A model generated the notes under the pieces. That model saw only the letters and a program-made list of their open reading frames with translations, ran no database searches and had not been told where the DNA came from. The position numbers were made by a program, and so were the translations under genes. A stretch of 64,000 nt of DNA from Beroe forskalii. Lineage: Eukaryota; Ctenophora; Nuda; Beroida; Beroidae. The first letter of the stretch is position 1, and every line of letters begins with the position of its first letter. This document shows positions 1-64,000 of this stretch, one piece after another. The stretch spans positions 372,001 through 436,000 of the forward strand of contig WFMF01000084.1 in NCBI GenBank assembly GCA_011033025.1, in the 5' to 3' direction.

Positions 1-540
1 TCCGGTATTTCCTCTTAAAATTTCTAGGGTAGAGAAGCAAAATTTTTGACTTCATCTGTTTAAACGCAATAACAAAATTTTTAAGGAAAGTATGCTTCTT
101 TTTATGCTTAGAACCTGCTATATGGAAATTTATCATATTAATTAACGAAATATATTGAAAAAATCTTGAAATCAAGTATTCAAATCGTTGTAAAAATGGA
201 AAAAATCGAACCGAAAATTTCGAGATTTTCTTGAAATTTGAAGTGGCAGGATCGAGCGTGAATATTAATGTCCGTAAAATTTTGATAATTATGTCCCCTC
301 GGCTGATTACGCAATATGTGAATGATCCCATATTCATATTCATGCCATTCCACAAACCTGAGATGAAACTCACATGTAGCCATATAATAATCCTTATGAG
401 AATTATGAATACTTGGAGCCATATTAAGCATATTCCATATCTAAATTATACTTATGATTACATAATGAACATTTGAATAATATTTTTACCAGGAAGCAAC
501 TCGGCAGATTTTTTGGTTAATTTTGCCGTTTTATATCGGG
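1..540. repeat. AT-rich dispersed repeat relic
   Basis: No gene is seen. The stretch at about 1-125 resembles 5,990-6,060 (same order of words around TTTCCT, AATTTCTAGGG and AAACGC). Part of it (TTTTTATGCTTAG) recurs near 17,295 and, inverted, near 41,545. At 250-300 the word GCGTGAATATTAATG is followed by GTCCGT; the same word recurs at about 1,990 and a related form at 48,440. I read it as fragments of one dispersed non-coding repeat family; class unknown. Confidence 0.5.
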
Positions 541-700
541 CGATTAACAAACGAATGGGATATCGAAAATTATCACACGAGGCGTCAGCCGAGTTTGACA
601 ATTTCGACATCACACGATCCATGAGTTTGTTAATTGTATTATTACTCGACAAAACAGTTCTCCCTCCCACTCGGGTCTGACGACCCTCTTCTGAATTCAA
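541..700 (-). repeat. Relic of the hairpin part of the 591-bp satellite
   Basis: ATATCGAAAATTATC, a loop GAGGCGTCAGCCGAG, then GATCCATGAGTTTGTTAATT match, in reverse orientation, the hairpin and its flank in each unit of the tandem array at 30.6-33.2 kb. The relic is diverged and its right hairpin arm is damaged. It shows that the satellite unit derives from, or has fed, a dispersed element. Confidence 0.6.
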
Positions 701-3340
701 CGTTTTTATAGATTTTCGAGTGCTCTTTCATAAAATCAACAATTTATTTAACGATATTCTGCTCTATTATTCCGCCACTTTGCAGTAGTTCTACAAAAGG
801 AGTGATATATCGATAATTATTACACTGGAGTTTGAGCCACGGGAGGGAATAATCGATTTTAAAACTTTCTGTTCTTTTTCAAAGGTTAAAGTGAAATTTT
901 TGAATCTGAAATGATTTAACCTTGAAATATATTTTAGTATTTCAATTCTACTAGAGAAACCAAAGGATACGAGTTTGATACGTTAGTGAATTTAAAACAA
1001 CTATAACTTGACAAACGTATTTCGATACTTAATGACGACTAGAATGATGCCGTTTATGGTTCGGTGTTACTTTTACTAGGAGTTATTTAACCAGACTTGA
1101 GAACGAATTGAGCAAACTGTAAAACAGAGTATTCACTCAATAATTATCTGGAATGTGATCTCCTTTGATCCCACTACTGCGGTGTATAAGTTTCTGTCAA
1201 GGCTTGAGGACAAATTGAGCAATTACTCAATAATTACCTTGACCAACTTCCCGCAGAATATCACTGGTGTAGAATCACTACGACAGCATTTCCTTCTGTA
1301 ACTAAACCAACAGCCTAAGCTCTCGACTAAACTAACTAGCCGCTTTTATACAACACGTTAACAAGCATCATCTTATTTTTAACTCCTTATCAAACAAGAT
1401 AACAACATTCATCTTATTCTCACAAATAGGCTGTCACGCATATTACTACGTACAATCTATCATGCACTTACTAGTGACAGGATAAATGAATAACAATATT
1501 ATTATTAAGAAAAGATAAGGCTTATCACGCCCTCATATTTACAAACACGGTGAAAGTATTCCCATTCAAACCTATGATAAATCCCGGCCAGTTTTATGTA
1601 CTAAAATGTCCTGGATTATAATATCCTACCTACAACATCTCCCCCGGGCATTTTTCTTTTGAAAATTTTACAATGTAAATTTAAAATTTTCACAACTACA
1701 TGATAAAAATAAAGGTTGAAAAAGCCCAAAATGCTAAACAAAATTCAATAGTAACCTGAAAATTGGTCACTTTTCAAACACAATCAAATAATTACAATAC
1801 AAATGATATTCAAAATATTTACAAAATTCGTCGAATATTTGCATAAATTAAATACTCGAAAACTGGTAAAAACTAAAAGTGTCTGTAACACTTTAATTGT
1901 CCATTAGCCTGTTATGGCATCTTGAAAAAAATATGAAATTTCAAGGTAAAACTTTTGATTTTTGTTGAAAATTCGGAGTGGTAGCATCCATAAGCGTGAA
2001 TATTAATGTACACAAATGAATTGAACGAAAAGAAAGAAACTAGGACAGGTCATTCGGGAAATGATGCCGAATAAGAAAATAATCAATCAAAACTGTACTC
2101 TTTTTGCAGCAGTCATGAACAATAGTAAAATGTTGAAAACCATTGTTTGTTAGCAAGAATTCCTCATATAAAACCTAAATATAGACATAGTGAATCTCAA
2201 TTGTGGAATGTGATGTTTACTTGTTTTTTATGTAAACTACAGTACAAGTGCTGAAGTCTGTTCAGCAAGTCTTTATAGTTAGTAAACAAAAATTAAAGAA
2301 GTAATTTAATATCATGCTCATATCATGTTCATAGATTTATGCAAGACGATGTCAAATTATATGTGTGCTCATTAGTCAATTGAGCACCGCGTCAAGGAGT
2401 AGTAAAAGGGCAGTGAGACCATTTTAAAATTCAGGAAGACTTATATTGGGACAACTGCAAATCAAATAAAAGAGTGAAGAGTTTTTTATCATTATTTCGG
2501 ACATAATTCAATACTCCCCTTTTAACTCCCTCTTTACTTATTACTACCCTACCTCGTCAAAAGGGTAGTTGAAAAGGGTAGTAGGTAAAAGGGGTGGTTC
2601 TAAAGCCAAAGCTGACAGTTTTTCATTTCAGGGAAAAATGTTTCTCTCTTGAGTGCTGGAACAATTACAATAAAATCATTCTTTTGGAGTTTCTACAACC
2701 CTTTTTTTACTACTTTCGCTTTTTACTGATGTGGATGAGCACACATAGCAATCAGACAAAAACAACTTTTTTTCGTGATCCCTATTTCCTAATGAATGAG
2801 TGACTATCAAGTGATTATACTATTATAGGGATTTGTCGCCTGTAATGGATTAATGATTTAATTAAATAAAATAAATACGAACTCAAAATCGCTATTAACC
2901 CTAAACGAAAAAACCTTCATGAAATCCAAGCTTTTTTGGATTATCATTAATTTGAAATGCCAATATGTTATACACAATTTTGAGTGAAACCCCCAATGCA
3001 ATCCTATTACAAGTGTAATCAGCTATTGATTGAGATGTGTGTTAACGACAACCACGTAACGAGACGTAACACGCACAAACCACAAATAATGAGAGAACTG
3101 AGCCGGCCACACAGGATGGAGCGCGCTGGCGCGCAATTAATTTTTGCAAAGCGTGCACGTGGGCGTAAAGACATGAGGGTGCCGCGCGCAACTCCTGATC
3201 ACGTGCAATGAAGTATGGAAAAAGGATCAAAAGAGTTGTGACAAGATGTCAATTAACGGCTAGGGCTAAATTGTTTAATAGTTGGTCAATGGATCCATTT
3301 GGCATTTCTGATGATAATGTACAATGCCAGAATGCAGTAC
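701..3340. other. No gene recognised
   Basis: AT-rich non-coding stretch. Open frames are short and have no recognisable motif. A small inverted pair built on AGGGTAGT lies at about 2,540-2,600. Nothing else is supported. Confidence 0.5.
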
Positions 3341-3345
3341 AATGG

Positions 3346-3392
3346 CAGAATTTCATTGGACATGTACATTGTACATGTCCAATGAAATTCTG
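3346..3392. repeat. Perfect 22-bp palindrome
   Basis: Two perfect 22-bp inverted arms (3346-3367 and 3371-3392) flank a 3-base spacer ATT. The arms include TTTCATTGGACATGTAC and its complement. Such a structure can extrude as a cruciform or be the core of a foldback element. Confidence 0.9.
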
Positions 3393-3417
3393 GCTAGTAT
3401 CCCATACAACTCGAAAG

Positions 3418-3480
3418 CCTTCATTATTTATGGTAATGATGTCACTCGGAAAATATAATCAAGCGCATCTAGTTCTTTAT
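3418..3480 (+). repeat. Dispersed repeat, matches 48,081-48,144
   Basis: About 63 bp match the stretch at 48,081-48,144 in the same orientation, including CCTTCATTAT, GTCACTC and AAAATATAAT followed by AAGCGCA, at roughly 85% identity by eye. Confidence 0.7.
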
Positions 3481-4047
3481 TATGTATTTATTTGTCCGAC
3501 GCCGTCAGATCTTCAGATCAAGGGGTCAGGGCTCAGGCACTGGCAACATCTGGCATTAACAAGTACGTGCTCTAAAGGTCTGGATTACTGTTAGGATTTG
3601 TTAGGTTTTAAGGTAATTTAGTTTCAAAGCGATTCTGAAAAGTTCATGCAGAAAATTGAAAAATGGAAAAGTTATAATGAAAAGTGTAAAGTCCATTTTA
3701 TTTGGGCAAAAGCGCAAACCGAGATATATGCGCGATTTTTGAAGGGTAAGGGTTTCAATTTCATGATAAATAAGGTCCAATTCACTTATAAATTGGTTTG
3801 CCTATCAATTTTGACCTAAATGATGCAGATGGGCAAAACGAGTTTGAAGCTCATACATCATATCTCCGAAAATGTGGCCATAATCACAATGGCCATCTTT
3901 ACTTTTAGGCCCAAATAGGTCAACTGCCACTTTGGCGCGCGCGCTTCGAGTTCGCAATCGCATGGCCACCTTTATTTATAAAGGTTGTAATTTGGGGATT
4001 TTTCAGAAAAATCCCCATTTTTTCACCCACCATGAAATGCCGAAATG

Positions 4048-4484
4048 ACGTCATTATCATACTCTCCAGTGCCAAATAGAAGGGGGGGGGGGTCGAAATA
4101 AACGTCGCGTCTTTGGGTACTGAATTAGCAAAATCACTGCAAATGGGTGGGTCTCATATCAAATAAACGGGTGGTAGTGGGATGGTGAGTCTCCAGTCAC
4201 AATATTTTCAAATCAGAAGAGGGACAGAGTGCTATGTAAGAAGCTGTGAGAAAAGGATTTGCTTTATGATTACCATTGACACTCTATTTTCATAAAGGTA
4301 TCTTATTTTTCGGTGAATTCGGTGTTTAAATCAGCTTTCAGAAAAATTCAGTCTAAAAAACCCAAAGACAAATAAACGGGGAGGTTGCCTAATAAGCGTA
4401 TTTAGCTGGGATTGGGAAAAAAGTCAAAAATTTGCTAACGTCTCCCCCCGTTTATTTGGCACTGAAGAGTATGTTAACAAGAGT
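4048..4484. mobile_element. MITE-like element with G-rich terminal inverted repeats
   Basis: The left end reads ATACTCTCCAGTGCCAAATA followed by a run of Gs. The right end is its inverse: a C run, GTTTATTTGGCACTG, then AAGAGTAT. The body is about 430 bp without coding capacity and repeats AAATAAACGGG internally. This is the build of a non-autonomous inverted-repeat element; superfamily not assigned. Confidence 0.6.
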
Positions 4485-5560
4485 AATGACTTGAAAAATC
4501 CCCATATTTCCAACCTACGAAAATTTGAAACACCGAAATTTTATCCCAAATAATTATAAATCATAAATACACCTCCTAATTAGGTGGGTTGATCGAAAAT
4601 CAGGTTTATTTATGTGAATGCAAGCACAAATTACGCTACGAATATTTTTTTCTTCATGATTCTTTATGCATCAGTTAGAAAACTAGATTCCTTACAAACA
4701 AATGGAGCCGGATTTTTGAATTAGACCTCCAAAAATGTTTGAGCCCATTTTACGTTGCCTGCAGATGATACCAGGCCGCTGATGCAGCCGCGGTGCTTCG
4801 CTGGGAAGGGTCTATCATCGATATATACGAATTTTACGTAAATTTTTGCCCTAAATGGGCTAAAGAAGTTTTGGAGGCTTTCGATCAACCTAAGTCAATG
4901 CAGACGCCTTATTTTTCATCCAATTTTGACAAACAAATAAACTAAAATGGTCAGCTCGTCGAGACGAATCGAATGCAATCAGAAGCTAAGCTCTCCTTCC
5001 GATAAAATTTCGCTTTTTAAACGCCAATTTTGCTCTATGGCCTCAAAATCACATGGGCATTGTTGGACCAATGGACTCAAGGCCACCGTCAAAATGTTGG
5101 TACACGCCCTGGCCATCCTGACCTGGTCATCCTGACCAACTCATATTTCAGCACCGTTATTAAACCTGTTTCACTTTCATCACTCATTATAACCGAAGCC
5201 ATAATCGAAATAAAATTCAAAAATGATTTAGAAGTAACTGCAAATAAATAAATTCATAAGTACATTAAACAATTCAGGCAGTGAGATATTCAGAAGTTCA
5301 GTTATCAAAATCAAATATAATCCATCAGAGAAAAAGTAAATGATTAAAAATTAAATTGATCATAAAACGTTAATAAATATCATTAACTATAAGTTCATAA
5401 TTTAATATTTAATAAGCTTTATAATCTCGAATAAGATTTTAAATAAATATTAAATATAATATTAATTCTAATAACTAATAGTAATTATATCTTATTAGTG
5501 ACCATCCAGAAATGAACTCATCAAATTCAAAAATTGGCCTGTTTTGAACAATATCATTTG
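4485..5560. other. No gene recognised
   Basis: Very AT-rich from about 5,200 to 5,500. No exon, RNA or defined repeat border could be supported. Confidence 0.5.
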
Positions 5561-5579
5561 GGAAAGATACAATAACAGA

Positions 5580-5700
5580 GGACAATAATTCCGGAGATCA
5601 AAATTTTGGGGGTTCGAAAATATGGGATTTTTTTGTTCAAAAATCCCCAAATTTCGTACCCCAAAATTTTTAGGGGATTTTCGCCTTTTTTAAATTCGAA
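5580..5700. repeat. Imperfect inverted repeat
   Basis: GGGATTTTTTTGTTC and its near inverse, and GGGGTTCGAAAAT with CCCCAAAATTTTT, make an imperfect foldback of about 100 bp. No coding content. Confidence 0.45.
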
Positions 5701-5859
5701 AAAAATAAATAAGGTAACTTTTGGCAATAAATCAGAACTTCCTAATCCCGCATCAGTGAACCGCAGTGTACGCATGTCAAATTTCATCAGAAAAGAAGTT
5801 ATTTTTAAAATTCTTAATCATCATCAGGCTGATGGTGTCCAGGATGTCATAGTTCATAC

Positions 5860-6185
5860 CTTATTGGGCACAATTATCACGGACATTTCATTTACAGTCC
5901 GGCTGAGCACAGCAGCGTGGATAATAATGTCCTTGAAAATTATGTCCGTAATACTTATGTCCGTGATTTTCAGGTCCGTGAAAATTAAGTATAGTATTTC
6001 CTTTAAAAAAATTCTAGGGGAAAGACACAAATTTTTTTCTTGATCTCATTAAGTCATTAAACGCGACTCTTCAGATTATTAAGTCTTCAGATTATTAAGT
6101 CTTCTTTTTCATATTATAATGTCCGCATGAAGTTAATATAGGTCCGTGAAACTTAAGTCCGTGATAATTATGTTCGATAAGGTAG
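5860..6185. repeat. GTCCGTGA-rich foldback repeat
   Basis: Words TCACGGACAT and ATGTCCGTGA alternate in both orientations and end near TTCGATAAGGTAG. The same set (TCACGGACATCAATATTCA, AATGTCCGTGAT, GTCCGATAAGGTAG) lies at 48,390-48,510. I take this as a dispersed non-autonomous element with internal palindromes. Confidence 0.6.
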
Positions 6186-9100
6186 TCAATAAATATCAAA
6201 TAAATAACAAATATCTTCTCAAATCTCATGTTCAGTCATTTCATGTAGTCTAGACCTCCAAAGTATGTCTATAATCTAGAAGTAGAAGAACTAGCAGTAT
6301 TAACGATATTCAAAGATACAAGCAGTGTCTTTGAATATCGTTGATACTTAGTACCAGTTGATACTTAGTACCAGTCAAGCAGTATCTACAATCTATATCA
6401 ATAATAACATTTAACAAGAAATATATCATTGATATCGCATCGCATTGAGGTCTCCAAATTCTATAAAATGTTTTTCAAGTGATGGCAGTGGTAACACTCC
6501 TAGGAATAGGATGTGCTCACTGCTCAGTGCGGAGGAAAACTCCGTATTGTCTAGAATTTTACTGTAGACTCTACAATTCCTGGTGCGAGGAGATATCATT
6601 TCCAGCATTCCTTCTCCTCATCTCTTCCACCCTACCTCGCATTGACCTGAAATTGGAGTTTAAATGGGAAGAGTTTAAATAGGAGGGGTTTAAAGGCAGG
6701 CTGAGGCAACAGAGAATGAGAATATCTATTGCCATGATCTTAGTCAAAGTCAAACGCAAGTTAGACGCTTTGTCTTGAAGTTGATCAATTCACTAGAATG
6801 TTATTGCTCAAACGATATTTATGTAAATCAGAGCGCTGTCAAGCGCTAGCAGCCACTATTAACCTCAGAAATCAGACCCCTATCTTATGATTGTCCTAAT
6901 ATGAGAGTTTCTTCTATTATGTTAGAATGTTCTAATCTTATCAGGGGGCTGGCAAGCCCCCCCCCCCCCCGCGGCAGTTTGCAAGCCCGAGGGCGAGCAT
7001 TGGACAACGAACCTAACGGTGCGAAGGCCGAAGACCTGAGCATTGGACGGCTATCCTAACAGTACACGAGCCTCCGAGCATCGGGAGTGAGTTTAAGTAA
7101 CTTTGCTTTTATATTCTCAAAGAACGCTATATTTAACGTCCCTAGAGCCATGGAAGATTCAACTAGAAAGTTCAACGCGGTGTGCTGTTTAAATAATAAA
7201 CATTCATCAAAAATCATGAGTTCAACAAAGTATGGAGTTATTGAGGCAAAGTTGGTGGATGGATAATTTGTTGAATGATCTTGTACCCAAATCATCAGTC
7301 TTTCCCCTTCTTTCTCGTAGATGTTTTCTTTCTCAGCTTATCTCACTCGGTGTTGCTCAAATCAGACTTTGGGGATGTAAAAGCCAAATGGGGGTTACAT
7401 TTTTGGGATTTATGGAGGTTTTTCGAGTGCCCCCCCCCCCTAGTCTGATGTGAGGTTATCTGATCCAAATATTTGAAGGCCATCTTAATAAGACTAGAGC
7501 TGTGCTCTGGCAATTTTCCAGTATGTTTTTGTTCATTTTTCAGGATCTATAAGTACGTACTTCTCTACTACTACTAAACGGGGGATGGATCTACAAGAGA
7601 TCCAAACAGTACGTACTTCTCATCTTAGACTAAGGTAGTCCCAAACTCAAGTGATACTAACCTAAACTTATAAAAAAAGACAGGAAAACGACAATTTAAA
7701 CTGTAAACAAAATATAACATAATATATAATATAGTTACAGCAAAAAAGATGAATTAGAACTGAAAAAGCACTAGAATAGAATTTTATACTTAGAAATTTC
7801 CTATCCATAATCCATCTGAAGAGTAGATCTATTTAAATTCTTGGTAAAAATTTATACTTCATTGTAGGGAAACCCCAATCACCCTGGCTGGATATAAAAT
7901 TGGCTAATCGGGTTTTAATTTTTCAGGGTTCACGGGGGTTTGAGAAAGTTTAATTATTTTTTTGTAAAAAGGACCATCCTCGTGCAGTATTTTTTGGCTC
8001 TTTGGGCAATTTTTGGAAATTTCTGAAATGATATATTTTTGATGTTCAATTTTTGGCCTTTCCAAAATGCTACCAATTTTCCTTGAGAAATTTGGGCTGT
8101 TTCTGAAATGTTACCATTCTAACAATTTTGGCCTTTTTGAAAATGGCAGGTTCCATTTTTATCGAGCAAATTTTGCATATTTCTGATATAGGACCTTTTT
8201 TGTATCGGAATTTTGGGCCTTTTCTGAAATGCTAAAAATCTTAACCCCAGGTGTTGGCCCCCCTTCTACATATAAATTGATTGTCAGTGACGATTTTCAG
8301 GAGAACTGCTGTCGGGGATGATTTTTCTGATGTAATATTCGTTTTTCATACATTTTTGGATTAAGACAACCGGTTTTTACAGGTTACTAGATTTTTCTCA
8401 AACCATTCAAATGGCCAATCTGGGGATTATCTCGGGACCAGGTTGTGGAGCAAATAATATCTACCCTAAAAAACGACGAACGTGTCTCAAAGGGCCCTGG
8501 GTTCTCCATAACAAAAAAACTGCCAAATGCCCAAATGAACTAATGAACTAATGAACAACTGAACTATTCTCGAATATGTTGAAATTTTGACATTTTAGAT
8601 CAATTTGTTTAGGTATTGGCACGCGAGGTTCTTCACATTCTGTACTGGTTAGTCGTGCAGCTTGTTGCTGACCTCAAATAAATTGCTGTATGATTAGCCT
8701 GGGACTGAATGTGGGGCTGGACAGGCAGATGCCTAAAACCATCCCCTTTATTAAAACGTTCAAATTCAGGTTTTAATAGCTTTATATCAAGATATTCCAC
8801 AATTATAACAATATAACAGTCATTGATCTTTCACTCTACTGAACTCTTTTTTTTTGAACCCCTTTTTCTAAACTGTGTTGCTCAGGAATCCGGAGTCCTG
8901 GGTGGCCCAGCCTTAAGATTTATTTCACACCCATGTTGAGGGTACGTGGGCCGAAACCCTCCTTACCCTTGTCACCTGCTGATGGGACACCTGATAGTCT
9001 GCTCAGATGGTGGGGAAGCCTACAACTGTAGGGTAACCGCTGATGACGAAGTTTAGTCTCAAAGGCCCATGTGAATTAGAAAATCGATATGCAGTATTTT

Positions 9101-9468
9101 GTTATGTTTGTAGTATACCCATACACCTCTATAGATAAGACATTGGATTTACGTCAGGACTTTTTTGGTCCTGTCTGTCAGTGTCAGCATTTGTCATCAT
9201 TGCCTGACCCTCTCCCGCTTGCTGACGTCAGAATTGACCAACCCATTCATAATTAATTACAAAACAAATTTTGGTAATTTCGAATCGAATCAATGGAAAT
9301 AAAACATCAATCAGGTAAGGGTGGTGTGTCTAATTTTGCTAGATTAACCACATTAAATCATAAAATGGCGTGTCTAGTAAATCTCCAAATATCATGATAT
9401 TGCAGAATAACAAAATTTACAAAATTCACAGGCTACATGCCTCCACCCGTCATTTGATGATGATCAGA
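6186..9468. other. No gene recognised; low-grade repeats
   Basis: Contains a C run and duplicated GAGCATTGGAC words at 6,950-7,080, direct repeats of AGTACGTACTTCTC about 60 bp apart at 7,550-7,625, and a degenerate repeat built on TTTTTGGCCTTT and TTCTGAAATG at about 7,990-8,240. No coding exon is convincing. Confidence 0.45.
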
Positions 9469-12400
9469 TTATTGTGAACTTTTGGCAATAGCAGAACTTA
9501 TTTGGATGTTTTCTGAGGCTTTTCCAATTGCTTGCAGCGCTATATCCACATTTTCTTGCTTTTCGACCTGTTCAATCCTACTAATGATTGATGAGATAAA
9601 GTCGAAAACAGCTGTCAAAACAGCTACTAGGAGTAATTCACTTTCATAGATCAGAGGGTTTATTACAGAGTTTATAGGCAAGACAATAATGGAAAAAGTG
9701 CTATACATTGAACTAGCATTGATAACACCGAAGTGATGCAGAAAGCAGATCATAATGAAAGGTACCCAACATATGAAATCAGTTCCTATAAGAGCTACAA
9801 TTTTCCGCTGTATTTTTTTGTTTCTAGATCTGACTTTCTTACCTGAGGGGAGTTTTTGAATTTGCCAATATCTTGGAGCCTTTGATAGTAACTATGGCAA
9901 TGTATATGTAACACAACGATATAATTGAGAAGCAAATCATGTTTATTGTTAAAAGGACAACAACATAAATCCTCTGAGGATCATTCCTTTTTACAAAGTA
10001 CTTGAACATGCAAACTCCATCATTGCCATAAAAATGGACATTTTGTTGAAATCCATCTGCTAAGTTATATTCATGAGTGAAAAGATTTTTTATCATGGCA
10101 TTAATGACCTTCCAGCTGAGAATCTGTTTTTTCATCCTTCCATAGTAAGCCTGGAGTACATTCAAATGCATTCTTTTTGTGACCATCCCAATGAAGGATC
10201 GAATTGAATGCTCGTATGCCAAGCCATTCACAAAGTAATCATCAAGGTTGGAAATTATCGGAATTAAAGGAATTGCCGATGAAAAGGATATAAGGATAAT
10301 AACATGAAATATTAAGAAACCTTTTTGCCTCCCTGACACAGATTCTGGTTCTATCATTGTATTCTTTACTCCTTTGGCTCTTAGAATGCTTAAAGCTGTC
10401 ATTGAAAAGACTGATAACTGTGTACCAAATGCATTCAAGCTTCCAAGTAAAGCACACAATAAACTTGTCAACCATGAAAACTGGAGAAAACAATAACTCT
10501 TCATGAAAATGAATGAATCAATTACAGCAATGGTTATCAAATAGATACCAACGCATAAATCACCAATACTTATTATGATAACCAATACTTTGTTTGTAAG
10601 TTGAAACATCTTCTTACATCCTTTTAATTTCCTTGTATTTCTTATCAATACTTCAATGTTTAGAAATATTGCTGATATGCCAATGGCCCAGGCAAAAAAT
10701 TTATAAGTTTTACCAGTTAGGATATATTTTGTACATTGCTCATTGCACTCATCGGAAAAATCCTGGCAATCAATTTTACCATCACATTTTTGGTTTAGAG
10801 GTAGAAAATGATTTTTCTCAGTACACTTGAAGTGATTTTTACATCCTTTCTCATCACTTCCATCGCCACAGTTATCTACGAGGTCACATACATTGCTGTA
10901 GTCAATGCATATATTGTTTTTACACATAAAGTATTCATTTTTATACACCCCATCATTACGGACAAGGAAAGTAAGCTTTTCATTATTTGCTAATGTGAAA
11001 AAACGTTGTGCATATTGGCCTGGACATGCATCATGTCGGTACGGTAACATTTCATGTTGTAGAGGACATTCATCACCAGAATTACAGAAGCCCAAGCAAC
11101 TTAAATAGAGAAGAAGTTCTCCATACATGAATTTACAGTTATATTTGCCGCTTGGTAATGATAAGATGCTTTCATACATGCCAAAAACTTTGTTTGGGGA
11201 CAGAAACTTGTTAAATGATATCAATGAGCATTTTTCTACTTTCAGCTGCTGAATTTCCTCTAAACCTTTTAAGCAATGAAGAATTTCCTTAAAATCTTTA
11301 GCTTGAGCATTCTTTTGTAACTTGTTGTATACATTAGGTATATTTTGTGTGGCTCGACACATCTGATTTTCATTACCACAAGTTTCTACTCCATCACAGA
11401 AATCTTCTAGTTCAATAAAGCGAGCTTTTCCATCCCTGCAGATGTAAACATCATAGCACTCAGTTTCTTCTGTAACATAGCGCTTCAAATTACCAGACCC
11501 ACAAGTTTTCCATAGATCTTTATTTTCATCCTGACCGTCCAAACAATCAATTTCACCATCATCTATCCATATCAGTGGTATTCTCAATTCATTTTTGTGG
11601 ATATACTTTCTTAAGCAAAATTTGTTCGTCATTGAATAACAAACATCATTGATTTCATCTGAGAAATCGTCACAATCTCTTTCCCCATTACACATGAGGT
11701 GCTTGTGGATCGTACATAAATGCGATGTATCTACACATTTGACATCCATACGGTCATCACACAATCCAACATGCTGCCGAACTTCCTCTTGACAGATAAT
11801 TGCTTTGGCTACAGTCGATTCAAATCCATTTATATTACACACAACTGCAGCCCTTTCTCTGTCGCTGCAATTGGTTTGGTCCATGAAGTCACTGCAGTAT
11901 GGAAGGCAATAGAACCCACCACATATTTGATCAGGTGATGGAATATGCCATCCAACAAACTTACCTCTCTTGAATTTTAAAGGTGAGCATCGAACGAAAT
12001 CAAAGAGAGGTACAATTCTTCCAGTAAAAAACCTCACACAATTATGGACGTTAGATTGCCTTTGTAGTTCGCATTGAGTTTCATCTGATTCGAGCACACC
12101 ATACTTGTCCGTCCCAAAGCAAGAGTCAGACCCATCACATACTTCAAATGATTGAATGAAGGATAGATTCATGTGCACTTCAAAAATCTTAGACTGACAA
12201 TAGAATCCGTAAATGTATCCATTACAAAACGCTTCCTCCTTACAAGTCAAATCATCACAAATACCATCGCAAGGAATGATGTCTAACTCAGTTTCATTTT
12301 TCGCTGATTCAGGTTTTTTGAATCCAGCTGAAGCATGATCAATCATGTCGCAAGCAGCACGCTCTTCATTTTGTAGGGATTCAAAAGTGCTTGTGGGTAA

Positions 12401-12706
12401 GGCTGTATATAATATCAACTGTGACCTAAACTTACAAAACTTATGTTCACATAAGTACTGATCAGATTTTCCAAATGATTTTACACCTTGTAACTCAGTG
12501 CCACAGAACTGATACCAGTTTGGATCATTTTCACAGGTAGAGTTCGCATATCCTGCCCTGCCTCCAGCGTCTATCGTGTGTGCTATGTAGAAGTAATAAT
12601 CATCTGAAGTAACACATTTGTAAAAAGTTGTTATGCCAAGTTCACCCGGTTTACAAATGATCTTCAGAAATCTGTTCTTTTCTGCAAGCTGACACTCTGT
12701 ATCTGA
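9469..12706 (-). CDS. LDLa-domain G-protein-coupled receptor (GRL101/relaxin-receptor-like), frameshifted
   Basis: A plasma-membrane receptor, probably class A. One long exon is open from a TTTTCAG acceptor at about 12,707; an apparent start at 12,418 is a TTG inside the open frame and is not the real start. Further 5' exons were not found. Residue numbers here count from 12,418. Cysteine-rich LDLa-type modules lie at about 221-260 (DCDDFSDE), 267-298, 499-526 (CGDGSDE) and 530-558 (DCQDFSDEC). A seven-helix domain starts near 570: TM1 570-592, TM2 609-634, TM3 645-678, TM4 700-722, a long loop, TM5 817-845. The usual DRY site after TM3 reads ILR. At about 9,838 an extra T shifts the frame; TM6 (FICWVPF, the CWxP motif) and TM7 (NPLIY, the NPxxY motif) follow in the next frame to a stop at 9,469. 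No leucine-rich repeat block is seen. It may be a real pseudogene or carry a consensus indel. Confidence 0.88.
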
Positions 12707-12799
12707 AAAGGATTTTGCTGGCTATCTATTTTAAAGTCAGGCTATTTTCTAATTCTTATCTTCTAAATTTATTGAATAACTCAACTATCAAACACTGCC

Positions 12800-13405
12800 T
12801 CAGATCTTGTAGTTGCTATACCAAGCATGGGTTTGAAATAAATTATAATCTACGTTCGAGGGTTGAATCCGATAGCATATAGGTCGAATATATGTATTAT
12901 ACAAAAAAAGTCTCAAAAACTTTCGATGCGGATAACCCATTTTTGGCCACGCCCTTTTTGGGCAGTACCCAAAAACTTGAATCAACGATATTTCAGCTCT
13001 GTTTCAGAAAAGTTATAAATAACCACTCTAACTGCAACGATTTTTGTGCTCTCTTATCTATTACCGATAACGTGTATATAACTGCTACCCAGGGCTGCAT
13101 AACTGTGTGCATATATACTAGCGTGGATAGAATAATAGAATAATAATAGAATAATGATAGAATGATAATAGGTTATTAACTGATAGACAAGGCTGTTCAA
13201 GAAATCATCTGAAATCTTTTCTGAGCCGAATTTATGGTTAATCTTCGATATTTTCTGATTTATCATTATTTCTAAGTCATTGCCCTTTTCTATATATCAT
13301 ATAGAAGAGGGCTGTATATAGTGAGCTGTGTGTTTGCAGGCCCAACAGAAATGAAAAGGGCCGGGTGTCCTGTGACCTAAGAGGCCCAACGGGCCTTCTA
13401 GTATA
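12800..13405 (-). repeat. Hairpin-ended dispersed repeat, copy 1
   Basis: Shares with 15,872-16,215, in inverted orientation, the words GGTTGAATCCGATAGCATA (pair: TGCTATCGGATTCAACCCT), GGCCACGCCC and the tip GGCCTTCTAGTA. The tip forms a short hairpin around AGGCCCAACGGGCCT. A third, shorter copy starts at about 28,510. Class uncertain: a hairpin near CTAG recalls Helitron 3' ends, but I cannot show the other end. Confidence 0.6.
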
Positions 13406-14250
13406 TTCATAATCCTGCGTGCTAAATGTAGGTACATTGTCTAGACAGTACACTGGTGCCCTCATTCTATGTGAAACTTTTGTCAGCAGCTTATGAGCTT
13501 ACCCACAGGTTCATTTGTCATTGACCAATCAGTCCCCGTGTTGAATGTCAACTCACGTGTCTATTGGTTATCACCATTTCTATTCGGAATCCTATGCTGA
13601 TGTAACGATGACGACACAACAAGTAAAGGTCCAAGCAACGTTCAGATTATTAAACGTGCGCTCATTCATTGTAGATAACATGAATCTCAAGATTTAGCAC
13701 ATTTCTAGGCAGCAGGTGAACTTTTCTACACAGTCCACACAACATAAAGTCTCATTTCATATCTGTCTCGCATATTTTATTTGTCGCATGTTTGCTTTCA
13801 TTCTGTCTAGTTGAAATTTGAACAGATTCTGACTGTTCACAATAGCATTTCGAGTCTTCCAATCATTATTTGTGAAAAGGTACGCAATCTGTTATCTGGG
13901 AAGTTAATGTCCGATGCATGCTGGGTCAATACTTCAATAGTCCTCAAGAAACAAACTTATGCAACCGTTTGTTAAATACGAGAAACACAATTTTTAAACA
14001 CAGAATCCACGCAGCTCATTCAATGAATGATGAACAGGATTCAAGTCATATTTGATGTGAATGCAATGTTTTAAATTGTAAAATTGTGTGTGTGTGTCAA
14101 ACACTGACTTGACCCTCATTCAATGTTTATTGCTTTGTATTATTAAATTTTGTTGCAGCTCAAACATACCTAACTATACGAAATTTTATTTATATTTGGG
14201 GCAATTCCTTCACGCTTGACTCATAATTCAGCTAAGACTCATAATTCACG
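13406..14250. other. Upstream region of the MFS gene
   Basis: No coding exon. A splice-acceptor-like TTTTGTTGCAG at about 14,148-14,158 would make the bases before 14,251 a 5' untranslated part of the exon; this is inference. A short TG tract lies near 14,088. Confidence 0.4.
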
Positions 14251-15807
14251 ATGTCAATGGAAACGACCGATTTAATATTTCCACAAATAATATATCTTTC
14301 AATTCACCCTCAGAGTATGGAACCAGACGAGCTTACCCCCCTTGAACCCCATTCCACCACCAGAACCCCTCTTGAACCCCATTCAACAGCTGGAACCCCT
14401 CTTGAACCTCCAGGGGACTTCCCTCTGAACCCCCCAGAACTTGGGATCTCCGCAGCTATTGAAAGGGCAGGGTGTGGGTGCGGCACAGTTCTCTACGGCA
14501 CCGCATCGACCCTCCTCGTCTGTCTGGAAGGCGCGGAAGTAGTCATTTCCACTGTCGTAGGGCCCATGCTCCGCTGTGAATGGGACCTGTCCTCCTTCCA
14601 ACTCTCCCTCCTCCAATCTACAGCTCTCATCTCCATGGTGGTATCAGGACTCCTCTCCTCGCATTTAGCAGATGGCTTCGGAAGAAAACCCATCACGCTA
14701 GCCTCTGCTATCGGGACGGTCGTGGCTGGAGTGCTGTGTGCCTGGACTCAGAGTTACTGGCAGTTCGTAGCGCTCAGGACGATAGTTGGGCTTTTTGTGG
14801 GGGCCGGGGCCGTGCCAGGGTCTGTTTGGATGGGAGAGGTTATGCCCACGAAGTTCAGGGCAATTGGGTTTGGGGTGACCAGCCTCGCGTGGGGTATAGG
14901 TGCAGCCGTAGGAGCAGCGATTTCTTATTTCATCTTACCAGTGTTTGGGTGGAGGGGTCAAATCTTGGCAGTTCCGCTTATATTTTCAGTGTCGATTGTC
15001 TTGATTCTGATACTAGATGAATCACCGAGGTATGACTACCATCAAGGTCTTTACTCCAAGGCAGAGAAATCAATTGAAAGGTTGTATCGGATGAATGGGC
15101 GAGGAAAGGTTACGATAAGACTTGAAAAGTCAGCACCAGCCAGTACCTCGACATGTTCTCGACTTACGATAGATCGGCTCGTCCATGAACTCCGATCTTC
15201 GGATAACTTCCTCAACTTTTTCCTCTTTCTCGGCCTTGGATTTACTTCCTTATTCGTCTACTACTTCGTATCTTACGTCACTCCTCGAGTCTTTAACGAG
15301 GGACTTTGTAACACCATCACACCCGAATCTCGGAACAAATCGTGTGTTTTTGAACAAGAAGTTCTGTTTCACGTGGGCCTGGTGAACCTCTCGGATCCCC
15401 TGGCCGTCATCCTAGTCCTAATCCTGATTGAAACCCCTTTAGGTCGCCGGAAGACCTTCCAAAGTTGCTGCATCCTGGTCCTTCTCCTTTCCCTCCCTCT
15501 GTACTGGTGTGTTCCTAAACAAGCCATGATACCCCTGGTCCTCCTTATCAAGATGGCCTCTGCAGGGCTCGGTTGTTCTTACATCGTGCTGAGCATGGAG
15601 TACATGCCGACGCTTATCCGGGCGTTTGTAGCGGTGGTAACTACGTCGGTGGGCAGGGCGGGCGGCGCAGTGGCGGTGTTCTCGCTGGAGTACGTGCTGG
15701 CGGCGGGCCGGGGGGCGGTGTTTGGCCTTATTCAGGGGGTGGCAATGGTGGCAGGGGGGCTGCTGGTGGCGCTCAGAAGGGAAACCAGGGGCAGACTGCT
15801 ATTGTGA
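14251..15807 (+). CDS. MFS transporter, SVOP/SV2-like
   Basis: A 518-residue membrane transporter of the major facilitator superfamily in one uninterrupted exon. The MFS signature LADGFGRK is at 139-146 between TM2 and TM3. DESPRY at 256-261 follows TM6, and LGRRK at 397-401 is the equivalent loop in the second half. EYMPTLIRA at 450-458 and LRRETRG at 508-514 fit the family C-terminus. The sequence CEWDLSSFQ before TM2 is typical of SVOP-type proteins. About twelve hydrophobic segments can be traced. The N-terminus carries a threefold TPLEP repeat (29-53). The start at 14,251 is not certain; M23 (MEPDEL) is an alternative. The substrate cannot be inferred. The gene is clearly more GC-rich than its surroundings, intronless and undamaged, which suggests a retained retrocopy. 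Confidence 0.85.
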   Translation: MSMETTDLIFPQIIYLSIHPQSMEPDELTPLEPHSTTRTPLEPHSTAGTPLEPPGDFPLNPPELGISAAIERAGCGCGTVLYGTASTLLVCLEGAEVVISTVVGPMLRCEWDLSSFQLSLLQSTALISMVVSGLLSSHLADGFGRKPITLASAIGTVVAGVLCAWTQSYWQFVALRTIVGLFVGAGAVPGSVWMGEVMPTKFRAIGFGVTSLAWGIGAAVGAAISYFILPVFGWRGQILAVPLIFSVSIVLILILDESPRYDYHQGLYSKAEKSIERLYRMNGRGKVTIRLEKSAPASTSTCSRLTIDRLVHELRSSDNFLNFFLFLGLGFTSLFVYYFVSYVTPRVFNEGLCNTITPESRNKSCVFEQEVLFHVGLVNLSDPLAVILVLILIETPLGRRKTFQSCCILVLLLSLPLYWCVPKQAMIPLVLLIKMASAGLGCSYIVLSMEYMPTLIRAFVAVVTTSVGRAGGAVAVFSLEYVLAAGRGAVFGLIQGVAMVAGGLLVALRRETRGRLLL

Positions 15808-15871
15808 GCGTGTGCAAAATGTATATTGTAAAATGCGGTCATGAGAAATGTATATGGTGAAATAGGGTAAA

Positions 15872-16215
15872 CTAGCAGGCCCGTTGGGCCTTCTAGTAAT
15901 TGTTATGAGTAAAATTGATGTAACTCTTAAGAATTTAACATTTTTTCTCAAAGTGAGTTTTTTCTCTTCAAACTCAAAGTGAGGTTTTCTCAATTCTCAA
16001 AGTGAGTTTTTTTTCAAAGTGAGTTTTTCTCAAATAGAAGCTGAGATATCGTTAATTCATTTTTTGGGATTTGTCCAAATAGGGCGTGGCCAAAAATGGA
16101 TTTCCGCATCGAAAATTTTTGAGACTTTTCTGGTATATAATTGACCTACATGCTATCGGATTCAACCCTAAATCCTAGATTATAATTTATTTCACTGCAC
16201 CCTTGTTCAGATATC
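15872..16215 (+). repeat. Hairpin-ended dispersed repeat, copy 2 (inverted to copy 1)
   Basis: Begins with a near-perfect hairpin: ACTAGCAGGCCC, GTT, GGGCCTTCTAGT. A stretch rich in CAAAGTGAGTTTT follows, then AGGGCGTGGCCAAAAATGG, CCGCATCGAAAA and TGCTATCGGATTCAACCCT, the inverse of copy 1. With copy 1 it encloses the MFS gene. Confidence 0.65.
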
Positions 16216-16639
16216 AAATATAGCCCTTACTATTGTGAATGGAGGTTTCAAAATTCAAACCTGAGTTTGTGTAGATGCAAAATGACAGTAGGGAGAGTAA
16301 TGAAAATCCCCCGAAACTCATGAACTGCAACAGTAATTCTTGATTCTTTCGTGTATTCAACGTAAATATAATTACCTATGCTATGACAATCGATGAAATA
16401 CATTGTTATTAAATGGCATTATATCAATAGATCTATGTAATAAAGTCAAGCACCACATGATTATTGATTCTGTTTTTCAGACTTTCTGATGATTGTGAAC
16501 GAGTTTTAAGTTACTGTAGCACACGAACGAATAGGAGCACACGAAATACTGTATATGCAACAGTATAGACCTCCTTAAAAAGTGAAAATATTCCACAAAA
16601 ACACATTTTTGAATATTCCTTCACATTTAATGTTCATTT
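16216..16639. other. No gene recognised
   Basis: AT-rich spacer between the hairpin repeat and the start of the inverted duplication. Nothing supported. Confidence 0.5.
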
Positions 16640-17406
16640 TAAGCATCTTAACAAAGCATTATGAACTTATCAAAATTCACATATTTCTTTTTTGACATAT
16701 TTTGGTTATTTTGATGTTAATATTCAAATAAAGAACCAATTTTCTCACTAAAAATTGTCATTATACCCATTTCGTCCATGGCACATTGAAGAATCTTTAG
16801 TTCAATATTACATGGACTATGGTCCCAAACATGCCTACTCCAAGCCGTTAAGGTCTCATTCTCTAAAAGTTCAGCAAATTTGGGCGACTGGTTAGGATTT
16901 TTAACCAAATTTACCCATTCCAGAAATGGTTCTATTCATTTAGTTGAGGACAATCGACCATTTACTGAAATGGTACCATCTCAATTGAGGACTTTCGACG
17001 GTTTTCAGAAATAGTATCACTTTAGTAGAGGATTTTTGACCCTATTTGTCAGGCAATCGCAACTTCCTTCTCACAGCCATATGATTTGTATGAAATAAAT
17101 TTGGCCTTTTAGCCGCCCTGCGCCGTCCGGATTATCAATTAATCAAATCCCGGCCCTCGCAGAGTTTCGTCCACGGTCGGCCACTGGCGAGCGTAGAATG
17201 GGCCAAGTGGATCTGAACCGACCTGCATCGCGCGTTAAATCGCGTCTTTATCTCTTTATACGCACAAATAATAAATTTTTTGAGGAAATTATATTTCTTT
17301 TTTATGCTTAGTACTTGGCAGGTAGTGGTTTAACTTCCATTTTCACCCTGGATCCACCCCTGCCGAGATAAAGACGCAATGAACCAAGGAAAAGCCCCGG
17401 ATTTAC

Positions 17407-17524
17407 CTGACGTTGTCCTGAAACAGCTTGAACTGGTTCTTGTAATAAATGTCCTGGTACTCGTACTTGGAGCTCTTCAAATCCTTCAAATGGAAATCTG
17501 GTCGTAGCTTGCCATCTATTGCGG
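17407..17524 (-). CDS. TXNDC16-like exon 14
   Basis: 118 nt; begins after TTTCTTCAG and ends ACGTCAG before gtaaat. Encodes AIDGKLRPDFHLKDLKSSKY and onward. Identical length to 41,324-41,441. It ends mid-codon, so at least one more 3' exon must exist; I did not find it. Confidence 0.85.
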
Positions 17525-20500
17525 CTGAAGAAATAATATTGGATTTGAAAATCATGTCAAGAAAAAGGCTTTAGAAAATAATTATTCAGCAGGGAAATAG
17601 AAGTATATTCGAACAGTCAGCAGCCCGAGCTTTGTGGCCTCAAACGAGGCTGACCTTGTATCCAAGTGGCAAGTGTAGCTTCTTCGGGCAGAGCAAACCC
17701 GCAGTTCTTATGCTTCGAGATGAAGAGAATCGACCCCTCGTAGTTGTAACCTGCGATGAATTTAGGAGATGATTCAAAAAGTAAATCAAACAGGAGATCA
17801 CAAAAGTTTCTAGGAGTTTTGAAAATTTTGAATCCCATCAAGGTCAAAATTCATTCTGTACTGTGTTTGTTTTGCTCGATACATCACATGTGAATTTTGT
17901 TCGATCTGACAGGTCAACATCACAGCAACTTGAATTAATTTATGCCATAACAATTGAAGAGTCGAGTTAATGTTCAATCAGAAATCCAGAGCCATCCGTA
18001 TATTTGTCAGCCCCTACCCCACCACAAGTTAAGCACAGCTGAGTGACCTATGAGTTGGGAGAGGAGTGTGTGTTTGAAGTCTGGGGAGGATATCTGAACG
18101 AACTGCACGAAGGGGAAGTAGTTTACCACTGCTGCCAGCTCGTCGTCCAGGATACTGTCGAACAGGACTATCTGAGCCAGGTCCTTGTAGACGAGCAGCA
18201 ACTCGGCTTCTGGAGGGGGAACAAGTTTAAACCGGCTAGGGGGTTAAAATGAGAGAAAGAAATTCTGGAGCTAGCAATAGGGAGGTGAAAAATAGTTAAA
18301 ACCGGTTGGGGTGGTTAGTATGAGTCTATAGCATTATTGGAGCTAGCAATAGGGTGGGAAAAGTTAAAACCGGTTAGGGTGGTTGAAATGAGTCTACAGC
18401 AATTACTGGAGCTAGCAATAGGGAGGGAAAAGTTAAAACCGGTTAGGGTAGTTGATATAAGTCTATAGCAATTACTGGAGCTAGCAATAGGTAGGGAAAA
18501 GTTAAACCAAGTCAGGGCGGTTGAAATGAGTCAACAGCAATTACTGGAGCTGCTGCAATGCGGCGAAAGAGAATATTCGCATATGTGTGTACATGGATCG
18601 ATAGAAAATCCATAGAAAGAATGCGCAAATTACAGTGCGCGCAATGCTGTAAATGTAATTTGCTTTTCATACATATTGGTAACATTATTTGGAAATTGAA
18701 GTTGGGAAAATGAGTATGCAAAACTAACTTTTCATTAATTCATTAGATGAAGTCTGGAGAGTGTCCCACTAACCGGATATAACCGAGGGAGTAGAGAGTG
18801 TCCCACTAACCGGATATAACCGGGGGAGTAGAGAGTGTCCCACTAACCGGATATAACCGGGGGAGTAGAGAGTTTCTCACTAACCGGATATAACCGAGGG
18901 AGTAGAGAGTTTCCTGACAATGCCCAGCATCTCAGTGAGGTTGGTGTTCCTGGTGACAGTGAAGCGCTTGTTGACCATGACAGGGTCCCCAGGCACGTGT
19001 ACCACCACCACTTCCTCCTCCTTGAGGGTATTAGGTCGCAGTAAGTAGCACCGCACAGCTCCGTACACCTCGTCACATGCCAGGTGGAAGGTGTCCTCCA
19101 GCTCCCGGTGCCGCCCAGTGCTAATTAGCACTGCAGCCTTCGTCTCACCGTCTGAGGGGGCGTGACTCTCGTGAAGTGTAACTTATATCGGCTATTGTAT
19201 GACAGGCTCTCAAGGACAGAATACACCTTAAAAGATTCAACACTTTTCCAGAGGGGTACTAAATTGCCGCCAGTTAAGCTGATTTCAATTTGGGTCCAAA
19301 GAGAAATGAAGTATTTGGCAATGGCTTGTGTGATGTATGTGATTCCTCTATTATATAACTGAGTTGATAGTCTTGATAAAAGTCCATTTTAGGAATATCA
19401 AGTGAAAAAAATAATCGAGGAAAATACTAAATTTTATTTTTGCCACAATTTTATTGTCCCACAACTAGGAATTTGTTAGATTATATCGTAATTCTGGTGA
19501 CCACTGATGGTCAAATACTAGGAGTATAATAAGTCTATTACATACCTTTGAGGAGGAGGTCTATCTGGATTCTATGAGACACGGTAACCACCGAGTGCTG
19601 GGTGAGCTCCCGGAAGGTGTTCATAGCTCCAGTCTCCAGAGGCCCTGAGTAGTGCAGCTTGCGACCCTCCCTGGGAGAAGAGAAGTCAGCAGGGTCGTGA
19701 GAGTGGCTATTAACATGGGTAGTGGACTCACCAGTGCAGAGAGGATGGAAATCAAACATGCCCAGCATGGGGTAGTGAATTGAGGATGAGATTAGAATCC
19801 AAGACATTTGTGTCGTGTTCGAAGAAATTAATGCAGATGGGGATTGTTCTTGTGTACCATTTCAGTGTGTATCATTTCAGATACTGACCTGACGAAGTAG
19901 ACTATGGGGTAGAGCTTGATGTCCAATTCTTGACAGATGAGATTCCAGTTGAAACACTCAATGATCTTCACTCCGGTAATGTTAGTTTGTAGGAGCTGCT
20001 TTATCGTAAAGAGACTAGACACATCCGCTGCAATGTACCATTCGGATATAGAGATGGGTGAGTGGTTAATATCTAATAATAAGAAGCAAACTAGACACAT
20101 CTGAAAATTAAATAGTTGCAACTAACATCCGAAAACTAAACACAGTTGCGACTAACATCTGAAAACGAAGAGGATAAAATGCCCTTGCTTATCTGCTACC
20201 GCCTTCAGGTAACCCTCGCTGTCAAGCAGTTGTATTGAGTTGCTCTCACTCCTCAGAATAGGATCATTCTCTGAGAACAGACTTTCCTGCGGGCAATTGA
20301 GGAGGGTTTTGTGAGAAAGCGGGTGTGTGGGGATGGGTGGGTAAGGGGATGACTGGGTGAGGGACGGGCGGCTGAAGGGACAGTTGTGTGAGAGGAATGC
20401 ACGTTTAGATCATTGAAATGATTCAAGATTTTAGAGTGAAAATGACATGGAAGTGAGCCAAACACTCGAATGCACCTCACCCTGATGTCCCTGAGCTCTA

Positions 20501-22469
20501 GAATGTCGCGAGGCGGATCAAAGAACCAGCGATTATTGAGGTTTCCTGGGGGAGGTACTGTAATAGATCGAACGATCTGTAGGGATATCTTGCTAAACTT
20601 ATCGTACTGCACAATACACGAAAGTAAACAACCAAATGACCACTTGAAAACGTGATGATGACGTCTTGCTGCTAAAGTCATACACTCGACCCTTAATAAA
20701 ACAATGCCCTCCGTACCTCTGTGGCCTTGGTCGAGGTGCTGTTCCCCGAACACAGTGGACACCTCACCCAATCCTGTGTCTCTGGGCGGGGGCAGGTAGA
20801 TCTTCAGCTTCTTAGTGAGACACTGCGTCACTTCTTCCGTACATTTCTGGGGAAGGAGAGAAGCATTGGAGAGGTGGGAAAATGACATGCTGGCGAAGTC
20901 TTTAACGCAGAGTGGTTCAAAAAGATCTGCAGACCTTAGGCTTCAATGTAGGGCTATTTTGAGATTCATTTGCATACATAGCATACATTACTGTCAATAT
21001 TACAGCTTTCTGATGACATATCACAGAGCGTATAAAATTTAGTGGGCGACAGTTCAGGACAGTCATCAATTTTAGTGAATTAATGATTTTCGCAATTGAT
21101 GAATAGATTGAATTGGAAAATGACCACTGAAAAGTGAAAAACAAAATTATTTGCCGGCATCAGTTGATAACGCCAGTCAACTTAGATTGGCGCGCATTTT
21201 CTTGGCATAATCAATTAATTAATCGCGCGCACGTACGCAGCTCAGGCAGCAAAAATTGGTTCCAGCGCGCGGCAACAGTGATATCCATACGATCGCGTTT
21301 TCCATCAAGTCGACAAGTCATAGACTTAAAATTAATGAGTTGCCATCGTTAAGGGATAATCGATCTATTCAGGTCTTCAGGTCCGTGCCACTTTACCAAT
21401 AATTGTACTGTTCATAAGTAGTAAAATTCAAAAAAATCCTCATTACATGCCTTTGATTGACCCGACGTGGAGATATTGAAGAATAATTTGCTCGGCTCAA
21501 GAATACAGCATTATTAGTCGCAGTGTCATTTGACATTTCTGGGAGGAAGGACTAGTAAAGCTGTAACTTTGTAATATCGCATTGATGTAAGAAAAACAGC
21601 GAGTGGAAAGTGTACTCGAAATGGCAGCGTATTAATGCGTATCGTTTCAAGTAATGAGCACACAGTTTCCGCAGTACCTTCAGAGAGTTAGGGTATAGCA
21701 TGTAGTAGACGCCTGCCTTCCAGTCCTTTGACTCGGGCATCATGGCAACGGAGTAGGTATCCAGTGTGCTCTGACCGAAGGAAGAGTCGATCTGGACACA
21801 TAGCTCCTGAGTTTCATCAAACTGAGTGGCGGGCTGATAAACTACAAGAACAGCTGGGGTGAGGGTCGTCGTCATGAACAAATCTGAAAGAAGTGAAGTC
21901 AGCAAATCTCAGGGGTTAGTAAGCTCAAATATCAGTAATAAGCCCAGCACTCTCTGATCGTTGCAAATCATGTTCAGAATTGGATATGGTCTTCAAAAAG
22001 GAGATTAGAAGTTTTTTTTTTCTAATCATCGATAGTGAGCGTCTGTAAGCTCTAAATTACTAAATTACCGCTTTCGGTCGAAGAAATATACCGGTAATTC
22101 AGCGTCTAAAGTAAGTGCTAATTTACTAATTTACTTTTATGAAAATCGCTAAATGAACGTTAATTACCACTTTTCCTTGAGATTTTCCGAAAAAAGTGTC
22201 AATTACCGGACAATGAAGGATGGGCCAGATAAGCGCTCTTTTCAATAATTTGAACACATTGTCGCTATTACCGCCAGATTATCACTTTTTATCGCCAATT
22301 AACGGTTATTATCGCCACTTCCGTGAATTTCTTAACCTTTGAGATGACACGCATAGCTGCCGACTTTTGAAAATCCTTTGGGAGGGCACTTTTTTGCCCC
22401 ATTTGGGAGGGCAAATAGCGTTGAACGGAGGGCAATTTCCGTAGGTGTATTTGAGAAATTATATGGCGA

Positions 22470-22512
<43 letters not shown>

Positions 22513-25500
22513 GACGTCGCCAAAGAATTGAATCCGAGATAGTGCTTATTAGGTAAATTTTCTCATTTGTAGGTAAATTTTCAGGATTTTAGGTAAATTT
22601 TTAGATTTTTCGGTGTATTATACATAAAGTTTAAGGATGTTAAGTAGGTAAATTTTCAAAATTGATTCGAGATAGTGCTTGATAGGTAAATTTTCAAAAT
22701 TGATCCGAGATAGTGCTTGGTAGGTAAATTTTCAAAAAATGGCGACCTTTTTTTTAGGGAACGACTAAAAATGTGATCCGAGATAGTGAATATCAGGCAA
22801 ATATTCAGAATTGTCAGTAAATTATCAGAATTATAGGTAAATTTTCAGATTTGCCCTCCAAAAAGGTGGGCAAGGTCCGAAAGGAGGGCAAATGGAGGGC
22901 ATGGGAGGGCGCCCTCCCAAAAGGAGGGCAGTTCGGCAGCTATGATGACACGGCTTGACAAGGCATGACAGTAGATCTTATCCGAATGGAAGTATTGAAG
23001 CTTTGAAGGCACGCACAGACTATGACAGGAGCTAAATTTATCTTTGTTTGTACCTGAATAGATCTATCGAGGTAGTGAAGGAACGCAAGATATCATAGGA
23101 GCTCGAGATAGCTTTGTTTACTTGTTTTAGCAAGGGCCAAGGTTTATTTTGATAGCAAGGTGAAACTTTTGGGCTCTGTTTTGTAAAACGCTAATTTTTT
23201 TCCTTTTAATTTGTACCTGAATAGATCTATTGAGGCAGTGAAGCAACGAAAGATATTATCGGAGCTTGAGATATCTTTGTTTACTTGTTTTAGTGTTTTG
23301 ATGTTTTGATAGCAAGGTAAAAATTTTAGGCTTTGTCTAGTGATACGCTAAGTTTTTTTTGTTGTTTTGTTTCAATATAGCTAATTGATACGCACTTTAT
23401 AGCTATTATAATCGAACATCAGTCATAACCGCTAACCAAACACTATTATCGCTTATCAAAGAAAGAAGGAGGGCAGGGATTGCTTGAGCTGAAGAATAGG
23501 GAAACCCCGAGCATCCAAAGCGGATACAAGCTCTCCCCTGCTTACTAACCCCTTTGTGTCCGGTATATTTTAATCATTTTAGAATTGTAGCTGGTGTGCC
23601 GTGTGTGGTGCCCTCACGAGGGTTTTTAATCAAATCAGTCGTCTTATTGAGTTAATGTGCAGCAATAGTGCAGTGCTCAGGGCTGTGAGGTAAGAAGTTG
23701 GCAGTTTATTTTGGGTAATGATGTGAAGAAATGGTTGAGCTCTTATGAAAACTTCATGAGGCAAAGCCTCGGTGACTGAGACTCTGGGACCAATAACTTC
23801 AAATAAAATGGAGTCTTATGACAGCCCAGCATTTCTTATGACAGCATAATATTTATCATGACAGCACAAAATGTCTTATGACAGCACAAAATGTCTTATG
23901 ACAGCACAAAATGTCTTATGACAGCCCAGCATTTCTGACTTTCTTATGACAGCATATCATTTCTTATGCCAGCACAGCATAACTTACGACAGCACAGCTT
24001 TTAATTTGACAGCACAGCATTTATTATGATTCTCATCAGAATTATCTAAGCAATCATACACCGCACACGAGAAATGGGCGGTTCAACGTCATCAACTCAC
24101 TCCATTGAGCTATGATAATGACGTCATCCTACCCGCCTATTTCTTGTGCGCGGGGTTTAATCTCCAGTTCTGAGACATTGGGGTGCATCACTCTATAATA
24201 GGGTAATAACGAATCGGGCAAAATATTCGATATTCGAACTTTTAATATCAAAATATTCGATGCAACCGAATATACTCGGTAACCCTATAACCAATAGTAA
24301 GTCAATAGCTCAATAGTTTGCATACTACATTAACAGTACAACATTACATTATGCACCTATCAAGCCACCGGTTACGGGTTACACACCTCCAAACAGCAAC
24401 TCCTTACTCGACTGGAGCTGTGAACGAGGAGATGGAGTACGTGGACATCACTGATCCCAACTGCGATCCCTGCTAAACCCTTCAAAATGTATCAAAAAAT
24501 GTATGTATGTTTTTGCGGTGTTTCAAAATCCCTATAGCAACCAGTGTACCGTTTGTAATAAATTACTACCCGGATTGTAGTGCCAAAATCCGGATTTATT
24601 ACGCACTGTAGTTCATAATAATTTATTTTGGTGCAGTGGAACAGTGCGTATTAATTTATCGATATTACATGGCTCATAAGCCCTTATTCGCTGCCATATA
24701 CATCGGGGAATTTCTTTAGTATAGGGTCGGCTGGGATCCTATAACCCCATGTTATGTGGTCGTTTCCGACCCTATAACACACTCAATTAGCATCTGTAAA
24801 GATGCTATCATCTGGCATCCCAGGTAAGGGGTACTAGTCAAACTAGTAGTGCATGCTGCCATGGAGAGCTGCCACCTCCCACGCGTGGCGGGGGAGGTGG
24901 TCAGTGAACATTGCAAAAAAAAAAACACACACACACACACACTCGGGACTTCGGCCACTCGTGCGTAATATAACGGTTTGCACTTTTAACTCGCTACTAA
25001 ACCCTTCATTACTACATAACAGTACATTAACTACAGGATACGTAAAATAAATCGTGCCCCCCCCCCGTAGTGCCTCACACGAGGTTCACACTGCATCCTA
25101 ACCTGATGCTCTGAAAACTTGGAGGTAGAAGGATTCTTAACAAAATACACGATACGGTGATTAAAGCGACCTTCTTCCATGAGAGCATGTGGCGCAGGAT
25201 GAAGCAACGTCAAAAATACACCCTCCCCACGATACTTTACTCTTGGTTTACACTTTACCAATACACTGTTTTTGCTTTTCTATAGTATGGCGTCAATTTG
25301 TTAAGACGTGAAATGCATGAGCTCTTATCATCATTGCACTGTCAACTCATCGTATTTATTCTACCGAATTTGACAATTACCAGCTTAATTAGTGCGAAAT
25401 TCCGAAACTTCCGTTCTAAAATACAATTTTTAAGTAACTATTATCTTATTACTTTATTATGCATGGATCAGCCGAAACCAAAAAACCTTAAAACTTTAAA

Positions 25501-28500
25501 AGCTTAAATTAACAAATATTGCCAGTATTCTGAGACCAAAATGCTGCGGTAGCGCAATAAGTACCCGTTGAATCGTTGATAATTGTTGAAGATTATCGCT
25601 TTGACGAAAATCAAAAGGAAAAGCGATAATTTCAGTATTTTAGCGAATTTTTTCAGAACTGTTAAGTGAGATTTACTAGACGCTAAATAATTCTTAAGAA
25701 TTTTGGAAAGCGGTAATTATCAATGATTATAAAAGCTCCAAATGGCTCTGGTCCTCACCAAGTAACTCGTATGAGAGATGATAGAGAGTGTCTGTAGCCT
25801 CCACCTGAAGATATTTGCATGTGAATCTGGAAAACCGATCCGTACGAAACAGGAATTTTGGAAATATCACGCTATCATGCAACAAAATTCAGGTCTCAAT
25901 GTATTTGAATGCTGAGGTGTACAACGTACGAATTTTTTACATCAAGACACGTTACATGTTGCAACATACATATCATATTATCATACTCACCCTCATTCCC
26001 TCACCCCCACCGCCCCAGCGGCGGTCAGAGGTAGGCACAGCCCCACTCTGGGGCTATCCTCTTGCGGGCCCCCGGGCCCGACCTCTCTTTATATATATAC
26101 ATATTATGCAAGAGCGGTTGCTGGACGGAGCCATATGGATTCAGTTCCTTGTAAAACAAACCTAACTTACCAATAATAACCCAGAGATATAAACGGTGGT
26201 TTGTAGATTAAAATAACTACCGCACAAACATTTCCTTGTGCTTTGGAACGTAGCCCATTACAATCATTATCACATTAATGATCTAGTGACGCAAGACTAC
26301 TTCTTATTCCCTTATTGTTAGATAAGTGTATTGTACCACGACAGAACTGAGTTAATGGTTAGTGGACGACTACTGTTGTGCAATTACAAATTACAAAATA
26401 CGCACGCCCATGCAATTAATTACCAACACCTATCTGCATGGGAGTAATTCGCACGAGAGTGATACGAAAACAAGAATTAAACTTTGGGCAGAAAAGGTCA
26501 CCATCGCGCTTATTCTTTTCCTACTTTAATAACTTATAATGCGCCTTTAGGAGGAGTAGGCGGTTAAATTGGAGTAATAATAGCGCACTATTGTAAGTCC
26601 ATCACGTTTATATGCCTACTTGATTGGCCTTTATTTAACCGGCCCTTAAGGAAAAAAACAAATTTGAGATTTTTGTCCAAAGGGCCGGCTTATTAAAGGC
26701 TGGAGCGCCGAGTATTATTAAATAAAAGCGTCTAGTTTAGTGGAGAACATTGGATATGGCCAATGGGCTGTCCGTACGAAAAGCATAGGTTAACCTTAGA
26801 TTCAGTGATTATATTGTAGAAAGATTTGAGTCTTCTGCGGTCTGGTGCAATTTTAGTTACATTGCTCACACTATTTTGCATATAGGGGAACAAGAAGCTA
26901 AATCTAGCTTCTGGTGATTGAAAACATGATAAATACTGTAGCGAACCATTCATGAAAGGAAGGAACAGAGATGTTCTATATTACCCAAATTAACATATCA
27001 TTTATGCACCTACCAACATAATACGTATACCACATAGAGAAACGAAATTTTGATTATATTTTGCAATTTGTATAGTCTACATATTCAATTATTCAAGCCG
27101 TTTCAAGCAGTCTTCGTTTAGTTGGCAAATTTTGTTGTATTAAAATGTACTCAATTTAGCACGCGTGCGATTGAAAATTATTTAAAGATTTAAATGCGTT
27201 CATCCAAATCTTAGTCTATATCAATTTTGAGGTAACAAAATCTGTAGGTACCTTGTATTGTGAATGTGATGGCTTTGGATAGAGAAATATGCTTGTAGGG
27301 ACTAATTTCAGATCTCACCGAAGACTCTTGAATTATATACGTCATAAAAATAAGGTCCAATGAACACCAATGGACGTAATTCCCATTATTATCATATTCT
27401 CAGAATTCTTCTGAATTCCCGAAAAACCCTCATCAATGGTTATTGATTACAGACAAGCAATAATTTGTCTAGCGCATGGGACTACACGCCCCCAGGCCCC
27501 CCTAGTTTTCAAAAGGCCCCCTCTAGGAAAATCTTAAAGGGGGGGGGGCTCGGCTTTACCTAAGATTTTCTCAAAAATTTGAACGTCGAAAGGAAGTCAA
27601 GATGAAGTGCGGTCAGACAGAAATTTTCCTGGAATTTTCCTGGAATTAAGTTTTTAGAGTTAAATCAATCAAAAAGCATGATTTTAGTTGTAGGTTTATG
27701 CAAAGTAGTGAAAATTAGGGCTATGAAAAATGAAAATTTGCTTACGTAAATTTTGGTTCCCCTTAGTTTTGAAAAGGCCCCCTAGAAAAAATCTAGGGGG
27801 CGGGGCCTTGGCCCTCACTAGCTCGAAAAAGTGTGTAATGGCATGGTTTAGCGTGTGCATAGCAAAAAAAGGTCTCCTTACAATAAGTTCTCCATTCTAA
27901 ACTCTGAAATTGACGTCACTCCTGAGTGCATATTATTCAAAGTCGAGCTCCTGTTCTCGTGATCTCCTAGAAAAAGAGGAATCCATCCTGCAAGAATGGG
28001 CACCTAGATTCGCCATGTGTCAGCACCTTAAATCATCCCATATGTACAATCGAGCCCTTGCCTTCACTAATTACTTGCCTCGTCCTACGACACGCACCAT
28101 GGCAATGCGCACGCAATGGGAAAAGAGCGCGTGCAGATGGACGACGCGTGCTTTCATTTATGTTCAATTAATGTCGTTTTAGTACGTTGCCCCGTTTGAT
28201 CTGAATGGAAGTTTTGGTGCGGTATAGAGCATTCAATCATTTTTGAATTATATATATAAGGCTTACTGCTATTCCTGTATATTCTAACTCGGGATTAACA
28301 TCAATGACGTATATATCTTAGTTTCTACAACTCATCGATGTGAAATCACGAGCTGAAATAAAGCAACTGACATCTAGTGAATCTATCGCATTTGAAATTG
28401 TTTCAATGTAATCAAGTCGAATAACCAATGTTTTTATGTTTTTTTAAACAACATTTTACCTAAACAAAAAAAACAATAAAATAGGTCGACCCTCATTGAT

Positions 28501-29810
28501 CATTATTCTATACTAGCAGGCCTGGTTGGCCTGCTAATACAGTGATAAATAGCTCCATCGGCACAGCTATGCAGCACTTTGTACGCAAATTTTGACCCAT
28601 GCAATTCAAATGTGGAAAACGTTTTGCCGCATCGAAAAATCTGGAGTACCTAGGGTGCTAGGAGTACCTAGGGTGCTAGGAGTACCTAGGTTGCTAGGAG
28701 TAAGTACAGTGCCAGGAGTACCTAGGGTGCTAGCCTAGGTTGCAAGGAGTATCTATGTATAGGTTGCTGGTAGTACCTAGGTTGCTGGGTTACTGGTAGT
28801 ACCGAGGTCGCTAGGTTGTAATACCTTGTAATAAGAGTCAAGTAGAGCCAGGCAATCTCTATACTGGAATGCTTTACATTTAAAGTCGGGAAACTCCATT
28901 ATCAACTCTTCCTTGTGCAATTTTAGTCGATCTGAAAATGTATTATATCTTATGTACAACAAGCACAAAAAGGCTATTGATTTGGGTAACTATTCAAACA
29001 TGTTTTATTATGAGATCAACTATCACAAAACGGTAATGAAAATCACGCGTATTGATTATAAGCCTTTCAGTTTGTTGTTTTCGTAAGACAGAAAGGTGAT
29101 TGTCGGATAGGAAGATACTCGTCGGATAGGGAAATACTTGTAAAAACATAGTCAACACACTGTACCTGATGCAGCGTAAGCTCGGTACGTGATATGAGAA
29201 TCTTCGAAGAGAGGCTTGATTGCCTCTGAGATTTGCGAGAAAGCCAGCTCGCTCGTTGTGGTGATAGTCACTGTCAAATTCTGCTCCTGCAATTAGTTTT
29301 CAACTTTCAAATTTCAATGTATAGTATGTTTTTCGTGTTTTTGTGGTTCTAACACGAGATGCGCAATGTCCAACGGACATTTCAACTTGTCCATTGACAA
29401 TTTTTACTAATTGATAATTACCAAACAATGAACGTATTTCGTGCCCTTTGTTATTCATCAGCTGCCGGGCTGACTCTCTAACGATTCGAGCTTAGATTAC
29501 CGTGAAATCGCCATCCCAAGTTTCGAGATCAATGTTAGGAAGGGATGAAATGAGTTTCTTGATTGAATTGTCGAAACCCCCAACTCCTAGAGATAGGTTG
29601 GAGTTGACTCTGACTTCGTAGGCATTATCCGGGCTGAAGCACCACTGTCTCTCACTCCATGTGGTTTTCTTGACAAGGCTCCAGAGGTACGGCGTCCCCA
29701 GGGCATTGTGACAGAAATACACGTGATGCCCTTCCTTATCCTGCGGCATGCGAGCCTCGTGTAGCTCTCTGAGGGACAATTCTTCAGTGCTTTGCAAGGT
29801 TACATTGATC
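17407..29810 (-). CDS. TXNDC16-like (ERp90-like) thioredoxin-fold protein, copy 1; first and last exons not found
   Basis: Fourteen exons with GT..AG borders splice in phase. In order: 29501-29810 (5' border uncertain), 29166-29286, 28825-28931, 25759-25804, 21678-21883, 20691-20846, 20481-20576, 20157-20286, 19889-20027, 19546-19670, 18885-19151, 18048-18209, 17655-17750, 17407-17524. They encode about 690 residues. Compared from memory with human TXNDC16 (about 825 residues, ER/secretory lumen, several thioredoxin-like domains), the order of similar blocks is the same: an N-terminal block ISEAIKPLFEDSHITY, then VEATDTLYHL, PAVLVVYQPATQ, a thioredoxin-like core with HFILFVFRSDVS and IICQ/YPIVYFV-type residues, LHYSGPLET, then two C-terminal blocks. 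No CXXC redox motif is seen, so a chaperone or scaffold role is likelier than oxidoreductase. Signal peptide and stop codon were not located. A second thioredoxin-like block present in the human protein between exons 4 and 5 appears absent or missed. Confidence 0.78.
17655..17750 (-). CDS. TXNDC16-like exon 13
   Basis: 96 nt; acceptor ATCGCAG, donor gtcagc. Encodes GSILFISKHKNCGFALPEE, a beta-strand-rich end of a thioredoxin-like fold, resembling the LLVLVN..GGQVFAFP block of TXNDC16. Same length as 41,092-41,187. Confidence 0.85.
18048..18209 (-). CDS. TXNDC16-like exon 12
   Basis: 162 nt; acceptor CCCTCCAG, donor gtcact. Encodes EAELLLVYKDLAQIVLFDS and on to FKHTLLSQLIG. Minisatellites lie in the introns on its 5' side. 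Confidence 0.85.
18240..18560. repeat. Intronic minisatellite, 69-71 bp unit
   Basis: About five units, marked by GGAGCTAGCAATAGG at 18,268, 18,339, 18,408 and 18,477, each with AAAACCGGTTAGGGTGGTT. The matching intron of the second copy (40,245-40,665) has about six to seven units, so the array differs in length between paralogues. Confidence 0.9.
18760..18910. repeat. 37-bp minisatellite that contains the exon 11 splice donor
   Basis: Four units built on CACTAACCGGATATAACC and GAGGGAGTAGAGAGT (plus strand). On the coding strand each unit repeats the last bases of exon 11 plus its donor: TATATCCG then gttagt. The second gene copy has about ten units at 37,235-37,640. Each unit could act as an alternative donor. 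Confidence 0.85.
18885..19151 (-). CDS. TXNDC16-like exon 11
   Basis: 267 nt; acceptor GCCCCCTCAG, donor CCG then gttagt. Only this donor keeps the frame into exon 12 (codon G+AA). Encodes ISTGRHRELEDTFHLACDEV and VVVVHVPGDP. Its 3' end is the first unit of the 37-bp array. Confidence 0.85.
19546..19670 (-). CDS. TXNDC16-like exon 10
   Basis: 125 nt; acceptor TTCTCCCAG, donor gtatgt. Encodes REGRKLHYSGPLETGAMNTF, matching in order the GENPVSYAGMLGTEDL segment that follows the thioredoxin core of TXNDC16. Confidence 0.85.
19889..20027 (-). CDS. TXNDC16-like exon 9, thioredoxin-like core
   Basis: 139 nt; acceptor TACATTGCAG, donor gtcagt. Encodes DVSSLFTIKQLL, then VKIIECFNWNLICQELDIKL and YPIVYFVR. 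Cys and Cys eight residues apart and the YPIVYF strand fit the thioredoxin fold (cis-Pro position) but there is no CXXC. Confidence 0.85.
20157..20286 (-). CDS. TXNDC16-like exon 8
   Basis: 130 nt; acceptor TTGCCCGCAG, donor gttagt just after TTTTCAGAT. Encodes ESLFSENDPILRSESNSIQL and GHFILFVFR, the first beta strand of the thioredoxin-like core. Confidence 0.85.
20481..20576 (-). CDS. TXNDC16-like exon 7
   Basis: 96 nt, phase 0 at both ends; acceptor TCCCTACAG, donor gtgagg. Encodes VRSITVPPPGNLNNRWFFDP and RDILELRDIR. Identical length to 35,590-35,685. Confidence 0.8.
20691..20846 (-). CDS. TXNDC16-like exon 6 (donor uncertain)
   Basis: Acceptor TTCCCCAG. Encodes KCTEEVTQCLTKKLKIYLPP and GLGEVSTVFGEQHLDQGH. 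A better donor (gtacgg) lies at 20,717 but breaks the frame; the weak gtcgag donor at 20,691 keeps phase 0 into exon 7. The matching exon in copy 2 is damaged. Confidence 0.65.
21678..21883 (-). CDS. TXNDC16-like exon 5
   Basis: 206 nt; acceptor CTTTCAG, donor gtactg. Encodes LTPAVLVVYQPATQFDETQE and GVYYMLYPNSLK, similar in order and spacing to the LVFIVSQQATYEADR block of TXNDC16. Outside the duplicated segment. Confidence 0.85.
22338..22945. mobile_element. Inverted-repeat element with GGGAGGGC-rich ends
   Basis: Left end GATGACACGCATAGCTGCCG and right end CGGCAGCTATGATGACAC are inverses. Both subterminal zones repeat GGAGGGCA or its complement. The body has a 43-T run (22,470-22,512) and tandem TAGGTAAATTTTCA with GATCCGAGATAGTGC words (22,520-22,800). 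Non-coding; about 600 bp. Confidence 0.65.
23000..23370. repeat. Two-unit tandem repeat, about 163 bp
   Basis: TTGTACCTGAATAGATCTAT occurs at about 23,047 and 23,210 followed each time by AG.TATC.TTGTTTACTTG and GATAGCAAGGT. Intronic, non-coding. Confidence 0.7.
23817..24030. repeat. 20-bp minisatellite TCTTATGACAGCACAAAATG
   Basis: About nine to ten units of TCTTATGACAGC followed by variable CCAGCATT or ACAAAATG. The three central units are identical, the outer ones diverged. Lies in the large intron between exons 4 and 5. Confidence 0.85.
24056..24162. mobile_element. Palindromic MITE, copy 1
   Basis: Arms CACGAGAAATGGGCGG and CCGCCTATTTCTTGTGCG fold around a centre with ATTGAGCTATGATAATGACG. 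A second copy in the opposite sense is at 30,148-30,257. About 105 bp, non-coding. Confidence 0.8.
24163..25758. other. Intron, no exon recognised
   Basis: Holds a hairpin CCACCTCCC/GGGGAGGTGG near 24,870-24,902, a short CA tract near 24,925-24,942 and a small inverted pair of TATAGGGTCGG near 24,720-24,775. I saw no coding exon for the second thioredoxin-like block expected here. Confidence 0.45.
25759..25804 (-). CDS. TXNDC16-like exon 4 (micro-exon)
   Basis: 46 nt; acceptor TATCTTCAG, donor gtgagg. Encodes VEATDTLYHLSYELL, similar to the FPTDTLFDVNAIVAHVLF block of TXNDC16. Both junctions are in phase with neighbours. Confidence 0.75.
25805..28509. other. Intron with repeats
   Basis: No exon recognised. 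Contains a GGCC-rich element fragment at about 26,625-26,705 (GATTGGCCTTTATTTAACC, related to 53,155-53,268), and two direct copies of a CCCCTAGTTTT..GGCCCCCT block at 27,495-27,560 and 27,760-27,812. Confidence 0.45.
28510..28645 (+). repeat. Hairpin-ended dispersed repeat, copy 3 (partial)
   Basis: TACTAGCAGGCC, TGGTT, GGCCTGCTA is the same hairpin tip as at 15,872, and CCGCATCGAAAA follows about 110 bp on. Shorter than the other two copies. Confidence 0.55.
28646..28822. repeat. 18-bp minisatellite abutting a splice donor
   Basis: Units of GGAGTACCTAGGGTGCTA, increasingly diverged to the right, end within a few bases of the exon 3 donor at 28,824. Confidence 0.8.
28825..28931 (-). CDS. 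TXNDC16-like exon 3
   Basis: 107 nt; acceptor CATTTTCAG, donor gtatta. Encodes DRLKLHKEELIMEFPDFKCK and RDCLALLDSYYK. The two cysteines and the order relative to exon 4 match the first TXNDC16 domain. Confidence 0.8.
29166..29286 (-). CDS. TXNDC16-like exon 2
   Basis: 121 nt; acceptor AATTGCAG, donor gtacag. Encodes NLTVTITTTSELAFSQISEA and IKPLFEDSHITYRAYAAS, close to EELNEAVRPLQDYGISVAKV of TXNDC16. Confidence 0.8.
29501..29810 (-). CDS. TXNDC16-like upstream exon
   Basis: Open for about 310 nt and joined in phase to exon 2 by a gtaatc donor. Encodes VYFCHNALGTPYLWSLVKKT and WCFSPDNAYEVRV. I do not recognise a human counterpart for most of it. The 5' border (CTCCAG or CAGTAG near 29,812) is uncertain and no signal peptide exon was found. 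Confidence 0.6.
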
Positions 29811-29819
29811 CTACTGGAG

Positions 29820-30600
29820 GCTATGATAATCTAATCAACGAAAGTTGAAAATTTAACACGGTCTTGTGATTTCTGAATGATAGTCGTAAAGTGGATTCAA
29901 ACTTCAAACTTTCAAATAATCAAATTCACCGCATAATGTTATCGAAGACTTGAGCAGGCTTTCCGTTGTTGATTGCAACACTTCGACTGAAAGGACTTTA
30001 TTAGTTTGTTAAAACTTAAAGTAATAAGTAGGGTCATCTATCTCAAATCTCGTAGAAAATAGTTCCACTTTAAAATCTGGATTTGATCACTACGCGACGA
30101 GACTCTGTGGCAATGGCCCTCTACAGCAAAGGACTCTTAGGCACACTATTAAACGCCGCGCATGAGAAATAGGCGGGTAGGATGACTTCATTATCATAGC
30201 TCAATGTAGTGAAATGATGATGTTGATCCGCCTATTTCTCTTACACGGCGTTTAAATTGAAGGGACGCTGCGGCACACTTTGGAATTGGGGAGAACTCTG
30301 GTGGCACAGAAAGGAACTCTGTGGTACACTAATTAATAAGGAGACAAGGGAACATAAAACATATATTGCATATATTCTTATCAGAACTTCTATTAACAAT
30401 AGAATGTAAGGAATGACCCATTATACCAGCCTAGAGTAACATTGAGATTAAATAATGAAATTTTCTTGGCTCCACAAAACGTGTTAAATTGTTATCACTC
30501 TGCAAATTAATAATTTATAATTTATCGCATTAACAATAGAGACATGGATCACATTGCACTTTAGAGCACTGTGGTGTTCACATAAAATAGAAGCTATATT
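29820..30600. other. Spacer with palindromic MITE copy 2
   Basis: The MITE at 30,148-30,257 has arms AAACGCCGCGCATGAGAAAT and ATTTCTCTTACACGGCGTTT. It holds GAGAAATAGGCGGGTAGGATG and pairs with copy 1 at 24,056. Nothing else is recognised. Confidence 0.7.
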
Positions 30601-30604
30601 GTTC

Positions 30605-33240
30605 ACTGACGTTACGCCCCATGCAATTGCATGGAGTGATGTGCCGCATCAGTTATAGTACAATACTAATCCAGGAACTAACGTCTTTAACGTTAGAAGT
30701 ACTAGAGTTTCTTACACTCTTGTGTTGTTAGCCCTTAGTCTGTCACTTTTCGTACGTGTACGTGCGAGCAGTGTGGTTATTTTCCAGACGTTATGTGTAG
30801 CCTTTTCGTGATTTTGATTTCGGAGACCGACGATAGTTTATTCTCAGAAAATTCGACCCTTTCATGGGACATTAGCCATTCGAGTGGAATGTAATACTGT
30901 TGTATGGCTGGCCCCTGGCTGAAACAGCTAGACCTAGCCAAGTAGGGTCGGGGGATAATACAATTAACTAACTCATGGATCGTGTGTTATCGAAAATTGT
31001 CAAACTCGGCTAACGCCTCGTTTGATAATTTTCGATAACACACTCCCACTTTGAATGTCGAAAGTATGGACAAGAACAAATGGGATCCGGTAAGCTTAGT
31101 GAGCGTCCATGATAATACCAAACCGTCTATACCATCACTGACATAGCATATTAGCATCTTTTCAACAATCTAACAAACAAAGAAACCACAGATTGCATGG
31201 AGTGATGTGCTGCATCAGTAGTACATTACTAATCCAGGGCCCAAGCACTAACGTTAAAAGTACTCTTTCCGGGAGCGATCGCGAGAGTTTCGTACTCTCT
31301 TAGAAGAGGTTGTAAGCCCTTAGTCTGTCGTTGCAGTAAAGTTGTGCTTTTCGTACAGCGGTGTGAGTAATTTTTCAGACGTTTCGTGTAGCCTTTTCGT
31401 GATTTTGATTTCGGAGACCGACGACAACTTTTATTCTCAGAAAATTCAACCCTTTCATGGGACATTAGCCATTCGAGTGGAATGTAATACTGTTGTATGG
31501 CTGGCCCCTGGCTGAAACAGCTAGACCTAGCCAAGTAGGGTCGGGGGATAATACAATTAACTAACTCATGGATCGTGTGTTATCGAAAATTGTCAAACTC
31601 GGCTAACGCCTCGTTTGATAATTTTCGATAACACACTCCCACTTTGAATGTCGAAAGTATGGACAAGAACAAATGGGATCCGGTAAACTTAGTGAGCGTC
31701 CATGATAGTACCAAACCGTCTATACCATCACTGACATAGCATATTAGCATCTATTCAACGATTTAACAAACAAAGGAACCACAGATTGCATGGAGTGATG
31801 TGCTGCATCAGTAGTACATTACTAATCCAGGGCCCAAGCACTAACGTTAAAAGTACTCATTCAGGGAGCGATCGCGAGAGTTTCGTACTCTCTTAGAAGA
31901 GATTGTTAGCCCTTAGTCTGTCGTTGCAGTAAAGTTGCACTTTTCGTACAGCGGTGTGAGTAATTTTTCAGACGTTTCGTGTAGCCTTTTCGTGATTTTG
32001 ATTTCGGAGACCGACGACAGTTTATTCTCAGAAAATTCGACCCTTTCATGGGACATTAGCCATTCGAGTGGAATGTAATACTGTTGTATGGCTGGCCCCT
32101 GGCTGAAACAGCTAGACCTAGCCAAGTAGGGTCGGGGGATAATACAATTAACTAACTCATGGATCGTGTGTTATCGAAAATTGTCAAACTCGGCTAACGC
32201 CTCGTTTGATAATTTTCGATAACACACTCCCACTTTGAATGTCGAAAGTATGGACAAGAACAAATGGGATCCGGTAAACTTAGTGAGCGTCCATGATAGT
32301 ACCAAACCGTCTATACCATCACTGACATAGCATATTAGCATCTATTCAACGATTTAACAAACAAAGGAACCACAGATTGCATGGAGTGATGTGCTGCATC
32401 AGTAGTACATTACTAATCCAGGGCCCAAGCACTAACGTTAAAAGTACTCTTTCCGGGAGCGATCGCGAGAGTTTCGTACTCTCTTAGAAGAGGTTGTAAG
32501 CCCTTAGTCTGTCGTTGCAGTAAAGTTGCACTTTTCGTACAGCGGTGTGAGTAATTTTTCAGACGTTTCGTGTAGCCTTTTCGTGATTTTGATTTCGGAG
32601 GCCGACGATAGTTTATTCTCAGAAAATTCGACCCTTTCATGGGACATTAGCCATTCGAGTGGAAGGAAATACTGTTGTATGGCTGGCCCCTGGCTGAAAC
32701 AGCTAGACCTAGCCAAGTAGGGTCGGGGGATAATACAATTAACTAACTCATGGATCGTGTGTTATCGAAAATTGTCAAACTCGGCTAACGCCTCGTTTGA
32801 TAATTTTCGATAACACACTCCCACTTTGAATGTCGAAAGTATGGACAAGAACAAATGGGATCCGGTAAGCTTAGTGAGCGTCCATGATAATACCAAACCG
32901 TCTATACCATCACTGACATAGCATATTAGCATCTTTTCAACAATCTAACAAACAAAGAAACCACAGATTGCATGGAGTGATGTGCTGCATCAGTAGTACA
33001 TTACTAATCCAGGGCCCAAGCACTAACGTTAAAAGTACTCATTCAGGGAGCGATCGCGAGAGTTTCGTACTCTCTTAGAAGAGATTGTTAGCCCTTAGTC
33101 TGTCGTTGCAGTAAAGTTGCACTTTTCGTACAGCGGTGTGAGTAATTTTTCAGACGTTTCGTGTAGCCTTTTCGTGATTTTGATTTCGGAGACCGACGAC
33201 AGTTTATTCTCAGAAAATTCGACCCTTTCATGGGATATTA
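30605..33240. repeat. Tandem satellite, 591-bp unit, about 4.4 copies
   Basis: The word GGAGTGATGTG recurs with the following AGTGATG at 30,635, 31,201, 31,794, 32,385 and 32,976: spacings 566, 593, 591, 591. Each complete unit contains a near-perfect hairpin with 24-bp arms (GTGTTATCGAAAATT..) around a loop CTCGGCTAACGCCTCG, and CATTAGCCATTCGAGTGG. The open frames of 70-101 codons in it follow from the repeat and resemble no protein I know. Unit 1 is shorter and more diverged; the last is cut at about 33,240. Confidence 0.92.
30976..31042. repeat. 60-nt hairpin inside satellite unit 1
   Basis: Arms read GTGTGTTATCGAAAATTGTC and GATAATTTTCGATAACACAC. Equivalent hairpins are at about 31,573-31,638, 32,165-32,230 and 32,756-32,821. 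All are almost unchanged, unlike the rest of the unit. Confidence 0.85.
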
Positions 33241-34366
33241 ACCATTAGGTCAAATTATAAACCATTTTGGTTGGAGAAATATAGAACCTCCATATCAACT
33301 TTCACCCAGTTTTGTGTCACATGGTACTATGGTACCTCCATGATGAAGCTCTGCATTGAACCGGCGTAAGACCTGCATTAGACTGGCGCCTGAACAAAGT
33401 GGCAAACGAATCTATGTCCAGCAGCTCGCTTGACTCAAATGTTTACCACATTTAGCGTTTACTTACAAGCTTATTTCCCTCCCGACGTTTTCAACTCAGC
33501 GAAATTTTATTGCATTTTTAGCCTAAATAGGTCATTTTCGAGCGAATTTTCACCAAGAAAGAAAGAAAGAAAATAGCTCATCGAAGTTAGCAAATTTATT
33601 GAGCTTTCAGAACATCATATGAATTATTGGGCTTCCTCGCTTCTTCATCGAAATATACGCGATTTTCTAAGGAGCAGTGAAAAATCGATTTGAAAAATTC
33701 AGGAAAAATCTCAAACGAGCGAGATATCAAGTGCTACGACTTACCTTGAGATGAGACCGGACAAATTATGTTGAACTAAGGTGGAATTGTTTAATGGGCT
33801 GTATGGGAAGTTGGTTTGAGCCTATTGCTGTAATGACGTCTAGTCATCAAAATCGCGTAAAACCACTAAAATAACGTATTTTATGTTTTCATGATAGAAC
33901 GCTATTTTGCGCTACTTCGAACGTCAATACCTCAAAAATTTTGGTCGGGTTACGTTTTGATTCGGTACGCGGGTTTTAAACCTCGAGATCTAGCTGACAG
34001 CATTAGGGTGATTTGTGTAGGTCTGACTTGCGTGTGTCCAAGATTGCGTGGGGTCCGAATCTAATCGAATAGAAGGCACTAGCCCAAACCGTCCAACGGT
34101 TTTTTGGGTTTTTAAATGATAAAACATCATAATCCTCACAAAGAATCGGCTTGCTTTGCATTTTGAAACTATGTGGGAAAATATAATACAGTTAACGAGA
34201 TACTATACTTCGCGTATAAGTAATCCGTCGGCCATGTGACGTCACCAAGCCCTACTGGGCACTACAAAAGATGACTTAACCGGCGGATTACTAGTGCGCT
34301 ATATTAGTTAAAGTGTCCAAAACGCAATACACAATATAATATGCTAATCAATGGCTTCAATTACAG
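33241..34366. other. No gene recognised; inverted repeat before the sulfotransferase
   Basis: At 34,217-34,290, AGTAATCCGTCGG and CCGGCGGATTACT face each other about 50 bp apart, with TGACGTCA between. A GAAA tract is near 33,555. No exon supported. Confidence 0.5.
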
Positions 34367-35262
34367 GTGTTTCCAGAAGTTATGACAAAGACGCGGATTA
34401 ATATTTCTATGCTTTTAATTGTCCTTGCTTTTATCACGGATAAGACCACATCTCTTCAACGAATTCTTCCCAGAACCCCCGACCCAGCTTTCAATGCAAA
34501 ACTACCGGAACAGCGTAAGGTTATCGTCATCATCTGCAAGTTTAGATCTGGATCTTCGTTTCTGGGGGAGCTGTTCAATCAGAATGGCGACGTTTTGTAT
34601 GACTTTGAGACTTTTCATCCGTGGGGCTTGGGACAAATGCTGAAATCGGGAGCACTGCCAGGGGTAAAAGCCCGCCACACGACAGACGAACTGAACTCGC
34701 TCCTTCTCCAGGACATCTTCCTCAACTGCTCGGTTCCCGCGAGTGTGTTCTACAGCGTAGTGCACAAGCACTGGCGGTGTGGGGCAACTCCCGAGGAGAA
34801 CATGCGCCTCTTTGGCGCAGAGGAGTGTAATGATCAGGAAGCAGAGGATGTCTGGGTAGGTCCCCCCATAGGGTGGCTCCGGCAGTACCACTGCCGGAAC
34901 CGGGGGGCAGTCGCTCTCAAAGTCATCCGGCTGAGGCGGATACAGGACCTGAAGCTTATAGCAGGCGTCCAGGACACGGATGTATACGGGTTATCCATCT
35001 GATACGAGATCCGAGGGCTCTATTCAGATCCAGATCTGGCTTTAAAGACATTTTCCAAACCTTTCGAAATCGCATGGACTGGACAAAAATTGAGACTTTT
35101 CAGAAGCTCGGGGTAGAGATACATACAGAATGTGACAGGTATATAAGAGATATGGATTATGCTGACTCTGCTCCTTGGCTAAAAGGAAAATACATGCGAG
35201 TGACTCATGATGATCTTAGTATTAGCACCAGTGAGCGAAATCATGTAATACAAAACCATTGA
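34367..35262 (+). pseudogene. Carbohydrate sulfotransferase (CHST-like), frameshifted and 3'-truncated
   Basis: A Golgi type II membrane enzyme that would move sulfate from PAPS to a glycan. Residues 12-24 form a signal anchor. The 5'-phosphosulfate loop RSGSSFLGELFNQ is at 60-72, and LKVIRLRR lies near 182-189. The 3'-phosphate loop VIHLIRDPRALFRSR is present but in the next reading frame: an extra TA in GTATA near 34,979 shifts the frame, so the first frame stops at 35,002. The second frame then runs to 35,262 with WLKGKYMRVTHDDLS, the equivalent of the family's WLKGRY..VRYEDL. The last few codons come from sequence that belongs to the TXNDC16 duplication (homologous to about 20,957), so the normal C-terminus is missing. 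Introns are not needed, as usual for this family. Called a pseudogene; a sequence error at the TA cannot be excluded, but the 3' loss is structural. Confidence 0.85.
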
Positions 35263-37234
35263 AGCCTAGGTTTGCAGATCTTTTAAACCCCTTGGTTAAG
35301 CTTGAATGTAATTTTCCCTCTCTTTTTCCTCCTTCCCAGAAATGTACGGAAGAAGTGACGCAGTGTCTACTAAACTGAATCTACCTGCCCCGCCAGAGAC
35401 GCAAGGATTGGGTGAGGTGTCCACTGTGTTCGGGGAACAGCACCTCGACCAAGGCCACAGAGGTACGGAGGACATTGTTTTGTTAAGGGCCAAGTAAATG
35501 TCTTTAGCCTGACGTCATCATCACGTTTTCAAGTGGTCATTTGGTTGTTTCGTGTGCTGAACGATAAGTTTAGCAAAATATCCCTACAGATCGCTCGGTC
35601 TATTACAGTACCTCCCCCAGGAAACCTCAATAATCGCTGGTTCTTTGATCCGCCTCGTGACATTCTAGAGCTCAGGGACATCAGGGTGAGGTGCATTCGA
35701 GTGTCTTGCTCACTTCCATGTTATTTTCACTCTAGAATTTTGAATCATTTCAATCCTCTAAACGTACATTCCCCTCACACAACTGTCCCTTAAATACCCC
35801 TCACCCACTCGTCCCCTCACCCACCCATCCCCCACACACCCACTTTCTCTCTCACAATTGCCCGCAGGAAAGTCTGTTCTCAGAGAATGATCCTATTCTG
35901 AGGAGTGAGAGCAACTCAATACAACTGCTTGACAGCGAGGGTTACCTGAAGGCGGTAGCAGATAAGCAAGGGCATTTTATCCTCTTCGTTTTCAGATGTT
36001 AGTCGCAACTGTGTTTAGTTTTCAGATGTTAGTTGCAACTGAATTTAATTTTCAGATGTGTCTAGTTTGCTTCTTAGTAACCACTCACCCCCTCACTATA
36101 TACGAATGTTACATTGCAGCGGATGTGTCTAGTCTCTTTACGATAAAGCAGCTCCTACAAACTAACATTACCGGAGTGAAGATCATCGAGTGTTTCAACT
36201 GGAATCTCATCTGCCAAGAATTGGACATCAAGCTCTACCCCATAGTCTACTTCGTCAGGTTAGTATCTGAAGTGACACTCAATGAAATGGTACACTAGAA
36301 CAATCTCCATCTCCATTAATTTCTTCGAACCCCCTGAGATTAACACGACACAAATGTATTGGATTCTAATCTCGTCCTCAATTCACTACCCCATGTTGGG
36401 CATGTTTGATAGCCATCCTCTCTGCACAAGTGAGTCCACTAACCATGTTAATAGCCACTCTCACGACCCTAATGACTTCTCTCCTCCCAGGGAGGGTCGC
36501 AAGCTTCACTACTCAGGGCCTCTGGAGACTGGAGCAATGAACACCTTCCGGGAGCTCACCCAGCACTCGGTGGTTACCGTGTCTCATAGAATCCAGATAG
36601 ACCTCCTCCTCAAAGGTATGAGATATACCTATACTCCTAGTATTGACCATCAGTGGTCACCAGAATTACGATATAATCTAACAAACTCCTTGTTGTGGCA
36701 AAATAAAATTGTGGCAAATATAGAATTTAGTATTTTCCTCGATTATTTTTTCACTTAATTCCTAAAATGGACTTTTATCAAGACTATCAACTCAATTTAT
36801 AATAGAGGACTCACATGTCACACATGCCATTGCCAAATACTTCATTTCTCATTGAACCCAAATTTAAATCAGCTTAACTGGCAGTACTTTAATACCCCTC
36901 TGGACAAGAGTTGTATTCTGTCCTTGAGAGCCTGCTAAACAATAGCCGATATAAGTTACACCTCACGAGAGTCACGCCCCCTCAGACGGTGAGACGAAGG
37001 CTGCAGTGCTGATCAGCACTGGGCGGCACCGGGAGCTGGAGGACACCTTCCACCTGGCGTGTGACGAGGTGTACGGGGCAGTGCGGTGCTACCTGCTCCG
37101 ACCTAACACCCTCAAGGAGGAGGAAGTGGTGGTGGTTCACGTCCCCGGGGACCCTGTCATGGTCAACAAGCGCTTCACGGTCACCAGGAACACCAACCTC
37201 ACTGAGATGCTGGGCATTGTTAGGAAACTCTCTA

Positions 37235-37640
37235 CTCCCTCGGTTATATCCGGTTAGTGGGAACTCTCTACTCCCTCGGTTATATCCGGTTAGTGGGACA
37301 CTCTCTACTCCCTCGGTTATATCCGGTTAGTGGGAGACTCTCTACTCCCTCGGTTATATCCGGTTAGTGGGACACTCTCTACTCCCTCGGTTATATCCGG
37401 TTAGTGGGACACTCTCTACTCCCTCGGTTATATCCGGTTAGTGGGAGACTCTCTACTCCTCGGTTATATCCGGTTAGTGGGACACTCTCTCCCTCGGTTA
37501 TATCCAGTTAGTGGGACACTCTCTACTCCCTCGGTTATATCCGGTTAGTGGGACACTCTCTTCTCCCTCGGTTATATCCAGTTAGTGGGACACTCTCTAC
37601 ACCCTCCGTTATATCCGGTTAGTGGGACACTCTCCAGAAT
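37235..37640. repeat. 37-bp minisatellite with repeated splice donor, about ten units
   Basis: Unit TACTCCCTCGGTTATATCCG followed by GTTAGTGGGACACTCTC. The first unit is the end of the coding exon 36986-37252. Copy 1 has four units (18,760-18,910). Most units are identical, so the array is young or homogenised. Confidence 0.9.
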
Positions 37641-37654
37641 TCATCTAATGAATA

Positions 37655-40046
37655 GGGGGGGGGGGTAAGGCAAACTTTGGCAAACTTTGGCAAGCCTTTT
37701 TTTTGAAGTTTGCCAAAAAAGTGTTTAAAGTTTGCCATAAGGTTTAAAGTTGCCAAAATTTGCCAAAAGTTTGCCAAAAATACCCCAAAAATTTTGTAAT
37801 TTCTGATTTCTTGTCCACAGTGCATACAGGACGTGTGCATAATAGTTTTCAAAGGAGCTGAATCGATATCCAATGCTTAATTTTCATCCAGACCTTCCCG
37901 TTCGAGGCTTTACGCCTGGACCTTCCCTCTCCAAGCACCATACTGTTTACAAAAAGGTATCCTAAGGCTGAAGGACCAGGGTTAGAGATTTCGAGAACCT
38001 TTTCGTTCGAGAAAAGAGATGTTTATAATTCCCAAGCATGGGTAATGTATCTACTATCTACTTATCTTTAACCAGTTCATCAGATAACATGTCTACAAAA
38101 TGGTACCACGGAACACTGACCAAAATGAGCCTGCATTAGCATCCATGGGGCCGGAGGCTGAGTGTTAGGTAATTTCAAAAATTTGCCCTCCATTGAGGCT
38201 AATGGTTTACCAATAGTCTAATTTTCGAAAAAAGCCTCCCACTGTTGAGGTTAATTAGCGCCCAATAGCTTCCATTAACCTCCTCAGCCTCTGGAGGCTA
38301 ACATATTGATTTAGCCTCCACTGAAGAATAAGCCTCCATTAGCCTCCACGGAAACTGAAATATAACATTTTCGTGGAGGCCAAAGCTTAAATATGGAGCC
38401 TAATGGAGGCTAGTGGAGGCTTTTCGGATGCTCACTTATTAATCAATAAGCTGAAACTGGTAAAATGTGCACTAATTTAGTAATTTGAAAAACAATTTAT
38501 AGATTCAAACTTTCAGATAGCTCCAACTATCCTCCACTGGGCACCACTCAGCCACCACTAGGCACCACACAGCCACCACCAGCCTCCACCAGGCTCCAAC
38601 CAGCCTCTACTAGGCTCCACTCGGCTGAGTGGCTCCACTCAACTTCCACTAGGCTCCACTCAGCCTCCACTAGGCACCACCCAGCCCCACTAGGCTCCAC
38701 TCCCACCTCGACTATGATTCACACAGCCTCTTTTCCTCACTAGGCTCAAGACAGCCTCCACTATGCTCCACACAGTCTCCACCGCAGGCTCCACACATGC
38801 CACCAGGCTCACCCAGCCTCCACTGAAACAGTTCAGCCTCCGCTAGAGCTTACACAGCCACCATTAGGATTCACACAGTCTCCACTTCTATAAAGTTAAT
38901 AGTAGGTGGGCCCATGAAAGTGAATGGGGCCTAGTGGAGGCTGAGGGAAACCTAGTGGACTGATAGTCTCTACAAAGCTTCCAATAAACTACACAGCCTC
39001 CACTTGGCCCCAACCAGCCTCCACTAGGCTCCAGTCAGCCCCCACTAGGCACCACAGTCCACACAGCCTCTACCAGGCTCCACTTGGCCCCAACCAGCCT
39101 CCACTAGGCTCCACGCAGCCTCCATTCAGGCTCCAATCAGCTTCTACTAGGCTCCACTCAACCTCCACACAGCTTCCACTAGTAGTGAAGGCTGGGTGGA
39201 GCCTACTGTAGAGTGGTCAGAGGCTGAATGGAGCTTAGTGTAGCCTACTGGCTCTGCAAAGCCTCCACTATGCTCCAGACAGCCTCCATTAGACCCTACA
39301 CAGCCTCCACTCAACCTCCACTGGGCTCCGAGCAGCCTCCACTACCAGTGAAGGCTGAGTGGAGTCTAGTGTAGACTTGTAGAGTGAGTGGAGCCTAGTC
39401 GAGGATGAGTGGAAGCTGAGTTGAGCCTAGTGGACCACTAGGCTCCAGACAACTTCTACTAGGCTCTACAAAGCCTCAACTAGGCTCCAATCACTCTCCA
39501 CTAGGCTCCGCTCAGCCTCCACTATGCTACACACAGCCTCCATTTGGCTCCACTCAACCTTCACCAGGCAATTAGAATTCTCAACATGTCGGGTTATGTT
39601 GCAGGAATACATGGAAACTGGCCGATGGTCACGGTGGGGCCCTTACTGTGATTTTATGCTGCAGTATCAGACTTATGTAGCGTGCATGCTTCGGTTTTAG
39701 GGCTCCATACAACAGTTTGATCGGACTACTTAGTACTTAAATGCATAAAACTTAAAGTAAAGTAATGAAATATCGTATTTGTTACTGTAGCCTTCTACTC
39801 TATTCAATGTGGATTTAGTCTCTGTTACAGCTTCTGGATAACGTCAAAATGTGAAACAGACCTTAGGAATCGATTCAGCATCTTTAAAAAGCATATTATG
39901 GGTACCGAAAGTGTTGCCAAAGTGGCTAAAAAGGTGTTTTAATTTTGGCAAACTTTGGCAAACACAACAAATGCTTCCACTTTTTGGGTTTGCCAAAAGT
40001 GTTTATAAAGTTTGCCAAAAGTTTGCCAAATTTCTACCCCCCTCCC
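37655..40046. mobile_element. Foldback-type element A, flanked by TGAATA target duplication
   Basis: 2,392 bp. The left end is a G run, TAAGG, then CAAACTTTGGCAAACTTTGG repeats (to about 37,780). The right end is the inverse (about 39,940-40,046) closing with CTACCCCCCTCCC. TGAATA stands on both sides (37,649-37,654 and 40,047-40,052). The same intron in copy 1 (near 18,735-18,745) has ATGAATTAATG and no insertion, so this is a filled/empty site pair. Between the ends lie about 350 bp of unique sequence on each side and a strand-switching 21-bp satellite (about 38,150-39,575). I see no transposase. Confidence 0.85.
38390..39575. repeat. 21-bp satellite GGAGGCTGAGTGGAGCCTAG with strand switches
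   Basis: Units are GGAGGCTGAGTGGAGCCTAG plus T, or its complement. Long blocks in complement orientation (CCACTAGGCTCCACTCAGCC) are interrupted by plus-orientation blocks near 38,930-38,955, 39,185-39,245 and 39,355-39,430. The unit is itself partly palindromic (AGGCT..AGCCT). Confidence 0.9.
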
Positions 40047-40244
40047 TGAATAACCCAAGTTAGTTTCAGATACTCATTTCCCTAAGTAAATTGGCTTCCA
40101 TTTCCAGATAAACGTTTGACAAAATGTATGAAAAACAAATTACATTTACAGCATTACGCGCACTGTAATTTGCGTATTCTTTCTATGGATTTTTGTATCG
40201 ATCCAAATACAAACTTATGCGTGTATTCTCTTTCGCTGCATTAC

Positions 40245-40665
40245 AGGAGCTCCAGTAATTGCTGTAGACTCATTTCAACCGCCCTAGTCCCTGACCTGGT
40301 TTAACTTTTCCCTCCCTATTGCTAGCTCCAGTAATTGCTGTAGACTCATTTCAACTACCCTAACCGGTTTTAACTACTTTTCCCTCCCTATTGCTACTAG
40401 CTCCAGTAATTGCTATAGACTCATTTCAACTACCCTAACCGGTTTTAACTTTCCCTCCCTATTGCTAGCTCCAGTAATGCTTTAGACTCATTCTAACCGC
40501 CGTAACCGGTTTTAACTACTTTTCCCTCCCTTTTGATAGCTCCAGTAATTGCTATAGACTCATTTCAACCCCCCTTACCGGTTCGAACTATTTATCCCTC
40601 CATATTGCTAGCTTCAGTATTGCTTTAGACTCATTTCAACCCCCCTTGCCGGTTTTAACTTTTTC
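40245..40665. repeat. Intronic minisatellite, about 70-bp unit, copy 2
   Basis: Six to seven units of AGCTCCAGTAATTGC, AGACTCATTTCAAC, ACCGGTTTTAACT and TTTCCCTCCCTATTG, the inverse of 18,240-18,560. It ends at the acceptor of exon 40675-40836. Confidence 0.9.
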
Positions 40666-42205
40666 CCCCTCCAGAAGCCGAGTTGCTGCTCGTCTACAAG
40701 GACCTGGCTCAGATAGTCCTGTTCGACAGTATCCTGGACGACGAGCTGGCAGCAGTGGTAAACTACTTCCCCTTCGTGCAGTTCGTTCAGATATCCTCCC
40801 CAGACTTCAAACACACACTCCTCTCCCAACTCATAGGTCACTTGGCTTTGTCTAACTTGTGGTGGGGTAGGGGCTGACAAATATACGGATGGCACTGCAC
40901 TGGATTTCTGAATGAACATAAACTCTTCAACTGTTTTTGTGACATAAATTAATTAAAGTTGCTGTGACGTTGACCTGTCGGATTGAACAAAATTCACATG
41001 TGATGTATCGAGCAAAACATACATCACAAAATCTCCTAGAAACTTTTATCGTCTTCTGTTTGATTTACATTTTGAATCATCTCCTAAACAGGTTACAACT
41101 ACGAGGGGTCAATTCTCTTCATCTCGAAGCATAAGAACTGCGGGTTTGCTCTGCCCGAAGAAGCTACACTTGCCACTTGGATACAAGGTCAGGCTCGTTT
41201 GGGGCCACAAAGCTCGCGCTGCTGACTGTTCGAATTGTTTTAAAGCCAAAATATACCTCTATTTTCCTGCTGAATAATTATTCAGACCTTTTCTTGACAT
41301 GATTTTCAAATCCATTTCTTCAGCCGCAATAGATGGGAAGCTACGACCAGATTTCCATTTGAAGGATTTGAAGAGCTCCAAGTACGAGTACCAGGACATT
41401 TATTACAAGAACCAGTTCAAGCTGTTTCAGGACAACGTCAGGTAAATCCGGAGCTTTTTTTTGGTTCATTGCGTCTTAATCTTGGCAGGGGTGGCTCCAG
41501 GGTGAAAATAGAAGTTAAACCACTACCTGCCAAGTACTAAGCATAAAAAAGAAATATAATTTCCTCAAAAAATTTATTATTTGTGCGTATAAAGAGATAA
41601 AGGCGCGATTTAACGCGCGATGCAGGTCGGCCAATGATCGGTTCAGATCCACTTGGCATATTCTACGCACGCCAGTGGTCGACCGTGAAGAAATTCTGCG
41701 GAGGCCGGGACTTGATTGATTGATAATCCAAACGGTGCAGGGCGGCTAAAAGGCCAAATTTATTTCATACAAAGCATATGGCTGTGAGAAGGAAGTTCCG
41801 ATTGCCTGTCAAATAGGTTAAAAAATCCTCTACTAAAATGATACTATTTCTGAAAACCGTCGAAAATCCTCAATTGAGATGTTACCATTTCGGGAAATGG
41901 TCGATAGTCCTTAACTAAATAAATACAACCATTTCTGAAATGGGTTAATTTAGTTAAAATCCTTATTTGCTGAACTTTTAGAGAATGAGACTTGGAGTAG
42001 GCACGTTAGGGACCATGGTCCATGTCATATTGAACTTGAGATTCTTCTATGTGCGTGGACGAAATGGGTATAATGGCAATTTTTAGTGAGAAAAATTGAT
42101 TCTTTATTTGAATATAAACATCAAAAGAACCAAAATATGTCAAAAAAGAAAACTACAAAAAAGAAATATGTGATAAGTTCATAATGCTTTGTTAATTGTT
42201 AAGAT

Positions 42206-42524
42206 GGGGGGGGTGACATAAGTAATTTTGAGTCCCCCAAAAAATATTGCGAATTACTCATATTCAAAAATATTTTTGATGAATAATGAGTAAAATTAAA
42301 CCACATACTCATATTCAATAATTGAATTTTTCTTGATCCTTTCTTTCCTTCTGTCCTTACCCGGAAACATTGTGTGGCTTCGTTAATTTGTTTTGGATAA
42401 CGTACACCTTCATCTGGATATTCTTCAATTGCGTGCGCCACTGATTAGGTTAATCATAACTTTTAAGATGATCTCTGACCATGCCATTAAGGTATAATAA
42501 GGTACTAAGGTAGATACAAGGTAC
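42206..42524. other. No gene recognised
   Basis: Spacer between the end of the inverted duplication and the 14-3-3 fragment. A G run at 42,206 marks the end of homology. Open frames here resemble nothing known. Confidence 0.4.
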
Positions 42525-43183
42525 CTTGGTTTCGAGGGATGAGAGTACCTCCACGAAGACCTCCTGGCTCCCACAACGTTCTTATATGCTACTGATAGAA
42601 GATTTCTTTCCTCCCAGACAATCCCACCTCCTTTTTCAGCTTAGTAACCTGAAATAAGTTTTAACTTATGGATCAAATGATACTTCTGGGACAAATAATA
42701 ATCCAACAATGCGCTGCTTTTCCCTCAGCCTAACCAGAGATCAGGCCTCTTTTATAATTAGGAGCGGCATATATTTTTTCCAGTGTGCTGTAAAATACAT
42801 TATTAAATGTACAGATTGCTCGGAAAGGAGTCCTTGATTACTATAATAGATGCTAACATTGCTCATGCAACTCTATGTACGACGGTAAATTACCGTTGAG
42901 TAGAGTTGTGTGTACAATTTTATCCTTTTGAGTGATCTGCACACATATGTCACGGAGTCAGAGAATGATGTACAGGTTTTTTGCAATAGAAATAAACTAA
43001 ATAAAGTGCATTGGCCTTGATTCTAGAATATTGAGCTGGGTCCCAACGTAGGTTGAATTCATATTTTAAGGATCAAGAGAATTTTTGAGTAACCTCCTTC
43101 ATGAAATCTGCCATGTCATCATAACGCTCAGCAGATTCAGCCCACTTTGCTTTGGTGATCAGGACATCGATATCGTCACACAT
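42525..43183 (-). pseudogene. 14-3-3 protein, first two exons only, frame broken
   Basis: 14-3-3 proteins are cytosolic dimers that bind phosphoserine/threonine motifs. Exon 1 (43,183-43,094, 30 codons) starts MCDDIDVLITKAKWAESAER and includes YDDMADFMKE; its donor is gttact. Exon 2 (42,648-42,525), after TTATTTCAG, encodes [11 protein letters not shown], then [20 protein letters not shown] and LSSLETK before a gtacct donor. The phosphate-binding Lys and Arg of helix C (YKN, ARR) are present. Exon 2 is 124 nt where 126 are needed: one base is missing before EERN and one after SSWR. No later exons were found on the 3' side, where the inverted duplication begins. Confidence 0.85.
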
Positions 43184-45467
43184 CTCTCTCTTTTAGTCAC
43201 CGAGACTTGAGCTAGAAGGGGCTTTTACTTGGGTGCTCAAAATATAATGCTGGGTCAGTCATCCACATTGCTTTTCCTCATTTTTCAAATAAGATTATCA
43301 TTTTCTCAAATCCCAATTTGATTATGAAAATAATTATTGATAATTTAGCACACATGACCCACTCCCTACTCACTGCTCAGCCATCATTAAGAAAATTAAT
43401 TCTTTTGGCAACTAAAGCAGCAGTTCTTCCTTTTTCCCCTTTTTCACAACAAATTTTGACCTCAATCTTTAACTTTACACAGGGAAGGTTCTCTTCAAGA
43501 AAAAAAGAATCAGTGTGAGACTAAACAACGAATTTTTCTCTTATTGTAAAGGAAACGAGAAGTCGGGCGTTCATTTAAACAAAATATATAACCAGACAAA
43601 TGAGAAAATACATGTACAATAGTACTTTACATTCAACAAATCAAACATAAAACAATAAGTTTGAACCAAATTCAATAACAGCTTGATGTGAAAGGATATA
43701 CATTACCAGTTGCCAGAATTTGGCTGAATACAATTCAATTCAATGGAGCAATAAATAATACATAATTATATTACCTCCACTCCTGCTTATTATTTACATA
43801 GATTCAAACATACCATTGCTATTTGTCTTCATTTATTTCAATCTGTCAATATTAGTCAACAGAATGAAATTATTAGTTTCATGCACAGCTATAATATCAT
43901 TTAAATAATTTGTAGTTACAGTACAGAAAGAAAGTAAACCCATTGTGATCTGACAGTGCAATATGTGCTGTATTCCAAGAAAAAATGTATTCCAATTCAC
44001 CATGCTGAAAGTGCCAAAGGCCTGGTCAATATCTGGTTCCATCTTGTTTCTGATAGAGGGGAAACTCAGCTTTGAGCTGATTTTACTACAACAGCATGAA
44101 AGAGCTGAACTTATTTTTTTCTGAATTTATAACTTGAAAACTATCCCCCAACAGGTTGGTTCTTGAATTGAATTGAATTGAAACTTGGTTCTTGAAACTT
44201 GGTAGTTCTAGGGCATAAAACAAAACTTTTGACAGAACTGATCTTTGATGTATGCCTTAGAACTCAAAAGGGCCCCGGAAAATTGTCAACAAAGGCAAAT
44301 TTGCATTATTCAATTCATAACTTCAGCTAGGAAGAACATTTATATGCAGTTAGATATGGTTAAAATAGTTAAAAGATGGCATTCTCCTCTGTCAGAAGCA
44401 ACAACAAAACCTTGGACACCCAAGCACCTCACACATAAACAATGTACAGATCTGTAAATGCTAATGGGTGGTATATGTGAATTGGTGAAGTCTCTTTTGC
44501 TGCATGTCTGTAATGCACTATATGTCCATGGCCACACCCAGATGTTGCAACTTGTTTAACATATGGATGTGTGTGTTATAGTTGATAGGGGGAATAAACA
44601 ATTTCAATCCACAGTAATAAGAAATCTGGTGCAAGGTGAATGTATTAGTTGTAAAGTGCTATAAAAGTGATATTCATTTTCATTCCATCAAGAGGCTTTC
44701 AACTTGTAAATAGGAGTCTGAATTGTCACACTATTTTTTCATAAACCTTTCTTCTACTAAACAAAATTCTGAAATTTCAGAGCAAATTCTTGGGCATTAA
44801 CTCAATATTTAGCCATTATTATAAAAATCAAAACCAAGACAAAGATCAAATAACAAGAATAATATGAAACAAATTACAAATAAAACTTTTGGTCTGGCTT
44901 CCTATTAACAGAACTGTGATAAACACCATCAAAATTAACCCAATTGCTGAATGAAAGCAAACTTGTTGAATTAGAATTAGAATTAGAATCAACATAATTA
45001 GTAGAAAATTTACAGATTTTGCTTGGCATGATTAGTTTTTATAACATTTTGCCATGCAATGAAAAGGATAGATTTAAGAAAGACTCAGCCTTAGTGTGGT
45101 GTTTCCTGGATCATTTACTAAAAATATCAAATGATTAACAATTTAGTGGATTAAGAGTTTAGAAAACTAAAAACCAGAAATAATCCCAAACTTTAAGCAG
45201 TTTTCACTTACAGCAAATATAGACAAATCATTTGATTCAGCTATCAGCAAACACAAACAATCAAAACATAGATTTTATCTTATAATTGCTAATACTGTAT
45301 AACTCAGTATAACTCATTTACTTATATAAACATAGCAATTTACCAATGAAAAACACAAACCATCCATTTCATTTCTTCTGAACCAACTTACCACAATTCA
45401 ATGACATTCCCATGATACAAGCTATGTCCTAAATCCAAAAATTTAATGGAGCATCAGTTGATGAGCA
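43184..45467. other. Spacer, AT-rich, no gene recognised
   Basis: Probably includes the 3' untranslated part of the intronless 14-3-3 copy (minus strand). No motif-bearing open frame or defined repeat was found. Confidence 0.45.
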
Positions 45468-46245
45468 TCATTTTTCCCCTTCTTCATCTTCTTCTTCATT
45501 ATCTGCACTCCAAAGTGTCAGATTGTCTCGAAGTAGCTGCATAATCAAAGTGCTGTCCTTGTATGAATCTTCTTTCAAATGATCTAGCTGACTTATAGCT
45601 TTGTTGAATGCATCCTTGGCAAGACTGCATGCCTGAGCTTTGTCATCTAAAATCTCAAAGAAGTAAACAGAGTAATTAAGAGCTAGGCCAAGATGAATGG
45701 GGTGAGTGGGTTCAAGTTCTTCTGAAGACGTTTTCCAAGCTTCTTTATAAACCTTCTCAGCACTTTCAATGCTATCTTTATCATCACAGTCTTTTTGAAT
45801 TTCTGCCAGGTAGCGCAAGTAATCACCCTTCATTTTTAGATAGAATACTCTTGAACAACAATCCTGGGCATTTTTAATTAATTGATCCTCTAAAATGCAC
45901 AAAACCTCTTTGCATAGATCATTCAATTCATTTTCAATTTTTTCTTTGTATGCTTTTAACATGTCTTATTTTAGGGTCATCAGGGGACAGTTTCCTATTC
46001 CACACATAGCCCTCCATGATGATCTTCTTTGGCCAACAACATTTTTTGTATGCCACTGAAAACAGATTTCTCTCATCTTCGGAAATAACACCATTCCTGT
46101 TTTCAATAGCCTTCTTCATTTCATCCGACATATCCTTGTAACGCTCAGCTTGTTCCGCAAGCCTTGCCATTGCAACATGATCTGGATTTGGAGTCATCCT
46201 CAAATAGATAATGCCATGGATAAAAGTGGAGTATAATGAAAGCAT
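45468..46245 (-). pseudogene. 14-3-3 protein, intronless copy with one frameshift
   Basis: Probable start at 46,197 (MTPNPDHV). The first frame covers [20 protein letters not shown] and [12 protein letters not shown]; after an extra A in an A run at about 45,953 the second frame continues [14 protein letters not shown] to the stop at 45,468. Family landmarks: GDYLRYLAE with the Arg-Tyr pair of the phosphate pocket, THPIHLGLALNYSVYFFEI, and YKDSTLIMQLLRDNLTLW followed by an acidic tail. Helix C is unusual: YKK keeps the Lys, but the Arg pair is Lys-Lys and the RRSSWR segment is replaced by [14 protein letters not shown]. No introns where the neighbouring 14-3-3 fragment has two, so probably a retrocopy. 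The frame change could be a homopolymer error, in which case a divergent retrogene would be intact. Confidence 0.9.
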
Positions 46246-46985
46246 AAATAGTCATTTAATTTCTATGCATATCTACCAAAATAACTTAAGTGTATTTGAT
46301 AATATTGACATTTGTATAATATTGAACATTGAATATCCATTAAATTGAAGGGGTTAAAGTAGGCTTATGCATATTTTAGATCCGGATCCTATGGTTGAGG
46401 GAAGCTTAAATAAAGATACAAAAAGTTACTGCTACACTTTGAACTATTCAATTACAAATGCAATGTCATTATACTGTATGATAGTATTGTTTTAGTGGCA
46501 AAACTGTGTAATTAATTAAGTTGATGTGCAATTTATAATTAATTAATTGATTAATTAATCTACATTGTAACACGCTCCTCCTTGCGAGCACAAAGAGCTA
46601 TTTCAATTTACACAAAACTCTTAACTGAAGACTCATTCAACAATATTAAAAGGGTTTTAAAAAAGCGTACTTTCTGAACTAGTACATTACCATTATGCTG
46701 GGAAGCAGAGGCACATGGTATAACTGTGCTGTAAAAATGATATTCATTCATTCATTCATTCATTAATTCAACACATTCCTAAATACAATTATAGAATTAT
46801 TCTTCTTTAATGTGATCCTTCATGATATCAAGTGAATGAGATACAAGTGAAACTCAATGATGATAATGAATATATTTGAATTAAAAAGAAAACTTTCTTC
46901 AAGACATCAATCTGCAAGACTTTTCTCCAACTCCGTACTTGAACTCCAACATGATCCCTTTAGGTAATGCGATGTAGAGAGCAGC
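46246..46985. other. Spacer with short ATTC tract
   Basis: AT-rich; four to five ATTC units near 46,742-46,763. No gene recognised. Confidence 0.5.
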
Positions 46986-48365
46986 AGGATCTATGTGTAG
47001 GCGCGCGGCCGCGGCGCTTACCCTGAGGAAGCGCGCCGCGCGCAGCGCAAACAGGGATATACGTGTTTACCAATTTGCAATTATCCGATCACATATTGGT
47101 TATCGATGATAGACCTTTCCGAGGCACGAGGGATGCGCTAAATATTGCTAAACACGTATATCCCTGTTTGCGTTGCGCCGCGCCGTAGGGAAGCGCGCTG
47201 CGCATCTGATCAGTCTTCCGAAGCCCGCATAGGTGTGTGTACGCGCCGCGCGCTTCCCTGGAGAAGCGCGCCGCGTGAGCCCTAGCCACGGCCACACAGG
47301 GATATACGTGTTTAGCAAGATCAGTCAGCCGCTACGCGGCTGCATCCGCGGTTTTGATATTTATATCATGATCATCAGTTGCTAAACACGTATATCCCTG
47401 TCTGCGTTACGCTGCGCGCTTCCTCAGAACAGGGAAGCACCGCGCGCGTACACACACCTATGCGGGCTTGGGAAGATCATCAGACAAACCAGATGCAAAC
47501 GTTAACACTTAACTTCCTAACCCCGCATAGGTGTGTGTACGCGCGCCGCGCAACGCAGACAGGGATATACGTGTTTAGCAAACACTTAACAACATCGAGC
47601 TTCCTCAGCCCGCATAGGTGTGTGACGTGTGCATGTGTTCGCGCAACGCAAACAGGGATTAACGTGTTTAGCAAAACATCGAGGGACCTTTCCCATTGAG
47701 TTCCTCTGGCTGGATGCTGGATAGGCCGATAAGTCCGCATTTCCCCTAACCAGTGGCGTCGCTTGCCGCGCCTTCCTAAGCCCGCATAGGTGTGCGTACG
47801 CGCGCCGCGCTTCCCTGGGGAAGCGCGCCGCGCAACGCAGACAGGGATATACGTGTTTAGCAATGCCGCGCCGTGCACTCCGCATGGGCAATGGGCGTAA
47901 CTTGAATTGCGACGCCCCTGGTTAGGGGAAGCAGCGCACGTAACCAGGTCCTGTACCCGCATAGATGTGTGTACGCGACACGCTTCCTAAACACCAAGCC
48001 CGCAAAGGTTTGTGTACGCGCCGCGCGTTTTCCTACGGGAAGCGCGCCGTGCAGGGTAGGTCTCCCATATAAACGGGAGCCTTCATTATCTATGACAATG
48101 ACGTCACTCAGAAAAATATAATTAAGCGCACCAAGTGCTTTAACTTTAAGGACTAGGGTTAGGGTCAACATTTGTTAGGGTTAGGATTAAGGTTAGGGTT
48201 TTGGTTAGGGTTATGGTTAGGTTTAGGATACAGAAAAATTGACATTTAGATCTGTGACGTCACTCAGAGCCGTTTATATGGGAGAGATACCCCGTGCAGC
48301 GCTAACAGTAACACTAAACAGTGAACAGGGATATACGTGTTTAGCAAGCGCCGCGAACAGGATAA
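46986..48365. repeat. GC-rich cluster of two alternating repeat words
   Basis: ACAGGGATATACGTGTTTAGC occurs in plus orientation at about 47,051, 47,297, 47,561, 47,840 and 48,325, with a variant at 47,651, and inverted at about 47,143 and 47,379. AAGCCCGCATAGGTGTGTG or variants occur at about 47,220, 47,520, 47,605, 47,777, 47,953 and 47,996, and inverted at about 47,440-47,470. They are joined by GCGCGCCGCGC-type stretches with local hairpins. Open frames across it are by-products of the repeats. Confidence 0.9.
48156..48232 (+). repeat. Degenerate interstitial telomere-like TTAGGG repeats
   Basis: About eight to ten TTAGGG words with variants (TTAGGATTAAGG, TTATGG, TTTAGG). TTAGGG is the common metazoan telomere unit. 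The tract is short and degraded, so it is not an active telomere. Confidence 0.8.
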
Positions 48366-48385
48366 TGATATATGATGTGTTTAGG

Positions 48386-48510
48386 GACTTAATTTTCACG
48401 GACCTGAAAATCATTGACAAGAAAATCACGGACATCAATATTCACGCTGAGGTGCTCAGCGTGAATGTAATGTCCGTGATACTGATAATTATGTGAATGT
48501 CCGATAAGGT
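48386..48510. repeat. GTCCGTGA foldback repeat, second copy
   Basis: Contains TCACGGACATCAATATTCA, CGCTGAGGTGCTCAGCG as a tight hairpin, AATGTCCGTGAT and GTCCGATAAGGTAG; related to 5,860-6,185. Confidence 0.65.
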
Positions 48511-49178
48511 AGAGAGTAGAGCCAGCATACGGTAATTACACATGCCAGAGTCACGCAAATGCACTAAGAAATATCACCCGGATTTGTTCTAGGAAAATCA
48601 CTCAATTAGTATTAATTTTAATTAAATCAATACAATATGAATTGTGAATCAAGATCTTTGAAGGAAGTTTGAAACATTTTAAAATCAAAAAGTAAACAAT
48701 AAACATAAAAAATCAGTTAAAATTATATTTTCAATATCAAAATTTAAATCTACCGCAAGCGGGTCACAATCACATCTTGACAAATTCCCAACAAAACTTT
48801 AATCTAAAATATTAAAGATGTACAATGTACTTACTATTTTTTACACACTTGCCTCATAGCTGATATGTACAATATACCTACGCAATAAACCCGAAAAACT
48901 AATATCAATATTATTGATCAACCACCACTTTCAAGTGCGACTTTGTCTGGATTTCTAACCCCCTTCGCGCGTGCGAAGCTTCAGCTAGAATAAGAAACGC
49001 CTCGCGCTTAAAAAATGAGCCTGACAACTTCGATTTAACAAATAATTAAATTGAGATATGAGGAAATAATGGAGTGTAGGTTGAAACATTTGTTTAGTAA
49101 CACTATCTTAATTTGCGGCCCAAATAATTTTATTTTGTAGATCCTTCGTGCTTCCGTTCCAAGACATAATGAGTTTCA
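48511..49178. other. No gene recognised
   Basis: AT-rich spacer before element B. Nothing supported. Confidence 0.5.
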
Positions 49179-51701
49179 GGGGAGGGGGTAAGGCAAACTT
49201 TGGCAAACTTTGGCAAACACTTTTTTTGGCAAACTCCAAAAAAAGTGGAAGCATTTGCCAAAGTTTGCCAAAATTAAAACACCTTTTTAGCCACTTTGGC
49301 AACACTTTAGGTACCCATAATATGCTTTTTAAAGATGCTGAATCGATTCCTAAGGTCTGTTTCACATTTTGACGTTATCCAGAAGCTGTAACAGAGACTA
49401 AATCCACATTGAATAGAGTAGAAGGCTACAGTAACAAATACGATATTTCATTACCTCTTACTTTAAGTTTTATGCATTTAAGTACTAAGTAGTCCGATCA
49501 AACTGTTGTATGGAGCCCTAAAACCGAAGCATGCACGCTACATAAGTCTGATACTGCAGCATAAAATCAATAGTAAGGCCCCACCGTGACCATCGGCCAG
49601 TTTCCATGTATTCCTGCAACATAACCCGACATGTTGAGAATTCTAATTGCCTGGTGAAGGTTGAGTGGAGCCAAATGGAGGCTGTGTGTAGCATAGTGGA
49701 GGCTGTGTGTAGCATAGTGGAGCCTATTGGAGGCTCTGAGGAGCCTAGTGAAGGCTGCGCAGAGCCTAGTGAAGGCTGAGCGGAGCCTAGTGGAGAGTGA
49801 TTGGAGCCTAGTGGAGCCTAGTAGAAGCTGCGTGGAGCCTAGTGGTCCACAAGGCTCAACTCAGCCTCCACTGATCCTCCACTAGGCTCCACTCATTCTA
49901 CACTAGACTCCACTCAGCCTTCACTGGTAGTGGAGGCTGCTCGGAGCCCAGTGGAGGTTGAGTGGAGGCTGTGTAGGGTCTAATGGAGGCTGTCTGGAGC
50001 ATAGTGGAGGCTCTGAGGATCCTAGTGAAGGCTGAGTGGATCCCAGTGGGGGCTTTGTAGAGCCTAGTAGAAGCTGTGTGGAGCCTAGTGAAGGCTGAGC
50101 GGAGCCTAGTGAAGGCTGAGCGGAGACTAGTGAAGGCTGAGCGGAGCCTAGAGGAGAGTGATTGGAGCCTAGTTGAGGCTTTGTAGAGCCTAGTAGAAGT
50201 TGTGTGGAGCCTAGTGGTCCACTAGGCTCAACTCAGCCTCCACTAGGCTCCACTCACTCTACACTAGACTCCACTCAGCCTTCACTGGTAGTGGAGGCCG
50301 CTCGGAGCCCAGTGGAGGTTGAGTGGAGGCTGTGTAGGGTCTAATGGAGGCTGTCTGGAGCATAGTGGAGGCTCTGCAGAGCCAGTAGGCTACACTAAGC
50401 TCCATTCAGCCTCCGACCACTCTACAGTAGGCTCCACCCAGCCTTCACTACTAGTGGAAGCTGTGTGGAGGTTGAGTGGAGCCTAGTAGAAGCTGATTGG
50501 AGCCTGAATGGAGGCTGCGTGGAGCCTAGTGGAGGCTGGTTGGGGCCAAGTGGAGCCTGGTAGAGGCTGTGTGGACTGTGGTGCCTAGTGGGGGCTGACT
50601 GGAGCCTAGTGGAGGCTGGTTGGGGCCAAGTGGAGGCTGTGTGAAGCCTATTGGAAGCTTTGTAGAGACTAATGGTCCACTAGGCTCCACTCAGCCTCCA
50701 CTAGGCTCCATTCACTCTCTACTAGGCTCCACTCAGCCTTATTAACTTTATAGAAGTGGAGACTGTGTGAATCCCAATGGTGGCTGTGTGAAGCCTAGCG
50801 GAGGCTGAACTGGTGCCTAGTGGAGGCTGGGTGGAGCCTGGTGGTGGCTGTGTGGAGCCTGGTGGAGACTGTGTGGAGCATAGTGGAGGCTGTCTTGAGC
50901 CTAGTGGAGTAGTGGAGGCTGTGTGAATCATAGTCGAGGTGGAGTGGAGCCTAGTGGGGGCTGGGTGGTGCCTAGTGGAGGCTGAGTGGAGCCTAGTGGA
51001 AGCTGAGTGGAGCCACTCAGCCGAGTGGAGCCTAGTAGAGGCTGGTTGGAGCCTGGTGGAGGCTGGTGGTGGCTGTGTGGTGCCTAGTGGTGGCTGAGTG
51101 GTGCCCAGTGGAGGATAGTTGGAGCTATCTGAAAGTTTGAATCTATAAATTGTTTTTCAAATTACTAAATTAGTGCACATTTTACCAGTTTCAGCTTATT
51201 GATTAAGGCTCCAATGAGCATCCGAAAAGCCTCCACTAGCCTCCATTAGGCTCCATATTTAAGCTTTGGCCTCCACGAAAATGTTATATTTCAGTTTCCG
51301 TGGAGGCTAATGGAGGCTTATTCTTCAGTGGAGGCTAAATCAATATGTTAGCCTCCATAGAGGTTGAGTGGAGGTTAATGGAAGCTATTGGGCGCTAATT
51401 AACCTCAACAGTGGAGGCTTTTTTCGAAAATTAGACTATTGCAACCATTAGCCTCAATGGAGGCAAATTTTTGAAATTACCTAACACTCAGCCTCCGGCC
51501 CCATGGATGCTAATGCAGGCTCATTTTGGTCATGTTCCTGTGGTACCATTTTGCAGTAGAAATGTTATCTGATGAACTGGTTAAAGATAAGTAGATAGTA
51601 GATACATTACCCATGCTTGGGAATTATAAACATCTCTTTTCTCGAACGAAAAGGTTCTCGAAATCTCTAACCCTGGTCCTTCAGCCTTAGGATACCTTTT
51701 T
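49179..51701. mobile_element. Foldback element B (inverted relative to A), right end lost
   Basis: Starts GGGGAGGGGGTAAGGCAAAC and continues through TTTGGCAAAC repeats and the unique segment with GACGTTATCCAGAAGC (inverse of 39,835-39,850 in A). Then comes the 21-bp satellite (about 49,655-51,125) and the second unique segment (TTATCTGATGAACTGGTTA). It stops at GGATACCTTTTT, where A would continue into its other terminal repeat. Confidence 0.85.
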
Positions 51702-51930
51702 GGGGAGGGGGTAAGGCAAACTTTGGCAAACTATGGCAAACACTTTTTTTGGCAAACTCCAAAAAAAGTGGAAGCATTTGCCAAAGTTTGCCAAAGTTTG
51801 CCAAAAATAAAACACCTTTTTAGCCACTTTGGCAACACTTTAGGTACCCATAATATGCTTTTCAAAGATGCTAAATCGATTCCGAAGGTCTGTTTCACAT
51901 TTTGACGTTGTCCTGAAGCTGTAGCAGAGA
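51702..51930. mobile_element. Terminal fragment of the foldback element (D)
   Basis: A second GGGGAGGGGGTAAGGCAAAC end with its first 200 bp, in the same orientation as the start of B. It ends at ACAGCTTCTG-like sequence exactly where the LINE ORF1 stop lies. Confidence 0.8.
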
Positions 51931-52824
51931 CTACATCCTCTGATCAATATCAGAGACGTTCTCCTCTGACTCTTCAGTAGTTCTGTAGCGCTGCAGGTGC
52001 TCTCTGCTGCAGATCTCCCCGTTCTTCAAGTAGTGGTACTGCTGAGGTTCCGTCCGTACCTTCTCCTTCAGCGCTGCCACAAGCTTCCTCCTCTCCTCGC
52101 GCTCAGCTGGAGTCCTGTCAGGACTGATGAAGACCTTGCTGAATCTCTCAGAGTTCTTTTAGCTTACTTGAATTCGGAGGACTGAGTGAGCTGATGTCCG
52201 ATCAGTGAAACAAACTCGGACGGGTCTGCTGATGTCAGGTCTTTTCCTCCCAATTCGACTGCATGAAGTACCAGACCTGCTGGTGTCATGTGAGGGAGCA
52301 ATCTCTTCCAACAGTTTCCCAACACTCTCGTGAAGCACGTTCTCCCCAACTTCTTCTGGCATCCCAAACATAACAACGCACCTTTCACGCTCCTCGCTCT
52401 TGACTACTGTCTTGACTGCATATTTTAGTTTCTGCATTGTGATACTGTCTGATCGTGTTCCTTTCTTCACCGCATCACTGTAGCTCTTAATTTCTGATTT
52501 AGCGGTCTCGGTGACAGCCTTGACAGTTTCTCCACTGTTCACTTCTTGCAACTCCATGATCCTTTTCTGGTTAACAATCTGTTCTGCTTGAAGATTGTTA
52601 ATTGAGCACGCTGCTGACTTCAAAACTATTTGTACTCCTCTCCATCATACTGATCAGCTCACAAACAACTTTCACCATAGCATATGCATCTTTTCGGCAT
52701 GTTTCATTAGTGAACCACTCAAATCTGACTTTGCTCTGCAGCCACCAAGACCCATAACAGCACTCACAACAGATTCAATTTCCTGCTTCATTTCATACAG
52801 GTCACTGATTTTAAAGTCCGCCAT
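51931..52824 (-). pseudogene. Non-LTR retrotransposon (LINE) ORF1, frameshifted
   Basis: Reads from MADFKISDLYEMKQEIESVV at 52,824, through a coiled-coil-like NNLQAEQIVNQKRIMELQ, RERCVVMFGMPEEV, RIGRKRPDISRPVRVCF and VLR, to SKVFISPDRTPAEREERRKL, YHYLKNGEICSRE and a stop at 51,931. The order (coiled coil, RRM-like GMPE..RPVRV block, ISPDLTP-type tail) is that of CR1/L2/Jockey-type ORF1 proteins, which bind the element's RNA. At least three frame changes separate the pieces (near 52,700, 52,610 and 52,160). No reverse transcriptase is found beyond it, where foldback fragment D takes over. Confidence 0.75.
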
Positions 52825-52927
52825 GATTGTATTCTCATGTAAGAATGTAAATGATCGTGTATTTTCTACAACACACTCTTAGAATCAAATCACTGATAAG
52901 CGAGAGCTGCTAATTCAACGCAAACGA

Positions 52928-53010
52928 GAAATGATAAGATTGCAACTGGAGAAATGATAAGATTGCAACTGGAGAAATGATAAGATTGCAACTGATAAGA
53001 TTGCAACCCA
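52928..53010. repeat. 23-bp tandem repeat, about 3.5 units
   Basis: Unit GGAGAAATGATAAGATTGCA plus ACT, nearly identical. Non-coding. Confidence 0.9.
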
Positions 53011-53152
53011 TTTATACTTAGTAAATTGCATCTAAAGACCCAAATACCGATCTTATTTGATGATACAGGTCATTATCGTGTCATATAATGACGTTCAAGA
53101 GAATTTTGAAACTGTATAGTTCAAGTCAAAAAAAAGTTTCCTTTGACCCTAG

Positions 53153-53268
53153 ATTGACTGGCCTTTAATTTTGACCGGCCCACTTTAACCGGCCTTTTTT
53201 AACCGGCCCTTCGGACAAAAATCTCAAAGTCGGTTTTATCCTTTGGTTAAATAAAGGCCAATAAGGTA
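53153..53268. mobile_element. GGCCTTTA-ended MITE
   Basis: Ends GATTGACTGGCCTTTAATTT and TTAAATAAAGGCCAATAAGG face each other; inside are repeated AACCGGCC words. A related piece is at 26,625-26,705. It borders element C and may have replaced its end. Confidence 0.55.
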
Positions 53269-54525
53269 TTTCATTACCTCTTACTTCAAGTTTTATGCAT
53301 TAAAGGACTAAGTAGTCCGATCAAACCGTTGTATGAAGCCCTAAAGCCGAAGCACATCGCTACATAAGTCGGTTACTGTAGCATAAAATCAATAGTAAGG
53401 CCCAAACGACCTTTGGCCAGTTTCAATGAATTCTACAAAATAACCTGACATGTTGAGAATGCACTAATTGCCTAGTGAACTGTGAAGGCTGAGTGGAGGC
53501 TGTGTGGAGCATAGTGGAGGCTTTGTAGAGCCTAGTAGAAGCTGTGTGGGCCTAGTGGTCAGTAGGCTCCCACTCAGCCAACACAGGCTCCTCAGCCTTC
53601 ACTAGTAGTAAGGCCTGAGTGGAGCCCAGTAGAGGCTGAGTGGAGCCTAGTGGAGCCTAATGGCTCTGCAAAGCCTCCACTAGGCTCCAGACAGTCTGTG
53701 TGGAGGTTGAGTGGAGCCTAGTAGCGGCTGATTGGAGCCTGAGTGGAGGCTGTGTGGAGTCTAGTGGACTGTGGAGGCTGAGTGATGCCTAGTGGAGGCT
53801 AGATGGAGGCAGAGTGGATCCTAGTGGAGGCTGCGTGGAGCTTAGTGGAGGCTGTGTGGAGCCTAGTGGAGGCTGAGTGGTGCCTAGTCGAGGTTGTGTA
53901 GAGCCTAATGGAGGCTGTGTTGAGCCTATTGGAAGCTTTGTAGAGCCTGGTGGTCAACTTGGCTCCACTCAGCCTCCACTAGCCTCCACTCAGCTTCCAC
54001 TAGGCTCCATTCAGTCTCCACAAGGCTCCACTTAGCCTCTACTGGGCTCCATTCAGCCTCCACTAGGCTCCACACAGCCTCCATTAGGCTCCAATCACTC
54101 TCCACTAGGCTCCACTCAGCCTCCACTTAGTAGTATTGGAGGCTGTGTGGAGCTTAGTGGAGGCTGACTGGAGCCTAGTAGAAGCTGAGTGGAGCCTTGT
54201 GGAGACTGAGTGGAGCCTAGTGGAGCCTAGTGGAGGCTAGTGGAGGCTGAGTGGAGGCTGAGTGGAGCCTAGTGGAGACTGAGTGGAGCATAGTCGATGT
54301 TAGTGGAGGCAGGCTGGAGCCTCTTGGAGGCTGTGTGGAGCATAGTGGAGGCGGACTGGAGCCTAGTGGAGGCTGAGTGGAGCCTAGTGGAGGCTGAGTG
54401 GAGCATAGTGGCGGCTGAGTGGAGCCTAGTGGAGGCTGAGTGGAGCCTAGTGGAGGCTGTCTGGAGTCTAGTGGAGGCTGTCTGGAGCCTAGTGGAGGCT
54501 GTCTGGATCCTAGTGGAGGCTGTGC

Positions 54526-55995
54526 GGGGGGGGATCAGGTACTAAGTGCATGACACAGGGTGTGGGTGGGTGGGTCTCGGCCGAGTGTGAAATACAGTTA
54601 GTCATTGTGTACTAAGTTGGGTGGTCCTTGAAGTTTTTTGTACCAAACAGTTAGTACAGTGTACTAAATTGGGTGGTATTCCACAATTTTGTATCCAAAA
54701 TGTTAGTACAGTGTACTAAATTTGATAGCCAAGGACTTTTTTAAATATATTTTACGGTCCTTTACATTTTTCTGACTCAAAAAGTAAAAAGTTGGTTGGT
54801 AAAATTTTATTGATTGAAATCACCCAGTCATTTTGTGACCAGATTTAAACCAATCCATTGTTCTCTCTTGAGTCGGATACTTCATACTAGGCCTTATATT
54901 GTGCTGTAAGGGATATATCACATATTGATTTAGTCGAAAACAATAAAATTTTAGTTTGATTGATTGATTGAAAATTTTAGTTGATTGATCACGGGTACTT
55001 AGCCGAAAATTACTTCGATAGAAATTTCCAGATGTATAGGTAGGTACAACGACCGGCAATGAACGATTCTTAATTTGAGTACATTACAAAAAATAAAGAT
55101 TTAAAAAATTATACAAATATGTTAGATTTTGTCGAGTTTGATTGGCAATCTGCCTATTCAGTATTCACAATAGGGGTAGGGGGCCATCCATAAAGGACGT
55201 CCGCAAAATTTCGGCTATTTCAGACCCTTCCCTCCCCTTGTCCGCAAACGTCCGCAACCTGAAATACCCCCCTGCGGACGTCCGCATTTTCACTGAAAAT
55301 CTTTTGTGTCATTATCTTTATGCCTTTTCTCAAATATGGTGACAAAATCAACTTTATTATTCGACTTAATGTCGAAATTCTAAGTCAAAATTCTAAAAAA
55401 TCGACTATTTTCAAATGAAAAACTACTCAAATTGACCAAAATTTTCATAAATGCAGACGTCTGCATTTGGCCAAATACCTCCCACCCCCTTCGTCCGCAA
55501 ACGTCTGCATTGCCCAGACTCCCCCTCCCCCTCTTTGCGGACATCCTTTATGGATGGCCCCGTACCTACTTGATAATTGATCAAATTGTTTGAAGGCAAT
55601 AAAAATAGCATCATTTAACAATTAACATATTGTGATTAATATTATATACATAATTAAATTAATAATTAGTAATCAAATGAAACTTTAATAACTAATTTTA
55701 AAGTTTTCTATACTTCTTCTTACTCAACTGCATCGAAAATTATGATATTATAGTGTTTTCTATTCAGTACCTATTGCACTTCTGAATTACCTATAGGTAA
55801 GTTTGACTCGTAGTTCCCACAAGGTACCAATTTAAACTTTTAATTAATGTAATTAAGGGGTGGTCCTCGATTTTTAGCTCAAAAAAGAGTTAGTATAATG
55901 TACCAAGTGTAGGGGTGGGTGGTCACGTTTCAAAATTTTCAGAAAAGTTCAGTTAGTACACCCTGTGTCATGCACTTAGTACCTGATCCCCCCCC
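54526..55995. mobile_element. 1.47-kb transposon with long terminal inverted repeats, nested in the satellite
   Basis: Left end: eight Gs, ATCAGGTACTAAGTGCATG, then ACACAGGGTGT. The right end is the exact inverse. Subterminal zones repeat GTTAGTACAGTGTACTAA and GGGTGGT. No transposase frame is seen, so it is non-autonomous. Flanks GGCTGTGC and GGGCTGTG share GGCTGTG, but the satellite makes a target duplication unprovable. Confidence 0.85.
55179..55561. mobile_element. MITE with GGGGCCATCCATAAAGG ends, nested third level
   Basis: Left GGGGGCCATCCATAAAGGAC with GTCCGCAAA; right TTTGCGGACATCC then TTTATGGATGGCCCC. Internally CGTCCGCAAACGTC recurs. About 383 bp, non-coding. It lies inside the 1.47-kb transposon. 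Confidence 0.8.
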
Positions 55996-57259
55996 GGGCT
56001 GTGTGGAGCATAGTGTAGGCGGAGTGGAGCCTAGTGGAGGCTGAGTGAAACCTAGTGGAGGCTTAGTGAAGCCTAGTGGAAGCTGAGTAGAGCCTAGTGG
56101 AGGCTGAGTGGAGCCTAGTGGAGGCTGGCTGGCGCCTAGTGGTGGCTGAGTGGTGCCTAGTGGAGGATAGTTGGAGCTGTCTCAGTCTGAAAGTTTGAAT
56201 CTATAAATTGTTTTTCAAACTACTATATAGTAAATTAGTGCACATTTTTACCAGTTTCCGCTAATTGATTTAGGCTCCAGTCAGCATCCGAATAGTCTCC
56301 ACTAGCCTCCATTAGGCTCCATAAAGTCCATATTAAAGCTTTAGCCTCCACGAAAATGTTATGTTTCAGTTTCCGTGAAGGGCTAATGGAGGCTGATTCT
56401 TCAGTGGAAGTTAAACCGAAATTTTTAGCCTCCATAGAGGTTGAGTGGAGGCAAATTTTTGAAATTAACCTACATTCAGCCTCCAGCCCCATGGATGCTA
56501 ATGCAGGCTAATTTTGGTCATTTTCCTGTGGTACCATTTTGCCAAAGACACGTTATCTGATGAACTGGTAAATGATAAGTAGATAGTACATACATGGATC
56601 CATGCCTAGGAATTATAAACATCTCTTTTCTCGAACCAAAAGGTTCTCGAAATTTCTAACCCTGGTCCTTCAGCCTTAGGATACCTTTTGGTAAACAGTA
56701 TGGTGCTTGGAGAGGGAAGGTCAGGTGTAAAAACCTCGAAGGGGAAGGTCTGAATGAAAATTAAGCATTGGATATCGGTTCGGCTCCTTTGAAAACCATT
56801 ATGCACACGTCCTGTATGCACTGTGGACAAGAAATCAGAAATTACAAAATTTTTTGGTATTTTGGCAAACTTTGGCAAATTTTGGCAAACTTTGGCAAAC
56901 TATGGCAAACTTTGGCAAACACTTTTTTTGGCAAACTCCAAAAAAAGTGGAAGCGTTTGCCAAAGTTTGCCAAAGTTTGCCTTACCCCCCCCCCTTTTTG
57001 TAAACAGTATGGTGCTTGGAGAGGGAAGGTCCAGGCGTAAAGCCTCGAACGGGAAGGTCTGGATGAAAATTAAGCATTGGATATCGATTCAGCTCCTTTG
57101 AAAACTATTATGCACGTCCCTGTACTTGGACAATCAAACAAAATTTTTGATTTTTTGGCAAACTATGGCAAACTTTGGCAAACACTTTTTTGGCAAACTT
57201 CAAAAAAGTGGAAGCGTTTGCCAAAAGTTTGCCAAAGTTTGCCCCCCGTTTCACTTCCA

Positions 57260-57291
57260 CAGCATTTCTTCTAATTTAAGAAGAAATGCTG
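57260..57291. repeat. Short palindrome
   Basis: CAGCATTTCTT and AAGAAATGCTG face each other over CTAATTTAAG. It lies 10 bp outside the end of element C. Confidence 0.8.
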
Positions 57292-57975
57292 GAAAATAAC
57301 TCAATAATAAAGTTACTGAAAACTATATCTTTAAGTATATCCTCTAAGTTCACTGAAAGTTAATGCCAATTCCAAATAAATATGGGCATAAAACACTTAA
57401 TGGATCTAAAAGTAAAAACATTAATAGCTCACATCAGGGGTATTGTGTTGCTCATATATTATCAATATCATATGCTTGCTCGTCGGTCGGACTCGAGAGG
57501 GATTCGGTAGAATTTGAAAGGATCGATCAGTGTTGTCTTAGTTAGACTCTAACCCAGGTGTCTTGACTTTTTGAATCTGACTTAGAGGCGCAGAGTATTA
57601 CGTCCCACCTGGGTACGCGTGACAGCGCGCAAATCAACAGTGTACTTAATCTACGGAAAAAAAGCACATTTGCGGGCTATCACGCATCGCAAAAAGTACC
57701 CTTCAAATGTCGAGACACCACGGTTACTCCATCATCGGCGGCGTATTAGTTTACCCATGATTCGTCTAACATTGATCAATCAGCATGCGAGTTCCCACTA
57801 ACACTAACGACAGTAGCTGTAAGTCCGTCAACTCGCTCACTGATAGGCTATCTTAAACGGGATCTGATGATATGAGCGAATACACAGTCAATAATCATGG
57901 TTATTAAGTCTAGTTTCGACAACTTTTCATCCAGGAATTTTTAGTTTTTCTAAAGGAAGAATTACGGTTCCATCT
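57292..57975. other. No gene recognised
   Basis: Open frames of about 60 codons have no recognisable features. I checked the TCGGTCGGACTCGAGAGGG stretch near 57,485 for a tRNA and could not fold one. Confidence 0.4.
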
Positions 57976-58197
57976 CTGATCGAAGGGTGTAGTAATTAAC
58001 CCACAGATCACAATGCCCGGCTCTTCCGCCTCCCTTCTGACAGATGAGCCAGAGCACACAATATGAGCACACAAATATGTCAGTTCTAACTGTCAGTTAG
58101 TAATACAATGTCAGCCATTAACCCCTCCCTCTTTTTAAATTCTAAATCAGCATTCGATGGAAATCACCGATACTTCAAGTTCACGTGAAACATTTAC
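57976..58197 (+). repeat. Left arm of a 5.6-kb-spaced inverted repeat
   Basis: Inverse of 63,768-64,000 at about 90% or better by eye, including AACCCCTCCCTCTTTTTAAA, CACCGATACTTCAAGTTCAC and CTTCCGCCTCCCTTCTGAC. It begins ATCGAAGGGTGTAGTAATT. Confidence 0.9.
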
Positions 58198-58201
58198 CCG
58201 T

Positions 58202-58620
58202 ATGGCCATTGCACATTTTCCGCCTAAGATGAAGTTTCTACGACCTTCCTAGACTGAGATACAAAATTCTCCTTAAGCAGGTCTTGCGCCTACCCAAAAA
58301 TCTATTTTTCGCCCGTAACTCCATTCCTGAGCATTTTAGGGCATATTTTTGTCAACAATTGTATATAAACATGGCCATTGCGCACATTTTTCCACTTAAG
58401 ATGAAGTCTCTACGACCTTCCTGGACTGAGATACAAATTCGTCTTATGCAGGTCTTATGCGCCCAAAAAAATCTGTTTTTCGCCCGTAACTCCATTCCTG
58501 AGCATTTTAGGCATATTTTTTGTGACAATTGTATATAAACATGCTCATTGCGCACATTTTCCCGCCAAGATGAAGTCTCTACGACCTTCCTGAGCCGAGA
58601 TACGATTTTACATATCAGTC
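58202..58620 (+). repeat. 170-bp tandem repeat, about 2.4 units
   Basis: Units start at 58,202, 58,371 and 58,541 (ATGGCCATTG or ATGCTCATTG) and share AAGATGAAGTCTCTACGACC and CGCCCGTAACTCCATTCCTG. Starts right after the left inverted-repeat arm. Confidence 0.9.
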
Positions 58621-60043
58621 AGCTGCACCTCAGCTAAAATCGATTTTTCACTTTCCACACTCGGAGGTGTGGAAAGTTGTTAGATCGATTTTTCATGCAA
58701 AAAACTATAGAATCCATGCAAAATCGCTTGGTGTAGAATTTGTCCACTTTTAAATCCAATTTTGACTGTATTATATAGCATTTTCATTTCTCAGTAAATC
58801 CATGATACTATTACTCTATTATTACGAGCACTTCTTCTTTCAAACTTTCTAGACTGATTACCTATTCCTCTGTCATGATTTGGTCCTTTCTGAACCTTTT
58901 GTCCTGTCTGAACCTTCTACATCCTATAATTTTTGTGCTGCTCTATTTTCTGAAATTTCGGTTACCATTCGTTTTAGAATTCTCTGTATAATTGTCCGTC
59001 AAGCAGCTTTTTGTTTCGTGACGTCCACCAAATGGTTGCTGTGTAAATCTCAAAGTTTAAAAGCAAGATATCGAAGTAAAACATAATCCGATGAAAACTC
59101 TCTGAGTTAGAGTCTTAGAGACGTTCTAAGTAGAGTAAAATTGCGTTTTATCGCAAAATACGCTATTTTTAGTCAGGGATGAAATGGAATATCGTTAATA
59201 CGGCGTTGGGATCGGTTTCTGGTGCTTTGGAATATGCTGAATAGCTCTAGCTATTTCGTTAATTTCTATTTCGATGACGTCCCCTTTTTTGGGCCAAGTT
59301 GAGACTAATTTTCACGTAATATGGCATGTGGGGTATCAAAGGAGTGGTTTTTCGGGACGCGAATATGAGAATACTTCTAATATTCAAAATTAATTGCTTC
59401 TCCTTTTAATCGAATTAAGTCGTTTAGACAACAATTTTAACATGTTCCTCCCCTGCAGTGTTTTGGTTAGTACAGTGACCAACACGGTTAAAGACGGTGA
59501 AAGTGATAGAGCGCTGAGCTAGCCCGAAACCCTCCGTGAACCTCGCCGCGAACCTTATGCTGGCTAATAAGCTAATTATGACGCAGACACTCGAATACTG
59601 TGGACGCTTCGTCACGGCACGATGCGTGACCATGACCAATGTACAGTGTGTAAAGTTTACTTCTGTTGCCGGGGTGCTAGTGTCATGCGACAAGACCCCT
59701 CAAGAAACAACTGAGGGATAACGGTCACAAATCGGCTAATATGGTTGCATAATCAATATTCCTAGTAGTAGAGTACAGCTAATTAAATGGATTATTGCTC
59801 GCTTAAATATATTCTCAGGCTGGGTAATAGACCCCAATTTTGGGAGTCATCTGTCTGATCTCTCATTGTCTCCTCAACCAAAAGAATGATATCCTTTTTT
59901 AAGTGATGAAAAGAGTCAAAGATTCGCCTCTCCTTCTGTTTCTTGAATAAATATTCGAGGACTTGAAGCAGAAAAGAGAGTTCTGTATCTGATGCTCTTG
60001 GTATAGTGGGGGACCAGACTCATGTCCTTGTGTTGTTTGTGGG

Positions 60044-60078
<35 letters not shown>

Positions 60079-60928
60079 GATGAGGAATTATCTCTTCTTT
60101 CTTTTCTTTTTTAATTGTATGGGGACAGTTTTCATTTTTTGCTATTTGTTTGTTTTTTCGATAACTTAAGTGTGTATGTTTGACCAATAAACTGCTTGAC
60201 CAATTAACTAAACGATTTATAAGACTCATGATAGAGCAGATGTTTTAGTTTTTTTCCTAATTTCAAAAGATATGTTATCCTGTACATTGTCACTTATCCC
60301 TATTTATTTCACCCTTTCTTTTTATCCAGACTTTGTTCCCCAATCTTGCTGATCAATCAAAATCCTAATTCAGGGTCGAGGGTACGCAACATTACGTCGA
60401 AATTAGTCTCAATGGAGGTCCATTTCGGCTCCTGGTATGTCAAAAAAGGTCGTGGGCAAAGATAGGTGACGTCATTGAAATAAAAATTGACGGAATAGTT
60501 AGATCGATTCAACAATCAGCATAGTCCTAAGTACGGTTATAGTTTATACGCTCAGAAGAATATCCCACATGATTATTTTAGATAACTACAATTGGGCTGA
60601 TAGCAGACAATATTGTTTAATTCTTTATATACCTCGATGTTCCTAATAACTGGGTAATAGATCAATAATCAATAACTAGCCGCTAATCTTCTAATACGTT
60701 AACGTTTGTGTATGTCTGAGACCCGTAAACAGCAGCAGCACATTAAATCTATAACACATTTTAACCCTACTCACTGATGTCACAACGTGAGATTTTCACG
60801 GTGTTTTCTTTATACTACACGTCAAATCTTAGAAATCAAGCCATTGATCAGATAATAAGACTTCATACCACTTTCATCTTACTTAATTCCTTTCACTTCT
60901 GTGTGTCCTTACTTTTCACTGTACATAG
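58621..60928. other. Spacer or intron; TG microsatellite
   Basis: A hairpin CTTTCCACAC/GTGTGGAAAG is at about 58,652-58,677 and a TG tract of about 17 units at 60,045-60,077. No coding exon recognised. Confidence 0.45.
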
Positions 60929-61190
60929 TTTCCTGCCCAAGAAGCCAGCTAAACCTATTACCAAGGAAGACACTGAGAAGGATGCTGCACCTCCAGTAGC
61001 CTTTATCAACAACGGATCGGAAAACCCTATCAAACTGGAGGAGGGTGGAGGTAAAGGCAAGCCTACAGCCGAGGAGTTAGGGGAGGAAGCAAACTCAGAA
61101 ACCCCACTCCAGGATCAGCAATATAATAACAATGCTGAGAAGCCCGCTGAAGACCAGACGTACGAGGAGGTTGATCTTAATAAACCTTAG
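60929..61190 (+). CDS. Possible terminal exon, acidic low-complexity tail
   Basis: Opens after a CACTGTACATAG acceptor and runs to a stop at 61,190. Encodes FLPKKPAKPITKEDTEKDAA, FINNGSENPIKLEEGG and PAEDQTYEEVDLNKP. Rich in Glu, Pro, Lys; the end TYEEVDL could be a tyrosine-based cytoplasmic motif. No family recognised and no upstream exon found. The same frame is open further upstream, but that part looks non-coding. Confidence 0.45.
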
Positions 61191-62896
61191 GTCAGAAGCA
61201 GGGAATCTTGATTTTAATCCCTCTTGTAATCTGTGCACCAACGATCTTTGTGTTTTTGCTATACTTACTGATCTCCTCTTTGTGCTGTGAATTTATTTGC
61301 TTGTGTTTGACTTGCTTACTGTTATTTGTGATGTCGCAACGAATCAAATGTATTATCAAGTGTATCATCAGCATAAATCATCTGGTACAATATCAAGCCG
61401 ATGACCTTTGATTGACTATCCACTAACTATGATTTGTTTGATTTTTGTGTTCTGAAGCTTGAGAATTTTATCAAATAACAAATCTAATCAACAGCTCTTT
61501 CCAATTATCAGTGTCAATTAACTAAAAACCTGCTTTCTTCGTATAGTTTGTCGCTGAATATGAATTAATTTTGAGGCATAATTACTGAACCACATTTCTG
61601 GCCTTAGTGTTTTCGTTTTGTTCACAAACTAAAATAACTTGGGAATATCAAGCACTACAGCATGAGCATAAAAAGCCCTTTTAATTGAGTGTACAATGGA
61701 TATTGGATAAAAATGTCGGTCATACCAGGGCTATCAAATGTTGAAAAATTTAATACCAATCATCACCATATCCCTTGTTAACACACATAACCCTTATTTC
61801 ACTCTGACACCATTTCACGTTGAAAAAAATTCACTCTGGCTGCATTTTACTAAGCCTAAATACTTTTGGAAGAACTGATATTTACAAAAGTTTTTTCTGA
61901 AATACGAAATCAGAAAAATAATATATTTCAATTCAAAATAAAAACCAAGAATTTCACCCAAGCTACGTATATTTGCTTCAAAACAAAACAAAACTTTCAA
62001 ATCAACGAATTACTAGCGCTCCGTAAAAACACACTATGCCTTGTATAGTACTGATCTGTTGGAAGCTAACTATCTGACAGCATTGGACGGCGGCAATCTT
62101 ATACATTTCTTAATCGAGATGTGGTTCAGCCTTCACAAGATGAAGAGAACACTGTACTGAAAACTCCCTCAATATATTTCGTGAGCCATTTTATCATTGT
62201 TCTAGATCATTCCTTACACTATTCTATCATTTTTCTGACATCTCTTAAAGTTAATGTATCAACGGCTGTGCTCGAATTGAGCATGCTCCAGGCCCCTGCA
62301 TATAACGACCATACGGCGCCCACACAACAAAAAGATAACTCATTAATCACTCGCTATAACTATAAGCGTTGGAGGATCTGTTTGATTTAAATACTCACTG
62401 CAGTCGTGTCTTTAATTGGCATTCTTCAATTGGCATTACTGTCCTTTTTCCATCTTGGTAGTGACACAAAGTTGATCGGATCAGAAATAATACATTGTTA
62501 TTTATTTGATGTTTGAAATTATTGACCATTTCATGTAATTAACCAATTGTGTGATTTATGATGTTTTCGGGTGTGAATGTGTTGAAATGGGGAGTTTCGG
62601 CTTCCCAGTTCCCTGCACGTGCCCAAACTCTAGCAACTGTAGTTTTGTGAATGTCGTTATCTCGGGCAGGTGACACTGTATAAATTGTTATGTACACTAT
62701 TTATTATTTTAAATAAAAATCGGCACAATCACAAAATACACTTTTAAGCATAATGGCACTGTGATTTGTGACACTATATAGAACTAGACGAGTGACACTG
62801 ACGACACTGGTGCTCTGAAGTTGCCGTCGTGTGGCATGCTACTTCTCGCGACATCAATGTTGCACTGATGTAACCCTGAATTGTACATTATTTCAG
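61191..62896. other. No gene recognised
   Basis: AT-rich; possibly the 3' untranslated part of the exon before and an intron. AATAAA occurs at about 62,712. Nothing else supported. Confidence 0.4.
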
Positions 62897-63151
62897 GGAT
62901 CAGAAGATATCTGCAAGACCTCGGAACCCATGTTGGAAGCCTATGGAACTAGGCCTCCCGCCCAAACCACCGTGGATACAGCCAGTGAAGGAGCGACAGC
63001 TGTCGACACGTCTCCGCCAAAGAAGCGACGTAAAAAAGCGGGTAAAGCTAACCAAATCACTCCCTCGCCCGAACCAGTGCCTCGTGACGTGCTGGACTTT
63101 CCCAACACAAACAATCAGAGAAATAGGCCTTTGCCACCACTCAAAGTTTAG
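62897..63151 (+). CDS. Possible terminal exon with nuclear localisation signal
   Basis: Follows a good acceptor (GTACATTATTTCAG) in phase 0 and stops at 63,151. Encodes SEDICKTSEPMLEAYG, then SPPKKRRKKAGK, a classical basic nuclear signal, and a Pro/Asn-rich end NNQRNRPLPPLKV. No family recognised. It may be an alternative last exon of the same gene as 60,929-61,190 or of another gene whose body lies elsewhere. Confidence 0.45.
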   Translation, partial: GSEDICKTSEPMLEAYGTRPPAQTTVDTASEGATAVDTSPPKKRRKKAGKANQITPSPEPVPRDVLDFPNTNNQRNRPLPPLKV

Positions 63152-63625
63152 CTGCACAGAGGCCCGCCGAATTATGCGCCTTTTTTCTATCATTCTCAGA
63201 AATATTTTACTTATTAGAACTAAGAAGTTACTTTGCATACAGTTTGCCCACAGTTTTTCGGAGTTATGATTATTTATCAGGGTGCAAACTTAGTTTGGGT
63301 TTGCATTCTGATCAGTGAATGATTGACCAAAAAGAGCGCGAGCTCATCAGATCCCGAGCACTTTTCTTATGTAAATATGTTCAGCTCGAAAGCCCATTTC
63401 AGAGGCATTGTTATTAAAATCTTTTAGAGGGTTTCAAGAGTTTGACTCCGTGCTCGATGCGTCATCGGACCAATTTACTGATAGTGATACTCATAATCAT
63501 TAATTAGTACTCAATTAATCTTAATTATTTCACCAGAATCTGGTAAATCTGATTTACCGGAAACCGGTTGATAATTAAATGCTATTTTTGGTGTAACCTC
63601 CCCTCTATCTATTCCTAATCTTTAA

Positions 63626-63776
63626 CCCGTATGTGTGCACTTGTATCGACTATCGATCGATGCGCATTTTGAATTTGCAAATACATCGCGCGCAATGTAT
63701 TTCAAGTGCATGAATTTACGCAAAATTTACGCTTTTTAATTTTATCGATCGATCCATGTGTACACATATGGGTAAA
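63626..63776. mobile_element. Short MITE
   Basis: TTTAACCCGTATGTGTGCAC and GTGTACACATATGGGTAAA are inverted ends about 150 bp apart, with TATCGATCGAT inside both ends. It abuts or overlaps the start of the right inverted-repeat arm. Confidence 0.6.
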
Positions 63777-64000
63777 TGTTTCACGTGAACTTGAAGTATC
63801 GGTGATTTCCATCGAATCCTGATTTAGAATTTAAAAAGAGGGAGGGGTTAATGGCTGACATTGTATTACTAACTCTTAATTAGACTGACAGTGAAACTGA
63901 CATATTGTGTGCTCATATTGTGTGCTCATCTGTCAGTGTCAGAAGGGAGGCGGAAGGGCCGGGCATGGTGATCTGTGGGTAAATTACTACACCTTTCGAT
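63768..64000 (-). repeat. Right arm of the inverted repeat (runs off the window)
   Basis: Inverse of 57,976-58,197; ends at 64,000 with ACACCTTTCGAT, so the homology may continue outside. Confidence 0.9.

What the first reader, a model, noticed from the sequence alone, without database searches (positions are those of the whole stretch)
37649..40052. Foldback element insertion with TGAATA duplication and visible empty site
Arm 2 carries a 2,392-bp element between two TGAATA copies; the same intron of arm 1 is uninterrupted. This gives exact ends for an apparently undescribed family: G-rich tip, TAAGG, and GGCAAACTTT repeats as terminal inverted repeats. The insertion postdates the duplication.
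Basis: seen in the sequence. Interest (0 to 1): 0.75.

Follow-up and report, generated by a model that had tools for sequence, protein, structure and literature searches.

The report
Hairpin-ended jumping DNA, six-base footprint
A 2.4-kb non-coding jumping-DNA element sits in one copy of a duplicated region of an animal genome, with a clean six-base footprint and many sister copies, and each of its ends folds back on itself as a hairpin; the enzyme that moves it was not found.

Summary
Window 37655-40046 (2,392 bp) lies between two TGAATA copies; the matching place in the inverted arm is uninterrupted (TGAATT, 5 of 6 bases). It is one copy of a multicopy family: a 24-base end pattern occurs 256 times in the 216-Mb genome, reversed control 0, and 58 of the 100 listed ends form 29 facing pairs 2.8-7.3 kb apart. 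Of 27 copies with both ends read, 26 show a 6-bp duplication by eye, the 27th 5 of 6. Two more copies lie in the window, one nested in the other. The insertion looks younger than the arm duplication (end branch 0.0026 against about 0.04 per arm), with a caveat.

Correction: past the G tip and about 30 bp, the ends are not inverted repeats. Each carries a self-complementary hairpin of about 98 nt, and the two match better in direct orientation in 24 of 24 copies.

Best reading: a non-autonomous DNA transposon moved by a transposase encoded elsewhere, superfamily unknown. MULE, hAT and rve hits did not reveal the partner. None of the seven kinds tested fits every feature. Repbase and Dfam were not searchable.

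The parts
37649..37654 (+). target-site duplication, left copy TGAATA
   Evidence: read directly
37655..40046 (-). the element, 2,392 bp; in the family's orientation (interrupted G tip first) it lies on the minus strand
37655..37775 (+). R-type end: pure G tip (11 G), TAAGG, GGCAAACTTT repeats, hairpin module (degenerate here, fold z = -3.5)
37776..38500 (-). R subterminal block (the first ~880 bp of that end match the family at about 90%)
38500..39570 (.). central 21-bp minisatellite, blocks on alternating strands
39571..39929 (-). L subterminal block (part of ~490 bp that match the family at about 90%)
39930..40046 (-). L-type end: tip CCCCCCTCCC, hairpin module (degenerate here, fold z = -3.3)
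40047..40052 (+). target-site duplication, right copy TGAATA
18737..18742 (-). uninterrupted site in arm 1, TGAATT
49179..57247 (+). second copy of the family (outer), TSD GTTTCA at 49173-49178 and 57248-57253; its right end has lost the TAA before the C run
51702..56993 (+). third copy (inner), nested in the outer copy; TSD CTTTTT at 51696-51701 and 56994-56999 (a C or a G at either edge is ambiguous)

Best explanation
A non-autonomous cut-and-paste (DDE-type) DNA transposon family. Shown: fixed ends, a 6-bp duplication in 26 of 27 copies, many copies, no recognised transposase in the stretches scanned. Inferred: a transposase made by another element binds the tips and the 10-bp GGCAAACTTT repeats of the end hairpins, cuts the element out and joins it to staggered cuts 6 bp apart, preferring targets that end in A beside the interrupted G tip. 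Inferred: the central 20-22-bp arrays grow and shrink by slippage and unequal exchange and are carried as passengers. The element in the window and its nearest relative lie about 9 kb apart with different duplications, which fits a short-range jump.
For: 256 ends, reversed control 0, 29 facing pairs among the 100 listed. 6-bp duplication in 26 of 27 copies by eye, 25 of 27 by script, against 3 of 702 in mismatched flank pairs. Two empty sites. Common plan: tip, hairpin, L block, array, R block, hairpin, tip. Six-frame Pfam scans of the main element gave 0 families. Recent activity: end branches of 0 to 0.010 in six of the 25 rows (winMain, winInner, winOuter, L043, L050, L052; L054 0.0093 makes seven).
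Against: No transposase gene was tied to the family. Of the fetched loci only L049, parts of L039, L040, L060, L063 and L069, two ORFs and the main element were scanned with Pfam; the other copies were judged by the ORFs printed. The 6-bp duplication with G...C tips fits none of the superfamilies compared. Excision was not seen. 42 of 100 listed ends have no exact partner; 5 of those 42 were fetched, 2 of the 5 had a diverged partner end.
Confidence: 0.75

Rival explanations
1. The end hairpins are read as single-stranded structures by an HUH-type (or unknown) enzyme, as in IS200/IS605, where hairpins at the two ends face the same way; the 6-bp duplication then comes from a staggered target joined by repair.
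For: Each end folds alone into a long hairpin with a one-sided 6-nt bulge (L045 left z -10.6, right z -6.1), median -38.4 and -40.0 kcal/mol against -9.6 for control stretches, and the two modules match better in direct than in inverted orientation in 24 of 24 copies.
Against: Exact 6-bp duplications are not expected of IS200/IS605 (recalled) and Helentron relatives show none (recalled; passages of PMC4067079 seen). The tips are inverted. Ten of the copies printed carry TTTATTT in the left stem with no matching change, so pairing is not strictly kept. The main element's ends fold weakly (z -3.5 and -3.3) though it moved recently by branch length.
Confidence: 0.08
2. The family is moved by an integrase of the rve kind (Polinton, IS3EU or GingerRoot), the known groups with 6-bp duplications.
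For: Passages of PMC10045372 give 6-bp TSDs for Polinton, IS3EU and GingerRoot. Polinton-like loci with integrase and ATPase-like ORFs are present (L064-L068; named from recall, no Pfam run on them).
Against: IS3EU/GingerRoot end TA..TA, at times TG..CA; here G..C. By eye, no listed family end (one search lists only contigs up to C342) lies within 10 kb of the five Polinton-like integrases read. Of 150 rve rows one, C160:418748, lies 6.8 kb inside a family end, in a 1,769-aa frame of LTR-retrotransposon size; it was not fetched. 13 rve_3 rows: none near a listed end.
Confidence: 0.1
3. The element was in both arms and was lost cleanly from arm 1, or arm 2 was patched by gene conversion; the insertion is older than the duplication.
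For: The end modules of the main element differ strongly from its sister's (25 mismatches in the first 100 alignment columns) while most of the inside is nearly identical, a patchwork that conversion could make. These end variants occur in no other fetched locus.
Against: Arm 1 holds one copy of the target and no trace of tips. End branch 0.0026 against arm divergence 0.08. Main and sister share derived changes inside the R end module (TTTTTTGAAGTTTGCC), so they are true sisters with different duplications.
Confidence: 0.12
4. A retrotransposon with terminal repeats (LTR-like), since the end modules are direct repeats.
For: Direct 98-bp modules and a duplication of 6 bp.
Against: LTRs are copied from one template and start identical (recalled); here L ends read GCATTTGCC and R ends GCGTTTGCC in the F1 copies printed with an intact module, and TTTATTT occurs only at L ends. 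Tips are inverted and not TG..CA.
Confidence: 0.03

Closest known systems
Tetris of Drosophila virilis (foldback; PMC4079207, abstract and passages seen)
   Same: non-coding, repeats inside the ends, tandem arrays that vary in number, no autonomous copy found
   Different: Tetris has 8-10 bp duplications and 220-bp repeats; here 6 bp, 10-bp end repeats and 20-22-bp central arrays, and the end modules are direct
Rehavkus / MULE foldback elements (PMC6446971, passages seen)
   Same: a minisatellite inside a transposon with terminal inverted repeats
   Different: 9-bp duplications and a transposase; a MULE with a 9-bp duplication and its own 20-bp array is nested in a copy of this family (L069, L070)
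IS3EU / GingerRoot (PMC10045372, abstract and passages seen)
   Same: 6-bp duplication
   Different: TA..TA termini; here G..C; no such transposase tied to the family
Dada (PMC3706591, passages seen)
   Same: 6-7 bp duplication
   Different: Dada goes into small RNA genes and has no terminal inverted repeats; here the target hexamers differ from copy to copy
DINE-1 / HINE Helentron relatives (PMC4067079, passages seen)
   Same: end blocks, central tandem repeats, palindromes near the ends, no coding
   Different: rolling-circle type without a fixed duplication (recalled); here 6 bp in 26 of 27
IS200/IS605 (recalled, no call)
   Same: end hairpins in the same orientation
   Different: no duplication, bacterial, single-strand transfer

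Membership tests
Foldback-type transposon | ends built of internal repeats and able to fold back | tested here: met
   10-bp repeats; hairpin folds
Foldback-type transposon | long inverted repeats between the two ends | tested here: not met
   inverted only over tip plus about 30 bp; modules direct in 24 of 24
MULE / Rehavkus | 8-11 bp (usually 9) duplication | tested here: not met
   6 bp; the nested MULE-type element in the same genome shows 9 bp
MULE / Rehavkus | MULE transposase within the ends | tested here: inconclusive
   46 MULE hits; by eye one near a listed family end, C658, and it belongs to a nested element; other copies judged from ORFs or not read
P superfamily (Galileo) | 7-8 bp duplication (recalled) | tested here: not met
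   6 bp
P superfamily (Galileo) | P-type transposase in the genome | tested here: inconclusive
   PF12017 gave 0, but the control genomes gave 0 too
IS3EU / GingerRoot | 6-bp duplication | tested here: met
IS3EU / GingerRoot | TA..TA or TG..CA termini | tested here: not met
   G..C termini in the 27 copies read
Polinton/Maverick | 6-bp duplication | tested here: met
Polinton/Maverick | same termini as Polintons of this genome | not tested
Dada | insertion into small RNA genes | tested here: not met
   target hexamers vary between copies; RNA genes themselves were not searched
Helentron / HINE | no fixed target duplication (recalled) | tested here: not met
   6 bp in 26 of 27
hAT | 8-bp duplication (recalled) | tested here: not met
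   6 bp; 23 hAT hits, none near a listed end by eye

The most novel reading that the evidence does not exclude
The ends are recognised as same-facing folded hairpins, so that a eukaryotic element with a fixed 6-bp duplication moves through a structured single-stranded or cruciform intermediate, by a transposase group not yet described; its 20-22-bp central arrays, all close to two turns of the helix, would then be part of the machinery and not passengers.
Probability: 0.07. Interest if true: 0.8.

Novelty: new variant of a known kind. Interest (0 to 1): 0.42.

Why it matters
Exact ends, exact duplications, two empty sites and a nested self-insertion make the family easy to map and to test. Its mix (6-bp duplication, G tips, hairpin end modules facing the same way) fits none of the known groups compared here, so its partner transposase may belong to an undescribed or poorly known superfamily. 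It also shows one set of ends carrying unrelated minisatellites (21-bp in most copies, other 20-21-bp units in L049 and L063), a route by which satellite DNA spreads.

Tried and rejected
Autonomous partner: Pfam MULE (46 hits), hAT (23), rve (150 rows of 200 candidates), rve_3 (13) and P element (0, control also 0) were compared by eye with the listed family ends (100 of 256; 63; 78; 60 tips, 16 of them a tandem array on C238). One MULE hit near an end (C658) proved to be a nested element of about 8.5 kb with 9-bp duplication TTATTTGGC and 1.2-kb inverted repeats. One rve hit (C160) was not followed. No pair of listed ends is longer than 7.3 kb.

ORFs in copies: L042 and L052 hold frames of 335 and 311 aa that look like LINE ORF1 (recalled); Pfam gave 0 families for L042 and a weak UL92 match at the cut-off (21.0 bits, E 3e-4) for L052, which I take as chance. 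L052's frame is shared with the inner window copy, so that insertion was amplified with the element. A weak big-defensin match in L040 (E 0.027, below cut-off) and coiled-coil and ice-binding matches in L049's array are taken as chance.

Other: an LTR reading was dropped because L and R modules carry different fixed letters. The end pattern was not in viral contigs or genome contigs (0 and 0), which hold no animal genomes as such. The organism stayed unnamed. One search timed out; one search stopped with an error after its first part and was redone.

Full report
The thing itself. Between TGAATA copies at 37649-37654 and 40047-40052 lies a 2,392-bp stretch that starts with 11 G and TAAGGCAAACTTTGG and ends with CTACCCCCCTCCC. 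Arm 1, read on the reverse strand, has one TGAATT and no insert. The two arms are 92.4% identical over 4,129 aligned bases with the element left out.

Family. The window is part of an unnamed 216-Mb genome of 1,134 contigs. A DNA search with the 136-bp left end gave 79 matches from 417 candidates of which 40 were scored. The 24-mer GGGGTAAGGCAAACTTTGGCAAAC occurs 124 + 132 times, the reversed control 0 + 0. Among the 100 places listed I count 29 pairs that face each other 2.8-7.3 kb apart and 42 ends without an exact partner. Twenty pairs were fetched whole, two more were read from end loci, seven were not read. Later lists add pairs down to 1.9 kb (C457) and none above 7.3 kb.

Duplications. 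For 27 copies (three in the window, twenty pairs, L059, L062, and the pairs behind L014/L015 and L031/L032) both flanks were read. By eye 26 have a 6-bp duplication and L052 has 5 of 6. The script found exact matches of 6 or more in 25 of 27 (6 in 15, 7 in 7, 8 in 3; it may add ambiguous tip G or C), and in 3 of 702 flank pairs taken from different copies. In family orientation the last target base is A in 16 of 25. Copies L060, L061 and L063 gave no right end and are not counted.

Anatomy. One end has the tip GGGGAGGGGG (or GGGGCGGGGG), the other a pure G run of varying length. Then come TAAGG and 10-bp GGCAAACTTT repeats, a hairpin module, a conserved block of about 490 bp (L) or about 880 bp (R), and a central 21-bp array whose blocks change strand. 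L049 and L063 share the ends but have other blocks and other 20-21-bp arrays; their two main units are reverse complements of each other, so they look like one subfamily in two orientations.

End hairpins. The left end of L045 folds as single-stranded DNA at -42.2 kcal/mol, shuffles -16.5 (z -10.6); the right end z -6.1; the main element's two ends only z -3.5 and -3.3. Over 24 copies the medians are -38.4 (L) and -40.0 (R) against -9.6 for control stretches of the same copies. The left module aligns better to the right module in direct than in inverted orientation in 24 of 24 (median scores 85.5 and 54.5). In the F1 copies printed, L ends read GCATTTGCC and R ends GCGTTTGCC where the module is intact, and TTTATTT occurs at L ends only. 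So the modules are old direct copies that now evolve apart.

Age and neighbours. In a tree of L and R blocks (25 rows, 760 columns) the main element's end branch is 0.0026 and its sister is the outer window copy (99% over 746 columns). The arms differ by 0.08 in all, about 0.04 each. This supports insertion after the duplication, and a jump of about 9 kb. Against a simple story: main and outer differ strongly in the end modules and in patches of the array (137 mismatches in 2,314 aligned bases overall, most in a few patches), and the main element's end variants occur in no other fetched locus. Conversion of the inside, hairpin-linked mutation, or assembly error at hairpins could each cause this; I cannot tell them apart.

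Nested insertions as controls. The inner copy (51702-56993, CTTTTT) lies in the outer copy (49179-57247, GTTTCA), and the main element has the undisturbed site. At C658 a family end is split by an element of about 8.5 kb with 9-bp duplication, 1.2-kb inverted repeats (96% over 1,175 bp), 20-bp and 100-bp arrays and a MULE-like fragment. At 54525-55996 another G-tipped element (CGGGGGGGGATCAGG) has a 7-bp duplication; of 11 copies read by eye 8 are exact, 2 differ at one base, 1 has none. So 6, 7 and 9 bp can be told apart in one genome.

Mechanism. Shown: fixed ends, fixed duplication length, multiplication, recent copies. Inferred: DDE-type strand transfer by a partner in trans. Not shown: the enzyme, excision, or a role for the hairpins.

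Known kinds. Foldback elements such as Tetris (8-10 bp), Rehavkus/MULE (9 bp), P (7-8 bp, recalled), hAT (8 bp, recalled), IS3EU/GingerRoot (6 bp but TA..TA), Dada (6-7 bp but RNA genes and no terminal inverted repeats) and Helentrons (none, recalled) each miss at least one tested feature. Polinton shares the 6 bp; its ends here were not read.

Limits. No Repbase or Dfam; organism unnamed; transposase comparison by eye on capped lists; Pfam scans on part of the copies only.

Noticed in passing
window 54525-55996: Second G-tipped element (tips CGGGGGGGG..CCCCCCCCG, TSD GGCTGTG) inside the inner copy's array; 21 + 21 exact ends in the genome, 15 facing pairs of about 1.45-1.48 kb; 7-bp duplication exact in 8 of 11 copies read.
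   Followed up: partly
L069:169 to L070:2694 (C658): MULE-type element of about 8.5 kb with 1.2-kb inverted repeats, 9-bp duplication TTATTTGGC and 20-bp and 100-bp arrays, nested in a family end.
   Followed up: partly
L064-L068: Polinton-like loci with integrase-like frames of 357-391 aa and ATPase-like and other frames (named from recall).
   Followed up: no
L056, L052, window 51920-53270: A roughly 0.4-kb element with ends CCTTATTGGCC..GGCCAATAAGG in L056; L052 and the inner window copy share a longer insertion there with a 311-aa frame.
   Followed up: partly
window 37649-40052 against 49179-57247: Sister copies nearly identical inside but strongly different in the end modules; unexplained.
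   Followed up: partly
L059 right end: The C run at the right tip is more than 30 bases long, against 6-12 in the other copies.
   Followed up: no
window 48149-48227: Short GTTAGG/TTAGGG telomere-like array inside the contig.
   Followed up: no
window 37223-37634 and 18757-18914: 37-bp tandem array next to the insertion site in both arms, 11.3 and 4.3 copies.
   Followed up: no
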